A stretch of DNA of 61,082 nucleotides from Halorhabdus salina (GTDB lineage: Archaea; Halobacteriota; Halobacteria; Halobacteriales; Haloarculaceae), in NCBI RefSeq assembly GCF_013839425.1, contig NZ_JACDNP010000013.1, forward strand, positions 1 to 61,082, in the 5' to 3' direction. The translations under genes and the position numbers were made by a program. The notes below the pieces were generated by a model, which worked only from the letters and a program-made list of their open reading frames with translations, had not been told where the DNA came from and did not search any database. Positions 1 to 61,082 of the stretch are shown here, one piece after another. Within the stretch, counting starts at the first letter, position 1; every line of letters begins with the position of its first letter.

Positions 1-3
1 CGC

Positions 4-552
4 ATGGCGTTTGAATTCAAATCTCTGTCATTGCCAGGAGTACAAGTCGCTATTCAAGATGTCTACAGAGATGAGCGTGGATATCTCCTTGAATCGTTTG
101 ATAAATCAGTGTTTTCAGATGCTGGAATTGGAGAAGAATTCGTCCTTGACTTTTATTCGAAGTCTCAGAAGAACACCATTAGAGGACTTCATATTCAGGA
201 TGGACCAGCTGCGCAAGCGAAGCTTGTTCACGTGATTGAGGGGAAAGTGTTTGATGTCATCGTAGATGTCCGGCGGGATTCGAATTGCTTCGGTGAGTAC
301 ATAACGCGAACGCTTTCAGGGAAGAACAAGGAAGTGATCTATGTCCCTGAGGGGTTCGCGCACGGTTATCTAGTACAGGAGGACGATACCATCGTCCACT
401 ATAAAGGATCTCATGAGTACACGCCAAAGCACATCTGCGGACTCGCCTGGGACGATCCGTATCTCGATATAGAATGGCCGATAGACTGTGAGCCTATTGT
501 CTCTGATCAGGATGCGAACTGGCCCACATTGGAAGAATGGCGTAATGATTAG
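4..552 (+). CDS. rmlC: dTDP-4-dehydrorhamnose 3,5-epimerase family protein
   Basis: Cupin-fold sugar-nucleotide epimerase expected to act on a 4-keto-6-deoxyhexose nucleotide in the cytoplasm. At 182 aa it has the normal family length. Visible family motifs are DERG (residues 23-26), RGLH at 60-63 whose His is the catalytic base in characterised RmlC, PEGFAHG at 115-121, and a DPYLDIEWP segment near 151-159 typical of the substrate-binding end. It is the first gene of a rightward run with a PLP sugar dehydratase and an RmlD-like reductase, so it probably works in the same deoxysugar pathway. Whether the product is dTDP-rhamnose or another deoxysugar cannot be told, because RmlA/RmlB partners are not in view. 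Confidence 0.9.
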   Translation: MAFEFKSLSLPGVQVAIQDVYRDERGYLLESFDKSVFSDAGIGEEFVLDFYSKSQKNTIRGLHIQDGPAAQAKLVHVIEGKVFDVIVDVRRDSNCFGEYITRTLSGKNKEVIYVPEGFAHGYLVQEDDTIVHYKGSHEYTPKHICGLAWDDPYLDIEWPIDCEPIVSDQDANWPTLEEWRND

Positions 553-614
553 CTGAAAGTTCAGCAATGATACTTTCGGAATATATTTAGGTGAGCCATA
601 GACACGAATGAGCT

Positions 615-1844
615 ATGCCTGATGAATCCAACGCGTCAACTGACACGGATATAGAAGGCGTATTATACGCGAAGGCGACATATGGAGAAGAAGAGAAGCA
701 AGCAGTTCAAGATGTCCTCGAAAACCCCGAGCAGTTAGTCGGAGGAGACTATACTGAGATGTTTCAAGAGGAAATCGCAACTGAATTTGGGAAAGAACAC
801 GGAGTCATGACTAACTCGGGGTCGTCCGCCAACATGCTGGCGATAGAATCTCTTTCACTCCCCGAAAATTCAGAGATAATCACTCCTGTCACTACATTTT
901 CAACGACGGTTGCACCGATCGTGCAGAACAACCACGTTCCCGTTTTTATCGATATCAGTATAGGGGATTACCAAATTCAAGTCGATAAGGTCAAGAAAGC
1001 AATCACAGACGAAACAGCAGCAATTATGGTCCCCGCATTAGCTGGAAATATCCCGAACTGGCCACGCCTTCGCGAAATCGCGGATGAACATGATTTATAT
1101 CTGATTGAGGACTCTTGTGATACGATCGGAGCAACAATTCAAGGGAAGCCCACAGGGAAATTTACTGACGTGTCTACTACCAGTTTCTACGGTTCACACG
1201 TGATCACTGCATTTGGCGGTGGCGGAATGGTTAGTTTCAACGATGTAGAACATGCCAACAAGGCCAAGAAGCTCCGTGCGTGGGGACGAAAGTCTGCGGT
1301 TGATGAAGACATCACTATTGATGAACGGCTTGAAACTCAGTTGGGAGACATCACCTATGACTCCAAGTTTGTCTTTGATGAGGTTGGATATAACTTCTTG
1401 CCGCTAGAAGCGAGCGCCGCTTTCGGCCTCCGTCAACTGGAAAAACTCGAAGGCTTCGCAGAAAAACGCAGATATAATTTCAAAAAGTTGACGAAATTCT
1501 TTGAACAGTATAATGACTGGTTCATCCTCCCAGATGAACGAGAGGATGTTAAAACTGCCTGGCTGGCATACCCACTGACGATTACCGAGGAGGCTCCATT
1601 TGACCGTGTTGATGTGATTAAACATCTCGAAAGCAGAAACATCCAGACTAGGTCCCTCTGGACAGGCAACATCCTCCGGCACCCTGGATTTGAAGACATC
1701 ACGCATCGGGTCCCATTCGACATCCCGAACGCCGATATCGTAATGAAGAATGCGTTCGTCATTGGCTGTCATCAATCACTCACCGACGAAAAGATAGCAT
1801 ACATGGAGCGAGCGTTTGAGGATCTCTTCGAAAAGAAGGCATAG
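615..1844 (+). CDS. DegT/DnrJ-family PLP protein, RfbH/ColD-like 3-dehydratase with His at the Lys position
   Basis: Fold-type I PLP protein of the sugar aminotransferase family (409 aa). The phosphate-binding GSSAN lies at 69-73 and the pyridine-nitrogen Asp at D166 in EDSCD. In aminotransferases the motif SFH.(S/T)K carries the Schiff-base Lys; here it reads SFYGSH with His195, as in RfbH and ColD, which dehydrate at C-3 rather than transaminate. The segment LGDITYDSKFVF..GYN near 267-286 also matches RfbH layout. RfbH/AscC enzymes bind [2Fe-2S] through four Cys; only two Cys (C168 and one near 386) are visible here, so an iron-sulfur cluster is unlikely. Inferred role: making a 3,6-dideoxy or related sugar. 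Its stop abuts the next ATG. Confidence 0.8.
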   Translation: MPDESNASTDTDIEGVLYAKATYGEEEKQAVQDVLENPEQLVGGDYTEMFQEEIATEFGKEHGVMTNSGSSANMLAIESLSLPENSEIITPVTTFSTTVAPIVQNNHVPVFIDISIGDYQIQVDKVKKAITDETAAIMVPALAGNIPNWPRLREIADEHDLYLIEDSCDTIGATIQGKPTGKFTDVSTTSFYGSHVITAFGGGGMVSFNDVEHANKAKKLRAWGRKSAVDEDITIDERLETQLGDITYDSKFVFDEVGYNFLPLEASAAFGLRQLEKLEGFAEKRRYNFKKLTKFFEQYNDWFILPDEREDVKTAWLAYPLTITEEAPFDRVDVIKHLESRNIQTRSLWTGNILRHPGFEDITHRVPFDIPNADIVMKNAFVIGCHQSLTDEKIAYMERAFEDLFEKKA

Positions 1845-2732
1845 ATGAGGATTCTCGTAACTGGGGGTTCGGGGCTTGTCGGATGGGATCTAGTAAAACG
1901 TGCAAGTGAGAAAGGGCACAAGGTTTTCTCCACATACTATTCAAGTGATCCTGATACAAATATTGGTGAGCGACTTTACAAGCTTGACGTACGTGACCAA
2001 GCGACAGTTCGTCAAGTCGTTTCGTCGGTCCAACCCGACGTGGTTGTCCACTCCGCTGCGATGACTGATGTTGACGCCTGTGAACGCAATAAGGAGAAAG
2101 CAGCTGAAGTAAACGTTAATGGTACGAAGAACGTAGTGAGGGCCTGTGAAGACACTGAATCCCACCTTCTATTTTTCTCGACAGGATTCGTGTTTGATGG
2201 TGACCAAGAGATTTATGACGAGCCGGATTCCCGAAACTCTGTCAATGTTTATGGAGAGACAAAAATCACAGCCGAGAACCTTGTCTTCGATTCTGATATC
2301 CGGCATACCGTTTGTCGTATCGATCAGCCGTTCTGCTGGTCAAAGCCATGGCAATCCAAGACGTTCGTTGAGTGGACACTGGACCGGCTGAGACGAGGGG
2401 AGCCGTTCCCAGTATTCGAAGACTGGCACAACACGCCAGTGTACGTCCCGGACTGCAATGAAATGGTCCTTGATCTTCTCGAAGATGCCAAGACAGGGAC
2501 TTGGCATGTCGTTGGTCAGGAATTCTTGAGTCGCCACGAGTGGGCAAGGATTATCGCGACATCATTTGGCTACGATCCGGACATGGTGCAACGCGGCCAC
2601 TCCGACAAGGCATCACTCCCGGCAAGTAGACCGAGTAACCACCTCACAAACGGCAAGTTGGAGCGCGCGACAGGTCAAACGATGCGATCAATTCACGACG
2701 CTCTTGAGACCATGGTCACGATCCAGCCATAG
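1845..2732 (+). CDS. RmlD-like SDR sugar-nucleotide reductase
   Basis: Extended short-chain dehydrogenase of 295 aa, family of dTDP-4-dehydrorhamnose reductase, using NAD(P)H to reduce a 4-keto sugar. The Rossmann glycine motif GGSGLVG is at 7-13, and the catalytic YGETK (Tyr136, Lys140) follows the FFSTGFVFDG segment. The ATG begins immediately after the stop of the 3-dehydratase-like gene with no gap, so the two are translationally coupled and the product of one is probably substrate for the other. Substrate identity is inferred from context only. The next gene converges on the opposite strand, so this closes the rightward operon. Confidence 0.85.
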   Translation: MRILVTGGSGLVGWDLVKRASEKGHKVFSTYYSSDPDTNIGERLYKLDVRDQATVRQVVSSVQPDVVVHSAAMTDVDACERNKEKAAEVNVNGTKNVVRACEDTESHLLFFSTGFVFDGDQEIYDEPDSRNSVNVYGETKITAENLVFDSDIRHTVCRIDQPFCWSKPWQSKTFVEWTLDRLRRGEPFPVFEDWHNTPVYVPDCNEMVLDLLEDAKTGTWHVVGQEFLSRHEWARIIATSFGYDPDMVQRGHSDKASLPASRPSNHLTNGKLERATGQTMRSIHDALETMVTIQP

Positions 2733-2756
2733 TCGCGGGCACACGATTGACACAGC

Positions 2757-3674
2757 TTAAGTCGCTTGCTGGAGTATCTTTACAGGGAATACGATGGTCC
2801 GGCGGAGAGTAAATAAGGGCGCCAATTGGAGCGCCGATAGGTATGAGCTAGCCGCGGCCCCAAGTTCTCCGTCTGCGAGGTCCGCCCGAAACATCAGTAA
2901 CAAGAGAAACGCTGCGCGTTTGTCGTGATACTGCTCCAGCCACGGGTGGTGATTGAGGACCTTGTCCGTTAAATGTAGCCGATCCGTTAGCAATTTCCGA
3001 CTTGCATTGGAGGCATTTTTCTCGTGGTAACGTTTGTCGAGTAGAGGAGAATTGATAACTGAGACATCATATTCAGCGGCGACCCGGAACAGGAACTCTC
3101 GGTCGTTGGCCCCATAGAGGCTCGTATCGTAACCACCCATTTCGTCATAAACTTCAGATCGGGTAAGTTCAGTCGTCAACGGGAGCGGCCCCGCTTCCGT
3201 TGTCCAACATCTATATAGTTCTCTGACGAGCTCTTCGGTTGATTCCGAATCGATCCCGTCGCGAAGGTCTCGGATCCGGATTGGTACTCCGTCTGCATTG
3301 ATGTGACGGACGTTCGTAAGCGTCATCCCAAGCGATGGTTCCTCCTCCATCCGCTTGACCTGAGCGGCGATCTTCTCCGGATGCATTGCATCGTCTTGGT
3401 CAAGGATCGTCACGTAATCCCCACGCGCCGCGTTTACCCCGGTGTTCCGAGCGGCGGAAATTCCCCGATTCTCGTCATGCCGAAGCACGCGTAGCGGTAC
3501 GTCAAGGTCGTCTCGAACACCTTCAAGAACTTCGGTGGCAGGCGTTCTCGATCCATCGTCAATCACAACAATTTCGATTTCGGAGTGGGTCTGGGCATCC
3601 ACACTCCGGAGTGCAGATTCCACATACGCTTCGCCCTGATAATAGGGCAAAACGACGCTCACAAGTGAGACCAT
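2757..3674 (-). CDS. Glycosyltransferase family 2
   Basis: GT-A fold glycosyltransferase of 305 aa. The N-terminus SVVLPYYQGEAYVESALRS is the usual GT2 opening; D39-D40 (VVIDDGS) binds the nucleotide and DQDD at 92-95 is the metal-binding DXD region. No transmembrane helix is evident, so it should act on the cytoplasmic face of the membrane, adding a sugar to a lipid-linked glycan. It is the last gene of a leftward group with another GT-A protein and a ParB-like protein. Donor and acceptor cannot be predicted. Confidence 0.9.
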   Translation of the reverse strand: MVSLVSVVLPYYQGEAYVESALRSVDAQTHSEIEIVVIDDGSRTPATEVLEGVRDDLDVPLRVLRHDENRGISAARNTGVNAARGDYVTILDQDDAMHPEKIAAQVKRMEEEPSLGMTLTNVRHINADGVPIRIRDLRDGIDSESTEELVRELYRCWTTEAGPLPLTTELTRSEVYDEMGGYDTSLYGANDREFLFRVAAEYDVSVINSPLLDKRYHEKNASNASRKLLTDRLHLTDKVLNHHPWLEQYHDKRAAFLLLLMFRADLADGELGAAASSYLSALQLAPLFTLRRTIVFPVKILQQAT

Positions 3675-3738
3675 TCAGGCTGACGTTCTACTCGCCGATT
3701 TATAGGTTTCCGGGTTACCTTCCGACCATACTCGATCT

Positions 3739-4629
3739 TCAGTTGAGGATCCAATTGTATAGCCGTTCCAGCATGTGTTCCTCGTTTAGGGGCAGTGTCT
3801 TCCGCTTCGCGTAACGCCATACGCCAGAAATATACGAGTAGTCTGTCTCCTGTACCAATTCCCAGAGGTCAATATCCCGCATAAACTTCTCGTATCGACT
3901 GGCCTTGTGTAGGTTCGCGAAGGCATGGTAATGGAGGACGACAAGGTCAGCAGGGGCGCGCAGACGGAGATGGAGCGGGTAATTGTAGCGGTTGTCCAGC
4001 GTTTCCACATCGCACTCCTGTGAGAGCAATCCGAGGGTAACCTGATCTGTGTGCCACTCGTAGGGGATATCCGGATAGATTGTGTCAACGGCTTCCATCC
4101 ATCGCCGCCCGAAGTCGCCGGTACGTGTGAGAACGAATCCGGCGTTCCAGTAGGGAGGGATTGAACGGTGATCGAACGTGCTCTCGTGGCTCCACTTCGG
4201 GGCAGGGAGGGCGAGATCGCCAGCGAGGGCACGCCATGTCGCTTCGGACTGTGATTTCCGTCCCCAGAACTGCTGGCCCACATCCACGGGCTTGAGGTAG
4301 AGATCGGCGCCACTTTCGTGAGCGGTCACTTCGTCCAAAACGAGCGTATCAGTATCTAGCAGCAGCAGATAATTCTCATCAGCGATCTCTTCTGCGGCAG
4401 CCAGCGCATCGATCTTCGTTGAGATGCCATAGTCGGGAATTGTCTGTTTCCCCTGGATGACTGTGCCGAGATCCCGGAGGTCGTCCTCGTGAGCAGGCGA
4501 TTCCGCCTCAGGCACGAACGCGTATATTTCGGCGTCGGGATTGGTACGGGCAATAGAGCGAGCGAGATAGAGTCCTTGCTCGTCGTATGTCCCCTCACCG
4601 GCGGCAAAGACGAAGGCCAACGATGTCAT
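3739..4629 (-). CDS. GT-A fold glycosyltransferase-like protein (GT8-like)
   Basis: Soluble protein of 296 aa resembling nucleotide-diphospho-sugar transferases. It begins with a beta strand (LAFVFAAGEG) and has YLLLLDTDTLVL with a DTD metal motif at 92-94, then PPYWNAGFVLTRTGDFGRRW, the N-A-G substrate loop common in GT8-like enzymes, and HTDQV near 193-197. LVVLHYHAF near 230 supplies a late His-containing strand. It sits between the GT2 gene and the ParB-like gene on the same strand, which fits a role in assembling the glycan. Family placement is by motif pattern; the exact CAZy family is uncertain. Confidence 0.75.
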   Translation of the reverse strand: MTSLAFVFAAGEGTYDEQGLYLARSIARTNPDAEIYAFVPEAESPAHEDDLRDLGTVIQGKQTIPDYGISTKIDALAAAEEIADENYLLLLDTDTLVLDEVTAHESGADLYLKPVDVGQQFWGRKSQSEATWRALAGDLALPAPKWSHESTFDHRSIPPYWNAGFVLTRTGDFGRRWMEAVDTIYPDIPYEWHTDQVTLGLLSQECDVETLDNRYNYPLHLRLRAPADLVVLHYHAFANLHKASRYEKFMRDIDLWELVQETDYSYISGVWRYAKRKTLPLNEEHMLERLYNWILN

Positions 4630-4718
4630 TAGTTAGACTCTATGATGAGAGTGTTTATTGCTGTTGCCTTCATCGGTGTCGATGCTATAATTGCCCCTAG
4701 ACGTCTTACTCGCCCTTC

Positions 4719-5588
4719 TCACAGATCATCAAGGTCCGGATGACTTGTCACTTTCTTTTTCCGTCCAGCGCGATTACGGTTCTCCATCCACTTCTCGTGA
4801 CGGACTAACACGACAATCGGGACTTGGGGTATCTCCGCAACTTTCGCAATCGCAAGTCTGTGTCGCCCGTCAACGAACAATAGTTCTCCATCTCGTCCGA
4901 TATCTACGGCTATCTCGTGGGAGAACCGCTCAAGAAACCCCTTTGGATCACCTGAGTTATTGAACCCTGGATCAACAGTGTCAGACTGCTTTCTGAGATC
5001 CATTTGTGTCATATACCCGTTTTTGATGATCTCTTCGTAGAGCGCGTCCAGTGATTCGTATCGTTCTCGGAGATCTCTTTCAGATGTTGGCCAGTCGTAT
5101 GACTCGTTGTCAATCCGATCCCGGACTCGTTGGTACAACTCAGTTTCTTCCCACGGCATTCCAGACCGAAAGTGGTTCTTGAAGGACTGATAGAGGACAG
5201 AATTTGAAAAACGATCCGCGATGGAAGCAGACTGTGCCGCCTTCGGATTATCTCTTGGGTCTTGTCGGTCCCACTCACCATTTTCTACTCGGCCGAAATG
5301 ATATTCTCGATGCTCCCACGGGGGGAATTGACGGCCAGTGTATTTCTCGATTTGATCGGGACATACCCACAGAATTTTGAATGGGTCTGGTGGATATTCG
5401 TATTGGCGGAGGTTCTGTCCAAACTTCCAGCGATAATATGACGGTGCGAGACGCCAATAGAGATTGGCAGCGGGAGTGACAAAATTGAGTGGTGAGGTTC
5501 CGATGAAGGCCCGCTCGTATAGACGAATAGCCAGCAAATCGGACCCCCCATGGTCAAGATTTTCTCGGAGCCAGCGTTGTATTTTCAT
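4719..5588 (-). CDS. ParB-like domain protein in glycan locus, function unknown
   Basis: Protein of 289 aa with no recognised domain over most of its length. Near the C-terminus it has the ParB/sulfiredoxin-fold signature: a strand ELLFVDGRHRLAIAKV with DGRHR at 240-244, followed by PQVPIVVLVRH. In ParB the equivalent GxRR-type box binds nucleotide; in the archaeal serine kinase SerK the same fold phosphorylates a small molecule. No helix-turn-helix or parS-type partner is visible, so chromosome partitioning is unlikely. Such proteins recur in polysaccharide loci. A nucleotide-dependent modification of a sugar or lipid intermediate is an inference only. The C-terminal tail is basic (RNRAGRKKKV). 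Confidence 0.6.
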   Translation of the reverse strand: MKIQRWLRENLDHGGSDLLAIRLYERAFIGTSPLNFVTPAANLYWRLAPSYYRWKFGQNLRQYEYPPDPFKILWVCPDQIEKYTGRQFPPWEHREYHFGRVENGEWDRQDPRDNPKAAQSASIADRFSNSVLYQSFKNHFRSGMPWEETELYQRVRDRIDNESYDWPTSERDLRERYESLDALYEEIIKNGYMTQMDLRKQSDTVDPGFNNSGDPKGFLERFSHEIAVDIGRDGELLFVDGRHRLAIAKVAEIPQVPIVVLVRHEKWMENRNRAGRKKKVTSHPDLDDL

Positions 5589-5691
5589 GAAAGCCTAAAA
5601 ACTATGACAACGCAAGAGGATTTCGCTATCAGCATCTGTCCGATTCGGTTCGTTCCGAAGACTCTATAACCCATATTGATCAACTAGGACC

Positions 5692-5901
5692 GTGAACGTC
5701 CTCGTATTCGAACTTGCGAAAACTGAGAACGCGGGGTTGGATTTGATTTCCCGTGATGAGATCATCGTTGAGGACAATGTTGGGGAAGGAGTCCATGTTC
5801 ACTGGCGAAATATCCGCGTTGAGATGTCGATTGATGACTTCGGTACGTTCACTGAGGAACTTACAACGGCGCTAAGGAGGCTAGACGATGGGAATTATTG
5901 A
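5692..5901 (+). CDS. Small conserved-looking protein, paralogue of the next gene
   Basis: 69-aa acidic protein starting at GTG. It is not a recognised family. The C-terminal half (GVHVHWRNIRVEMSIDDF, then a helix) aligns with the following 65-aa protein (TIHMHIDSLRIVFSTEEF), sharing an H-x-H strand, a second strand and a helix led by an acidic (D/E)(D/E)F. The two genes overlap by 14 nt and are followed with a 1-nt overlap by a nucleotidyltransferase-like gene, so the three are almost certainly co-translated. No membrane segment or metal cluster is seen. A small accessory or binding subunit of the third protein is possible. Confidence 0.6.
   Translation: MNVLVFELAKTENAGLDLISRDEIIVEDNVGEGVHVHWRNIRVEMSIDDFGTFTEELTTALRRLDDGNY
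5875..5880 (+). promoter_or_regulatory. Shine-Dalgarno site for the second small protein
   Basis: AGGAGG lies 7 nt before the ATG at 5888, inside the end of the preceding gene. It is a strong ribosome binding site and fixes the start of the 65-aa protein; haloarchaeal leaderless genes usually lack one, but internal operon genes such as this often have it. Confidence 0.7.
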
Positions 5902-6085
5902 GGAAACTTTAGCGGAGTTTGAACTTTCCGACGGTACCGAGTACACGGTTGAGTATAACGCGGACGGCACGATTCACATGCATATTGATAGTCTTCGGAT
6001 CGTGTTTTCGACCGAAGAGTTTGAGCGGTTCGTACGGACTGTATCCGAGGGGCATACAACCCTCGACGAGATGAAAGAAGAATAA
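5888..6085 (+). CDS. Small conserved-looking protein, second paralogue
   Basis: 65-aa acidic protein with the same strand-strand-helix plan as the gene before it: an H-x-H strand (TIHMHID), LRIVF and a helix beginning STEEFERFV. Its start is supported by an AGGAGG site and its TAA stop overlaps the ATG of the next gene by one base (TAATG). Family unknown. Tandem duplication of a tiny gene within a glycan operon suggests a heteromeric small partner for the downstream nucleotidyltransferase-like protein, but this rests on gene order alone. Confidence 0.65.
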   Translation: MGIIEETLAEFELSDGTEYTVEYNADGTIHMHIDSLRIVFSTEEFERFVRTVSEGHTTLDEMKEE

Positions 6086-7002
6086 TGACTGAGTTTGACG
6101 TCGACGACCAGTCGAAAATAATCGAACTCTTCAATGCGCTTGAGGACGAAAACGTGCAGTACGTCGTTCCGCGTGGGTATAGAAATCTCCCCAAGCAAGT
6201 CCCTGGAAACGATGTCGACATCGTCGTGGCCGAAGACGACTACGATCAGGCAAAGATAGCCAGTCGGTCAGTAGGGTTCGAAGATCGCTCTATTGTAAAG
6301 GGAGGAATGAAAGGTCTTCTCTCTGGAATTCTCTCGGATCCGATCGGTGCAATTCGGTTCGCGTACCGTAACCCAAGAAATGTGTTCGGAATTCTCAACC
6401 AGACGCTAACTTCAACTGAGAATACACCCGCGTCCGGGAAGCTTTCACGAGTTTTCGAAACAGTACGGATTGCTCGAAATAATCCACGAGAGACTGCTGA
6501 GCTCGTTCTGAGATCACCTGGTAGCGCTCTCGTAAAACTCAAAGAGCGTTTGATTGACGGAGAGGAGAAAGGGACAATAGGCGGGGGATATTCGAGCATC
6601 AAACTCCGGAGCGGTGATGTAACGCTTCACTACGTCAATCATCTCGTGTACGAATCCCCGATGGACGGGTCGATGGTTCGCGTCGATCCACGTCTTGAGA
6701 CTGCTCTCTTTGAAGGGCGAAAGCGGACAGATGCGGGATTTTTTGTCCCCTCTCCGCCCGACGAACTTTTGCATCTCGTTTGTAGAGGGCTCTTTGACTA
6801 TGGAGGGGAGTTTCCAGATTACTACGTTGAGCGCTGTGATACACTAAAAGACCAGGTTATCCGGAGTCAGGTTCTAAACCATGACTTCAAAGATCGCCTT
6901 GATTTGGCCTTTTTTGGGGCAGCTCCTGTGGTATACAACCATATTTCGAATGGCGACTATGACGAGCTACTGGAATCGTTGATTCAATATGACGAATACT
7001 AA
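6085..7002 (+). CDS. Nucleotidyltransferase-like protein in glycan locus
   Basis: 305-aa soluble protein. The N-terminal part has the pattern of polymerase-beta-type nucleotidyltransferases: a strand YVVPRGYRN, then GNDVDIVV at 41-48, with two acidic residues spaced D-x-D after a small-residue turn, the place of the GSD.D metal motif. The downstream part (residues 60-305) is mixed helix and strand with a late segment PDELLHLVCRGLFDYGG resembling NTase substrate-binding helices. It is coupled to two mini-proteins upstream and followed by a PMT-type transferase. It may nucleotidylate or otherwise activate a glycan precursor; no specific reaction can be assigned. Confidence 0.6.
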   Translation: MTEFDVDDQSKIIELFNALEDENVQYVVPRGYRNLPKQVPGNDVDIVVAEDDYDQAKIASRSVGFEDRSIVKGGMKGLLSGILSDPIGAIRFAYRNPRNVFGILNQTLTSTENTPASGKLSRVFETVRIARNNPRETAELVLRSPGSALVKLKERLIDGEEKGTIGGGYSSIKLRSGDVTLHYVNHLVYESPMDGSMVRVDPRLETALFEGRKRTDAGFFVPSPPDELLHLVCRGLFDYGGEFPDYYVERCDTLKDQVIRSQVLNHDFKDRLDLAFFGAAPVVYNHISNGDYDELLESLIQYDEY

Positions 7003-7032
7003 CGTGGCGTCCGACATCTCGAAGCAAACACC

Positions 7033-8679
7033 ATGATGAGACCGGTACGATGTACAACCAGCAGCGTCGTCCAATCGATACGAGGCCATGGCGAAGTGTA
7101 CGCGATTACGGCGCTGCTCGCGTTACGATATGCGACAGTCCTTGAGGGCGGCGTGACGATGGACGAAGTGTTCTACGCCCAGTCTGGCCTATCTATGTTC
7201 GAGGGGTATATGTATGGTAACCCAACGCACATGCATGCTCCTCTCGCGAAATATTTCATCGGCCTCTCACAGGCCATCTTCGGGGCGTCAACAACCGCGA
7301 TTAGAGCCCCGGTCGCTATCTTTGGAATCGCTTCTGTCGCCGCGACCTACTGGGTTGGGCGGTACGCAGTCGGCCGGTCTGTAGGGACCATCGCCGCTGC
7401 GCTACTGGCGCTGTTGCCTGCGTACAATTATTACGCAACTATGGCGATGCTCGACGTTCCACTCGCGCTGATCGTGACCCTACTGTTCGGGGCAACTGTT
7501 TGGTGGGTCCGGAACTCTTCGGGGTGGCGCGGTGCTGGACTTGTCGGTGGGCTGACTGTCCTAGCCGGTGCGACAAAGGTCCAGGGAGCGATTTATGTCT
7601 TCGGTGCCGTCGCAGTGGTCGTGTGGATGCTCATCAAACAACGAGAAGAATGGCGCGCGATCGCAGGGGGGTTCACTGTCGGCGCCACGCTGACCTTCCT
7701 CATCGTGTACTTCCCGTTCGCATTCTCACCTGCACCCGGGTACTACGGCGGGGCTGATCCGCCGCAGATAGCACAGTCGTTGTTCTCAATCCCTTGGATT
7801 GGCGGTGTTTCGTTCGCATTCGCAGCGGCGATCGTACACAACCTCGATCACCTTGCGAACGGCCACCGGACGATAGTCGCAGGCCAGGTGTATTACTATC
7901 CACCAGTGTGGGCTTTCGTGTACTGGATTACTTCGTACGGCGGCGTTCCGTACTTAGTAGGGCTTGTAACCGCGGTAACGGCCCCCCCAAGGCGGTTCGG
8001 TGATCGTGGTGTTCGGATCGGGTTAGCTGGGTTCCTTCTCGGCCCGCTTCTCATACATACGCTATTGTCTGTGAAACTGGAGCGCTATCTTGTCCCGCTG
8101 TATCCCTTACTTTCGATAGCCGCGGCTTGGGGAATCGTTCAAACTGCAAATACGCTCGTTGACGTCAGACAAGATTGGTTTGACGTACTTCCATCTGTGC
8201 GGTCCATGACAACTGCCGCTGTCATCATCCTTTTCGTCGCCGCTGTATTTCCGCCCGCTTTTGCGACGACCGTGATTAGTGATCCAATCCAAACGAATAC
8301 GGGGATTGATGACGCATCTGATACAATCGTAGAGAGTGCTGACCGACACGAATCATCGACTGCGGTTGTCTCGAATCCTCTCCCATACCGGTGGCATCTA
8401 GGCGAGCACCGAGTTAGCCGGTTCACCAAGAATGTTCACGAAACAAAGCAGTTCGATACAGAGAACCGACCAGTGACACTCGTCGGAACCGACTACAACG
8501 ATATCGAAACTGTCCTCAACGAATCGCAGCCGTGTGTGGTCGCTGTCTCAAAGCCATGGATTGAGAAGACCCCTGAAACAAATCCTGTCAACAGATATCT
8601 CCAGGGACACGAGCCCGTCAAGTCGACAGGAGATATTAGAGTTTTCGAGACCTGTTCACGGACGTCTAATGCCCGCTAG
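7033..8679 (+). CDS. PMT/ArnT-type (GT39-like) membrane glycosyltransferase
   Basis: 548-aa integral membrane protein with about ten predicted hydrophobic segments. The first extracytoplasmic loop carries the acidic pair MDEVFYAQSG (D44, E45) and HMHAPLAKYFIG, the loop typical of dolichyl-phosphate-sugar-dependent transferases of the GT-C superclass. A soluble C-terminal domain begins around residue 430. It should transfer a sugar from a lipid phosphate donor on the outer face of the membrane, modifying the N-glycan or a cell-surface acceptor. Two adjacent ATGs exist at 7033 and 7036; the N-terminal 20 residues are poorly hydrophobic, so a later start is possible. It converges on the flippase gene with a 4-nt overlap. 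Confidence 0.8.
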   Translation: MMRPVRCTTSSVVQSIRGHGEVYAITALLALRYATVLEGGVTMDEVFYAQSGLSMFEGYMYGNPTHMHAPLAKYFIGLSQAIFGASTTAIRAPVAIFGIASVAATYWVGRYAVGRSVGTIAAALLALLPAYNYYATMAMLDVPLALIVTLLFGATVWWVRNSSGWRGAGLVGGLTVLAGATKVQGAIYVFGAVAVVVWMLIKQREEWRAIAGGFTVGATLTFLIVYFPFAFSPAPGYYGGADPPQIAQSLFSIPWIGGVSFAFAAAIVHNLDHLANGHRTIVAGQVYYYPPVWAFVYWITSYGGVPYLVGLVTAVTAPPRRFGDRGVRIGLAGFLLGPLLIHTLLSVKLERYLVPLYPLLSIAAAWGIVQTANTLVDVRQDWFDVLPSVRSMTTAAVIILFVAAVFPPAFATTVISDPIQTNTGIDDASDTIVESADRHESSTAVVSNPLPYRWHLGEHRVSRFTKNVHETKQFDTENRPVTLVGTDYNDIETVLNESQPCVVAVSKPWIEKTPETNPVNRYLQGHEPVKSTGDIRVFETCSRTSNAR

Positions 8680-10112
8680 GTGAGGTACTGAGCACGCGCA
8701 TCAGAGAGAATTTGCCTGGCGGTATGCATGAAGATATCCGAGAGAGAAACGAGTACAACTGCGTAAATCACTGCTCCGAGGCCGACGAGAGCGAGGAGAT
8801 CAAACCAAGACGCAACGCCCCACCATTGATGAATCATCTTGACGACTATGAACATCACACCTCCTGCGATAGCTTCGTAGACAACCGGCCTTGGGAGGGG
8901 GTCGTACGCTACTTCTTTGCGCGCGACAGCTGTCATAGTACCGAATTTTGTCCCTTCAGCAACGATAGTTGCTGCTACAACACCGATTACCCCGATTTGA
9001 TAAACGAGAGCGATACCCAGCGTTAGGTTCACTACAAGCGTCACGCCGTTGAGGTAGAGCATGAGATCAGGACGGTCAATCCCCTCAATAACTGACGATA
9101 TCTGTGAAGACTGCGTTCGGATTATTTGGTATATCATTAGGCCGACCAACAGGGGAGCGGCATGTCGATATTCCGACCCAAACACAGTAACAACTATCGA
9201 CTCAGGCATCGCAAGTGCACCGAAGAACATTGGTATTGCAAGTAACGATGCGAATACTACGTTGTTCGTCACTTGCTGGGCGATTTCTTTATCTTGGCTT
9301 TCCCTAGAACTCACTTCTGAGAGGAGTCCAGTTCCCATCACCATTGACAGAAGAGTGGCGGGGAGCGAGAGTTGGAGGGCGATTTTGTACTGGCCAGACG
9401 CGCCCGACCCCAACACGGCCCCGAGGAGAAGAATGTCAAGCTGGCCGTACGCAGATCCGATGAATCCATTTGGAATCGAGAACTTCGCGTATGAGAGAAC
9501 ATCACGAACTGTCTGTCTACTCGGTATTGATAGCCTCGTATTGAGGACATATAGCGAGATAGGGACCATTGCTAGCGAAGCAACAGCAAGCCCATACACC
9601 ATGCCGGCGACACCCAACCCGAACGAGACAAGGAACAACTGTAATGGGATTGTGAATATCGACCGGACCATGTCGAGAACTATTGACGTTCCGAAATGTC
9701 CAGTTCCTGAAATTAACGGCTGAAGAATTTTGAAAAAGATAAGTCCTATGAACACAATTCCGGCTAAAACCGTGCCGTTTTGAATATCAAATACATCAAG
9801 ATACGGACTGGCTACAAACAATATACCGACGGTCCCAGCACCGATTAGTGTGGTACCACCAAGGCCGATCGTTAGTATTGCCCCGTTGTCGCGGTCGTGT
9901 TCGGAAATCCGCTTCTGGCAAGCAGTTCCGAGGCCGCGAATAGGATTATCAAGGATGTTCGCGACCGACACCAGAACGTGGTACGCGCCATAAACTGCGG
10001 GGCCGAGCGTGCGGGCGAAGACGATACTGCCAAGGAATCCAATGACCATCAGGATGACTTTCGCCACAAACCCCTTGGATACTTCTAGCCCAAAACCACC
10101 CTCTCGACTCAT
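8676..10112 (-). CDS. Polysaccharide/oligosaccharide flippase (Wzx/MATE-like)
   Basis: 478-aa protein with 12-14 hydrophobic segments of the MOP exporter superfamily; the opening GFVAKVILMVIGFLGSIVF and YGAYHVLVSVANILDNPI match the polysaccharide transport (RfbX-like) family. It probably translocates the lipid-linked glycan across the membrane, as proposed for AglR in Haloferax. Its start codon overlaps the stop of the sulfatase-like gene by one base, so the two form an operon read leftward. The AglB transferase, which needs the flipped substrate, is encoded divergently about 1.5 kb away. Confidence 0.88.
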   Translation of the reverse strand: MSREGGFGLEVSKGFVAKVILMVIGFLGSIVFARTLGPAVYGAYHVLVSVANILDNPIRGLGTACQKRISEHDRDNGAILTIGLGGTTLIGAGTVGILFVASPYLDVFDIQNGTVLAGIVFIGLIFFKILQPLISGTGHFGTSIVLDMVRSIFTIPLQLFLVSFGLGVAGMVYGLAVASLAMVPISLYVLNTRLSIPSRQTVRDVLSYAKFSIPNGFIGSAYGQLDILLLGAVLGSGASGQYKIALQLSLPATLLSMVMGTGLLSEVSSRESQDKEIAQQVTNNVVFASLLAIPMFFGALAMPESIVVTVFGSEYRHAAPLLVGLMIYQIIRTQSSQISSVIEGIDRPDLMLYLNGVTLVVNLTLGIALVYQIGVIGVVAATIVAEGTKFGTMTAVARKEVAYDPLPRPVVYEAIAGGVMFIVVKMIHQWWGVASWFDLLALVGLGAVIYAVVLVSLSDIFMHTARQILSDARAQYLT

Positions 10113-11422
10113 TACTTGTATCCTAAGTGCTCAAGTCGATTGTTCAGGTCGTCACCAATCTCTACACGGTCGCTGGCAGTCGAATCATGCTTAATGGCCT
10201 CAACGAAGTCATCGACAGCTTGGAGATGCTCATCGGCATCGCACTTACCGTACAGGTTCACCTGTTCATCGGAATCTGTGGTGAGATCGTACAGTTCTTC
10301 AGTGCCGGCCGCTATATCTCGAATGTATTTTTCGTCATCTGTCCTAGTCATTAATCGTGCGCTGTCAAGGTCGGTTCCCTTGTTACCGGCCCAGCCGCCG
10401 AGGACTTGGTCTCGGCTGCTCTCGCGGAAATCTTGACCGCGATAGGTATCAGGGGCGTCAACACCAGCAATGGACAGCAAGGTTGTAGGGACGTCGTTCA
10501 GGCCGACGAGTTGGTCATGGACATCGTTCCCTTCTGTACCACCGAGGAGGAGCGGGACGTGAATATGTTCCTCGTAGAATCGGTTCTTGTGCCCGAAATT
10601 CTCGTGTTCATAGAATTCTTCACCGTGGTCAGCGGTGACTATCCACGTTGCGTTTCTGATTCCGTTAATCAATCGACTGATCTGAGCATCGGTATATCGA
10701 ATCTCACTATCGTACAGCGCGATCAGATCATCCCAGTCGTCCTTCGTGAGTGAATCTGGATTATCAAGGACTTGTTGCCGGAGGCGTACACCGCGCCGCT
10801 GAGAGAGATCCTCACCGAACACCTGGTGTTCCTCCGGTGGAACGTAAGGGTGGTGGGGGTCCATATAGTGCACCCATAGAAACCATGGTTCCTCTGCAGT
10901 TTCCACCCACTCTAGAGCTTCGTCGGTGAGTTCTGTTGCATTCTGATAGTACGATCCTACATCGATCCCTGTGTGTTTTTCCGTCTTCTCATGAGCCCAA
11001 GAAAAGAAATCGTGTATCGGTCCGCTGAGGTTATTAGAAACATATCTTCGGAGACTGGCTAACTTACTGGGGTCTTCCTCAAGGTCACTGAATGTGTCGA
11101 ACCCTCGACCATACCCGAATTTCGAGGATAGATATGGATTCGAGTGAAATCCTCCCGTTGAGTAACCGTTCTCGGACAGCGGTTCAGCAATAGGTACCTG
11201 TTTGTTTGAGAGATGGTCAAAACCTCCGTACAGCAGTCCGTGTGTAGACGTCATAATCGATGGGAAAGAAGGGCGTGTCGCACATGCGTGGGAAAACGCA
11301 TTAGTGAATTGGTGCGATCGAGACGCTAAATCGTCAATATTTGGTGTTGTCTCACGTTCGTACCCGTAACAACTCATGTGGTCGGCACGGAGGGAATCTA
11401 CAGTGACGAGAGCAAGATTCAT
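10112..11422 (-). CDS. Sulfatase-like alkaline phosphatase superfamily protein (Thr nucleophile type)
   Basis: 436 aa from the ATG at 11422; this start puts the metal-binding TVDSLRADH (Asp9) at the true N-terminus, and there is an in-frame ATG 24 nt earlier. The fold signatures are present: D9, the nucleophile region ATRPSFPS with Thr49, and the metal cluster TADHGEEFYEH around residue 275. Classical sulfatases need C/S-x-P-x-R for formylglycine; here the residue two before Pro is Thr and the Arg is Phe, so it is probably not an FGly sulfatase. It may act as a phospho- or sulfo-transferase or hydrolase on the glycan. No signal peptide is seen. Confidence 0.8.
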   Translation of the reverse strand: MNLALVTVDSLRADHMSCYGYERETTPNIDDLASRSHQFTNAFSHACATRPSFPSIMTSTHGLLYGGFDHLSNKQVPIAEPLSENGYSTGGFHSNPYLSSKFGYGRGFDTFSDLEEDPSKLASLRRYVSNNLSGPIHDFFSWAHEKTEKHTGIDVGSYYQNATELTDEALEWVETAEEPWFLWVHYMDPHHPYVPPEEHQVFGEDLSQRRGVRLRQQVLDNPDSLTKDDWDDLIALYDSEIRYTDAQISRLINGIRNATWIVTADHGEEFYEHENFGHKNRFYEEHIHVPLLLGGTEGNDVHDQLVGLNDVPTTLLSIAGVDAPDTYRGQDFRESSRDQVLGGWAGNKGTDLDSARLMTRTDDEKYIRDIAAGTEELYDLTTDSDEQVNLYGKCDADEHLQAVDDFVEAIKHDSTASDRVEIGDDLNNRLEHLGYK

Positions 11423-11605
11423 TGTTAGACTCGTAGCACTCACCAAACTTATTACCTGCTGAATCCCACGGGATATCGCTGGCCTTCGGTGGTCCCGCCG
11501 ATTTTGCGATCGACAACTAACTGGGGAGCTTCCATCGACTTCATAAGGCTTATGCGCGCGTTAGCAGTTTCTCCGTCCAATGAGTCCTCAGAGGGTTCTC
11601 GCTCC

Positions 11606-14600
11606 ATGAGTGTGGCTGATGAGTGGTTCGACGAAGAAGCGCCCGCCGGACGAACCCTGAACTGGCTGTTGAGTTGGTATCACGTACTCGTCGTCGCTGG
11701 CCTGTTCGGGTTTATGTTCTGGCTGCGGGCGCGAACGTGGGAGAGCTTCATCGTCAACGGCGACGTGCTCTTTAGTGGCAACGACGCGTGGTACGAACTC
11801 CGCGAAGTCGGCTACACGGTCGCAAACTGGCCGAATACGATGCCCTTCGACACGTGGACGCAGTTCCCAACTGGCGTCGTCGTCACGCAGTTCGGGACCT
11901 TTTACGACCAGATCATCGCCACGACTGCACTGATCATCGGCCTGGGCAACCCGAGCGAGCACCTCGTTCGACTCGTCCACCTGTTCTTCCCGGCCCTTCT
12001 CGGTGCAGCAGTCGTCGTTCCGACATATTTCCTCGGGAAGGCAGTTGCCGATCGCCGTGGCGGGATCATCGCCGCAGTCTTGGTCGCCCTCTCGGGCGGG
12101 GAATTCCTCCGGCGGAGTCTCGTCGGCTTCACCGATCACCACGTCGCGGAAGTGTTCTTCCAGGTCGTCGCCATTCTTGCGATACTCATAGCCCTTCGCG
12201 TCGCCCAGGAGGAAAAACCGATCTACGAGCTGTTCGTCGACCGAGACTGGGAAGCGCTGCGACGGCCCCTCAGTTGGGCCGCTATCGCGGGAACGGCACT
12301 CGCCCTCTACATTTCAGTCTGGCCGCCGGGCGTCCTGTTGATCGGTCTGCTCGGCGTCTACGTGACGATCCAGCTGCCGATCACGTACCTTCGCAACGAA
12401 AGTCCGGAACACATCTCGATCGTCGCTTCAGTGATCTTCCTCGTTGCCGCAGTCCTCTCGCTGGCTTCGATCGACGAGGTCGGCTTCGGGATGATCTCAC
12501 GCACGCTGGCACAGCCTGGACTCGCGATTGCCGGTGCTGTCTGGGTCGGCGTGCTTTCATGGCTGGCCCGTACGTGGGACGAGCGTGACGTGTCCCGCTG
12601 GGGATATCCGGCCGTCGTCTTCGGGAGTCTCGTCATTGCCGTGCTCGTCGTCGCCCTCATCCTCCCCGATTTCTTCAAGTACTTCCTCAGACAGGTCCTC
12701 CGGTTCGTCGGCTTCGCGTTCAACCCACACACCGATGCCGCAGTCACGATCGGCGAGGTCCAACCGCTTCCGATCGGACAGGCCGACACATTGATTTCCT
12801 GGCTGGGGGTGACACCGATCGTCGGTGGGATCGGCGTTCTCCTCGCGTTCGTCCACCAGTACGTCGCCGACGAACTCGACCCGGCGTATCTCTTCGTCGC
12901 GCTGTGGTTCGCCTTCTTCGTCGCCGCAACGTTCACCCAGCAGCGCTTCGCCTACTACCTCACCGTGCCGGCGGCCGTCATGACGGCGATGGTCGTCGTG
13001 CGGCTGTTCCGGTACCTGCGATCGATCAGCGACACCGACGACGTCGAGACCTACCAGGCGCTGCTGGTCAGCGGCGTCGTCTTGTTGCTCGTCGTTCCGA
13101 TGGTGTTCCCCGCCCCCCTCGCGATCAACGCCTCGGCGAACAACGGCCCAGGTGGTGTGATGGGCTGGCAGAGCAGTCTCGAATACATGGAAGACGAGAC
13201 GCCAGCGGTCGGTAACTTGGGCGGGGCTGGCAACGCTGAGGAGATGGACTTCTATGGCACCTACGAACGCACTGACGACTTCCAGTATCCCGACGGTGCC
13301 TACGGCGTGCTGTCCTGGTGGGACTACGGCCACTGGATTACCCAGGAGGGCGAACGTATTCCGGTCGCCAATCCGTTCCAGGCTAACGCGCAGGAGGCAG
13401 CCTCGTTCCTCGTCGCACAGAACGAGACCGACGCCGAGGACGCGCTCGCCGTCGTCGGCGAGTCCGAAACGGACGCAAAGACCCGCTACGTCATGGCCGA
13501 CTGGAAGATGGCGACGACCAACGGCGGCTTTGGCGGCTATCGCTGGGGCAAGTTCTTCGCGCCGCCGAACTTCCTCGATGACGTCGACGAATCGACGTAC
13601 TTCCAGCGCGTCCGCGCGCCTGCCCAGACCCAGCAGGGCCTCCAACTGACGAACCGATACTTCACGCTCCAGAAACAGCCGTATTACGAGTCGATGGTCG
13701 TTCGCCTCTACCGGTATCACGGCAGTGCCGCCTCGCCGACGGATGTCCCAGGCCTGGAACTCGGCGGCGCAACGGTGGTCACGGACTGGCAAAACTACCG
13801 GGGCGCCGCACTCCCAGAGATCTCGCAAAATGGAACCGGTCAGACGGTGAAAATCTTCCAGAACCGGAGCGCCGCCGAGGAATTCGTCGCGAACGATAGC
13901 ACCTCTCGGATCGGTGGCATCGGCAAGATTCCGAGCGAACAGGTCTCAGCACTACAACACTACCGACTCGTCCAGGCGAGTGATCCGACAGTCGGACTGT
14001 TCTACGGCCAGTTCAGCCAGTTCATGGCGAGTCAACCGGGCATGGCCGTCCTCGCACAGAACCAGCAGATCCAGACGGGCATCGGAATGCGGGCACTCGG
14101 TCTGGCACGCGAACCGTTCGACTCTCACACGAAAGTCTTCGAGCGTGTCCCGGGCGCGACCGTCGAGGGTGACGGCCCGACGAATACGACCGTCACTGCG
14201 TCGGTCGAAATGGAGATGCCAAACGCCAACCAGACGTTCACCTACAAACAGCACGCCGAGACCGACGCGGATGGTGAGTTCACAATGAGGTTGCCGTACT
14301 CGACGGACGGTTACGAGAACTGGGGGCCCGAGAACGGCTACACGAACGTCTCCGTCCGCGCCAATAGTTCCTATCAGTTCAGCACGTCGACGTCCTTCAA
14401 CGAGAGTGGCTCCATCTACCGCTACACCGCGACTGAGAACGTCTCCGAGGCACAGGTCATCGGCGTCGACGAGGAGCCAGTCGAAGTCGACCTCGAACGC
14501 CAGGTACTCGGCGAGTTCGATGACGAAAACAGCAGTGACGCCGGCAACGAGAGTGCCGAGTCACTGACACCGCTGCAGTCGCCGGATGACGACCCCAACG

Positions 14601-14680
14601 ATTCGCCGACGGAGCCAACAGACGGGGCACAGCCTCCAATCCCTGCCCTGGACGCTCGTAACGCACCTGCTGGTCTCTGA
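11606..14680 (+). CDS. aglB: Dolichyl-phosphooligosaccharide-protein oligosaccharyltransferase AglB (STT3)
   Basis: Catalytic subunit of archaeal N-glycosylation, moving the lipid-linked glycan to Asn in N-x-S/T sequons outside the membrane. From the ATG at 11606 it is 1024 aa, usual for haloarchaea; the frame is open from 11489 but the upstream residues do not look membrane-protein-like. The first-loop acidic motif is GNDAWYE, the second TDHHVAEVFF, and the diagnostic WWDYG is at 571-575. About thirteen membrane helices precede a large external domain rich in N-x-T/S, ending in an acidic Ser/Pro tail. GC content is higher than in the glycan genes upstream. DUF368 begins 5 nt after its stop. 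Confidence 0.96.
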   Translation: MSVADEWFDEEAPAGRTLNWLLSWYHVLVVAGLFGFMFWLRARTWESFIVNGDVLFSGNDAWYELREVGYTVANWPNTMPFDTWTQFPTGVVVTQFGTFYDQIIATTALIIGLGNPSEHLVRLVHLFFPALLGAAVVVPTYFLGKAVADRRGGIIAAVLVALSGGEFLRRSLVGFTDHHVAEVFFQVVAILAILIALRVAQEEKPIYELFVDRDWEALRRPLSWAAIAGTALALYISVWPPGVLLIGLLGVYVTIQLPITYLRNESPEHISIVASVIFLVAAVLSLASIDEVGFGMISRTLAQPGLAIAGAVWVGVLSWLARTWDERDVSRWGYPAVVFGSLVIAVLVVALILPDFFKYFLRQVLRFVGFAFNPHTDAAVTIGEVQPLPIGQADTLISWLGVTPIVGGIGVLLAFVHQYVADELDPAYLFVALWFAFFVAATFTQQRFAYYLTVPAAVMTAMVVVRLFRYLRSISDTDDVETYQALLVSGVVLLLVVPMVFPAPLAINASANNGPGGVMGWQSSLEYMEDETPAVGNLGGAGNAEEMDFYGTYERTDDFQYPDGAYGVLSWWDYGHWITQEGERIPVANPFQANAQEAASFLVAQNETDAEDALAVVGESETDAKTRYVMADWKMATTNGGFGGYRWGKFFAPPNFLDDVDESTYFQRVRAPAQTQQGLQLTNRYFTLQKQPYYESMVVRLYRYHGSAASPTDVPGLELGGATVVTDWQNYRGAALPEISQNGTGQTVKIFQNRSAAEEFVANDSTSRIGGIGKIPSEQVSALQHYRLVQASDPTVGLFYGQFSQFMASQPGMAVLAQNQQIQTGIGMRALGLAREPFDSHTKVFERVPGATVEGDGPTNTTVTASVEMEMPNANQTFTYKQHAETDADGEFTMRLPYSTDGYENWGPENGYTNVSVRANSSYQFSTSTSFNESGSIYRYTATENVSEAQVIGVDEEPVEVDLERQVLGEFDDENSSDAGNESAESLTPLQSPDDDPNDSPTEPTDGAQPPIPALDARNAPAGL

Positions 14681-14685
14681 GAGCC

Positions 14686-15669
14686 GTGACCGACCAAACT
14701 GCCACCGATGGCCGGGCCCAAGAGGAGACTACTCTCGAAGCCTGGGTCGTCGTCTATCTGAAAGGCATCGCCATGGGCGCGGCCGATTCAGTCCCCGGCG
14801 TCTCGGGCGGGACGATCGCATTGATCACCGGCATCTACGAGCGACTGATCAGTGCGATCGCATCCTTGGATCCACGTGCCGCAAGACACCTGCTGCGCGT
14901 CCACCGGACGAGCGGCCGCCGGGCGCTGAAAACGCGGCTGCTCGCGATGGACGTACCGTTCCTGATCGTTCTGGGGACAGGGGTTCTGTCGGCACTGGTC
15001 CTCGTTTCGCGGGTGATGCATACGGCGATCACGACCGCACCGGGGCTGACCGGGGCCTTCTTCTTCGGGCTCATTGCAGCCTCGGTCGTCGTCCTCCGGG
15101 AGCTATTCGCTCTGGACTCGCCCGGCAGGATCGCCGGTGGCGTTGTCGGGTTCGGGATGGCGTTTCTCGTTGCCGGAGCCACCCGCGACACTGGCGGAGG
15201 CGATCCGCTCCTTCCGGTCGTGTTCGGCGTCGCGGCGATCGCCGTCTCGGCGATGATCCTGCCGGGGGTCTCGGGGGCGTTCTTCCTGTACCTGTTTGGC
15301 CTCTATGAACACCTCACCGGCGAACTAACGGCGTTCGTCGACGGCCTCATCGGACTCGTAACCGGGACCTGGACGGTCGAGGGCGTCATCGCACCGGCGA
15401 CGTCGGTGGCCGTGGCCGGCGTCGGTGGGCTTCTCGGACTGTTAGCCTTCGCACGGGTGATTCGATGGGCACTGGATACCTATCGGGCAGCGACGCTGAC
15501 GTTTCTCATCGCCCTGATGGTGGGCTCACTTCGCAAACCAGCCGGTGACGTGCTCGGGGCCTCGGCGGGCGCAGGACCGACATGGCTTGCAGGCGTGCTC
15601 GTCGCTGGCGGCGTCGGGGGCGGTGCTGTCCTGGCGCTCGATTACTACACCGAATCGCTGGCGTACTGA
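14686..15669 (+). CDS. DUF368 membrane protein, polyprenyl-phosphate transporter (PopT family)
   Basis: 327-aa membrane protein starting at GTG 5 nt after aglB. Family hallmark repeats are present: GAADSVPGVSGGT (31-43) and, in inverted-repeat position, ILPGVSGAFF (191-200), each followed by a (G)IYE/(G)LYE helix. About eight hydrophobic segments are visible. Bacterial DUF368 proteins were shown to return undecaprenyl phosphate across the membrane. Linked to aglB, this protein would be expected to recycle dolichyl phosphate released by glycan transfer. The family assignment is firm; the substrate in archaea is inference. Confidence 0.9.
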   Translation: MTDQTATDGRAQEETTLEAWVVVYLKGIAMGAADSVPGVSGGTIALITGIYERLISAIASLDPRAARHLLRVHRTSGRRALKTRLLAMDVPFLIVLGTGVLSALVLVSRVMHTAITTAPGLTGAFFFGLIAASVVVLRELFALDSPGRIAGGVVGFGMAFLVAGATRDTGGGDPLLPVVFGVAAIAVSAMILPGVSGAFFLYLFGLYEHLTGELTAFVDGLIGLVTGTWTVEGVIAPATSVAVAGVGGLLGLLAFARVIRWALDTYRAATLTFLIALMVGSLRKPAGDVLGASAGAGPTWLAGVLVAGGVGGGAVLALDYYTESLAY

Positions 15670-15733
15670 TCGGTGAAACCGTTTTCGAGCACGAGTCGGT
15701 AGGATTTTCCCACCACCCTGCCTGCCAGGGGAC

Positions 15734-16804
15734 ATGCGCGCGCTGAACTACCTCGATATCGAGCGGTATCTCGGCTCTAGCGGAATCACGACGGCAGCCA
15801 GCCAACAGCGAAAAGCGTTGACCGAGCAGGGCGTGACCGTCGAGACGTCCCCCTGGAACGGCCGAAATCCGTTGACTGCCGGCCTCTCGAATCTCGGCGA
15901 GGATTCACTGTGGGCCGAGTTCGACGTGGCTCACTGCAACCTCGTCGGGCCGGGGTCGATCGCCGTCGCCAGACACGCCAAGCGACACGACATTCCGCTG
16001 ATCCTCCACTCACACGTCACTCGCGAGGACTTCCAAGAGAGTTTCCGCGGTTCGAATCAGGTTTCGAAACCCTTGGGCTGGTATCTCCGATGGTTCTACT
16101 CGCAGGCTGATCTCGTCCTCTGTCCGAGCGAATACACGAAAGACGTGCTCGAGTCGTATCCTGTCTCCGGGCCGATCCGCCCGATTACCAACGGCGTCGA
16201 TCTGGACGCTCTCGAGGGCCACGAGAAGTTCCGTGCCTCGGCTCGCGAGAAACACGATCTCGACGGCGTCGTCGTCTTTTCGGTCGGCCAGGTGTTCGAG
16301 CGGAAAGGCTTGACGACGTTCTGTCGCGTTGCCCAACAGACCGACTACGACTTCGCGTGGTTCGGGCCCTACAGTACGAGCCCGCTGGCCTCGGAGACGG
16401 TAACGCGCTGGACAGCCGATCCGCCAGCAAACGTCACCTTCACGGGATGGGTCGAGGATATCCGTGAGGCCTTCGGCGCCGGGGATATCTATCTGTTCCC
16501 GACCAAAGCCGAAAATCAAGGGATCGCCGTGCTGGAAGCGATGGCGGCCGAGAAGGCAATCGTTCTCAGGGACATTCCAGTCTTTCGAGAGTACTTCACC
16601 GACGGCGAGGATTGTCTGATGGCCAGTACCGACGCGGAGTTCCGCGAGGCAGTCGAGCGGCTGGCCGAGGACCCCGATCTCCGGGAGCGCCTCGGCGAGA
16701 ATGCCCGCGAGACGGCAGCAGCGCACAGTCTCGATCGGGTCGGCGAACAACTGGAATCTATTTATCAGGGCTTGCTTGACGGACGCGATCCAGCGACGCT
16801 TTGA
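15734..16804 (+). CDS. Glycosyltransferase family 4 (GT-B)
   Basis: 356-aa cytoplasmic GT-B enzyme. The N-terminal domain has YLDIERYLGSSGITTAA and a HSHV segment at 92-95; the C-terminal domain has NGVD at 153-156, VFSVGQVFERKG and the donor-binding EX7E motif E260-E268 in KAENQGIAVLEAM. Retaining GT4 enzymes add a nucleotide-activated hexose to lipid-linked glycans or glycolipids. It lies between the DUF368 gene and a sulfatase-like gene on the same strand. Acceptor and sugar are unknown. Confidence 0.9.
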   Translation: MRALNYLDIERYLGSSGITTAASQQRKALTEQGVTVETSPWNGRNPLTAGLSNLGEDSLWAEFDVAHCNLVGPGSIAVARHAKRHDIPLILHSHVTREDFQESFRGSNQVSKPLGWYLRWFYSQADLVLCPSEYTKDVLESYPVSGPIRPITNGVDLDALEGHEKFRASAREKHDLDGVVVFSVGQVFERKGLTTFCRVAQQTDYDFAWFGPYSTSPLASETVTRWTADPPANVTFTGWVEDIREAFGAGDIYLFPTKAENQGIAVLEAMAAEKAIVLRDIPVFREYFTDGEDCLMASTDAEFREAVERLAEDPDLRERLGENARETAAAHSLDRVGEQLESIYQGLLDGRDPATL

Positions 16805-16885
16805 GGGGCAGGTCGACAGTAGTCGAACGTCACAGCGGAACCCGGATCGCGATTCTCAAGTGGCCCCGCCCACTTTGCACGGCCG

Positions 16886-18361
16886 ATGAGCACCGGTGGG
16901 CCCCAGAACGTCCTGTTCGTGGTACTGGATACGGTCCGGAAGGACCACCTCACTGTCTACGGGCACGATCGACCGACGACGCCGAATTTGGACGCCTTCG
17001 CCGAGGAAGCCCGGATTTACGAGGAGGCCGTCGCGCAGGGGCCGTGGACGGTCCCCTCCCACGGATCGATGTTCACCGGCACGTACCCAAGCGAACACGG
17101 CGCGACCCAGGAGAACCCGTATCTCGAAGGCGAGCAAACGCTGGCCCAATCGCTCGCTGGGGCCGGCTACGACACCGCCTGTTACACCTCGAACGCCTGG
17201 ATCACGCCATATACCCACCTCTCGGACGGATTCGATCACCAGGACAACTTCTTCAAACTCCTGCCCGGGGACTTCTTGTCTGGCCCGCTGGCTCGGGGCT
17301 GGAAGGCACTCAATGACTACGACGCTCTCCGGAAAGCCGTCGCCGGCCTGATCAACGTCGGCAACTACTTCCACAAGTACTTCGAGAGCGGGGACGGCGA
17401 CTCGAAGACGCCACGGGCGATCGAACGGACGAAATCGTTCATCGACGACGCTGAAGGCCCTTTCTTCTCGTTCGTCAACCTGATGGATGGCCACTTGCCG
17501 TATCACCCACCCGAGGAATACCGCGAGGAATTCGCGCCCGGTGTCGATCCCGACGAGGTCTGCCAGGACACGAAACTGTACAACGCCGGGGCTTACGAGA
17601 TCGACGACGACGAGTGGGCGGACATCCGGGCGCTGTACGACGCCGAGATCGCCTACATGGATCACCATCTCGGGGAACTGTTCGATTGGCTCAAGGAGAC
17701 GGGTCGCTGGGAGGAGACGACCGTGATTGTCTGTGCCGACCACGGCGAACTGTTCGGCGAACACGACGTCTACAGCCACGAGTTCGCCCTGTACGAGCCG
17801 CTGATCAACGTCCCGCTGCTCGTCAAACACCCCGAGATCGAACCGGGCCGCGACGAGGAGACGCAGGTCGAACTGCTCGATCTCTATCACACGATTCTCG
17901 ACGCGACGGGTGTCGATCCACTGGGGACGAGCGTCGAATCGACGCGATCGCTGCTGTCCGCCGATTATCGCGAGTTCACGGATGGCGAATTCTCGTTCGC
18001 CGAGTACCATTTCCCCGTCATCGAGTATCGCAACCTGCAGACGAAGGCCTCTTCAGTCGGCGTCGAGATCCCCGAAAACTCCCGATTCGACTCGCGGATC
18101 CGGGCCGGCCGTCGCCCCGACGCGAAGTACATCCGCAACGAGTGTATCCCGGACGAAGCCTATCGGATCGACGGCGATCCATACGAGGAGAGCAACGTGA
18201 TCGACGACGACGATCCGGCGATCGAAGCCGTCGAGGCGGCTCTATCCCGCTTTGAGGAGGGCGTCGGTGGCGAGTGGTCGGCTGTCGATGCTGAAGACGT
18301 ACTCGAAGACGTGGGTGAGGAAGCCAGAGAGCAACTCGACGCGCTGGGCTACGTCGAGTGA
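16886..18361 (+). CDS. Sulfatase-like alkaline phosphatase superfamily protein
   Basis: 491-aa protein beginning NVLFVVLDTVRKDHLTVYG with metal Asp15. The nucleophile region is PWTVPSHGSMFTG, putting Thr55 where arylsulfatases have Cys or Ser, and lacking the Arg of the formylglycine motif. The metal-binding CADHGELFGEHD is near residue 285. No signal peptide is seen. As for the paralogue at 10112-11422, phosphotransfer or hydrolysis of a phosphodiester on the glycan or lipid is at least as likely as sulfate removal. It ends in QLDALGYVE, a C-terminal signature shared by many haloarchaeal members (the paralogue ends LEHLGYK). Confidence 0.85.
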   Translation: MSTGGPQNVLFVVLDTVRKDHLTVYGHDRPTTPNLDAFAEEARIYEEAVAQGPWTVPSHGSMFTGTYPSEHGATQENPYLEGEQTLAQSLAGAGYDTACYTSNAWITPYTHLSDGFDHQDNFFKLLPGDFLSGPLARGWKALNDYDALRKAVAGLINVGNYFHKYFESGDGDSKTPRAIERTKSFIDDAEGPFFSFVNLMDGHLPYHPPEEYREEFAPGVDPDEVCQDTKLYNAGAYEIDDDEWADIRALYDAEIAYMDHHLGELFDWLKETGRWEETTVIVCADHGELFGEHDVYSHEFALYEPLINVPLLVKHPEIEPGRDEETQVELLDLYHTILDATGVDPLGTSVESTRSLLSADYREFTDGEFSFAEYHFPVIEYRNLQTKASSVGVEIPENSRFDSRIRAGRRPDAKYIRNECIPDEAYRIDGDPYEESNVIDDDDPAIEAVEAALSRFEEGVGGEWSAVDAEDVLEDVGEEAREQLDALGYVE

Positions 18362-18511
18362 CACGGATTGGGGGCGGACGAGGGGCGGTGTGGGAACGAT
18401 CCTGAACGCGACGGATAGTCAGTACTAACTACATCGCCGCGGTCCACCGACGCATGTGGCCTTCGAGCAACGCAGTCACGCAGGTGTATCGTCGCCAGTG
18501 GGGAGGGACGG

Positions 18512-19537
18512 ATGGTCGCTGACGCCGGCCTGTTCGCGCTTGACGTCCTATTGGTCGCGTTCGCCGGCGGGGCGATCGGTGCCACCGTCGGCGCGCGAGC
18601 GGCATTGAGCCTGGCCGGCCTGACCATCGTCGTCGGCGAAGTCGGGAACTTCCTGACAGGGGCCGCAACTGGATCCCCAGCAGGGACCACAATCACCGCG
18701 CTGATCGGCTACGGCCCGGCGCTCGGTCCCCACGTCGCCTTCGCCGGCGGGGTGGCGGCCGCTGCGTACGTGGGGCGCGCCCAAGCCCCCGAGCCGTCGT
18801 TTTCCTACCATCGCGCGAAGGATCTCTCGACGGCCATCGGGGTGCGACCGGACGCTATGCTTGCCGGCGGGGCCTTTGGCGTGCTCGGGTACTGGATCGC
18901 GACGCTGGCCCGAACGGCGGCGCTCCCGGTCGAACCAGTTATGTTCAGCGTGGTCCTGACGGGCCTCCTTGCGCGGGTCGCCTTTGGCTACCCACTGTTC
19001 GGTTCGCTTGCCACTGGCCTCCTTGACATGACGCCCTATGAGCGAGGCGAGATCAGGACGGCACTGGCTGACCGCACTGACGACGAGAGCGAAACCACCA
19101 GATTGGCCGTCGAACCCTGGACGCCACAGCAGTACGGCTGGCAACGACAAGCTGTCCTGGGACTCGTCGTTGGACTCTTTGGGGCGTACGTTGCCCACGT
19201 GACGGCCAGCTACTATCTCGCCTTCGGAATTGCTGCTGCCTCGCTACTATTCCTGGTTGCGGGCCAGGAGCAATTTCCAGTTACACACCATCTCGCGCTG
19301 CCCGCGAGTATCGCTGCGCTGTCGCTTCCCGGCGCGGACCCAGAACTCGTGTTGCTGGTCGGTGCAGTCTTCGGAGTCATAAGCGGGTTGACCGCAGAAT
19401 TCGCCCAGCGAGTGCTCTACGCTCACGCGGACACGCACGTCGATCCGCCGGCGATTGCGATCGTGGTGACGACACTCGCTATCGGACTACTGACCGGGAT
19501 CGGCGTCTTCGAACAGGGACTGATCCCGCCTCTGTAG
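18512..19537 (+). CDS. Conserved haloarchaeal polytopic membrane protein
   Basis: 341-aa protein with about ten hydrophobic segments rich in Gly and Ala, separated by short loops; the central loop around residues 175-210 is soluble. A purine-rich GGGAGGG lies about 5 nt before the ATG, supporting this start. No family motif with known function was recognised. It follows the second sulfatase-like gene on the same strand after 150 nt, so it may be the last gene of the glycosylation region or independent. Transport or membrane-organising roles are guesses. Confidence 0.7.
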   Translation: MVADAGLFALDVLLVAFAGGAIGATVGARAALSLAGLTIVVGEVGNFLTGAATGSPAGTTITALIGYGPALGPHVAFAGGVAAAAYVGRAQAPEPSFSYHRAKDLSTAIGVRPDAMLAGGAFGVLGYWIATLARTAALPVEPVMFSVVLTGLLARVAFGYPLFGSLATGLLDMTPYERGEIRTALADRTDDESETTRLAVEPWTPQQYGWQRQAVLGLVVGLFGAYVAHVTASYYLAFGIAAASLLFLVAGQEQFPVTHHLALPASIAALSLPGADPELVLLVGAVFGVISGLTAEFAQRVLYAHADTHVDPPAIAIVVTTLAIGLLTGIGVFEQGLIPPL

Positions 19538-19547
19538 GCGTCGGTGT

Positions 19548-19706
19548 TCAAATCTCCTGTGCACCGATCCACCGCTCGCCGTCGCCCGTCGGACACCAGG
19601 GTTCGTGATTGTCGGCACAGGTTTCGTCCAAGGCCCACCCGCACGTACAGTGTGTGCGGGTCGACTGATCGAGTCGGTGTCGACACAGCTTACACTTTGC
19701 TACCAT
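19548..19706 (-). CDS. 52-aa Cys-rich zinc-binding-type mini-protein
   Basis: Short gene read leftward from ATG (19706) to TGA. The protein contains MVAKCKLCRHRLD then THCTCGWALDETCADNHEPWC: a C-x2-C at residues 5-8, a C-x-C at 20-22 and further Cys at 30 and 38 plus His, a pattern like the many haloarchaeal zinc-finger mini-proteins. It ends 10 nt past the convergent membrane protein gene. Function unknown; proteins of this size class in Haloferax affect regulation and swarming or biofilms. An AT-rich stretch at 19728-19760 upstream could hold its promoter. Confidence 0.65.
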   Translation of the reverse strand: MVAKCKLCRHRLDQSTRTHCTCGWALDETCADNHEPWCPTGDGERWIGAQEI

Positions 19707-19779
19707 GTCATGTCGTACAAACTCCTCGAATATAATACTAACCTAACAAATCAATAGAGTAGTATAACGCGAGGGTGAT

Positions 19780-19962
19780 TCAGGCGTCAGCGATGGGACT
19801 GTACGTGCCGTTGATGTCCCATTCGTGCAGACAGTGGGCTCGCCCGACTTTTCGATCTCCGTCTTCTTCCAGCGCCCGCCAGACCTGGCGACCCACGTCC
19901 CAGACTTCCCGCCGACCACACCGTTCACACGCCCGCTCACGCGGTGGCTCGATTTTGGTCAT
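19780..19962 (-). CDS. 60-aa Cys-rich mini-protein with HEWDINGTY motif
   Basis: 60-aa protein with CERCGRREVWD (C-x2-C) near residues 12-22 and GRAHCLHEWDINGTYSPI at the C-terminus. The HEWDINGTY ending recurs in a haloarchaeal family of small proteins, to my recollection; the CPxCG-like knuckle suggests a metal site. It lies on the same strand just upstream of the other Cys-rich mini-gene, with an AT-rich gap of about 70 nt between them, so they may be separately transcribed. Role unknown. Confidence 0.7.
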   Translation of the reverse strand: MTKIEPPRERACERCGRREVWDVGRQVWRALEEDGDRKVGRAHCLHEWDINGTYSPIADA

Positions 19963-20095
19963 AGCTGAATCAACGTGACACGTCCATATGAATGTCGCGA
20001 CAAGGCTCGTCGGACCGTGTCCGGATCGGCCCGAATCACGATCACCGACGATTGGTAGCCCTTGGCTTTTGAATGTGGCCTCCGAATCGCTATGT

Positions 20096-20671
20096 ATGGG
20101 TCATCACACGTTCGATCCAGCGGGGGCCAGGCGACTCGAAGACGACACCCGGTATGCGTATCTCTCGGTCGACGAACTCCTCGCGCTCTTCGAGCCTGAC
20201 CCTGCCGACGTCGTGGCGGATTTTGGGAGCGGCACGGGATTTTATACGCGTTCGATCGCACCACACGTCGCACGGATCGTTGCGGCTGACCTCCAGCCGG
20301 CGATGCACGCGGCCTTCGCGGAGTTCGGGATTCCGGAAAACGTCGATCGCGTCACGGCGACAGCCGGCCAGATCCCGATCCGGACCGATCAGCTGGATGC
20401 TGTCTATTCGACGATGACGTACCACGAGTTCGCGGGTGAGGCGGCACTAGCCGAACTCGCTCGCGTCCTCGCGCCCGGTGGCCGACTCGCGATCGCGGAT
20501 TGGTCGGCCGAGGGGGCTGGACAGCGTGGCCCGCCGGTCGAAGAGCGCTTCGACGCCGAGACCGTCGTCGAGCAGCTCAGCGAGGCCGGATTTACCATTA
20601 ATCGCACAGCGGATCGCCGCGAGACGCTGGTCGTCGCTGCCCGCCTCCCGGAGACATCCCGACAATCGTAA
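20096..20671 (+). CDS. Class I SAM-dependent methyltransferase
   Basis: 191 aa from the ATG at 20096 (the frame is open upstream but the protein-like sequence begins at MGHHTFDP). Motif I is VVADFGSGTGFY (39-50), motif II ends in AADLQP, and TMTYHEFA follows at the motif IV position. UbiE/Methyltransf_11 type, acting on an unknown small molecule; the short N-terminus GHHTFDP..ARRLED is common in the haloarchaeal members. It precedes the TraB gene by 26 nt on the same strand. Confidence 0.85.
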   Translation: MGHHTFDPAGARRLEDDTRYAYLSVDELLALFEPDPADVVADFGSGTGFYTRSIAPHVARIVAADLQPAMHAAFAEFGIPENVDRVTATAGQIPIRTDQLDAVYSTMTYHEFAGEAALAELARVLAPGGRLAIADWSAEGAGQRGPPVEERFDAETVVEQLSEAGFTINRTADRRETLVVAARLPETSRQS

Positions 20672-20697
20672 GGAACTCCGGGGCGGTAGGGTGGACG

Positions 20698-22203
20698 ATG
20701 AGCGATCACGCGGGACCGGCGACGAGCGAGGCCGGGACGGGATCGATTCGCCTCGTTGGGACAGCACACGTCTCCGAAGAGAGTGCCGAACGCGTCGAGG
20801 CGGCCGTCGCCGAGGACAAGCCTGACGTCGTCGCGGTCGAACTCGACGAGGGTCGATACCGACAAATGAAAGGGGAGACGCCGGAGGACATCGAACCCGG
20901 CGATCTCCTCGAAGGCAATACGGTCTTTCAATTTCTGGCCTACTGGATGCTCTCGTACGTCCAGGCGCGGCTGGGCGATCGATTCGACGTCTCGCCCGGT
21001 GCAGATATGCTGGCCGGCATCGAGACGGCGGAAGAACGCGGTATCGACGTAGCACTGGTCGATCGAAACATCCAGACGACGGTCCAGCGCTTCTGGCGAC
21101 GGCTCACGACTGGCGAGAAACTCAAACTGTTTGGCAGTATGCTTGTCGGGATCGCTGGGCCCTGGACGGCTGCCTGGACGATCGGACTGACCGTCGGGAT
21201 TTTCGGGGCAATTGTGGTCTCGGTGCTCGGTGGCGTCTCTGTGCTGGGTGGGGCTGCGTCGCTCCTCGGTCCGTTCGCAAGCGTGGCGAACTTGGCGATG
21301 TTGGCCGCCGTATTCGGCGGTGCGATCGCCCTCCCGTTGGTGTTCGTATTTACCCGCGTTGGTGAGGCCGAGGAGGATGTCGAGGAGTTCGATATCGAGG
21401 ATCTGACCGATACAGATGTCGTCACGGCGATGATGGAGGAGTTCCGGCGGTTCTCCCCAGGCGGTGCGGAGGCGCTGATAGACGAGCGTGACGCCTATAT
21501 CGCTCACCAGCTTGTCGGCCTCCGGGAGGCAGGCGCGTCGGTTGTGGCCGTCGTCGGTGCTGGCCATCGTGAGGGAATCCAGCAGTATCTCGACGATCCC
21601 TCGACGCTGCCGCCGATGGAGGAGTTGACGGGAACGATTTCACGCAGTCGCTTCTCGTTGTATCGCCTGTTCGGGTATCTGTTCACGGTCGGATTTGCGG
21701 CGTTTTTCGGCTTGCTACTATTGGGTGGGGCCGAACAGGGCTGGTTGCTCCGGCTGTTCGCTCTGTGGTTCGTCGTCAATGGCGTGATCGCTGCGGTGCT
21801 TGCCAGACTGGCCGGAGCCCACTGGACGAGTGCCGGCGTCGGCGGTGCCGTCGCCTGGCTGACCAGCGTCAATCCGCTGCTGGCACCGGGCTGGTTCTCG
21901 GGGTACGTCGAACTCCGGTATCTGGACGTCAACATCGGTGATATCAACCGCCTCAACGAGTTGCTGGACGACGAGGAGTTGCCGATCCGGGAACTGCTCG
22001 CCCGAATGCGTGAGGTGCCACTGTTCCGGCTGATCTTGATCGTGGCGCTGACGAACGTCGGCAGCTTCATCGCCAGCGTCCTGTTTGCGACCACTGTCCT
22101 TCCCATCATGTTCGCCGAGGTCGGTGGCGTCGATCAGGTCGCCGCCCACATGCTCGACGGCGCACGGAATGGCGCTGAACTGCTCTGGAGTCTCGTCTCG
22201 TGA
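20698..22203 (+). CDS. TraB/PrgY family membrane protein
   Basis: 501-aa protein with the TraB/GumN-type opening SIRLVGTAHVSEESAE, containing GTAH at 21-24, and VGAGHREGI around residue 288, the second conserved His region; these His and Glu residues form the presumed hydrolase site of the Tiki/TraB fold. Two hydrophobic blocks follow: residues about 150-220 (Gly-rich) and 320-500. PrgY of Enterococcus lowers peptide pheromone activity; archaeal roles are unknown. Its stop overlaps the start of an M50 protease gene, so the two are coupled. Confidence 0.88.
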   Translation: MSDHAGPATSEAGTGSIRLVGTAHVSEESAERVEAAVAEDKPDVVAVELDEGRYRQMKGETPEDIEPGDLLEGNTVFQFLAYWMLSYVQARLGDRFDVSPGADMLAGIETAEERGIDVALVDRNIQTTVQRFWRRLTTGEKLKLFGSMLVGIAGPWTAAWTIGLTVGIFGAIVVSVLGGVSVLGGAASLLGPFASVANLAMLAAVFGGAIALPLVFVFTRVGEAEEDVEEFDIEDLTDTDVVTAMMEEFRRFSPGGAEALIDERDAYIAHQLVGLREAGASVVAVVGAGHREGIQQYLDDPSTLPPMEELTGTISRSRFSLYRLFGYLFTVGFAAFFGLLLLGGAEQGWLLRLFALWFVVNGVIAAVLARLAGAHWTSAGVGGAVAWLTSVNPLLAPGWFSGYVELRYLDVNIGDINRLNELLDDEELPIRELLARMREVPLFRLILIVALTNVGSFIASVLFATTVLPIMFAEVGGVDQVAAHMLDGARNGAELLWSLVS

Positions 22204-22823
22204 GCATGCAGCTTCGATTCAGTCGTCGTGAATTGCTTGATCTGTTTGCCGCCTGGGTCGCACTGAGTGTCGCGTTCACGCTGTTTCTCAATCCGTACTT
22301 GCTGCAGGGCGCGACGGTCGGACTCGTCGATGACGTGCTCGGGGAGTTCACTCGCCACTTCGTCACGAGCCTCGGCACGGTCGGCGTCGCGTTCGTCGCC
22401 CACGAACTCGCCCACAAAGTCGTCGCCGTCCGCTTTGGCCAACTCGCCGCGTTCCGGGCAGATTACGGGATGCTCCTGCTTGCGGTCGTCTCGGCGCTGG
22501 CCGGATTCATCTTTGCCGCACCCGGAGCAGTCGTCCACCGTGGACGGATCACGCGTCGGGAGTCCGGCCTGATATCGCTTGCCGGACCAGTGACGAATCT
22601 CGTGCTCGCTGCCGCATTTTTGCCAGTGGCACTGATCGCCGGCCCGCCGATCGCCGACGCCGCAGCACTGGGTGTCACGATCAATCTGCTGCTCGCCGGG
22701 TTCAACATGGTTCCGTTCGGGCCGCTCGACGGCAAGACCGTCCTGGCGTGGAATCGGATCGTCTACGTAGCTGTCGCCGTGCCGTCGATCGCGCTCGCCG
22801 TAATCTCTCTGTTTGGCCTGTAA
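22200..22823 (+). CDS. Site-2 protease (M50) family membrane metalloprotease
   Basis: 207-aa membrane protein with the zinc motif HELAH (68-72) inside a hydrophobic segment and the third ligand region FGPLDGK near residue 180, typical of S2P/M50 intramembrane proteases. Start may be the GTG at 22200, which overlaps the TraB stop by GTGA, or the ATG at 22206. Coupling to a TraB protein hints at a shared role in processing membrane peptides or quality control; this is inferred from gene order. Confidence 0.87.
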   Translation: MSMQLRFSRRELLDLFAAWVALSVAFTLFLNPYLLQGATVGLVDDVLGEFTRHFVTSLGTVGVAFVAHELAHKVVAVRFGQLAAFRADYGMLLLAVVSALAGFIFAAPGAVVHRGRITRRESGLISLAGPVTNLVLAAAFLPVALIAGPPIADAAALGVTINLLLAGFNMVPFGPLDGKTVLAWNRIVYVAVAVPSIALAVISLFGL

Positions 22824-22886
22824 ACGGGCCCTCGACGATCCGGCGTCGAACGATGCGCTCTTTTTGCCCGCCTGCAATCGTTGGGC

Positions 22887-24056
22887 ATGGTCGAGTATCG
22901 CCCAGTGGCCGGCGAGGACATGGATGCCATGCGACGAATCCGTCAGTACGGCTTCCACGCCGAAGCCGGTCCAGCGCCCGACGATGACGGGCCGACGATC
23001 GGGAAACCGTTCGGGCTCTACGACCACGATTCCCTCGTGAGTATCGCCCGCCACTACACGTTCGAGGCGCGACTCCGAGGTGAGTGGATCGACCTGGCTG
23101 GGCTCGGTGCCGTCGCCACGCCGCCGGAACACCGCGGCGAGGGGTACGCCAGCCAGTCCCTTCAGGCGTCTGTCGATCACCTGGCCGAGGAAGGGATTCC
23201 GCTGGTCGCACTCTGGCCGTTCAAGACGGCCTTCTACCGACAGTTTGGGTGGACGACGGCGAATTACGTCCATCACTTCGAATGTGAGGCTGACACCCTC
23301 ACCGATCTCGAATCGGGCGGCGGGAGCTTCGTTCCCGTCGAGCCTTCCGACTGGGAGACACTCAAATCAGTGCACCTGGCTGCTGGCGAGGGTGAGACGC
23401 TATCGTTGGACCGGAGCGAACAGTGGTGGACCGATCGGATTCTCCGCAGCTGGGAGCAAGATCGTCGCCACGCGTATCGCTACGATCGCGACGGGGCGCC
23501 GGCCGGGTATCTCGTTTACGAGGTCGAGGATGGCACGGTGTCCGTGACGTACATGGGGGCCGTCGATCACGATGCATTGAGGGCACTGCTTTCCTTTCTG
23601 GGCCGTCACGGGGCACAGGTCGGCGACGTCGCCTTCGAGCGGGTCGAGGGGGCCGAACTGCTCGACGTCATTTCTCAGCCCCAGGAAGTCGAGTGCACAC
23701 TGAAACCGGGGCCGATGGTTCGCGTGACAGATGTGACGATGGCCCTCGAACGGACGCCCTATCCCGACGCCGTCGAGGCCGACCTCACGCTTTCCGTGAC
23801 GGACCCACTCGTCCCCGATAACGAGGGGTGCTACCGCCTGCACGTCGCTGATGGCACTGGCGTCGTCGACCCCGCACCCGACAATGACCCGGATGTCCGG
23901 CTTGAGGTCGGTGCACTTTCGGGCCTCATTGTCGGGGCCAGAGACGCGACGGAAACGGCACGTGCCGGCACTGTCGAGTTCGTACGGCCAGGTGTCGATC
24001 GAACGCTCGACAACCTATTTCCCACGGAACGCGTCTATCTTCGAGAATTCTTCTGA
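22887..24056 (+). CDS. Eis-like GNAT N-acetyltransferase
   Basis: 389 aa from ATG 22887. The first domain is GNAT: GLGAVATPPEHRGEGYASQ at about 72-90 contains the acetyl-CoA pyrophosphate loop R-G-x-G-Y-A. A second, degenerate GNAT half follows and the C-terminal third (from about 290, ADLTLSVTDPLVPDNEG) resembles the sterol-carrier-protein-like domain, the layout of the Eis family. Eis enzymes acetylate amines on antibiotics or peptides; substrate here is unknown. It lies alone between the protease and purM on the same strand. Confidence 0.85.
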   Translation: MVEYRPVAGEDMDAMRRIRQYGFHAEAGPAPDDDGPTIGKPFGLYDHDSLVSIARHYTFEARLRGEWIDLAGLGAVATPPEHRGEGYASQSLQASVDHLAEEGIPLVALWPFKTAFYRQFGWTTANYVHHFECEADTLTDLESGGGSFVPVEPSDWETLKSVHLAAGEGETLSLDRSEQWWTDRILRSWEQDRRHAYRYDRDGAPAGYLVYEVEDGTVSVTYMGAVDHDALRALLSFLGRHGAQVGDVAFERVEGAELLDVISQPQEVECTLKPGPMVRVTDVTMALERTPYPDAVEADLTLSVTDPLVPDNEGCYRLHVADGTGVVDPAPDNDPDVRLEVGALSGLIVGARDATETARAGTVEFVRPGVDRTLDNLFPTERVYLREFF

Positions 24057-24103
24057 GGCCGACAAACGGTGGGCTTTTGCGGCCGCCGCGCACTCACTCG
24101 GGT

Positions 24104-25153
24104 ATGACCGACGACGAGACAAACACGGGGACCGACGACGATGGGGCACCGGCCGACACAGCTGAGGATCCACCGGCAGAGTCGACCGACGAGGGATTGA
24201 CCTACGCCGAGACGGGCGTCGATATCGACGCGAGCGAGGCCGCCACGTCTGCATTAATCGGGGCCGCGGGTGACTTCGACGGTGATTTCGCCGGACTCGT
24301 CGACATCGGCGAGCAGTACCTCGCGCTGGCGACCGACGGGGTCGGGACGAAACTCCTCGTCGCCAACGCACTCGACGATTATTCGACGATCGGCATCGAC
24401 TGCATGGCGATGAACGTCAACGATCTGGTCGCGGCGGGCATCGAACCGGTCGCATTCGTCGATTATCTCGCCGTCGAGGAGCCGGACAGCCAGGCCAGTG
24501 AGCAGATCGGCGAGGGACTGGGAATCGGTGCCGAACTCGCCGACGTGGCGTTAGTCGGCGGCGAGACAGCCGTCATGCCCGAGGTGATCGACGGTCTGGA
24601 CATCGCGGGGACCGCCGCCGGCCTCGCGCCGAAAGACGCACTCTTTTCGGGGGAAGCCCAACCGGGCGACGCGATCGTTGGGTGGCCATCCAGTGGCATT
24701 CACTCGAACGGGTTGACACTCGCCCGCGAGGCCGTCACCCGCAAGCACGAGTACACCGATCCATTCCCACCGACCCCCTCGAAATCCATCGGTGAAGAAT
24801 TGTTGGAGCCGACCCGCATCTATACGGACGTTCTCGGGCCACTCCGCAAGCACGGGGCCCACGCGGCCGCCCACGTGACCGGTGGCGGCTGGACGAACCT
24901 CACCCGGATGGGACCCAATCGGTACGAGATCGAGGAACCCTTCGAAGCCCAGCAGATTTTCCAGTTCGTGCAGGCCGAAGGCAACATCGAGGATAGCGAG
25001 ATGCACCGGACGTTCAACATGGGGACTGGATTCGTCGCAACATTGGATCCGGACGATGCGATGCGTGTCGTCGAGGCAACTGATGGTCGAATCATCGGCC
25101 GCGTTGTCGAGGACGACCACGCAGTGTCAATCCGGGGCCTCGAGCTACTCTGA
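24104..25153 (+). CDS. purM: Phosphoribosylformylglycinamidine cyclo-ligase
   Basis: AIR synthetase, fifth step of purine synthesis, converting FGAM and ATP to AIR. The 349-aa product from ATG 24104 has an acidic, low-complexity N-terminal extension of about 33 residues before the conserved LTYAETGVDIDA. Landmarks are ATDGVGTKLLVA, IGIDCMAMNVNDLVAAG, GGETAVMPEVI and GWPSSGIHSNGLTLAR, then HVTGGGWTNL. All family motifs appear intact. Monocistronic by spacing. Confidence 0.96.
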   Translation: MTDDETNTGTDDDGAPADTAEDPPAESTDEGLTYAETGVDIDASEAATSALIGAAGDFDGDFAGLVDIGEQYLALATDGVGTKLLVANALDDYSTIGIDCMAMNVNDLVAAGIEPVAFVDYLAVEEPDSQASEQIGEGLGIGAELADVALVGGETAVMPEVIDGLDIAGTAAGLAPKDALFSGEAQPGDAIVGWPSSGIHSNGLTLAREAVTRKHEYTDPFPPTPSKSIGEELLEPTRIYTDVLGPLRKHGAHAAAHVTGGGWTNLTRMGPNRYEIEEPFEAQQIFQFVQAEGNIEDSEMHRTFNMGTGFVATLDPDDAMRVVEATDGRIIGRVVEDDHAVSIRGLELL

Positions 25154-25323
25154 CGCCGCCGCTTTTCGGCTCGCAGTCACTGGACGGCGATTACGTCCAG
25201 TAGTCTCGTCGCGTCCCGTAGGGTATGACGTCAGCTCGCCCGACTTGCCGTTGGTCGAGGAGTCGCTTTCTCTGTCTTCAATGCTTGCGGATTATCGAAC
25301 TGAAAAATGGCAGATGGTGACCG

Positions 25324-25866
25324 TTAGCTGACGTGGGCCGCGATGTCCGCGTCGGTGATGATGCCGATCGTTGCTCCGCTTTCGACCACCAGAACTGCGT
25401 CGTGGTGATCGAGGTAGGTGTCGACCTCGTCGAGCGTCGCGTCGCGTTCGACTGTCGTGATCGACTCGTGCATCACTTCCGCAACAGGGAGTTCGCCGAC
25501 GTTGTCTTCCGGTCGCTGGCGGATGTCGCCGTTCCCGATGAGGCCACTCGGTCGGCCATCCCGGATAACTGGCACTTGCGAATATCCTTCGGCATCCATC
25601 AACTGTTTTGCCTCGTGGACGCTGTCGTCCGGCGCGACGCTGACGATCGGTGCGTTCATCAGATCGTCTGCACGGAGGACGCCGCCCTCTGCTTCACCAA
25701 GCGCGTTGACGATCCGCCGCAATGTCGAGAGGCGTGGGTCGACATCGCCACCTTCGATGCGGGCGATCAAGGGCTGAGAAACGTCGGCCTTGTCTGCGAG
25801 TTCGCTTTGGGTAAGTCCGAGATCAGTCCTGCGCTCGCGTAGATCATCCGGCGTTGGCAGATCCAT
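25324..25866 (-). CDS. XRE-type HTH regulator with two CBS domains
   Basis: 180 aa starting at MDLPTPDDL (25866). Residues 8-62 are a Cro/C1-type helix-turn-helix (LGLTQSELADKADVSQPLIARIEGG). Two CBS motifs follow, about 70-120 (MNAPIVSVAPDDSVHEAKQLM) and 130-180 (MHESITTVERDATLDEV), which in this family sense adenine nucleotides. The protein is therefore a likely transcription regulator responding to cellular energy or nucleotide state; targets are unknown. The gene is widely conserved in archaea. Confidence 0.9.
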   Translation of the reverse strand: MDLPTPDDLRERRTDLGLTQSELADKADVSQPLIARIEGGDVDPRLSTLRRIVNALGEAEGGVLRADDLMNAPIVSVAPDDSVHEAKQLMDAEGYSQVPVIRDGRPSGLIGNGDIRQRPEDNVGELPVAEVMHESITTVERDATLDEVDTYLDHHDAVLVVESGATIGIITDADIAAHVS

Positions 25867-25915
25867 ACCCGCTAATAACCGAAAGTAATACAAAAAACCT
25901 CCGACGGAACCCGCC

Positions 25916-26290
25916 TCAGGCGTCGGTCGCTGTCGGATCCTCGGCGTCGTCCTCGAATTCGACCGTCTCGACGACTTTCAGCGGGACGTCTCTGAGTGCG
26001 CCGCCGATTTCGCTCTTGGCGATGCGCTGGGCGTGTTCGATACTTTCGGCGTTGAAGACTTTCATCTCCAAGACGAGACCCACCAGTGCTGTATCGGCAG
26101 CGATGAACGCCGAGTCGAATGGTTCGCCACAGGCGGGACAGGTCGTGGCACCGACTTCGACTTCCACGTAATCCATATCTTGGTCGTTGAGCCGCTTCCC
26201 TGCTTCGCTGACGGCAACGCCGATTGCGTCATCGATCTCCTCGACATCACGAACCAGCCAGGCTGCTTCCATTGCCACGAGGTAGTTCAT
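25916..26290 (-). CDS. UPF0212 (DUF555) family protein
   Basis: 124-aa small acidic protein starting [19 protein letters not shown] single zinc knuckle-like CPAC (residues 52-55, [14 protein letters not shown]) sits in the middle and the C-terminus is a run of Asp/Glu. It matches the archaeal UPF0212/DUF555 family in length and sequence pattern; no biochemical function is known. It lies 49 nt upstream of the HTH-CBS gene on the same strand, so the two may share a transcript. Confidence 0.9.
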
Positions 26291-26526
26291 GTATGAACCC
26301 AACCGGCGCGCCTATTCGTGCTTTTTGATTTCCCCCCACCGCGCACGTCACGCCAATAATGATCATAACTTATGGATACGTCGTTGTGCGCCAATCACCC
26401 TATTATATATCGCCACCGGCTGATTCCTATTGAGTTGGACCGAATCCAAGCTAGGTTTAATCGCAATACGGCAGCCCTCTTATCCGTCATTATCTATCCA
26501 ACTACCATCGATACGGCAATAACGCT

Positions 26527-26534
26527 TTTATATT
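26527..26534 (+). promoter_or_regulatory. TATA box upstream of small membrane protein and psmB
   Basis: TTTATATT centred about 31 nt before the ATG at 26562, in an AT-rich gap of 270 nt. The spacing predicts transcription starting a few bases before the ATG, i.e. a nearly leaderless mRNA. Confidence 0.55.
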
Positions 26535-26561
26535 ATCAAGGAGCCACCTCAGACGAGGACA

Positions 26562-26738
26562 ATGGAAACGTACCTGTACCGCGCCAGCCTGTTCGTGCTG
26601 TACCAACTGACACTGCTCGTTGGCATCCTCCTGTTGCCGATCGCACTGCTCGCTCGGCGCGTCGGATTCAATCTGCCAGTCGACCGACTCGTCACTCGCG
26701 TCGGGAACGCTTACGACCGAGCTGCCGACAGGTCGTGA
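26562..26738 (+). CDS. 58-aa single-helix-pair membrane mini-protein
   Basis: Short gene from ATG 26562 to TGA 26738. The product has a long hydrophobic stretch at residues 8-31 (ASLFVLYQLTLLVGILLL then PIALLA), followed by an amphipathic Arg-containing tail. No known family motif was recognised. It precedes psmB by 78 nt on the same strand; a TATA-like GGTTTTATGA about 30 nt before psmB suggests psmB also has its own promoter. Function unknown; the clean start, stop and composition argue that it is a real gene. Confidence 0.65.
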   Translation: METYLYRASLFVLYQLTLLVGILLLPIALLARRVGFNLPVDRLVTRVGNAYDRAADRS

Positions 26739-26816
26739 TCCACGAACGCAACCGGTACGTGAACGCAGCTAGGCTAAAGCGTGGTTTTATGACCGCCGGG
26801 ACGGTAGGCGGTCGGT

Positions 26817-27539
26817 ATGCCCGGACATGGCTTCGACCCTGATTTCTCACTCGACAGCTCTAGACAAACCCCTGGCATCGGGACGCCAGTCTACGAACCG
26901 GAACTCGGGTCACTCCCTGAATCGGGTGCCAACGGTGACGTCAACGAGACGGGGACGACGACAATCGGTATCACGACGTCTGAAGGCGTTGTCGTCGCGA
27001 CCGACATGCGAGCTAGTCTCGGTGGGCGATTCGTCTCGAACAAGCGCGTCCAAAAAGTCGAACAAATCCATCCGACAGCGGCTCTCACCCTCGTTGGGTC
27101 GGTCGGTGGTGCCCAGTCGTTTATCCGGTCGCTCCAGGCTGAGGTCAACCTCTATGAAGCTCGCCGGGGCCGTGACATGAGCATGCAGGCGCTGGCGACG
27201 CTGGCCGGTAACTTCGCGAGAGGTGGCCCGTTCCTGGCGATCAACCCAATTCTCGGTGGCGTCGACGACGACGGCCATCACGTCTACTCGATCGATCCTG
27301 CTGGCGGGGTCATGGAAGACGCGTACACCGTCACCGGGTCAGGCCTGACTGTCGCCTACGGGACGCTTGAAGATCGCTACGAGGAAAACATGAGCAACGA
27401 CGAGGCAGTCGAGGTCGCCACAGCGGCGATCCAGGCAGCCACCGAACGAGACACAGGCTCAGGGAATGGCATCTATGTCGCAAAGATCACCGACGAAGCC
27501 GTCGACATCAAGGGATACCCTGACTTCGAGGACGTGTAA
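26817..27539 (+). CDS. psmB: Proteasome beta subunit (catalytic)
   Basis: Catalytic N-terminal nucleophile hydrolase of the archaeal 20S proteasome. The 240-aa precursor has a 46-residue propeptide ending NETG, and cleavage would expose Thr47 of TTTIGI as the nucleophile. Family landmarks follow: VVVATDMRASLGGRFVSNK containing the catalytic Asp and Lys, and GSGLTVAYGTLEDRY. Length after processing is about 194 aa, normal for archaea. The alpha subunit and PAN ATPase are elsewhere. Confidence 0.97.
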   Translation: MPGHGFDPDFSLDSSRQTPGIGTPVYEPELGSLPESGANGDVNETGTTTIGITTSEGVVVATDMRASLGGRFVSNKRVQKVEQIHPTAALTLVGSVGGAQSFIRSLQAEVNLYEARRGRDMSMQALATLAGNFARGGPFLAINPILGGVDDDGHHVYSIDPAGGVMEDAYTVTGSGLTVAYGTLEDRYEENMSNDEAVEVATAAIQAATERDTGSGNGIYVAKITDEAVDIKGYPDFEDV

Positions 27540-27564
27540 CGGTCTGCCAATCGAACCCCATTTT

Positions 27565-28728
27565 CTACATTTTTCCCCAAGCCGAGACGGCCCGGGACAG
27601 CGACGACACGTCGGCGATCCATCGGGTTGCGATGACTTTTTTCAGCAACTTGGCCGCGACCCCACCGAACGTTTCAATCGGCGAGTACAGGACGTTCGTT
27701 GCCACGGCATCCTCGCCGACGGAAACGACCGTGCCCTTGTCCTCAAAGCGCCATTCCTTCAGCGGCTGGCCCCGAAGCATCCGAGCGATGTTTGCACCGG
27801 CGACGTCTGCGGCCTGCCAGGCGGCCTGGGCCGTTGCTGGAGCCGGCTCGTCGCCGGGTTGGTCGACCAGTGCCGCATCACCGATCGCAAAGACCCGATC
27901 GTCGTCCGTCTGAAATGTGGTTGTCGTCTTGAGGCGGTGACTCTCGTGGTCTTTTGCCAACGTGATATCTTGCATCTCTCGCTGGCCCGTGATCCCCCCG
28001 GCCCATATCAACACGTCGTATGGAACCTGCTCACCGCTATCGAGCAGTAGTTGCTCGCTGTCGACATCTTCGACGAACTCACCGGTCTGGACCGTGATGT
28101 CCCGTTCCTCGAGGCGCCGTTGGATCGCCCGCTGGAACGATCGCTGCTCACCAGGGAGGACCGAGTCGAGTCCTTCGACGAGGATTATTTCGATCGGTGC
28201 ATCGTGATCGTCTCGGTAGCCAGCAACCTCACCGGCGACCTGCACGCCGGTTTGTCCAGCACCACCGACGACAACCCGTGCGGGTTCCGTAGGTGTGGCC
28301 GTCGTTGCTGCCTCCACGACGGACTCGTGGATTTCCAAGGCATCATCGAGACTCTTCAGCGTCAATGCGTACGTCTCGAGTCCCTCAATGCCGAAAAACG
28401 CTGTCTGACTCCCGACGGCAACGAGCAAGTAATCGTACTGTAGGGTCTCGCCGTCAGCGAGTGTCAGTGCTCTGTCGTCGGTGTCAACAGACGAGACATG
28501 CCCATTACGGAATGTCGTGGTCGGCGACTTGATTTCATCAACCGCGATCGTGATGTCGTCACGGACGCTCGGGTCTCGAATGCAGCGATGGGCTTCGTGG
28601 AGAATGAGATGATAGGGGTGCTCCGACACCCACACGAGGTCGACACTGTCGTCGAGTTCGGTTTCGAGCCGCTGGATCGCCCCCGCCCCGGCATAGCCAG
28701 ACCCGAGGACGACCACCGTCTCTGTCAT
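27565..28728 (-). CDS. NAD(P)/FAD-dependent oxidoreductase, type II NADH dehydrogenase-like
   Basis: 387-aa flavoprotein of the two-dinucleotide-binding-domain family. The FAD motif VVLGSGYAGAGA is at 5-16 and the NADH motif RVVVGGAGQTGVQVAGE is around 152-168; AIGDAALVDQPG near 288 is the FAD ribityl contact. Layout matches NDH-2, a non-proton-pumping dehydrogenase feeding electrons to menaquinone. The C-terminal membrane-anchoring helices of classic NDH-2 are short here, so sulfide:quinone-type or other substrates cannot be excluded, although no redox Cys pair is apparent. Confidence 0.85.
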   Translation of the reverse strand: MTETVVVLGSGYAGAGAIQRLETELDDSVDLVWVSEHPYHLILHEAHRCIRDPSVRDDITIAVDEIKSPTTTFRNGHVSSVDTDDRALTLADGETLQYDYLLVAVGSQTAFFGIEGLETYALTLKSLDDALEIHESVVEAATTATPTEPARVVVGGAGQTGVQVAGEVAGYRDDHDAPIEIILVEGLDSVLPGEQRSFQRAIQRRLEERDITVQTGEFVEDVDSEQLLLDSGEQVPYDVLIWAGGITGQREMQDITLAKDHESHRLKTTTTFQTDDDRVFAIGDAALVDQPGDEPAPATAQAAWQAADVAGANIARMLRGQPLKEWRFEDKGTVVSVGEDAVATNVLYSPIETFGGVAAKLLKKVIATRWIADVSSLSRAVSAWGKM

Positions 28729-28853
28729 ACCACCGTGTCAGCGACGACCGGATACAAATCCTTTGAAATCGCGTCGTTGCGGGAAGACGACGCAGTTATG
28801 CCCGTTTCGGACGCGGTGAGATTACCCGGAGATCGCCCCGTCGCCAGGTCTCG

Positions 28854-29387
28854 TTAGTGTTCGGGGGTTTCGGCCGGTGCGACCATGTCGTCAATCGTCA
28901 AAATGAGCTTGTTACTGGTGTCGTCTTTCCCGTCAAGTGTCCCCACAATCTGGAGCTTCGAAAGCGGTGTCGGACCGACGGTGATGCTGTCGCCTTCGTC
29001 ATACTCTGAGAGCGAGCCCTGCAGGGTCACTTCGGCACGGCAGTTTTCGGGGTGGTGAACGCTCGCGAGGTTGATCTCGGCGACATTTGCTTCGTCACTC
29101 CGCTCGCCGTTGTGATACAACGGTACCTCGGCGGCGTGATCCATGTCCTGGATCTGGAGTGCATCGTATGCCGTCGCCGTCGGTTTGTACCCGCCTTTCG
29201 GTCCGGGGACGCCTTCGACGAGTTGGAGCGCTTTCAGCGACTGCATCTGGTTGCGGATCGTCCCCGGATTTCGATTGACTTTCTCGGCGATTTCCTCGCC
29301 TTTGACAGCGTTTTCAGTGTCCCGGTAGAGATTGGTGAGTTCCTGAAGAATGTTTTTCTGGCTAGGCGTGAGTTCGATTGATGACAT
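28854..29387 (-). CDS. HTH transcription regulator, haloarchaeal (Rrf2/PadR-like winged helix)
   Basis: 177-aa protein. Residues 1-70 form a winged helix-turn-helix (LTPSQKNILQELTNLYRDTE, then GEEIAEKVNRNPGTIRNQMQSL, and a wing GVPGPKGGYKPT). The remaining hundred residues form a beta-rich conserved domain (VAEINLASVHHPENC..AEVTL) ending in LILTIDDMVAP. It matches a common haloarchaeal regulator family of unknown ligand. A TATA-like TTTAAG lies about 40 nt upstream of its start. Confidence 0.8.
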   Translation of the reverse strand: MSSIELTPSQKNILQELTNLYRDTENAVKGEEIAEKVNRNPGTIRNQMQSLKALQLVEGVPGPKGGYKPTATAYDALQIQDMDHAAEVPLYHNGERSDEANVAEINLASVHHPENCRAEVTLQGSLSEYDEGDSITVGPTPLSKLQIVGTLDGKDDTSNKLILTIDDMVAPAETPEH

Positions 29388-29830
29388 AACTCATTTTTCG
29401 TGATAGCCGGTCTTAAATGCGACGGTGACACCTGATTCTCGATAACGTCTCTTGGTAGCCCTTACCTCCCCCGATTCTCGGTGACTGTCTCACCCAGTAA
29501 TCCGCTTCCAGCCGATGATACGAATCTTGATGAGTTTATCGTCAGTGTGCGATTGACGTGACTGGATGGATGCCATTTGTGTGGTAACTGTACGCCCTGC
29601 TGAATAGTTTGAATTCATATATTATATCCGTGTCTGAATGACTCTGAGATCGATTCCGAACAGTGGAAGTTATCTTGGCAAATAGCTTCGCAACGAGCAG
29701 CTTGAGATCGTCGTAACGGCGGACTGCACGTCACATTGTCGCTCTCATATGAGATCCCAATGCAGTATGCCGGATCTCGGAGGGGGGTTGTCGCTCCGAT
29801 GTCACCAGCGACGGGTCGGAACGCCCGTTG
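29388..29830. other. Intergenic gap with promoter-like AT block and two hairpins
   Basis: No convincing gene. An AT block (about 29617-29627, ATATATTATAT) could be a plus-strand TATA region, and two perfect small inverted repeats follow: 29751-29757 with 29772-29778 (GAGATCC/GGATCTC, 14-nt loop) and 29790-29795 with 29807-29812 (GTCGCT/AGCGAC). They could belong to a short RNA convergent with gyrA or to the gyrA 3' untranslated region. Confidence 0.4.
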
Positions 29831-34218
<4,388 letters not shown>

Positions 34219-34244
34219 CTAGCTCGTTGTTTCGTCTCATGGGT

Positions 34245-34272
34245 CTTAAACCTCTCGTGCGCGCGCGCACGA
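34245..34272 (-). promoter_or_regulatory. gyrB promoter: TATA-like box preceded by 18-bp alternating GC palindrome
   Basis: Read on the minus strand, a perfect palindrome TCGTGCGCGCGCGCACGA (34272 down to 34255) is followed within 5 nt by GGTTTAAGAC, a haloarchaeal-type TATA element (TTTAAG at 34245-34250), and about 33 nt later by the gyrB ATG. The core GTGCGCGCGCGCAC is a 14-bp purine-pyrimidine alternation, the class of sequence most prone to left-handed or cruciform DNA under negative supercoiling. Confidence 0.6.
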
Positions 34273-34474
34273 AAGCTGATACATGTGAAGAAATAATACA
34301 AACAATTTATTTATATTGAGGGCGAACGTCGGTGTATGCTGGGAATTATGTTCGGTGTCGACGACCTTGAAGTCAAAAGGGCGTTGACAGTAATGAACCC
34401 CTCGATTCCCGTGAGGGGGCAAGTGGGTGGGGAACGTGCAACCAGTCGCGAGCTGTTCAGAGGTGGCCTACGCG

Positions 34475-35545
34475 ATGACTGAAATCGACGATTCGACGCT
34501 TGCGACACAACTAGAGCGATTCGGGCTTTCGGAGACAGAGATACAGACATATCTGGCCGTGCTGGAAAACGGCGAAGCCAAGGCTAGCACGATCGCGGAT
34601 GCGACCGGCGTTTCGAAACGCTACGTCTACAGCGTCTGTGAGGAACTCGAAGAACAGGGGTTCGTCGAGGTCAACGATCACGTCGTCCCGACGAAAATCC
34701 GCGCCAAACCCCCCGAAGAAGTCATTGAGCTTCTCTCGAACCGCCTCGAAGAGATTCAACCGGCTCTCCAACGGCGGTATTCTGCGTCCGAAGCCAGGCC
34801 CCAGCGCTTCGATGTGATCAAGTCCCGTGTTACCGTCCTCAAGCGAATCGGCGAGTATATCAGCCAGGCTGAGCGCCGCATCGGCTTGTCGATTCCGTAT
34901 TCGTATCTCTCCCGCGTCGCGGAGGAACTCCAGGACGCCGTCGATCGGGGTGTCCTCGTGTTGGTGTTGGTGACGAACGCCGAACCAGATCTAGAAGAAC
35001 TGGCGGGCTACGACCGGCCAATCGCCAGTGTCGTCCGGAGTTGGGACGCGTCTATTCCCGTTATTCTCGGCGTCGACCGGGATCTCGGGATCGTCTCGTC
35101 TTCGGAGATGATGACGACGGCCAACAGTGACGAGCAGGCGATTTCGCTAGTACAGGAACGGATCGTCCCGACGCTGTATGGCTCGTTCCTGGCGAATTTC
35201 TGGGTTTCGGCCGAGCAAGTGCAGGTTATCGATCCAGCTCCACTTCCCCAAACCTACCAGAGTTTCGAACAGGCAGTCTTCGAAGCCACACTCCGTTTAC
35301 GGGATGGCGACGCGATCGATGCCTGCGTCGAGGCCTTGCATAGTTCCGAAGACAGCGAGACTGAAACGGTTACCGGGCGGGTAGTCGACACACGACAGGG
35401 GATCGTCGATCCGATTAGCAACGAGTTCCCGATCGAGCACTCGTTGATCATCGAGACGGACGAGGGTGAAATCACGGTCGGTGGGACAGGTGCGTTCCTC
35501 GAAGAGTACGAGGCCCGGACGGTCACGCTCGAAGCCGCTGATTAG
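34475..35545 (+). CDS. TrmB family transcription regulator
   Basis: 356 aa from ATG 34475. An N-terminal winged helix (LERFGLSETEIQTYLAVLENGEAKASTIADATGVSKRYVYSV) is followed by a coiled linker (about 75-100) and the TrmB C-terminal sensor domain with the phospholipase-D-like half (IGLSIPYSYLSRVAEEL) and a beta barrel. TrmB proteins bind sugars and control sugar metabolism in archaea. Placed divergently from gyrB and just upstream of top6BA, it could instead or also control topoisomerase genes. The upstream 160 nt include an AT-rich TTTATATTG at about 34308-34316 as a likely TATA region. Confidence 0.88.
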   Translation: MTEIDDSTLATQLERFGLSETEIQTYLAVLENGEAKASTIADATGVSKRYVYSVCEELEEQGFVEVNDHVVPTKIRAKPPEEVIELLSNRLEEIQPALQRRYSASEARPQRFDVIKSRVTVLKRIGEYISQAERRIGLSIPYSYLSRVAEELQDAVDRGVLVLVLVTNAEPDLEELAGYDRPIASVVRSWDASIPVILGVDRDLGIVSSSEMMTTANSDEQAISLVQERIVPTLYGSFLANFWVSAEQVQVIDPAPLPQTYQSFEQAVFEATLRLRDGDAIDACVEALHSSEDSETETVTGRVVDTRQGIVDPISNEFPIEHSLIIETDEGEITVGGTGAFLEEYEARTVTLEAAD

Positions 35546-35615
35546 TGACGTTTTCGCCGGCGTTAACCGGCCATCGGGAAGTCTTTAACCACAGGACGGT
35601 TGCACTGTCTAAAGG

Positions 35616-38051
35616 ATGTCAGGGAGGCAGTCGACACTCGGCGAAGAGGGGATCGCCCAGGAGTTGGCCGAGAGCCAGCGCTCGATCTCCATCGCTGAAT
35701 TCTTCGAGAAGAACAAGCATATGCTCGGGTTCGATTCCGGCGCCCGGGCACTGGTCACAGCCGTCAAAGAGGGCGTCGACAACAGCTTAGACGCCTGCGA
35801 GGAGGCAGATATCATGCCGGACATCTACGTCGAGATCGAAGATCTCGGCGATTACTATCGCCTCGTCGTCGAGGACAACGGCCCGGGGATTACCAAGGAG
35901 CAACTCCCGAAGGTCTTCGGAAAACTGCTGTACGGAAGCCGGTTCCACAAGCGAGAGCAAAATCGCGGGCAACAGGGGATCGGGATCAGCGCGGCCGTCC
36001 TCTACTCACAACTGACCAGCGGCAAACCGGCGAAGATAACCTCTCGAACCAAAGGCAGCGAGGAGGCCCATTACTTCGAGTTGATCATCGATACCGACGA
36101 CAACGAACCTGAGATCAGCATCGACGAGACGACAACGTGGGACCGCCCACACGGTACGCGCATCGAGATCGAGATGGAGGCCAACCTCCGGGCCCGCCAG
36201 CAACTCCACGACTATATCAAACACACCGCTGTCGTCAATCCGCACGCTCGCATCGAATTCCTGGAACCGAACATCGATGAACCACTGAAATTCGAACGCG
36301 CTGAGGGAGCGGAGCTCCCGGCCGAAACCGAGGAGATCCGGCCCCACCCCCACGGGGTCGAACTCGGGACGCTGTTGAAGATGCTGGAGGCGACCGACTC
36401 CTATTCGATCTCCGGGTTCCTGCAAGGTGAGTTCACCCGTGTCGGTGCGACGACGGCCGAGAAGGTACAAAACAATTTCCGGGACCGCCATTTCGGTCGC
36501 GAGATGGCCTGGCAGCCCCCACAGGCCCACGAGGGCGACATCGAGGTGGCCGTCCGGGCCGCGGTCGCCAACAAGGGCAAAGACGCCACGAAATCCTTTG
36601 CCCGTGAGGTGGCCAACGCTGTCAGCGACCGCGAGCGGATCGCTCATCACGAACTCCAGTCGGTCATCGACGAGGCGGCCGAAGACGCGGCCGATGGTTT
36701 CGGGACGACCTTCGGCGCCACGGTCCGGGAGAAGGCCACGGCCGCTGCCTGGGCGCAGATCACCGGCGACACCGACGATGGCGAGCCCCGTGAAACACTC
36801 GCTTCGGACCTTTATGGGCTCATTGAAGGGGCGACCAGTTCCCGGAAAGACGACGCCACCCTCAACGGGCTGGCCGACCGGATCGCCGCGAAGTTCGTCG
36901 ATAGCGACGACGATCGCCACCGCTGTACACGGGACGAACTCGACGATTACGTAAAGCGGGCCGCCGAGAACACCGAGGAGTACGACGACGCGACGATCGG
37001 TGATACCGCACGCGAGAACGTCTGGAGGGCGATCTGGGACGTCATGGCGACGGTCCCCGACGAGCCGCCGAACGTCTCGACGGTCGCTTCCGGACGGGAC
37101 ACCGCTTCGGAACTCCTCGAAGCGATGCGAGAGACCGACATCATCTCCCCGCCGACAGACTGTCTGGCGCCGATCACCGAACGACTGGTCGAAGGAGGGC
37201 TCCGCAAGGAGTTCGGTGCCGACTTCTACGCCGCGGCGACCCGCGATGCTGCGGTGTCTGGCGGCGACCCGTTCATCGTCGAGGCGGGGATCGCCTACGG
37301 GGGCGAACTCGAAGACGGCGGAGCAATCGACGTGATGCGATTTGCCAACCGCGTCCCGCTGGTCTATCAGCGAGGGGCCTGTGCAACGACGGATGTCGTC
37401 AAGACGATCAACTGGCGCAATTACGGCCTCGATCAGCCGGGGGGAAGCGGCCTGCCCAACGGACCGGCAGTCGTGATGGTCCACATCGCCTCGACGAACG
37501 TCCCCTTCACCAGCGAAAGCAAAGACGCCATTGCGAACGTGCCCGCCATCGAAGACGAGATCGAACTCGCGATCAGGGAGGCCGCCCGCGAACTCAAGTC
37601 CTTCCTGAACAAGCGCCGGTCGATGCGAAAGCGTCGGGAGAAACAGGACAAACTCGGGACGATCCTCCCGGAGATGGCGACCAAACTCTCCGAGGTAACT
37701 GGCCGCAAAACACTGGACATCGATGACTCGCTGGCCCGGATCATGAACAACGTCCTGATCGAGCGGGAGGTCGAAGACGGCAGCGTCCGGCTGGTCGTCG
37801 AGAACAACGACTCGACGAACGCCGAACCGGAGATCACGGACATCGTGACCGTCCAACCGGAAAACGTCGAGACAAACGGTGACGACGCCCGCGTTGTCGA
37901 GATGGACGGCGAGTGGTTCCTCAAGTGGTCGCCAACGGTTGGTAGCGGCGACGAGGCAGCACTGACCTACGAGGTCAACGGTGACGCCAGTTTCGACGTT
38001 TCGGTGGACGGAATCGAGCGCGAGAAACTGACAGTGGACGGTGAACAATGA
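35616..38051 (+). CDS. top6B: DNA topoisomerase VI subunit B
   Basis: 811-aa ATPase subunit of the type IIB enzyme. GHKL motifs: [10 protein letters not shown] with Mg-ligand Asn56, [11 protein letters not shown] around 89-99 and [15 protein letters not shown]. It is longer than the roughly 530-aa Sulfolobus protein because of an acidic insertion (about residues 330-510, many Asp/Glu) in the middle, usual for haloarchaea, plus a C-terminal Ig-like extension. A TTTAACC about 31 nt before the ATG fits a leaderless transcript. It overlaps top6A by four bases. Confidence 0.97.
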
Positions 38052-39160
38052 GCACTGAATCAGGCGAACAGACGAATGGGGCCGACGGGGACGCACGCGA
38101 ACGATTGCTCGCGTTGGCGGCACAGTTCTACGATCAGTTCGAACGTGGCGACGTCCCCCACATGGACGTCCCGACCCGAACGAAGACCAACATCGAGTAC
38201 GATCCAGAGCAGAAAGTCTGGGTCTACGGCGACCGGAAGAGTACCCGCAGCGCCAACAGCGTCCGTGGGGCCCAGAAACTCCTGAAGGTGATCTACTCGA
38301 TCGACTTCCTCGCAAACCAACTCGAAGAAGACCGCTCATCGACCCTGCGTGAGTTGTACTACCTCAGCGAGTCCTGGGACTTAGACGAAGCCCAGTTCAA
38401 CTCCCAGGACGAGTCAAACCAGTTGATCGAGGACTTAGAGATCGTCTCGGACGTCCGCCGCGAGGAGTTCCACATGCGCCCCGAGGAATCGGGCGCGAAG
38501 GTGATGGGTCCGCTCCGCCTCCGCGAACAAACCAATCGCGGTGACCGGGAGATCCACTGCCAGCACGACGTCGGGCAGGGCGGCTACCAGATCCCCAACG
38601 ACCCCGATACGATCGAGTTTCTGGACAACGACGCGGAGTTCGTCCTCTGTGTCGAGACCGGTGGCATGCGCGATCGGCTCGTCGAGAACGGCTTTGACGA
38701 CGAGCACGACGCCATCGTGGTCCACCTCGGTGGCCAGCCCGCCCGCGCGACCCGCCGGCTAACCAAGCGACTCCACGACGAACTCGGCCTGCCCGTAACG
38801 GTGTTCACTGACGGTGACCCGTGGTCGTACCGGATCTATGGCTCGGTCGCCTACGGGTCGATCAAGTCCGCCCACCTCTCGAAGTACCTGGCGACGCCGG
38901 AAGCCCAGTTCATCGGCGTCCAGCCCGAAGACATCGTCGAGTACGACCTCCCGACCGATCCCCTCGCAGATTCGGACAAAAACGCCCTCGAATCCGAACT
39001 CGAGGACCCCCGCTTCCAGACTGACTATTGGGAAGAACAGATCGAACTCCAGCTCGACATCGACAAGAAGTCCGAACAGCAGGCCCTGGCGTCCTATGGA
39101 CTTGACTTCGTCACCGACACGTACCTCCCTGAGCGCCTCGAAGAAATGGGGATTCTCTGA
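38048..39160 (+). CDS. top6A: DNA topoisomerase VI subunit A (Spo11 homologue)
   Basis: 370-aa DNA-cleaving subunit. The winged-helix CAP domain ends in [13 protein letters not shown], where the second Tyr (Y105) corresponds to the catalytic residue of the Spo11 family. The TOPRIM domain has [14 protein letters not shown] with its Glu and [12 protein letters not shown] with the DxD. Translationally coupled to top6B by ATGA overlap. The pair relaxes positive and negative supercoils and decatenates chromosomes. It converges on the pilus operon with a 6-nt gap. Confidence 0.97.
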
Positions 39161-39166
39161 ACGGCA

Positions 39167-41602
39167 TTACTCGTTTTCGGCGTCCTCGGGCGGATCGATA
39201 TCTGCATCGACAGCTATCGCCCCGTCTCCGGATCGATACGGGTGATCGAGCGAACCGCCCATATAACTGAGTTGTTCGTCACCGTCGGTGTCGAGATGCG
39301 GGACGGCCACGAGCGTCGTCTGGGTGCGTATGGGTTCGTCGATCTCGACGACGACGTTTGTATGCTCACCTGGGGGCAGATACGCGGTCTGCCCGACGAC
39401 CCGACCGTCTTTGGTCCGTTCGTGGATCACCACGAAGCCGCCTTCCGACGTCGAGACGGAATCGATCGACACCGTCTGCCCGATCGCTTGCTGATCTTGC
39501 ATCGTCAGTGAGGCAACCGGCGAGGAAGCCACCAGGATCAGGACGTACGCGACCGTCAGCAGGATCGCGGCGTGTTTCGCCCCGTCCTTGAGCGTGCCTT
39601 CACCGAGTTGGCCGGCGATCAGCCCCGAGAGCACGCCCTGGATGAGCGCGGCGTGCAGGAACACGAGCGTGTACGCTGGCTTGTTCACCTGGCCGAGGCG
39701 AGCGAAGGCGGTGACATCGACACCTAGCCGGTTTGACTGGTCCGGAACCGGGACGTTGTTGGGGAGACTCGGCACCAGGACTTCCTGGACGGCGAAAATG
39801 ATGACCAGGAAGACCAGAAACGACACGTAGATGACCACCAGGTAGGTGAACATCTGCTGGCGGCGTTCCCGGCGCATTCTGAGGTCAGACCGGGCTTGGG
39901 TGGCGGCGATCCGTAGCACTGGCCCGAGTTTGCCACTCGCTTTCATCGCGTTGGTCAACAGCGAGACGACTCTGGCGGTCGAAGATGTCCGTACACGCTG
40001 ACCGAACCGCCGGAGGGCGTCGGCCGCGTTCGCACCCATGGACATGTCCGTCCAGATCCGATTGACCTCGTCCGTCAACATCCCCAGGTCAGTATCACGG
40101 ACCCGGTCGACACTCTCGACGAAAGACATACCCGCTTCGTTGAGGCTCGCCAATCGTTCGAGGAGTTCCGGTGTGGCGGCCTCGATTTGGTCGATTCGCC
40201 GGGTGTACATTTCCCGGACGATGGCGTAGGTCCCGATCAGGAAGATGCTCACCTGCACGATCACGTCGTCGGCGAGCCGAAGGTTGAAGCCGTACTCCGT
40301 AAAGGCCGATGGCAGCGAAATCGCGATCCACAGCAGTGCGATCGGGACCGTGACGTAGAATATTCGCGAAGGGTTCCAGAGAACCGTCTGTATCGGCTGG
40401 CGCAGGATCTGTTTGACGCGTGCCACTCGGTCGTACAGTGCGAGCTGGGCTCGCCCCGCAGCCGAGTAGACCAGATCCCGCCCGTCGGCACTGGCCATCG
40501 CGGTGTCCGGCATGCGTGTCACCGACTCCGATTCACGCTGGATGGCCGCTAGTCCGCTCTCGCGGGCGACTCCGAGCTCCTCTAGCTTCTGGGCCAGGTA
40601 GACGACGAACAGGGCATTCGCCAGCGGGACGATGACGTACGCCAGCATCTTCAAGATCGGGAGGGTATCGGTGATCGTCAGGCCGAAGACGAGAAGAATC
40701 GTAAACAGGAACAACACCCCGGCCACCAAGGTCGTGACGTATGCCTCGGCGATCGTCGCCAATAATTCCAGTACCTCCGCCTGCCGTTGTTCGGCCTCTT
40801 CTTGCAGTCGCTCGTACTGGTCTTCGAGGAACTGTGGGATCTTCTGTCCGCTCGAGAGGACACTCGCCAAATTCTCGGCAAACGTTCTGAACGGGTCGCT
40901 GGGGCTGCGGTGGGCGGTCCGGCGCACCGCCGAGATCATATCCCGGCCGAACAGGTCCATCTCCCGGACGGCGACACTCATTTCGTCGGCAGCGTCCCCA
41001 TAGATCGCCCGATTGCGGCCAAGGGTTCGCATCACTTCCGGGAACGCCATCCCGCCGCGGGCAAGCGCGTAGATGAACGCTACTGTCCGGGGCAGGGCCT
41101 CGTTGATCCCGCGGCGGCGGACTTCCGCGTGGCCGGACGGCAACTGCCAGCGCAAAACGTAGGTGAGCACCGCCGAGAGCAAGCCGAACACGACGCCCCC
41201 GGCCGTCAGCACGAAGAACACCTGGTTTGGCGACAGGAGGATCTCCATGTCTCGCTGCCCCAGCACCTCACCCATGACTGACGGGAGGCCGGCGAGGACA
41301 CCGGCGACGATCGGGATCACGACCAGTGCCGCACCGACGGCATAGACGCCGATAACGCCCCCGACGACCGATGCGGTCGCAGTATAGAGGTAGGTCTTGG
41401 CAGCGTAGACCCGATAGGTCGAATCCACGTACGCCGATTCGAGCAGTCGCCGTCGCTCGGCGGAGTCGGGCACGTACCTGCTGAAGTATCGACGCGCGAC
41501 CCGGGTCACGATCCGATCGAGTCGCTTGCTGACCCGGGTTGATGCGACTGCCGCCGCGATTGCAACCGCGACCACGAGCGGCAGATACCCGACGACGCTC
41601 AT
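39167..41602 (-). CDS. Type II secretion/pilus platform protein (TadC/PilC/ArlJ family)
   Basis: 811-aa membrane platform from the ATG at 41602, 1 nt past the ATPase stop; the frame is open much farther upstream but that part is antisense-like. Two T2SSF domains are visible, around residues 145-290 (INEALPRTVAFIYALARGGM) and 445-590 (TPELLERLASLNEAGMSFVES), each followed by hydrophobic segments, with a C-terminal membrane pair and a soluble acidic tail ending in EDAENE. It anchors the adjacent ATPase and drives assembly of a type IV-like pilus or secretion system. Confidence 0.9.
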   Translation of the reverse strand: MSVVGYLPLVVAVAIAAAVASTRVSKRLDRIVTRVARRYFSRYVPDSAERRRLLESAYVDSTYRVYAAKTYLYTATASVVGGVIGVYAVGAALVVIPIVAGVLAGLPSVMGEVLGQRDMEILLSPNQVFFVLTAGGVVFGLLSAVLTYVLRWQLPSGHAEVRRRGINEALPRTVAFIYALARGGMAFPEVMRTLGRNRAIYGDAADEMSVAVREMDLFGRDMISAVRRTAHRSPSDPFRTFAENLASVLSSGQKIPQFLEDQYERLQEEAEQRQAEVLELLATIAEAYVTTLVAGVLFLFTILLVFGLTITDTLPILKMLAYVIVPLANALFVVYLAQKLEELGVARESGLAAIQRESESVTRMPDTAMASADGRDLVYSAAGRAQLALYDRVARVKQILRQPIQTVLWNPSRIFYVTVPIALLWIAISLPSAFTEYGFNLRLADDVIVQVSIFLIGTYAIVREMYTRRIDQIEAATPELLERLASLNEAGMSFVESVDRVRDTDLGMLTDEVNRIWTDMSMGANAADALRRFGQRVRTSSTARVVSLLTNAMKASGKLGPVLRIAATQARSDLRMRRERRQQMFTYLVVIYVSFLVFLVIIFAVQEVLVPSLPNNVPVPDQSNRLGVDVTAFARLGQVNKPAYTLVFLHAALIQGVLSGLIAGQLGEGTLKDGAKHAAILLTVAYVLILVASSPVASLTMQDQQAIGQTVSIDSVSTSEGGFVVIHERTKDGRVVGQTAYLPPGEHTNVVVEIDEPIRTQTTLVAVPHLDTDGDEQLSYMGGSLDHPYRSGDGAIAVDADIDPPEDAENE

Positions 41603-41603
41603 C

Positions 41604-43268
41604 TCAACGAGGGTCGCTGTCTCCCTCGATCGCGTCGAGGGCGGCTTCTTTGTCGGCGTAGTACCTGTTGACGTGGGCGGTGAACCGCCGGTAATCGGTG
41701 ACGTCTTGGTCCTGGATGGCGGCCAGGAACCGCTGTCTGTCCTGAAGTTCCTCCAGCAGTTCAGACTGACTCCAGCCACGCTCCTCCCGAATCTCGTCGA
41801 GCAGCGTAGAGTTACTCTCGCCGAAGGTGTCCTCGGTCGGGCTCCACTCGTAGACGTTGGCGTAGTCGAGTTCGCCCGTCCGCTGGTCGATCCCTTCGAT
41901 CTCCGCGAGCACTTTCGCCCGCCGGACTCGCTCCTCGCCGTACCGTGCAAGTACCTGCACGCAGAGGATGTCCAGACTCTGGACCATCGGCCGCGGGACG
42001 TTGATCGGTTCGTTCTCTAAGCGATTGATGACCGTCTGGACCGAGTCGGCGTGCATCGTCGAAAACGTCGTGTGCCCGGTGTTCATCGCCTGGAAGAGCG
42101 TGATTGCCTCTTGGCCCCGAACCTCGCCGACCACGATGTACTCCGGGCGGTGGCGAAGCGCAGAGCGCAACAGATCGTACATCGTGATGTCGTCTTCGTC
42201 GAAGCGCTCGCGGGTGACACTCGAGAGCCAGTTGTCGTGATACAGAGAGAGTTCACGGGTGTCCTCGATCGTGAGGACCTTCGCCCGCGGTGGGATGAAC
42301 ATCGAGACGGCGTTCATCGACGTGGTCTTGCCCGCAGCGGTCCCGCCCGCAAAGAGGAGGGACTTGTTGTGCTCGATCGCCAGCCAGAGATAGGCCAGCA
42401 TGTCCAAACTGAAGGTGCCGTATTCCACTAGGTCGATGGGCGTGAAGGGGTCCTCAGCGTACTTCCGGATAGTAAACGCCGACCCATGTGGCGTGACTTC
42501 TTCTCCAAGCGCGAGTTCGATTCGCGAGCCATCCGGGAGCGTTGTCGAAACCAATGGGTCAGCGACGCTGATGTGTCGACCGGACCGCTGGGCCAACTGG
42601 ACGACGACATCGTCGAGTTCGGCGGCGTTGTAGGAGACGTTCGTCTCGATGTCAGTGTACCGATCGTGATAGACGAAGATGGGGAGGTCGACCCCGTCAC
42701 AGGAGATGTCCTCGATCGCTGGATCGTGCATCAGCGGGTCGATCTTGCTGTAGCCCTGAAACTCTCGGTAGAGGTAGTAAAACAGCCGATGGACTGTTTC
42801 CGGGTGGACCTCGACGCCGTACTCTTCGAGTCGTTCGCGCAGTTCGGCGAGCAAGGCGCCTTCCGGATCTTCGTCGACGTTCTCGCGGTATAGTAGTGGA
42901 TCCCGCACGTCTTCGAACAGGCGTTCGAGCAGGTCCCGCTCGAACGCATCCAGATTCGGCTCGGCCACATGGTAGTAGTGTTCGTCCTGTTGGGGATCGT
43001 GATTGATCGACGCGAACGCGTACGGCGCATTCAACCAGTATCGCTCCAACTCGTCCATGTTCGGGTCGCCGTCGAACGTGACGAGCTGGTCGTGACGCGT
43101 CGGATCGTAATTCTCGGTGACAACCTGTGAGCCCGAGAGGACACGCCCAACCCGTAAGAGCCACGCTTTTGCGCCCGCCACCCGATCAGTTTCTCCGGTG
43201 GCAGGGCTCCCGAGACCGGCGCGTGAATCGACATCCGCATCGTCAAGTGAGGGATCAGTATCAGACAT
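41604..43268 (-). CDS. Type II/IV secretion system ATPase (TadA/PilB/VirB11 family)
   Basis: 554-aa cytoplasmic hexameric motor. Walker A is GGTAAGKTT, preceded by LLFA; the Asp-box region KVLTIEDTREL and Walker B/His box (YIVVGEVRGQEA, MNTGHTTFSTMHADS) follow. An N-terminal domain of about 230 residues with acidic patches precedes the ATPase core. Coupled with the TadC-type gene. No prepilin or peptidase gene is visible nearby, so pilins must be encoded elsewhere. The start has no close alternative and begins MSDTDPSLDD. Confidence 0.93.
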   Translation of the reverse strand: MSDTDPSLDDADVDSRAGLGSPATGETDRVAGAKAWLLRVGRVLSGSQVVTENYDPTRHDQLVTFDGDPNMDELERYWLNAPYAFASINHDPQQDEHYYHVAEPNLDAFERDLLERLFEDVRDPLLYRENVDEDPEGALLAELRERLEEYGVEVHPETVHRLFYYLYREFQGYSKIDPLMHDPAIEDISCDGVDLPIFVYHDRYTDIETNVSYNAAELDDVVVQLAQRSGRHISVADPLVSTTLPDGSRIELALGEEVTPHGSAFTIRKYAEDPFTPIDLVEYGTFSLDMLAYLWLAIEHNKSLLFAGGTAAGKTTSMNAVSMFIPPRAKVLTIEDTRELSLYHDNWLSSVTRERFDEDDITMYDLLRSALRHRPEYIVVGEVRGQEAITLFQAMNTGHTTFSTMHADSVQTVINRLENEPINVPRPMVQSLDILCVQVLARYGEERVRRAKVLAEIEGIDQRTGELDYANVYEWSPTEDTFGESNSTLLDEIREERGWSQSELLEELQDRQRFLAAIQDQDVTDYRRFTAHVNRYYADKEAALDAIEGDSDPR

Positions 43269-43473
43269 TCGTCAGTTGTGACGTAGGACCGCGTCGGTGC
43301 CTTATTGCGGGTTGCGAGGCCAACTACTTAAATTCGGCCGGCGGATTTTCAGCGACGAAAACAGGTTGTCGACGAGGACGGGTACGTAGTTGAGCCATCG
43401 ACGGACGAGTCCGGACTGATCCAGACGCCGCCGCCACTTTCATGCTAATAGAACACATACCAATACACAGTAG

Positions 43474-43890
43474 ATGAAGCGCGAACACTTCGGCCTCACA
43501 GCTGTCCCCGAACCCGACGACCACGACCGACCAACAGTGCGTATTACGTACGCTGGCTCGACAGCGTTGCTTCGGGAGCGATTGCAAGATCCCGACGACA
43601 AATCCCTCGACGACGATGAGCTCGACGTGGCCTTTCGGCTACAGGACGACAACCGGGGTGTCTTGAGCATTGCCGACCGGCACACGGGAGCGTTCGTCTT
43701 CGAGCTCGAAACTGACCTCGAGGCGGTCGATCGTATCGTCGAGGCCGCAGAGGATGTCGAGTGCTACCGGATAGCGATTGTGACTGACGCGGACACCTGG
43801 ACATACGACAAAGAGACGCTGCTAGTCTACGGAGCCGACGGGCAACTGCTGCGGGCAGCCAGTCTTATTCCGGGCAGCGTCGAACTGTAA
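43474..43890 (+). CDS. Conserved haloarchaeal protein of unknown function (DUF5793-like)
   Basis: 138-aa acidic soluble protein with no Cys-based motif (one Cys) and no membrane segment. Alternating strands (TVRITYAG, ELDVAFRL, GVLSIADR, YRIAIVTD, ETLLVYGADG) suggest a small beta-rich fold. I recall similar haloarchaeal proteins grouped as DUF5793, but this is from memory. It stands alone between the pilus operon (divergent) and sucCD. No role can be given. Confidence 0.7.
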   Translation: MKREHFGLTAVPEPDDHDRPTVRITYAGSTALLRERLQDPDDKSLDDDELDVAFRLQDDNRGVLSIADRHTGAFVFELETDLEAVDRIVEAAEDVECYRIAIVTDADTWTYDKETLLVYGADGQLLRAASLIPGSVEL

Positions 43891-43980
43891 ATCACATTCC
43901 CAACAGGTTCTGCCGTTCGGTGCGTGAATACCCGGCATCATTCGCCGGGAGTTTGGTGTACGATACCAAAAGGCGATATG

Positions 43981-43986
43981 TTAAAG
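43981..43986 (+). promoter_or_regulatory. TATA box of sucCD
   Basis: TTAAAG 26-31 nt before the sucC ATG at 44012, after an AT-rich stretch. The distance predicts transcription initiating at or next to the ATG, a leaderless mRNA typical of haloarchaea. Confidence 0.5.
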
Positions 43987-44011
43987 CGTCCGCCCTCCGC
44001 ATGGTGGATAC

Positions 44012-45157
44012 ATGCGATTGCACGAGTACCAGGCAAAGCGGCTCTTCGACGAGGCAGGCATTTCGACACCGAAGTCGACCCTGGCCAGTTCCGTCGAGGA
44101 AGCGGTCGAGGCAGCCGAATCGATCGGGTATCCGGTCGCAATCAAAGCGCAAGTTCACGTCGGCGGTCGCGGGAAAGCCGGCGGGATCGAACTCACAGAC
44201 ACTGCCGAGGAAGCCCGCGAAGCTGCCGAAGATATCATCGGCATGGAGCTGAAGGGCTACACCGTCGATCGCGTCCTCGTCGAGGCGGCTGTCGATTTTA
44301 TCAACGAACTGTACGTCGGCGTAACGATGGACCGTGGCGCGGGCAAACCTGTCGCGATGGTCTCGACGAAGGGCGGGGTCAACATCGAGGAAGTGGCCGA
44401 AAACGATCCCGACGCCATCGCCCGGGAGCACGTCGATCCCGCTTCCGGGCTGCATCCGTATCAAGCCCGCAAAGCCGTCTACGACGCGGGCGTCGACCGA
44501 GCGGTTGCGGGCGACGTCGCCGCAATCCTTTCGACGTTGTACGATCTCTGGGACGAGACGGACGGCAGTGACGCCGAGATCAACCCCGTGATGATCACCG
44601 ACGAGGGGGAGGTCGTCGCCGCCGATGCCGTCTTCAACGTCGATGACGACGCTCTCTTCCGGCAGTCCGAAATTGCCCAATTGGAGGGCGAAACGAGCGG
44701 CGACGACCTCGAAGCGATGGCGGGCGAGTACGGCTTCGACTACGTCCGCTTAGATGGCAACGTCGGGATCATCGGCAACGGCGCTGGCCTCGTGATGACG
44801 ACGCTGGATCTGGTCGATTATTACGGCGGTGCGCCCGCAAACTTCCTGGATATCGGCGGTGGCGCCAAGGCCGGTCGGGTCCGCAACGCCCTGGAGATCG
44901 TCTTCGCCGACGACAACGTCGACGCGGTCGTGTTCAACATCTTCGGCGGGATCACGCGCGGCGACGAGGTCGCTCGTGGCATCAACGATGCCCTCGAAGC
45001 CTTCGACGAGATTCCCAACCCGGTCACCGTCAGACTCGCCGGCACAAACAGCGAGGAGGGTATGGAAATCCTCAACACCGATCTCGTCACCGTCGAGGAG
45101 ACGCTGGAGGCGGCAGTCCAGCGTTCGGTCGCCGACGCCGAGGAGGTGGCACAATGA
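44012..45157 (+). CDS. sucC: Succinyl-CoA synthetase beta subunit
   Basis: 381-aa ATP-grasp subunit of the TCA-cycle enzyme that makes ATP or GTP from succinyl-CoA. Begins [17 protein letters not shown]; nucleotide-binding [14 protein letters not shown] is near 46-59, and the CoA-ligase half has [18 protein letters not shown] and [14 protein letters not shown]. Length is normal. It overlaps sucD by four bases, making the two subunits in equal amounts. Confidence 0.97.
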
Positions 45158-46023
45158 GTATATTGGTCGACGAAAATACCCGCGTCATCGTCCAGGGAAT
45201 CACCGGCGGAGAAGGGAAGTTCCACGCCGAGCAGATGATCGAGTACGGCACGAACGTCGTTGCCGGCGCAGTGCCGGGGAAAGGCGGTCAGGAAGTTCAT
45301 GGCGTGCCGGTCTATGATACGGTCGACCGGGCCGCACGCGCGGAAGACGCCGACGCCTCCGTCGTGTTCGTCCCGCCCGCCTTCGCCGCCGACGCCCTGT
45401 TCGAGGCACTCGACGCACCACTGGACGTCGTCGTGGCGATCACCGAGGGTATCCCAACGCAGGACGTCAGCGAGGTCTACGAGCAACTCCGGCGAACCGA
45501 CACGCGCCTGATCGGCCCCAACTGTCCGGGGATCATCACCCCTGGCGAAGCGAAACTCGGCATCCTCCCGGGCAACATCTTCACGGACGGTGACGTCGGC
45601 CTGGTCTCCCGCTCGGGGACGCTGACCTACCAGATCGTCGATAGCCTCACCCAGCGCGGGATCGGCCAGACGACGGCGATCGGCATCGGTGGCGATCCGA
45701 TCATCGGGACGGACTTCATCGACGCCTTGGAACTGTACGAAGCCGATCCCGACACGAAGGCGGTCGTCATGTGTGGCGAGATCGGCGGCGAAGACGAGGA
45801 AGACGCCGCCCGGTACATTGCCGAGTACATGGACACGCCGGTCGTCGGGTTCATCGCCGGTCGGACGGCCCCGCCGGGCAAGCGCATGGGCCACGCCGGC
45901 GCGATCGTCTCGGGCAGCGGGACCGGCACTGCAGCCAGCAAGATCAACGCCCTGGAATCGGCCGGCGTCCCGGTCGGTGACACGCCCAGTGTTGTCGCTG
46001 ACCACGTCGAAAACATTCTCTGA
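45154..46023 (+). CDS. sucD: Succinyl-CoA synthetase alpha subunit
   Basis: 289-aa CoA-binding and phospho-accepting subunit. Begins [20 protein letters not shown]; the CoA-contact [10 protein letters not shown] is at 121-130 and the phosphorylated His is H247 in [13 protein letters not shown], followed by the GTGTAASK phosphate loop. All catalytic features are present. ATG overlaps the sucC stop. Confidence 0.97.
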
Positions 46024-46106
46024 GCGACGGGCGTTCGCCGGTTCGGTCACGTAACTCCTCTCGGTTCCGGCGAGACACTATTGGCCTCGCCCGTCCCACT
46101 CGTGGC

Positions 46107-46274
46107 ATGGCCGAGTCCGTCAGCAGGATGACGTCACGCGCGGCGATTGACGCCGTGCTCACGCACTATCGCGACCGTGGGATCATCGACTGGACGGACA
46201 TTCCCGGCCACTACGAACGGCTCGGCTTCGAGACGTGTTGTTCGTACGAGCCAGTACAGCGCACCCTGGCGTGA
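46107..46274 (+). CDS. Possible 55-aa conserved mini-protein
   Basis: Short gene from ATG 46107 to TGA 46274. The protein (begins MAESVSRMTSRAAIDAVLTHYRD shortened here to its helix, then DWTDIPGHYERLGF and FETCCSYEP) has balanced composition and one helix-rich half, unlike a random frame. It lies between sucD and the glycerophosphodiesterase gene on the same strand with about 50 nt to the latter. I do not recognise a family. The tandem Cys pair CC is notable. Could be chance, but the composition favours a real gene. Confidence 0.45.
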   Translation: MAESVSRMTSRAAIDAVLTHYRDRGIIDWTDIPGHYERLGFETCCSYEPVQRTLA

Positions 46275-46327
46275 CCTATCACACAACTGGTGGAAAAGCC
46301 TAACTCGTGGCCAGACCTGGGTCAGGT

Positions 46328-46990
46328 ATGCGCTGTATCGCCCACCGGGGCTTTGCCGGACTGTATCCGGAGAACACGCTCGCTGCCATCGAACAGGCCG
46401 GCGAGCAAGCTGATTTGATCGAACTCGACGTGCGCCGCTGCGGGTCGGGTGAGCTTGTCGTCCATCACGACGAAACCGTCGACCGGTTGACTACCGCGAA
46501 CGGGCGGGTCGCGGACATGACCGCCACGGAGCTTTCGAGGTTGAACGTCGAAGGCTCCGGCGAGGGTGTGCCGACGCTCGCCGCGGCGATCGATGCGGTC
46601 CCCGCGGATGTCGGGCTGGATATCGAACTCAAAGAGCCAGGGCTCCTCTCTGACGTCCAGGACCTCCTTTCGGACGTTGATCTCGAGATTTGGCTCTCCT
46701 CGTTCGATATCTCGATTGTCGAGACGGCCAGTGAACAGACTGACTATCCGGTGGTGTTACTCGTCGGGGACTCCTCCGAAGCTGGCATCGAACGGGCCGC
46801 TGGACTGGACTGTGCGGGACTGGGGCCTCACTGGCGACTCGTCGATTTCGCCCTGATCGAACGGGCACACCGTGCCGATCTTGCCGTCTATCCCTGGACG
46901 ATCACCGACGTCGATCGCGCAGAAACCTTCGCGAAGATGGGTATCGATGGCATCATCGCGGACGACCCAGTTGCATGCAGTGCGGAGTGA
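46328..46990 (+). CDS. ugpQ: Glycerophosphodiester phosphodiesterase
   Basis: 220 aa from ATG 46328, placing the catalytic HRGFAGLYPENT at residues 6-17 as usual. IELDVRRCGSGELVVHHDETVDRL follows, with the metal-binding Glu and Asp and the second catalytic His. TIM-barrel fold; hydrolyses glycerophosphodiesters to glycerol-3-phosphate and an alcohol, feeding lipid turnover or phosphate recovery. The C-terminus has YPWTITDVDRAETFAKMGIDGIIADDP, the last family block. No signal peptide, so cytoplasmic. Confidence 0.93.
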   Translation: MRCIAHRGFAGLYPENTLAAIEQAGEQADLIELDVRRCGSGELVVHHDETVDRLTTANGRVADMTATELSRLNVEGSGEGVPTLAAAIDAVPADVGLDIELKEPGLLSDVQDLLSDVDLEIWLSSFDISIVETASEQTDYPVVLLVGDSSEAGIERAAGLDCAGLGPHWRLVDFALIERAHRADLAVYPWTITDVDRAETFAKMGIDGIIADDPVACSAE

Positions 46991-47034
46991 CTGACAGTGC
47001 AAACGTGGCTGGCGACAGCCCCGACCCAGGCGAG

Positions 47035-47772
47035 TTACAAGCGGGCGAGGTTCTGCCGGAGCTTGATGTTCGCCGTCATCAGTGCCGTCGCCGCCATGAT
47101 GATGAAGACGACCTGAACGTGGAGGACGATCACCGTTTCGATGCCGCCAAGCGTACCCAGGGCCATCGCCGGCACGAACGCACTGAATGCTAAGACTGGG
47201 AGCAAATGGCGCAACAGGGTATCCAGCATCGTTCCCTGAACCATCGATCGGGAGAGTTGCGTGCGCCCGTGCCAGTACCCGTAGGTTGCAAAAGCGATCG
47301 CCCCGAATCCTTCCAGTGCGACCACTAGTTGCTCGCTGATGCCAATAGCTTCCGCAGCAATCGCTCCGGCGACGACGAGCGCGAACACCGCGACCAGGGG
47401 ACTCCGAACGACGCTTGCGGTCGTGGCGCGGTCGCTCTCTGCGACCGAGCCTTGGCGGGCGATCAACCGCATTGTGAGTGCCAACAAGAGGACGAAGCCA
47501 AGGAACACCCCGTCCCGAACCGAGGGGATGCCCGCCACGACGATCTCGACGATCCCGACGATCCCGTAGATCGCGGCTGCGCCACCGACGAACGCGAGGT
47601 ACGTCCAGATCGACGCTTGGGATGGGAGGTCGCTCGCTCGGCGATTCCACAACGCATAGACGCAAAACCGGACGCCCAGCACCCCGATCAAGACGAAGCC
47701 GATGAAGTAGATGAACGTGAGATTGGGGTTACCGGCGATCTCCTGGAGCGCAACCGCCACGTCACTCGGCAT
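47035..47772 (-). CDS. Seven-helix membrane protein coupled to a pseudokinase
   Basis: 245-aa protein with seven predicted membrane segments (about 18-40, 54-82, 88-107, 126-145, 150-168, 186-212, 216-236). It is not a rhodopsin: no retinal-type Lys sits in the last helix. Its start lies 11 nt inside the end of the pseudokinase gene, so it is translated from the same mRNA. No family with known function was recognised. It may be the membrane partner of the pseudokinase. Confidence 0.75.
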   Translation of the reverse strand: MPSDVAVALQEIAGNPNLTFIYFIGFVLIGVLGVRFCVYALWNRRASDLPSQASIWTYLAFVGGAAAIYGIVGIVEIVVAGIPSVRDGVFLGFVLLLALTMRLIARQGSVAESDRATTASVVRSPLVAVFALVVAGAIAAEAIGISEQLVVALEGFGAIAFATYGYWHGRTQLSRSMVQGTMLDTLLRHLLPVLAFSAFVPAMALGTLGGIETVIVLHVQVVFIIMAATALMTANIKLRQNLARL

Positions 47773-49201
47773 GAGTCAACTCCTCGTGCACGCTCACGAC
47801 GTCTCTGCGGAAGTCATTGATTGTTTCGTATCGCACCAGGGACCGTTTGGCCATCGCCTTGCCGACGATGTCATCGATCGCGTCGGGCACGTCGACTGAC
47901 GCCGAGGGCACCGGTGGCTCGCTGTACATGACCTGTTCGCGAATCTGTTCGAACTCACCGGAAACGGGCGGCCGTCCGGTTAGCAACCGATACAGGACGG
48001 CACCGAGTTGGTAGATATCCGTCCCGTGATGGATCTGGCCGAATCGCCGATCGTAGTACTCGGGGGCAGCATACCGTGGATCGAGCACGGTTGCCGGCGT
48101 GACGTACCACCGATAGACATCGAGCAGGCCGACGTTGTCGAGGGCGGCGGTCCTCGGAACCGCTCCAGCTTCCGTCGGGAGCGCGACGTTCTCGGGATCG
48201 ATCCCGCCGTGGACGACACCGTGCTGGTGGGCGTATTCGAGTGCGTCGGCCAGGTCGATCGTCAGCGAGAGGGCAGCCGATGGGTCGATCGACCCACTTC
48301 GATCCGCCAGGGTCGCGTCCGATGGGTCGGTCGCGGCCCACGGCCGGGGCTGGTTTCCCCAGTGGAACAGCGAAATGATACCCGGGTGATCGGCGACGGC
48401 GGCCCACTGGTCGATGGTATCACTGAGGTCTGAAACGAATGGTTTGCTGTCGCTGGTCGGGCGGTGAAACAGCCGGATCGCCAGTGCTCGTTCGACGCCA
48501 CCGTCCTCGACGAGAACGCGTGCAATCTCCGCGTAGCGACTCTGTTTCCGGCCCGAGAGTACCATCAGGTCCTCAAAGCGACTCTGCTCGATGATCGTTG
48601 TGAGTCGATCGAACAGCCGGTTCCACTGTTGTCGTTCCCTCGCTTGACCCGATCGCCCACCAGCGCTCGCTTGGTGGTCGTCGACACCGTCTTCGGGGGC
48701 ACTCCCGGGCTCTAGCGGTTGGTCCGCATCCGGATGGCGCTGTGGGTCTGCTGGATCGATCACTTGTCGGTCCGGTGCAACTGACTGGGGCCCGAACCGT
48801 CTGCCCGGTGGTCGGACACGGCCGACGTCCTCGTGACGCGCCTCCCCGTCCTCTGCTCCAGTCGGCCCTCCAACAGCGGTGGTGTCGCGGCGTTCCTGGA
48901 TTGCTTCATCGACGCGCTCCGGGAACTGCGAGGCGACGTAATCGTAGGCGAATTTCGCCTCTGCTCGACTCGCACTGTCGAGTCGATCCCCCAGCCGTCG
49001 AACGATCGACGGAATCGATTCAGGGTCCGTAGCGGCAAGCAGACAGAGCCCGAACGTTCCAACGAGTCTGGTCTGGCGGTCCTCGTCGTCGAGGTAATTC
49101 AGCAAGACCGGGAGGTCTCCGATGCCGCTGGTGGAATTTGAGAGGAGCTCTCTCAGTATGTCTTCGGGCTCGTCGCCGCTTGGATCGTCGCCTTCGGCCA
49201 T
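47762..49201 (-). CDS. HEAT-like domain / pseudokinase protein
   Basis: 479 aa from ATG 49201. Residues 30-105 are helical repeats resembling HEAT (LLNYLDDEDRQTRLVGTFGLCLLA). An acidic linker (105-190) follows. Residues 200-470 resemble a protein kinase: ALEYAHQHGVVHGGIDPENV is the catalytic loop, but HRDLKPEN reads HGGIDPEN, losing the catalytic Asp (G333) and the Lys (D335); the DFG position reads DNVG (355-358). The APE motif (AAPEYY) and DIYQLGAVLYRLLTGRPPV are intact. It is probably a non-catalytic, scaffold-type kinase. Divergent from the htr2-sop2 operon across 149 nt. Confidence 0.85.
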   Translation of the reverse strand: MAEGDDPSGDEPEDILRELLSNSTSGIGDLPVLLNYLDDEDRQTRLVGTFGLCLLAATDPESIPSIVRRLGDRLDSASRAEAKFAYDYVASQFPERVDEAIQERRDTTAVGGPTGAEDGEARHEDVGRVRPPGRRFGPQSVAPDRQVIDPADPQRHPDADQPLEPGSAPEDGVDDHQASAGGRSGQARERQQWNRLFDRLTTIIEQSRFEDLMVLSGRKQSRYAEIARVLVEDGGVERALAIRLFHRPTSDSKPFVSDLSDTIDQWAAVADHPGIISLFHWGNQPRPWAATDPSDATLADRSGSIDPSAALSLTIDLADALEYAHQHGVVHGGIDPENVALPTEAGAVPRTAALDNVGLLDVYRWYVTPATVLDPRYAAPEYYDRRFGQIHHGTDIYQLGAVLYRLLTGRPPVSGEFEQIREQVMYSEPPVPSASVDVPDAIDDIVGKAMAKRSLVRYETINDFRRDVVSVHEELTHAE

Positions 49202-49350
49202 TTTCAGCTCCAATTGCGGTGAAATTCGGACGCTTTGATAATGACTGTTGGGGGTCAGTGGCGTGAGGACGGTGACATGCTGTGTTGAGGTTATCACCGC
49301 TGAAAATTGGGTGCGGGCATTTACGGTACGGTGTGGCGTGATTTTCCACA

Positions 49351-51618
49351 ATGTCAGCAGACAGTTCCGGACTGCTTCCGGCGTTCGTTCGCGAACGTTA
49401 TACGGCGCGGCTGGGGGCTGCGCTCGCGTTCGCGATCGTGGTGATGCTCGCCTTTGGATTGGTCATCAGCGCACAGGCGACCGGGCAACTTCGTTCGGAT
49501 GTCGACGACGATCTGACAACCCAGGCGAACGCCCAGGCGGCCCAACTGGATACGTGGGTATCGGCAGTCAAACAAGACGTACGGACCACAACGCAACTGC
49601 CGGTCTTTGCGTCGGGCGAGACAGATCGGGTCCGAGACCGTCTGACCGCGATGGTCGAAGGCAATACCGTCCCTGACGACGTCGTTGCTGTCCACTATTT
49701 AGACACCGAATCGATGGCGTTCCTGACAAGCTCCAGTGATGCGATGATCGGTGTCAATCCGGCCGATCAGGGGGCGGCCTTTGGGACCGATCCACCCAAC
49801 TTCGACAGCCCGGACGACGTCTACGTCTCGGAACCGTTTTCGGTCCCAGTAGTCGATCATCCGATCATCGCCGTCATCTCCCCGATCGAGGGTGCCGAGG
49901 ATCGGGCCCTCGTCTATATGACCGATCTTGAAGCACGCGCGAATGCCCTGTCGGCCAGTGGGGAAACGGAGACAGTCGTCGTCAACGACGCTGGCCGATA
50001 CGTCGCACACCCGAACGCAAGCAAGATCCTGACGCAACATACTGGCGGAGACACCGATCTCGCGGCCGGTGAGACGGCGTTCTCGCGGAGCAACGGGATG
50101 CTCATGGGGTCGAGAAAGCTTACGAACCAGCAGGACTGGACTGTCATGGTTCACACAGCCGTCGAAGACGCCTACGCCGTCTCGAATCAGATCAACGCCG
50201 ATCTCCTTGGGCTGGTGTTGCTCGCGATCATCAATCTCGGGTTGATCGGCGTGACAATCGGCTCGAACACGGCACTCTCGTTGCGCCGCCTGGCTGGCCG
50301 TGCCCAGGAGATGGGTGACGGGAACCTCGATGTCGATCTCTCGACGGACCGCGAAGACGAAATCGGCACGCTATACGAATCGTTCCGCAACATGCGCGAT
50401 TCGTTGCGCGAAAAGATAGACGAGGCCCAAAGCGCGACCGAAGCGGCCCAACAGGCCCGGGAAGACGCCGAAGCCGAACGGGCGGAGATGGAGGCCCTAT
50501 CCTCGCATCTACAATCGAAGGCCGCTGCCTACGGCGACGTCCTCGATGACGTTGCCGATGGGGATCTGACCAGGCGAGTCGATCCTAACAGCGAGAACGA
50601 GGCGATGGAAACTGTTGGGAAGGAACTCAACGCGACACTGGATGCCCTGGAATCGACCATCGCCGACGTCGAATCCTTCGCCTCGGAGGTCGCCCAGTCC
50701 AGCGATACCGTCAGACAAAACGCCGACCGCGTCAGCGACGCCAGCCGGCAGGTCAGTCAATCGATCGACGAAATATTCGACGGGGCGAGCGAGCAAAGCG
50801 AGCGCTTACGGGACATTGCCGACGAGATGGAGACGCTCTCGGCGTCGGCCGAGGAGGTCGCCAGTTCGGCCCAGGAAGTGGCCGCAACGTCCAGAGAAGC
50901 GGCCGAAGTCGGCGAGACGGGCCGCGACGCCGCCGAAGACGCCATCGAGGAGATGAATGCGATCGAAGACGAGACAGAACGCACGCGACAGGCGATCAAC
51001 GATCTCGCGGCCGACCTCGAAGAGATCGGCGAGATCGTCGACCTGATCACACAGATCGTCGAGCAGACGAACATGCTGGCGATCAACGCCTCGATCGAAG
51101 CCGCCCATTCGGGCGGTGGCGAGGGCTTCGCGGTGGTCGCTGACGAGATCAAGAGTCTCGCCGAGGAGACCAAAGACGCGGCGGGCGACATCGAAGCACG
51201 CATCGAAGCCATCCAGGAACAGGCCGACGAGACAGTTCACACCATGGAAACGACCAGCGAACGGATGGGCGACGGTGTCAAGACAGTGACCGAAGCCGTC
51301 GAATCCCTGGAAACGATCGTCGAACACGCCGAGGAAGCCGACCGTGGCATCCAGGAGATCGACGATGCGACCGAGGACCAGGCACATACGGCCCAGCAGG
51401 TCATGACGATGGTCGACGACCTGACGGCGATCAGCCACCAGACCACCGAAGAAGCCGACACGGTCGCCTCGGCGGCCGACGAACAAACTGACTCGATTGC
51501 AGAAGTCTCCGAGTCGGCAGGCGAATTGCGCCGGCAGGCAGACGAGTTACAGTCGCTGCTGGACCGCTTCGAGGTTGACGGGACGAACACTACCACCGCG
51601 ACGGTGGGGGAGGACTAA
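49351..51618 (+). CDS. htr2: Methyl-accepting phototaxis transducer (HtrII type)
   Basis: 755-aa transducer cognate to the sensory rhodopsin that begins 3 nt after it. TM1 is at 21-41 and TM2 at 285-305, enclosing a roughly 240-residue external domain that looks like a dCache-type sensor (YLDTESMAFLTSS, YVSEPFSVPVVDHPIIAVIS). Two HAMP-like regions (305-360 and about 385-440) precede a coiled-coil signalling domain; the tip contains EQTNMLAINASIEAA around 565-580 followed by GFAVVADEIKSLAEET, the CheW/CheA-contact hairpin. It would signal to CheA, and the external domain suggests an added chemical input. Confidence 0.93.
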   Translation: MSADSSGLLPAFVRERYTARLGAALAFAIVVMLAFGLVISAQATGQLRSDVDDDLTTQANAQAAQLDTWVSAVKQDVRTTTQLPVFASGETDRVRDRLTAMVEGNTVPDDVVAVHYLDTESMAFLTSSSDAMIGVNPADQGAAFGTDPPNFDSPDDVYVSEPFSVPVVDHPIIAVISPIEGAEDRALVYMTDLEARANALSASGETETVVVNDAGRYVAHPNASKILTQHTGGDTDLAAGETAFSRSNGMLMGSRKLTNQQDWTVMVHTAVEDAYAVSNQINADLLGLVLLAIINLGLIGVTIGSNTALSLRRLAGRAQEMGDGNLDVDLSTDREDEIGTLYESFRNMRDSLREKIDEAQSATEAAQQAREDAEAERAEMEALSSHLQSKAAAYGDVLDDVADGDLTRRVDPNSENEAMETVGKELNATLDALESTIADVESFASEVAQSSDTVRQNADRVSDASRQVSQSIDEIFDGASEQSERLRDIADEMETLSASAEEVASSAQEVAATSREAAEVGETGRDAAEDAIEEMNAIEDETERTRQAINDLAADLEEIGEIVDLITQIVEQTNMLAINASIEAAHSGGGEGFAVVADEIKSLAEETKDAAGDIEARIEAIQEQADETVHTMETTSERMGDGVKTVTEAVESLETIVEHAEEADRGIQEIDDATEDQAHTAQQVMTMVDDLTAISHQTTEEADTVASAADEQTDSIAEVSESAGELRRQADELQSLLDRFEVDGTNTTTATVGED

Positions 51619-51621
51619 TCC

Positions 51622-52335
51622 ATGGTCGAATTCGACATTACGCTCTGGTTCACGCTCGGGACAGTGGGAATGGCGTTGGGAAGTATCGGCCTCGGGTACG
51701 GCTTCCTGGTGCTCCCCACCGAGTGGCGGCGCAGCTACGCCGACGTCGTTGTCGTGACGCTTATCGCGACAGTCGCCTACGGACTGATGGCGCTCGGGAT
51801 CGGCGATATAGGGGCCGCTAACGGGGCGACAGTGTCGCTCCCGCGGTACGCCGACTGGCTGTTGACGACGCCGCTGCACGTGATCTTTATCGCCGTCATC
51901 GCCGGTGCGGATCGCCGGCTGACGCTCACGGCTGCTGGCTTGCAAGCCGCGACGATCGTCCTCGGATTTGCCGGGGCACTCGTGACGAGTCCTTTGAAGG
52001 AACTGTTCTTCCTCGCCGGGAGTCTGGTCTTCGTCGTCGTCGTCTACTTGCTGGTCGTCGAGGCTGCCGAGAGTGCCGATCAACAGGACGTCACGACCGC
52101 CGGACTGTACCGGAAACTCCGGAACTTCGTGATCGTGCTCTGGCTGATCTACCCGGTTATCTGGCTGGTCGCGCCGACAGGCTACGGACTTATGGATGCC
52201 GAGACAAGTTCGCTGGTCATCACGTACATCGACGTCGTGGCGAAGGTCGGCTTCGGGCTCATTGCGCTGAACGGGTTACAGAGTCTGCAGTCGTTCGGTG
52301 TAGATCGCCTCGGCCAGTCGCTGGCCGAGGACTGA
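51622..52335 (+). CDS. sop2: Sensory rhodopsin II
   Basis: 237-aa seven-helix retinal protein. Helix C reads RYADWLLTTPLHVIF with counter-ion Asp78 (BR Asp85) and Phe89 where proton pumps have Asp96, so it should be sensory rather than pumping. Helix F has WLIYPVIWLVAPTG and helix G IDVVAKVGFG with retinal Lys208. Gene order transducer then opsin, with 3 nt between, matches htrII-sopII. Unusually His86 occupies the BR Leu93 / proteorhodopsin 105 position. Mediates photophobic swimming from blue-green light. Confidence 0.92.
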   Translation: MVEFDITLWFTLGTVGMALGSIGLGYGFLVLPTEWRRSYADVVVVTLIATVAYGLMALGIGDIGAANGATVSLPRYADWLLTTPLHVIFIAVIAGADRRLTLTAAGLQAATIVLGFAGALVTSPLKELFFLAGSLVFVVVVYLLVVEAAESADQQDVTTAGLYRKLRNFVIVLWLIYPVIWLVAPTGYGLMDAETSSLVITYIDVVAKVGFGLIALNGLQSLQSFGVDRLGQSLAED

Positions 52336-52754
52336 GGCGGCACGAACGTGTGGCGCTCTGCTGATCGAGCAGACGTGCACGAACGCCGCGATTCTCAGGG
52401 TTGATGAGGTGACGCAGCGACTCGCTCGGATCTGCGTAACGAGTTGGGTGCCTGGTGAAGGACCACCACCGGCCGATCTAACAGTGTCGTTGCCCGGGAG
52501 CAAAGCGACCGCAGTTGTGGTTGCTATCGACGGGTTCGACCACGGACAAGGACCGCTCGCCAGTATCGATCGTGCGGGGCTGTATCACCGATTCGAACAG
52601 CAGAAACACTCACCGCAAAACTCGGCGAGCAGTTCGAACCCCCCAGCCTTCCATCGCAAGGTCGAGGCTGGACAGCTCGGCCAGAAGAGCGGTGAGAAAT
52701 TTCGCCGCTGGGAAAACGACCAGCCAGCCGATGGTACCGGTGACAGCGAGTGAG
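52336..52754. other. Intergenic gap between sop2 and hisD
   Basis: 419 nt between convergent genes. A plus-strand frame is open from 52409 to 52753 (GTG start) but its product is low-complexity at the end and has no protein-like core, so it is not called. No hairpin strong enough for a terminator was found; the two transcripts probably end here. Confidence 0.4.
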
Positions 52755-54029
52755 TCAGTCCTCGAAGCGCGTTTCGACGCTGTGTGCATGGGCTTCGAGT
52801 CCTTCAGCCTCGGCCAGCGTCGTAATCGTCTCGCGAAGATTTTCGAGTCCGTCTTCAGAGAGTTGCTGATAGGTTGCCGGCCGAATGAAGTCATCGACCG
52901 ATAGTCCACTAGCGATGTTGGCCGACCCGCCGGTCGGCAGGACGTGGTTAGTCCCGCTCGCGTAATCGCCGGCCGCAACCGGCGTATATTCGCCGACGAA
53001 CGCACTTCCGTAGTGCCTAATGCGATCGAGGAGGTCGCGTTCGTTTTCGGCCCGAACGTAGATGTGCTCGGGTGCGTACTCGTCACTGAATTCGACGGCT
53101 GTGTCCATCGAATCGGCGACGAAGACGCCGCTGGCGTCGTTGGCGAGGGCCTCCCGGACGATGTCGGATCGCTCGCGCTCGTCGGCCTGCCGTTCGATCG
53201 CCGCGGCGATGGTTTCAGCGTGTGTCTCGTCCGTGGTCACCGCAACGACGCCGGCGTTGGGATCGTGTTCGGCCTGGGCAACCGCTTCCGCGGCGACGAT
53301 CTCGGGGTCGGCGGTGTCGTCGGTCAGCGTCAGCACTTCGCTCGGCCCGGCAAGCATGTCGATCCGGACATCGCCCCGGACCTCGGCCTTGGCCGCGGTG
53401 ACCCATCGGTTCCCGGGGCCGACGATCACGTCGACCGACTCGACGGACTCGCTGCCGTAGGCCAGCGCAGCGATGGCCTGTGCGCCGCCGATCTGGTAGA
53501 CGGCGTCAGCGCCGGCGGCGTGCATCGCCGCCAGCGTGACCTGGTTGATCTGCTCGGCGGGCGGGGTCGCGACGGCGACGTGTTCGACGCCAGCAACTTT
53601 CGCGGGGACGACTCCCATCAGCACGCTGGAGGGATAGGCTGCGGTCCCACCGGGAGCATAGACCCCTGCCGATTCCAGCGGATAGTATTTCCGCCCGAGT
53701 TCTCGCCCCTCCTCGGTCTCGACTGTCCAGTCTTCGGGGACCTGTCGCTCGTGGAAGGCGCGGATGTTGTCGGCGGCCGTCTCGATGGCCTCGCGTACCT
53801 CGTCGTCGATGGACTCGTAGGCCTGGGTGGCACGGTCGGTAATCTCGAAGTCCTCGACTTCGACACCGTCGAAGCGTTCACAGAACTCAAGGAGTGCGTC
53901 GTCTCCCTCATGATGGACGCGGTCGACGATCCCGGCGACGTCTTCCCGGATTTCGCCGATACCGGAGTCTCGCTCGAAAAGCGCACGTCGCTGCTCGGCG
54001 TCGAGGGCGGAAACGGACTGTACGTCCAT
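52755..54029 (-). CDS. hisD: Histidinol dehydrogenase
   Basis: 424-aa zinc enzyme catalysing the last two oxidations of histidine synthesis. Visible blocks are GRKYYPLESAGVYAPGG near 108-125, AAGADAVYQIGGAQAIAALAYG, VDVIVGPGNRWVTAAK and the metal/catalytic Gln/His region AEHDPNAGVVAVTTD; SGTNHVLPTGG lies near 355-365. Length is normal. Single gene by spacing; its promoter would lie between 54030 and 54119. Confidence 0.97.
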   Translation of the reverse strand: MDVQSVSALDAEQRRALFERDSGIGEIREDVAGIVDRVHHEGDDALLEFCERFDGVEVEDFEITDRATQAYESIDDEVREAIETAADNIRAFHERQVPEDWTVETEEGRELGRKYYPLESAGVYAPGGTAAYPSSVLMGVVPAKVAGVEHVAVATPPAEQINQVTLAAMHAAGADAVYQIGGAQAIAALAYGSESVESVDVIVGPGNRWVTAAKAEVRGDVRIDMLAGPSEVLTLTDDTADPEIVAAEAVAQAEHDPNAGVVAVTTDETHAETIAAAIERQADERERSDIVREALANDASGVFVADSMDTAVEFSDEYAPEHIYVRAENERDLLDRIRHYGSAFVGEYTPVAAGDYASGTNHVLPTGGSANIASGLSVDDFIRPATYQQLSEDGLENLRETITTLAEAEGLEAHAHSVETRFED

Positions 54030-54119
54030 ACCGAGTGGCGATAGACAGTCCTCCCCAAAACCACTTGCTATCCGTGCCTGAGTCCCTGATTATCGTCGGT
54101 GGGGATTCCCCGAAACGGG

Positions 54120-54731
54120 TCAGCGATTTCGGACGGTCCACCAGGCACCAAGGGCGACGAGCAGGAACGTGCCACCGAGGAAGAACGCGACCGCCGGGTC
54201 GGTCAGCAACGCTAAGAGCCCCTCTTCGGACGCCGACTCTGTCGTCTGGATGCCGATCTGTCCCCCGGATTCCTGTGACGCGGATCCATCGAGCCAGCGA
54301 TTTGCTGCGAATCCGAACGCCACTGCCCCGCCAGCCAGGACGCCGACACCTGCAAGGACGCGAGCGACCGCACGCTTCAACAGCGACTGGTCTTCCTGCT
54401 CGCCGGCCACCAGTACCAGGGCCTCGCTGGTCGGGGCGTAGACGTTCATCTCGTTGCCCTTTGCCGAGTAATCGGTCCCGACAGATTCGATTAGGTCGGC
54501 ACCCGCTAACTTTTCGACGTGGTAGTGGACGTTCTGCAGCGATGTCCCGATCTCTTCGCGGATTTCCACCGGCGTCGACGGGTCCTCGTAGACAAGCGCC
54601 AGGACTTCTCGGGCTGTCTGGGAGGACAGTGCAGCGAACGCTTCGTCGGCAGCCTCGTCGGCGAGCCCTAAAACACGTGGTTCGTCCGCGGTTTCGGTCC
54701 GTTCACCGCGGCGTGGCAGTAGCGTACCCAT
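54120..54731 (-). CDS. ArsR-type HTH protein with two membrane helices
   Basis: 203-aa protein. Residues 28-95 form a winged helix (EAFAALSSQTAREVLALVYEDPSTPVEIREEIGTSLQNVHYHVEKL). A TM segment at about 120-140 and a second at 178-198 flank an acidic loop. This membrane-bound HTH layout is common in haloarchaea and suggests a regulator that senses the membrane or outside conditions. No metal-binding Cys pair is seen, so metal sensing of the ArsR type is not indicated. Confidence 0.85.
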   Translation of the reverse strand: MGTLLPRRGERTETADEPRVLGLADEAADEAFAALSSQTAREVLALVYEDPSTPVEIREEIGTSLQNVHYHVEKLAGADLIESVGTDYSAKGNEMNVYAPTSEALVLVAGEQEDQSLLKRAVARVLAGVGVLAGGAVAFGFAANRWLDGSASQESGGQIGIQTTESASEEGLLALLTDPAVAFFLGGTFLLVALGAWWTVRNR

Positions 54732-54857
54732 TACGCCACGATACTGTGTCCACGAAAAAGGGGTTGGCGGTCACTCAAACAGCTCTTTGATCGATGGTCC
54801 CGGTAGCCCAACGTGCCCTCTTGTCCCTTCAAACAGTGCTTTGACCGTCTCTAGCCA

Positions 54858-55499
54858 TCAGTCAGTCGCTCGCCCGTCAAACGGGCGTGGTGGCAATCGG
54901 AGGTCTTCGATCGACGGCAGGTGTTTGACGTTGTAGACGAGTCGCAGTGTGTCCGTCTGTGGTTCGCCAACGCAGGATAATCGGATGCCACGCTCGATGG
55001 CCTCCTCCGGAAGGATGTGATTGACTGGCTGGGAGAGCTCTCCCTCAAGCACGGCGACAGCGCAGTTCGCACAGGCTCCGCCACGACAGGAGTACGGCCA
55101 GGAGAAGCCACCTTCTTCGATCGACTCCAGTAATGGGGTGGTTTGGTCGACATCGATTCGTCCGTACTCGTTCCCGGTGATCCCGGCCGCTCGTGACTTC
55201 TCGAAGAGATCGGGGTCTTCGAGGCTCCAGCCCTGATCGACGATTGCCTCGTAATCGACGAATTCGACATCCGTCCGAGTGACAGTTTCCGCCACTGGGT
55301 CCGAGACGGACGGCTGGGCTTCGTATGCACCATCGAGCAGTGTCTCGTAGGCCGCCTGGACGCGGCGAAACTCCGCGATCGAGCCACCCTGGTCGGGGTG
55401 GGCCTCCTTGACGCGCTGTCGATACGCGCTGTGGATTGCATCCTGGGCTGTGCCAGGGTCGACGCCCAGTACTTCGAAGGGTGACGGCACGGCACACAC
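54858..55499 (-). CDS. J-domain / [2Fe-2S] ferredoxin fusion
   Basis: 213-aa protein with a GTG start (55499, or GTG at 55490). Residues 5-58 are a J domain (PFEVLGVDPGTAQDAIHSAYRQRVKEAHPDQGG shortened: HPD at 34-36). Residues 120-200 are a plant-type ferredoxin with C138, C143, C146 and C176 in the C-x4-C-x2-C-x29-C pattern. The J domain should recruit DnaK; the ferredoxin passes single electrons. This fusion is a haloarchaeal form of ferredoxin; why a chaperone co-factor is fused is unclear. Confidence 0.9.
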   Translation of the reverse strand: MCAVPSPFEVLGVDPGTAQDAIHSAYRQRVKEAHPDQGGSIAEFRRVQAAYETLLDGAYEAQPSVSDPVAETVTRTDVEFVDYEAIVDQGWSLEDPDLFEKSRAAGITGNEYGRIDVDQTTPLLESIEEGGFSWPYSCRGGACANCAVAVLEGELSQPVNHILPEEAIERGIRLSCVGEPQTDTLRLVYNVKHLPSIEDLRLPPRPFDGRATD

Positions 55500-55515
55500 T
55501 AGTCAAAATTGCGTG

Positions 55516-55743
55516 TTAAACCTTCGCGTGGCGGAAATTCACCTGTGTCCGGTACAGCCCTTCGTGCGACAGACTTCCTGCCTCGGGCATCGATTTGCCG
55601 ACCAGTATGTGGTTGTACTCCAACTCGAACGTGATGTTACCCCCAATCTCCCGGTGTTCTCCGCAGTTGTCCTCGCGATGATCGGTGTTGGATTCATGAC
55701 CGGGCTGTTCTGAGTCGCCCTTGATGGGTCCATTACTAGCCAC
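55516..55743 (-). pseudogene. Possible gene remnant or small protein
   Basis: A 75-codon leftward frame whose C-terminal part (NITFELEYNHILVGKSMPE, then HEGLYRTQVNFRH) looks like beta-strand protein sequence, while the N-terminal part is polar and low-complexity. It may be the 3' end of a decayed gene. No family recognised and no strong start context. Low confidence. Confidence 0.25.
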
Positions 55744-55904
55744 ACAACTGTCGACTGTACTCTCTCGCCAGTTGATCCACAGTTACGAATCCAACCTGAC
55801 CCGGCCACTCACCGTCGGACTTCGAAAGGGAAATTGCAATAACTCGGCATCGCCTACCGGTTTGTATGGATCGGCCACAGATGAGCCAGGACGCGTCTGC
55901 GATC

Positions 55905-55922
55905 GACCGATCGCGATCGGTC
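55905..55922. repeat. 18-bp perfect palindrome upstream of the cysteine/cystathionine synthase gene
   Basis: GACCGATCG and CGATCGGTC form a perfect palindrome about 165 nt before the ATG at 56085. A 7-bp hairpin (GCGCCGA/TCGGCGC, near 55979-55999) and a repeated CGGTCC follow within the same 585-nt gap. The palindrome has the symmetry of a dimeric regulator site; nothing more can be shown. Confidence 0.4.
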
Positions 55923-56084
55923 CATGGCTCCGGTCCGTCAGATCCGAAACAGAGCTACCGCCGGGGGTCCGTTGGGGGGCGCCGAGTTTCGTTCGGCGCT
56001 GTTCGGGCCTGTTGTTGTCGCTGTTGACTACTTGTTCGTCCGGACGGATCGACGTCGACTACCCTCAAGCGATACCACACAGAC

Positions 56085-57071
56085 ATGACAACACACGACA
56101 CATCGAAGGCATCGGTATTGGACACCATCGGCGAGACGCCGCTGGTCGAACTCGACGCGGCCCCGGGAGCAGTCCCGGTCTACGCCAAGGCCGAGACGTT
56201 CAACCCCGGCGGGAGCGTGAAGGATCGAATCGGAAAGCACATTCTCGAAGGATTGCTCGATCGTGGCGAGGTCGAACCGGGCGGGACGATCGTCGAGCCC
56301 ACCGCCGGTAACACCGGTATCGCCTTGGCGATCGCTGCGACCCAGTTAGATCTCGATGCGATTTTCGTGGTCCCGGACGGCTTCAGCGTCGAGAAAGAGC
56401 GATTGATGGCGGCTCTCGGCGCGGAGATCGACCACATTTCCGGCGACGGCGGCATGGCCGCGGCCACCGAGCGCGCCCACGAGATCGCCGACACGTTCGA
56501 CAACGCCGTCGTCCCCCAGCAGTTCGCGACGCCGTTGAACGTCGAGGCCCACTACCACACGACCGGCCCGGAAATCCTCGACGCGCTCGACGGCGAGGTC
56601 GGAGCGATTGTCATTGGCATCGGCTCCGGGGGCACGTTGACCGGAATCGTTCGTGCCGTCCGCGAGCAAGTCCCCGATGTGCACGTCGTCGCCGTCGAAC
56701 CCGAGGGCTCGACGTTTGGCTCGTTGCTCGGCGATGATCGCGAGGAGGGCCCGTACAAGATTGAGGGGATCGGCACGCACGATCCCGACGTGACCGAGTT
56801 GCTCGAACCAGCGGAGATCGACGAGTTCTTGCCAGTCAGCGACCGGGACGCCCACGCCGAAGTACAGCGACTCGCTACCGCAGAGGGGCACCTCGTCGGA
56901 TCGAGTTCCGGCGCGGCGAGCGTCGCGGCTCGACAGGTGGCCGAGGAGATCGCAGCCGACGAGCGCGACGCGCCGTTCGACACCGTCGTGACGGTGTTCC
57001 CCGATGGGGGCGAGCGCTATCTCTCGAAGAACATTTACGGGTCCTTCGAGGAGTGGGAGGAGAAATCATGA
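56085..57071 (+). CDS. PLP-dependent cysteine synthase / cystathionine beta-synthase
   Basis: 328-aa fold-type II PLP enzyme. Schiff-base Lys46 is in NPGGSVKDRIG, the phosphate loop is GIGSGGTLTG near 183-192, and EPTAGNTGIALA lies near 70. There are no C-terminal CBS regulatory domains. It makes cysteine from O-acetylserine or a similar donor, or cystathionine from serine and homocysteine. Coupling by ATGA overlap to a cystathionine synthase/lyase favours a transsulfuration role, but sequence alone does not separate the two. Confidence 0.88.
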   Translation: MTTHDTSKASVLDTIGETPLVELDAAPGAVPVYAKAETFNPGGSVKDRIGKHILEGLLDRGEVEPGGTIVEPTAGNTGIALAIAATQLDLDAIFVVPDGFSVEKERLMAALGAEIDHISGDGGMAAATERAHEIADTFDNAVVPQQFATPLNVEAHYHTTGPEILDALDGEVGAIVIGIGSGGTLTGIVRAVREQVPDVHVVAVEPEGSTFGSLLGDDREEGPYKIEGIGTHDPDVTELLEPAEIDEFLPVSDRDAHAEVQRLATAEGHLVGSSSGAASVAARQVAEEIAADERDAPFDTVVTVFPDGGERYLSKNIYGSFEEWEEKS

Positions 57072-58249
57072 CTGGCGACGGGTTCGATCCGGACGACTTC
57101 GAGACGCGGGCGATCCACGCGGGGTGGGAACCTGACCAGGAGACTGGCGCGATCATGCCGCCGATCTATGCCTCCTCGACGTTCGCCCAGGACGCCCCCG
57201 GTGAGGATCGCGGCTACGAATACTCCCGGACGGGCAATCCCACGCGGACGGCCCTGGAAGACAATCTGGCCAGTCTCGAGGGCGGTGAGTACGGCCGGGC
57301 GTTCGCCAGCGGGATGGCCGCGATCAACACCGTGTTGAACCTCCTCGAAGCAGGCGATCACGTCGTCGTCGGCCGTGACGTCTACGGCGGCACCCACCGG
57401 CTGTTTACCGGCGTCTACGAGGATTACGATCTCGAGTTTTCCTTCGTCGACGCAACTGATTCGGATGTCGTGGCCGAGGCGATCACCGACGAGACCGCAC
57501 TTGTCTGGATCGAGACGCCGACAAATCCCCTGATGCAGATTGTCGATATCGAAGCGGTATCGGCGGTCGCGAGCGAGCGTGACACGTTACTCGCCGTGGA
57601 CAACACCTTCGCGACGCCGTATCTCCAGCGCCCGCTCGAACACGGCGCTGACATTGTGGCCCACTCGTTGACGAAATACCTCGGCGGTCACTCGGATGTC
57701 GTCGGCGGGGCGCTGGTCACTGACGACGAGCAACTCGACGAACGATTCGGCTACTACCAGAATAGCGTTGGCGCAACGCCCGACCCATTCGGGTGTTTCC
57801 TCGTTCTCCGCGGGACAAAGACCCTGCCCGTCAGAATGGACCGTCACAGCGAGAACGCCCGACAGCTGGCGACGTGGCTGGACGACCAGCCGGCCGTCGA
57901 AACCGTCTATTATCCCGGTCTCGCGTCCCATCCCGGTCACGAGGTCGCGGCGGCACAGATGGATGACTTCGGTGGGATGCTCAGCGTCGATCTGGCTGCC
58001 GACCTCGACGCTGTCCGGGAATTTGTCTCGGCGACTGAGGTGTTCACGCTGGCCGAGAGTCTCGGCGGCGTCGAGAGCCTCCTCGAACACCCGGCGACGA
58101 TGACCCACGCGGCCGTCCCGGCACCGGAACGCCGCGAAACCGGCATTACTGACGGACTCGTTCGACTCAGTGTCGGGCTCGAATCAGTCGAGGATCTCCA
58201 GGCTGACCTGGAGCAGGCACTCGCTGGGACGGTCGACTCCGACCGATAA
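57068..58249 (+). CDS. Cystathionine gamma-synthase/lyase (Cys/Met PLP family)
   Basis: 393 aa from ATG 57068, which overlaps the previous stop. Family blocks: [53 protein letters not shown], and Schiff-base Lys203 in [12 protein letters not shown]; the C-terminus ends [12 protein letters not shown]. Fold-type I PLP enzyme that either joins cysteine to a homoserine ester or cleaves cystathionine. With the upstream gene it forms a two-gene sulfur amino acid operon. Confidence 0.92.
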
Positions 58250-58263
58250 CAGGACGTCGGGAC

Positions 58264-58494
58264 TTATCGAGCCTTGGAATCCATCGAGCAGGTGTCCATA
58301 CCGACCAGAGTATACATCCCGCAGCTTCCCGTCGCTGCAGTGCCGAGCATCATGAGTGCAATCACGCCGAAGACTGGCGACAGAAGGGCAGGAAGTGAGA
58401 TGACATTTGCGAGGATAGCGAGCGAAACAGCGCCCGCAAGCCCACCAAGTAGTGTTCTGATCTGACGGTCCGTCCCACCAACGTTTTTCTCCAT
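58264..58494 (-). CDS. DUF2892 (YgaP-like) small membrane protein
   Basis: 76 aa from MEKNVGGTDRQIRTLLGG, the characteristic DUF2892 opening, with two hydrophobic helices (residues 19-36 and 39-56) and Cys residues in the tail (GSCGMYTLVGMDTC). Such proteins are inner-membrane and are often fused or linked to rhodanese; here it stands alone. Function unknown. It converges on the cystathionine gene with a 14-nt gap. Confidence 0.85.
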   Translation of the reverse strand: MEKNVGGTDRQIRTLLGGLAGAVSLAILANVISLPALLSPVFGVIALMMLGTAATGSCGMYTLVGMDTCSMDSKAR

Positions 58495-58763
58495 AGACAT
58501 GCTTACGACGCCAAGCGTATAGCCTTTTGTATTGGGACGATCGAGAAGAACTGTATGTCGAAAAAGTCCGATAACAAGGCCCCTACCACGTAAAACGGAG
58601 TACTATGGAGACATAGTATTGTGTGGTTAAAGCAATAGATGGGGAAGCCATCACCCAAGACCAGCAGATGGCAGTCTCATCACTCGTCTAGAACAGCCCT
58701 CGAATGCTTCGATATAACCGATGTTCCCGACGAGCGACCAACGGGAGCGAGGACATTTTTTGG

Positions 58764-58867
58764 TCGAGCTTTTGCAAGCGAGCAGCGCGGGACATGCCGT
58801 GTCCCGCGGGCCGTACGGGCGACTCGTGGGTCGCCCGTACAACGCAGCGAGCACTGTAAAAGCTCGA
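58764..58867. repeat. Structured palindromic element with outer stem and two internal hairpins
   Basis: A perfect 10-bp outer pairing (TCGAGCTTTT 58764-58773 with AAAAGCTCGA 58858-58867) encloses two perfect hairpins: 58786-58808 (CGCGGGACA/TGTCCCGCG, 5-nt loop) and 58813-58840 (GTACGGGCGAC/GTCGCCCGTAC, 6-nt loop). GCGAGC occurs on both flanks. Together they would fold as a junction with two arms. It lies in a 457-nt gap without a credible gene. Similar GCGAGC-rich inverted repeats occur in haloarchaeal genomes by my recollection; it could be a small mobile palindrome or a structured RNA. Confidence 0.55.
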
Positions 58868-58951
58868 TGTACGACCGGAACACGATCGGCCGAACTTCTA
58901 CTAGTAGTCCCGGGATATGTCGTGAATAGAGCACTAGCGCGGGGCGCTGAT

Positions 58952-59344
58952 CTACTCTGACAGCCCCCAAGACTCGTCAAGAACTGCGTGACACTGTTCG
59001 AGTATTTCGTCGGTGAATTCCGTCGTGATGCGTCCCTGTGGATTCGCTACTGCACGGTGTTTGACCGTTCCAATAACCCATGGGGAACAGTATGATATCT
59101 TCTCGGGATTTCGACCTGTAATCCACGCATCTCCGACCTCGTAGTTTGCCGGAAGGTCGCTCGTCGTGAGTGGGGCACAAACGTACTCTTCGCCGGGATA
59201 CGGTAGCTGCTCTGTGACCAAAACCAACCAGAGTCGAGGATTCGAGCCCCGTCTGAAGGGGTCAGGGGCCCAAAAGACATCCCCTTTCCGATAGGTGTCA
59301 CTCACGCTGTTGACGCGGATCGACCGCGTGCTTTTGCCACTCAT
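58952..59344 (-). CDS. PemK/MazF-like toxin-type protein
   Basis: 130-aa protein with the MazF/PemK opening DTYRKGDVFWAPDPFRR followed by PRLWLVLVTE and YVCAPLTTSD, and ISYCSPWVIGTVKH toward the end, resembling the beta-barrel of mRNA interferases. Its start overlaps the end of an HTH gene by 47 nt, which is usual in toxin-antitoxin pairs; a GTG at 59305 would remove most of the overlap. Toxicity is not proven by sequence. Confidence 0.75.
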   Translation of the reverse strand: MSGKSTRSIRVNSVSDTYRKGDVFWAPDPFRRGSNPRLWLVLVTEQLPYPGEEYVCAPLTTSDLPANYEVGDAWITGRNPEKISYCSPWVIGTVKHRAVANPQGRITTEFTDEILEQCHAVLDESWGLSE

Positions 59345-59660
59345 CGTACTCGAACGGGGCTTCTTCGTGACTTGCTGCGACTTCGCTAGCGTGGGCCGTT
59401 GCAGCGTCGACGCTCCGATCGTGGTCTCTGATTCGCCAGTACCGCCCTCTGTGGTCTACTCGCCTGCGTTCCCGAAGTCGCACCAGCGTCGGTCCGACCG
59501 AGCCACGCTTGACCTCGGACGCCTCTGCAATCTCGGTCTGGGTGAACGCCTCGTGTGCATGCTCTTCGAGAAATTCGAGTATCCTGGCAGCATTCGTTTC
59601 GGGCCTCGGTTGCCCCTCATCGTTGTCGATTGCCTCGAACCGATCAGCGCTGATTGGCAT
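59298..59660 (-). CDS. Winged-helix antitoxin-type protein
   Basis: 120 aa from ATG 59660 (MPISADRFEAID); the frame extends upstream but that part is not protein-like. Residues 25-75 form a MarR-like winged helix (ARILEFLEEHAHEAFTQTEIAEASEVKRGSVGPTLVRL), and the C-terminal helix plus tail is rich in His and Glu. Overlap with the PemK-like gene on the same strand supports its being the DNA-binding, autoregulating antitoxin. Confidence 0.75.
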   Translation of the reverse strand: MPISADRFEAIDNDEGQPRPETNAARILEFLEEHAHEAFTQTEIAEASEVKRGSVGPTLVRLRERRRVDHRGRYWRIRDHDRSVDAATAHASEVAASHEEAPFEYDEWQKHAVDPRQQRE

Positions 59661-60180
59661 ATGTGTGTACTGATTTGTATTAGATGTACCAAAGACTTCC
59701 TCAGATGCTCTCTCGCGTCCGTCTGTGACCGAAGTGATCGTCAATGCCGATACCCCCGAGCGTATTTCAACTCCGATACATATCAATCACGACAGGGGGA
59801 ATCACGCCTACCAGTTATGGTTTCACGCTCCGCATCAGCAGCAATGCCCAGCCACACAGAGAGATACCGGCTTCCTTCGGAAAACCAAGCCTCGACAAAA
59901 GGCCGTATCTGATGCCATGTATCTTATTCATTTCTGAAATGTACGCCCAGGTGTGTTCGGCATTATATATAACGGGGTACTTGTGTGTAGGACTCGGACG
60001 AAATTCGTCCTGAGATCACCATACCGGGTATCGGTTTAGCGACTGTCTGGTTGACGTTTAGCTGAGCCGACCCCGAAGGAAAAATTGTGACTATATCAGA
60101 CGACGCTGACAGCAGATGGTGCTCCCCAGATTAGACTCCCTGAGGGTAGTATTGCGCCGAATAGACGATATTGACAACCG
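59661..60180. other. Intergenic gap upstream of the toxin-antitoxin pair
   Basis: 520 nt, AT-richer than the region to the left. It contains the promoter area of the antitoxin and the 3' side of the DUF1524 gene. An AT run (ATTATATATAAC, 59962-59973) is TATA-like, and a near-perfect inverted repeat GGACGAA-A-TTCGTCC is at 59996-60010. No credible gene was seen; short plus-strand open frames lack protein-like composition. Confidence 0.4.
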
Positions 60181-61082
60181 TCATCCCCATCTTTCGCTGA
60201 TGAATTTTAAAAGATTCTCATCACGAGAGTCCACCTTTTCAGATGAAAATTCAGGTCCGTTTAGATCACGGAGTACCTTTAGCGAGGATTTAGAATATAT
60301 ATTGTCATATTTCGACTCAAAGGATGAGTTGCCTTCGGATTGATTCTCTCCTGCACTCAGTACAGCCAAGTTTCCAATCCGGTTTCGGTTCTCAATATGA
60401 TTCTCTAATTTATTTCCTTCTTCCGCATTTTTTGGAACGAGATGCTCCACGTGGAAGTTCTTCCTAAACTCATGATAAGGAGCGAGTGAAAGGAGGCCGG
60501 AGGGTCCACGTAGTGAGCGTTCGTATTCGTACATGACATATTTGACAACCTCATTATTTCTCACACCACCCCATCCAGAGGTAAAGGAGCCATCAAGGAC
60601 GTCGGGGGTACTGAAGAAGTCGGAGACGACTTCTTCGATTGGTGCAATCCGATCTCTCTTTTCTCTGATTCTGTCAATAGCCTCCTTAATTCCAAGCTCT
60701 TTCGACTGGTATCCGGCGTAGCGTTGATTATCGGAGTTGAATACCTTCTCTACTCTCTCCGGTTTAACATCAGACCAATACAGATCGTTGGCGATAGAGG
60801 AAAGCGCATTGTGGTATCCTTGCGCTCCGTGAGACATCACCAAGCTATATCTGAAAACTAACTTCTCCAATTCGTTCACTATGTCAGCAAATTCAGAAGA
60901 CTGAACTCCGAACTTCTCTGCTACTGCAAACAATATCGGAGTCGTCGCGGATTGAGATCCTGCATGCAAGAAGATGAGCTGTATTTTTCTAACAGATTCG
61001 TTGATTGCGGAATCATGGCCTTGATCGGGATCGAAGTACTTCTCTGCAAATTTATCTCGGTTGGTCAGATACGGGTACCACT
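60181..61082 (-). CDS. GmrSD-type DUF1524 (HNH) protein, 5' end beyond the window
   Basis: Only the 3' part is visible: 299 codons from the window edge to TGA, with the frame open to the edge, so the start and any DUF262 domain lie outside. The visible part is helical, then carries HVEHLVPKN, the H-x-x-P nuclease motif of DUF1524, followed by RNRIGNLAVLSAGENQSEGN and a Phe-Glu-Ser-Lys segment, the conserved end of the family. In GmrSD this domain cuts modified DNA. The gene is markedly AT-richer than most of the window, suggesting horizontal transfer. Confidence 0.75.
   Translation of the reverse strand, partial: WYPYLTNRDKFAEKYFDPDQGHDSAINESVRKIQLIFLHAGSQSATTPILFAVAEKFGVQSSEFADIVNELEKLVFRYSLVMSHGAQGYHNALSSIANDLYWSDVKPERVEKVFNSDNQRYAGYQSKELGIKEAIDRIREKRDRIAPIEEVVSDFFSTPDVLDGSFTSGWGGVRNNEVVKYVMYEYERSLRGPSGLLSLAPYHEFRKNFHVEHLVPKNAEEGNKLENHIENRNRIGNLAVLSAGENQSEGNSSFESKYDNIYSKSSLKVLRDLNGPEFSSEKVDSRDENLLKFISERWG

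Follow-up and report, generated by a model that had tools for sequence, protein, structure and literature searches.

Archaeal gyrase was acquired by transfer from bacteria, and the gyrase promoter of Halorhabdus salina, in which a palindromic run of alternating C and G lies close to the TATA box, raises the question of whether such a sequence lets gyrase expression respond to the state of the DNA itself. Archaeal gene regulation through DNA topology is still poorly understood (PMC9348778). We asked whether the run is a conserved part of the gyrB promoter, whether it belongs to gyrase alone, and which of its properties, base sequence, alternation or symmetry, appears to be preserved.

Architecture of the gyrB promoter

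The window, a stretch of 61,082 nucleotides, is an entire contig of a 2.86-Mb haloarchaeal genome. The features that bear on the question are as follows.

29831-32314, minus strand: gyrA, 827 aa, directly 3' of gyrB and overlapping it (from the ORF list)
32299-34212, minus strand: gyrB, 637 aa (PF00204 match, E = 6e-62, and relatives)
34220, minus strand: predicted transcription start, an A, giving an 8-nt 5' UTR (column +30 and haloarchaeal promoter spacing)
34230-34231, minus strand: predicted -10 WW element, AA here and TA in most relatives (column +20)
34245-34250, minus strand: TATA-like box TTTAAG of gyrB (aligned position across 116 gyrB promoters)
34251-34255, minus strand: spacer AGAGG, 5 nt from core to TATA box, carrying the G and R of a conserved CGnGR
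34256-34265, minus strand: conserved core CGCGCGCACG, at -15 to -6 counted from the initial T of the TATA box (column statistics)
34255-34272, read on the plus strand: 18-bp perfect palindrome TCGTGCGCGCGCGCACGA, containing the core (read from the sequence and by scan)
34256-34271: uninterrupted purine-pyrimidine alternation CGTGCGCGCGCGCACG, 16 bp
34475-35545, plus strand: TrmB-type regulator (PF11495, PF01978), followed by top6B and top6A on the same strand

At related loci gyrA relatives adjoin gyrB as well. A 47-codon ORF without a Pfam match (34336-34476) precedes the TrmB-type gene, its stop codon overlapping the start of that gene (ATGA).

The perfect palindrome of 18 bp and the 4 nt (34251-34254) that separate it from the TATA-like box are as an earlier note on this DNA had described them; the alternation, which the note had put at 14 bp, runs without interruption for 16 bp. 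Counting from the T that opens the TATA box, column +20 is A in 99% and column +30 is A in 80% of the aligned promoters (n = 116), and the latter, together with haloarchaeal promoter spacing, makes 34220 the likely transcription start, placing the core at about -45 to -36. The promoter, with its TTTAW and an A at the -10 position, matches the basal haloarchaeal type, which consists of a BRE (CGAAA), a TATA box (TTWT) and a -10 WW element (PMC4983044). CGnGR may be a variant of the BRE, and the spacer AGAGG may be the whole or a part of that element. The octamer CGCGCGYR, in contrast, does not belong to the basal promoter as known and is seldom found away from gyrB. CG occurs at -7/-6 in only 5% of ordinary promoters (a small sample, n = 37) whereas it is invariant in gyrB.

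The palindrome by itself is unremarkable. In a background of 461 kb taken from this genome and a close relative, we found 12 perfect palindromes of at least 18 bp, about one every 40 kb, so that the symmetry constitutes weak evidence of function. Alternations of at least 16 bp were rarer, with 3 in the same 461 kb, two of which are those of gyrB.

A CG-rich block is conserved across haloarchaeal gyrB promoters

The regions upstream of gyrB were gathered from named genomes as well as across the genus, family, order and phylum, and lined up on the TATA box. Of 154 distinct haloarchaeal sequences, about 152 had a CG-rich alternating block, and in 117 a spacing of exactly 5 nt separated it from the TATA box, both counts being biased upward by a placing score that rewards alternation (the exact-pattern search described below is free of this bias). 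The two clear exceptions were a stand-alone gyrB paralogue (L020) and a promoter that retains only TGCG-N5-TTTA (L028). The block family has the consensus CGCGCGYRCG, usually 5 nt before TTTAW, and the 116 sequences with standard spacing give CGCGCGYRCGnGRnnTTTAW, with G at -4 in 94% and R at -3 in 96% of them. Over the 154 promoters the median alternation is 12 bp, compared with 16 bp in this window. Haloferax species carry the block; it was absent from 12 gyrB promoters taken from archaea elsewhere in the phylum and from two deep-branching lineages within the order (L313, L314). Conservation at this promoter position is far beyond chance, and reaches far wider among related gyrB promoters than had been expected.

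Two peculiarities of the gyrB genes themselves came to light during this collection. In a close relative, gyrB was matched as three pieces in different frames (G003:C1:769228-771136), which suggests frameshifts or assembly errors. In several other haloarchaea (G007, G056, G067, G119, G136 and others) gyrB lies in open frames of about 1200 codons with only partial matches, as expected for genes that contain inteins.

Conservation of the block could be thought to preserve the palindrome, which as a cruciform or as the operator of a dimeric protein would then be the functional unit. Perfect or near-perfect dyads do occur in Halorhabdus and in Halapricum-like promoters, for example GGTCACGCGCGCGCGTGACC and GTCTCACG-N6-CGTGAGAC, but alternating CG is self-complementary in any case, and we detected no convincing covariation between arms on any of 13 dyad axes across the family (best z 2.4). 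The palindromes of Halorhabdus and its neighbours may thus follow from alternating CG or represent a local refinement, and we consider a function of the symmetry itself very improbable.

The block is specific to the gyrBA operon

A search of 243 genomes for the exact pattern CGCGCGYRCG-N5-TTTAW returned 110 matches in 107 genomes, among them the one in this genome, which extends from the core through the TATA box (34246-34265, minus strand). Of the 94 matches with known gyrB coordinates, 91 had the same orientation as gyrB and stood 32-49 nt before it, and 3 lay elsewhere. One of these three (in G313) is spaced like a promoter ahead of an ORF which, judged by eye, resembles a replication protein A; no promoter context was obvious for the other two. 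The reversed control pattern gave roughly ten matches in the same 243 genomes. With a sequence profile, the gyrB site of this genome scored 24.5 bits and the next site about 13, and only five 12-bp alternations at the same distance from a TTWA were found outside gyrB in seven genomes of the genus.

These searches bear directly on the simplest explanation, that a GC-rich genome has by chance produced a run of CG. The frequency of 18-bp palindromes agrees with it, but a fixed position, about one copy per genome, the few matches to the reversed control and an alternation that persists even in a locus of 47% GC all speak against it, and the exact-pattern search together with the placement of its matches at gyrB refutes a chance origin, the probability of which we regard as negligible.

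The neighbourhood of gyrB offers two other possible owners of the block. On its other side gyrB directly adjoins top6B in many genomes and, among the loci examined, a TrmB gene in Halorhabdus only, while in most Natrinema-like and Halorubrum loci no top6B was found within the flank; the block is kept whichever neighbour adjoins gyrB, and the element thus belongs to gyrBA. We accordingly rejected the TrmB-type regulator as a partner, since it adjoins gyrB in this genus alone, and likewise a role of the block in a divergent top6B promoter, since the block is kept where top6B is not adjacent, holds a fixed spacing to the gyrB TATA box, and differs from the conserved element of top6B. Several haloarchaea have in addition a stand-alone gyrB paralogue with neither gyrA nor top6B nearby (L291, L292, L293, L294, L020), and the block was absent from all five of these. 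The proposal that the repeat is part of the gyrB promoter was thus well founded, and it is specific to the gyrBA operon.

The top6B promoters carry an element of their own, approximately TTCACTTTCACYnnGGTGGCGA, shortly before the TATA box (L004, L006, L008, L010, L014, L018, and likewise L021, L030, L031 and others), so that each of the divergent topoisomerase operons has its own element.

Base sequence is constrained, with mixed support for alternation

The earlier note had stressed the alternation within the palindrome, a repeat of the kind that flips to Z-DNA or a cruciform under negative supercoiling. If alternation alone were decisive, the block could sense torsion with no dedicated protein: when negative supercoiling is high, a left-handed CG block beside the BRE and TATA box would hinder TFB and TBP and absorb torsion, switching gyrB off, and upon relaxation it would return to B-DNA and gyrB would be transcribed.

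The columns of the alignment argue otherwise. Positions -7/-6 are CG in 116 of 116 gyrB promoters. At -9/-8 the same promoters have TG (83), CA (18), TA (12) and CG (1), against about 14 occurrences of CG expected from the columns (Fisher p 4e-12, a value inflated by shared ancestry, the CA and TA variants being nonetheless present in several families). The avoidance of CG, the best Z-forming step, at this position points to base reading or to a requirement for a flexible YR step, and the conservation of base sequence argues for reading by a protein over Z-DNA propensity alone. The fixed spacing to the TATA box likewise speaks against a pure torsion sensor. Furthermore, the alternation runs are no longer than expected from independent columns, and substitutions in the upstream flank show no preference for transitions and do not favour alternation.

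Other observations favour a structural role. The alternation is nearly perfect from -15 to -6, and of 25 substitutions in the core outside -9/-8, 15 are transitions, compared with one third expected (p 0.006). Divergent promoters in which sequence or spacing has changed keep long alternations of 22 bp (L311), 18 bp (L312) and 18 bp (L194), one of them at the locus of 47% GC, and these fit a structural role better than protein reading. We estimated the Z transition at a superhelical density of -0.040 here and between -0.040 and -0.05 in 115 of 116 promoters, using a simple model with strict alternation, a 4-kb domain, no salt term and approximate energies; at such densities structural switching is physically plausible. 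A single copy per genome would also suit a dedicated gauge.

Support for selection on alternation is therefore mixed. Of the structural switch that had been proposed, the Z-DNA form remains plausible by this estimate, and the cruciform form finds no counterpart in the covariation of the arms. We consider a B-Z torsion sensor acting without a dedicated protein a serious rival to protein reading, though a rather unlikely one, and treat as somewhat more doubtful the broader proposal that almost the whole class carries, at about one copy per genome, a B/Z gauge poised near normal superhelical density with no dedicated sensor protein.

A candidate feedback element of archaeal gyrase

Novobiocin strongly induces gyrB in Haloferax according to PMC9348778, whose figure of as much as 20-fold covers gyrB and bop together and is credited there to Holmes and Dyall-Smith (1991) and Yang et al. 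(1996); Halobacterium gyrase is also stimulated by the drug (PMC3184054). These reports, from haloarchaea other than the organism studied here, imply that haloarchaeal gyrase is under feedback, and the earlier suggestion that gyrase may be controlled by its own product is consistent with both. As the block is nearly confined to gyrBA and touches the BRE, it is a natural candidate for the published response. It is most likely the cis-element of gyrase feedback, its link to the novobiocin response being one that we infer.

The block might instead activate or strengthen the gyrB promoter constitutively, with no relation to supercoiling. Archaeal activators do act at such sites upstream of the BRE; the confinement of the block to an operon whose expression reportedly responds when gyrase is inhibited (PMC9348778, PMC3184054) counts against such a role, which we judge unlikely.

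Our preferred reading, held with moderate confidence, is that CGCGCGYRCG-N5-TTTAW is a gyrBA-specific promoter element, immediately adjoining the BRE/TATA region on its upstream side, that is read base-specifically by a protein and mediates gyrase feedback. The conservation, the position, the specificity for gyrB and the constraints on individual bases are evident in the sequences themselves. The reader would be either a general factor, such as TFB on an extended BRE, or another regulator, and through it less negative supercoiling would lead to more gyrase expression. Alternation of C and G may lend the element some sensitivity to torsion without being the sole property under selection, and a combination of protein reading with a B-Z gauge is possible. 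Against protein reading it counts that, to our knowledge, no protein is known or has been proposed to bind the gyrB block, and that a single conserved target per genome is unusual for a regulator.

A close counterpart of the block is the RY box of Halobacterium bop, reportedly described by Yang et al. in 1996. It is about 11 bp long and extends into the TATA region of a gene that supercoiling activates. Both are purine-pyrimidine alternations near a haloarchaeal TATA box, that of bop having been linked to supercoiling and non-B DNA. Unlike the RY box, the block at gyrB precedes the BRE, ending 4-5 nt before the TATA box with no overlap, is CG-rich and class-wide, and is subject to base-specific constraints; in contrast to the supercoiling-activated bop, moreover, gyrB is induced by gyrase inhibition.

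The feedback logic is shared with bacteria, in which the promoters of gyrase (Menzel and Gellert 1983, cited in PMC3184054) and topoisomerase I (PMC4770202) respond to the supercoiling that their own enzymes set. Sensing in bacteria is attributed to promoter sequences around the sigma-dependent start, whereas the candidate described here, a conserved block, precedes an archaeal BRE and TATA box.

We found no published description of the gyrB block in the literature searched, where an older remark on a single species is possible. Taken together, a whole class of archaea carries a private, nearly invariant promoter element for one operon, gyrBA. As an exact 10-bp target with natural variants, it opens the way to tests of archaeal gyrase feedback, and of sensing by DNA structure versus sensing by protein, in Haloferax, which carries the block and is genetically tractable. 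The block is thus a strong, testable candidate for the switch through which these cells control the twist of their own DNA.
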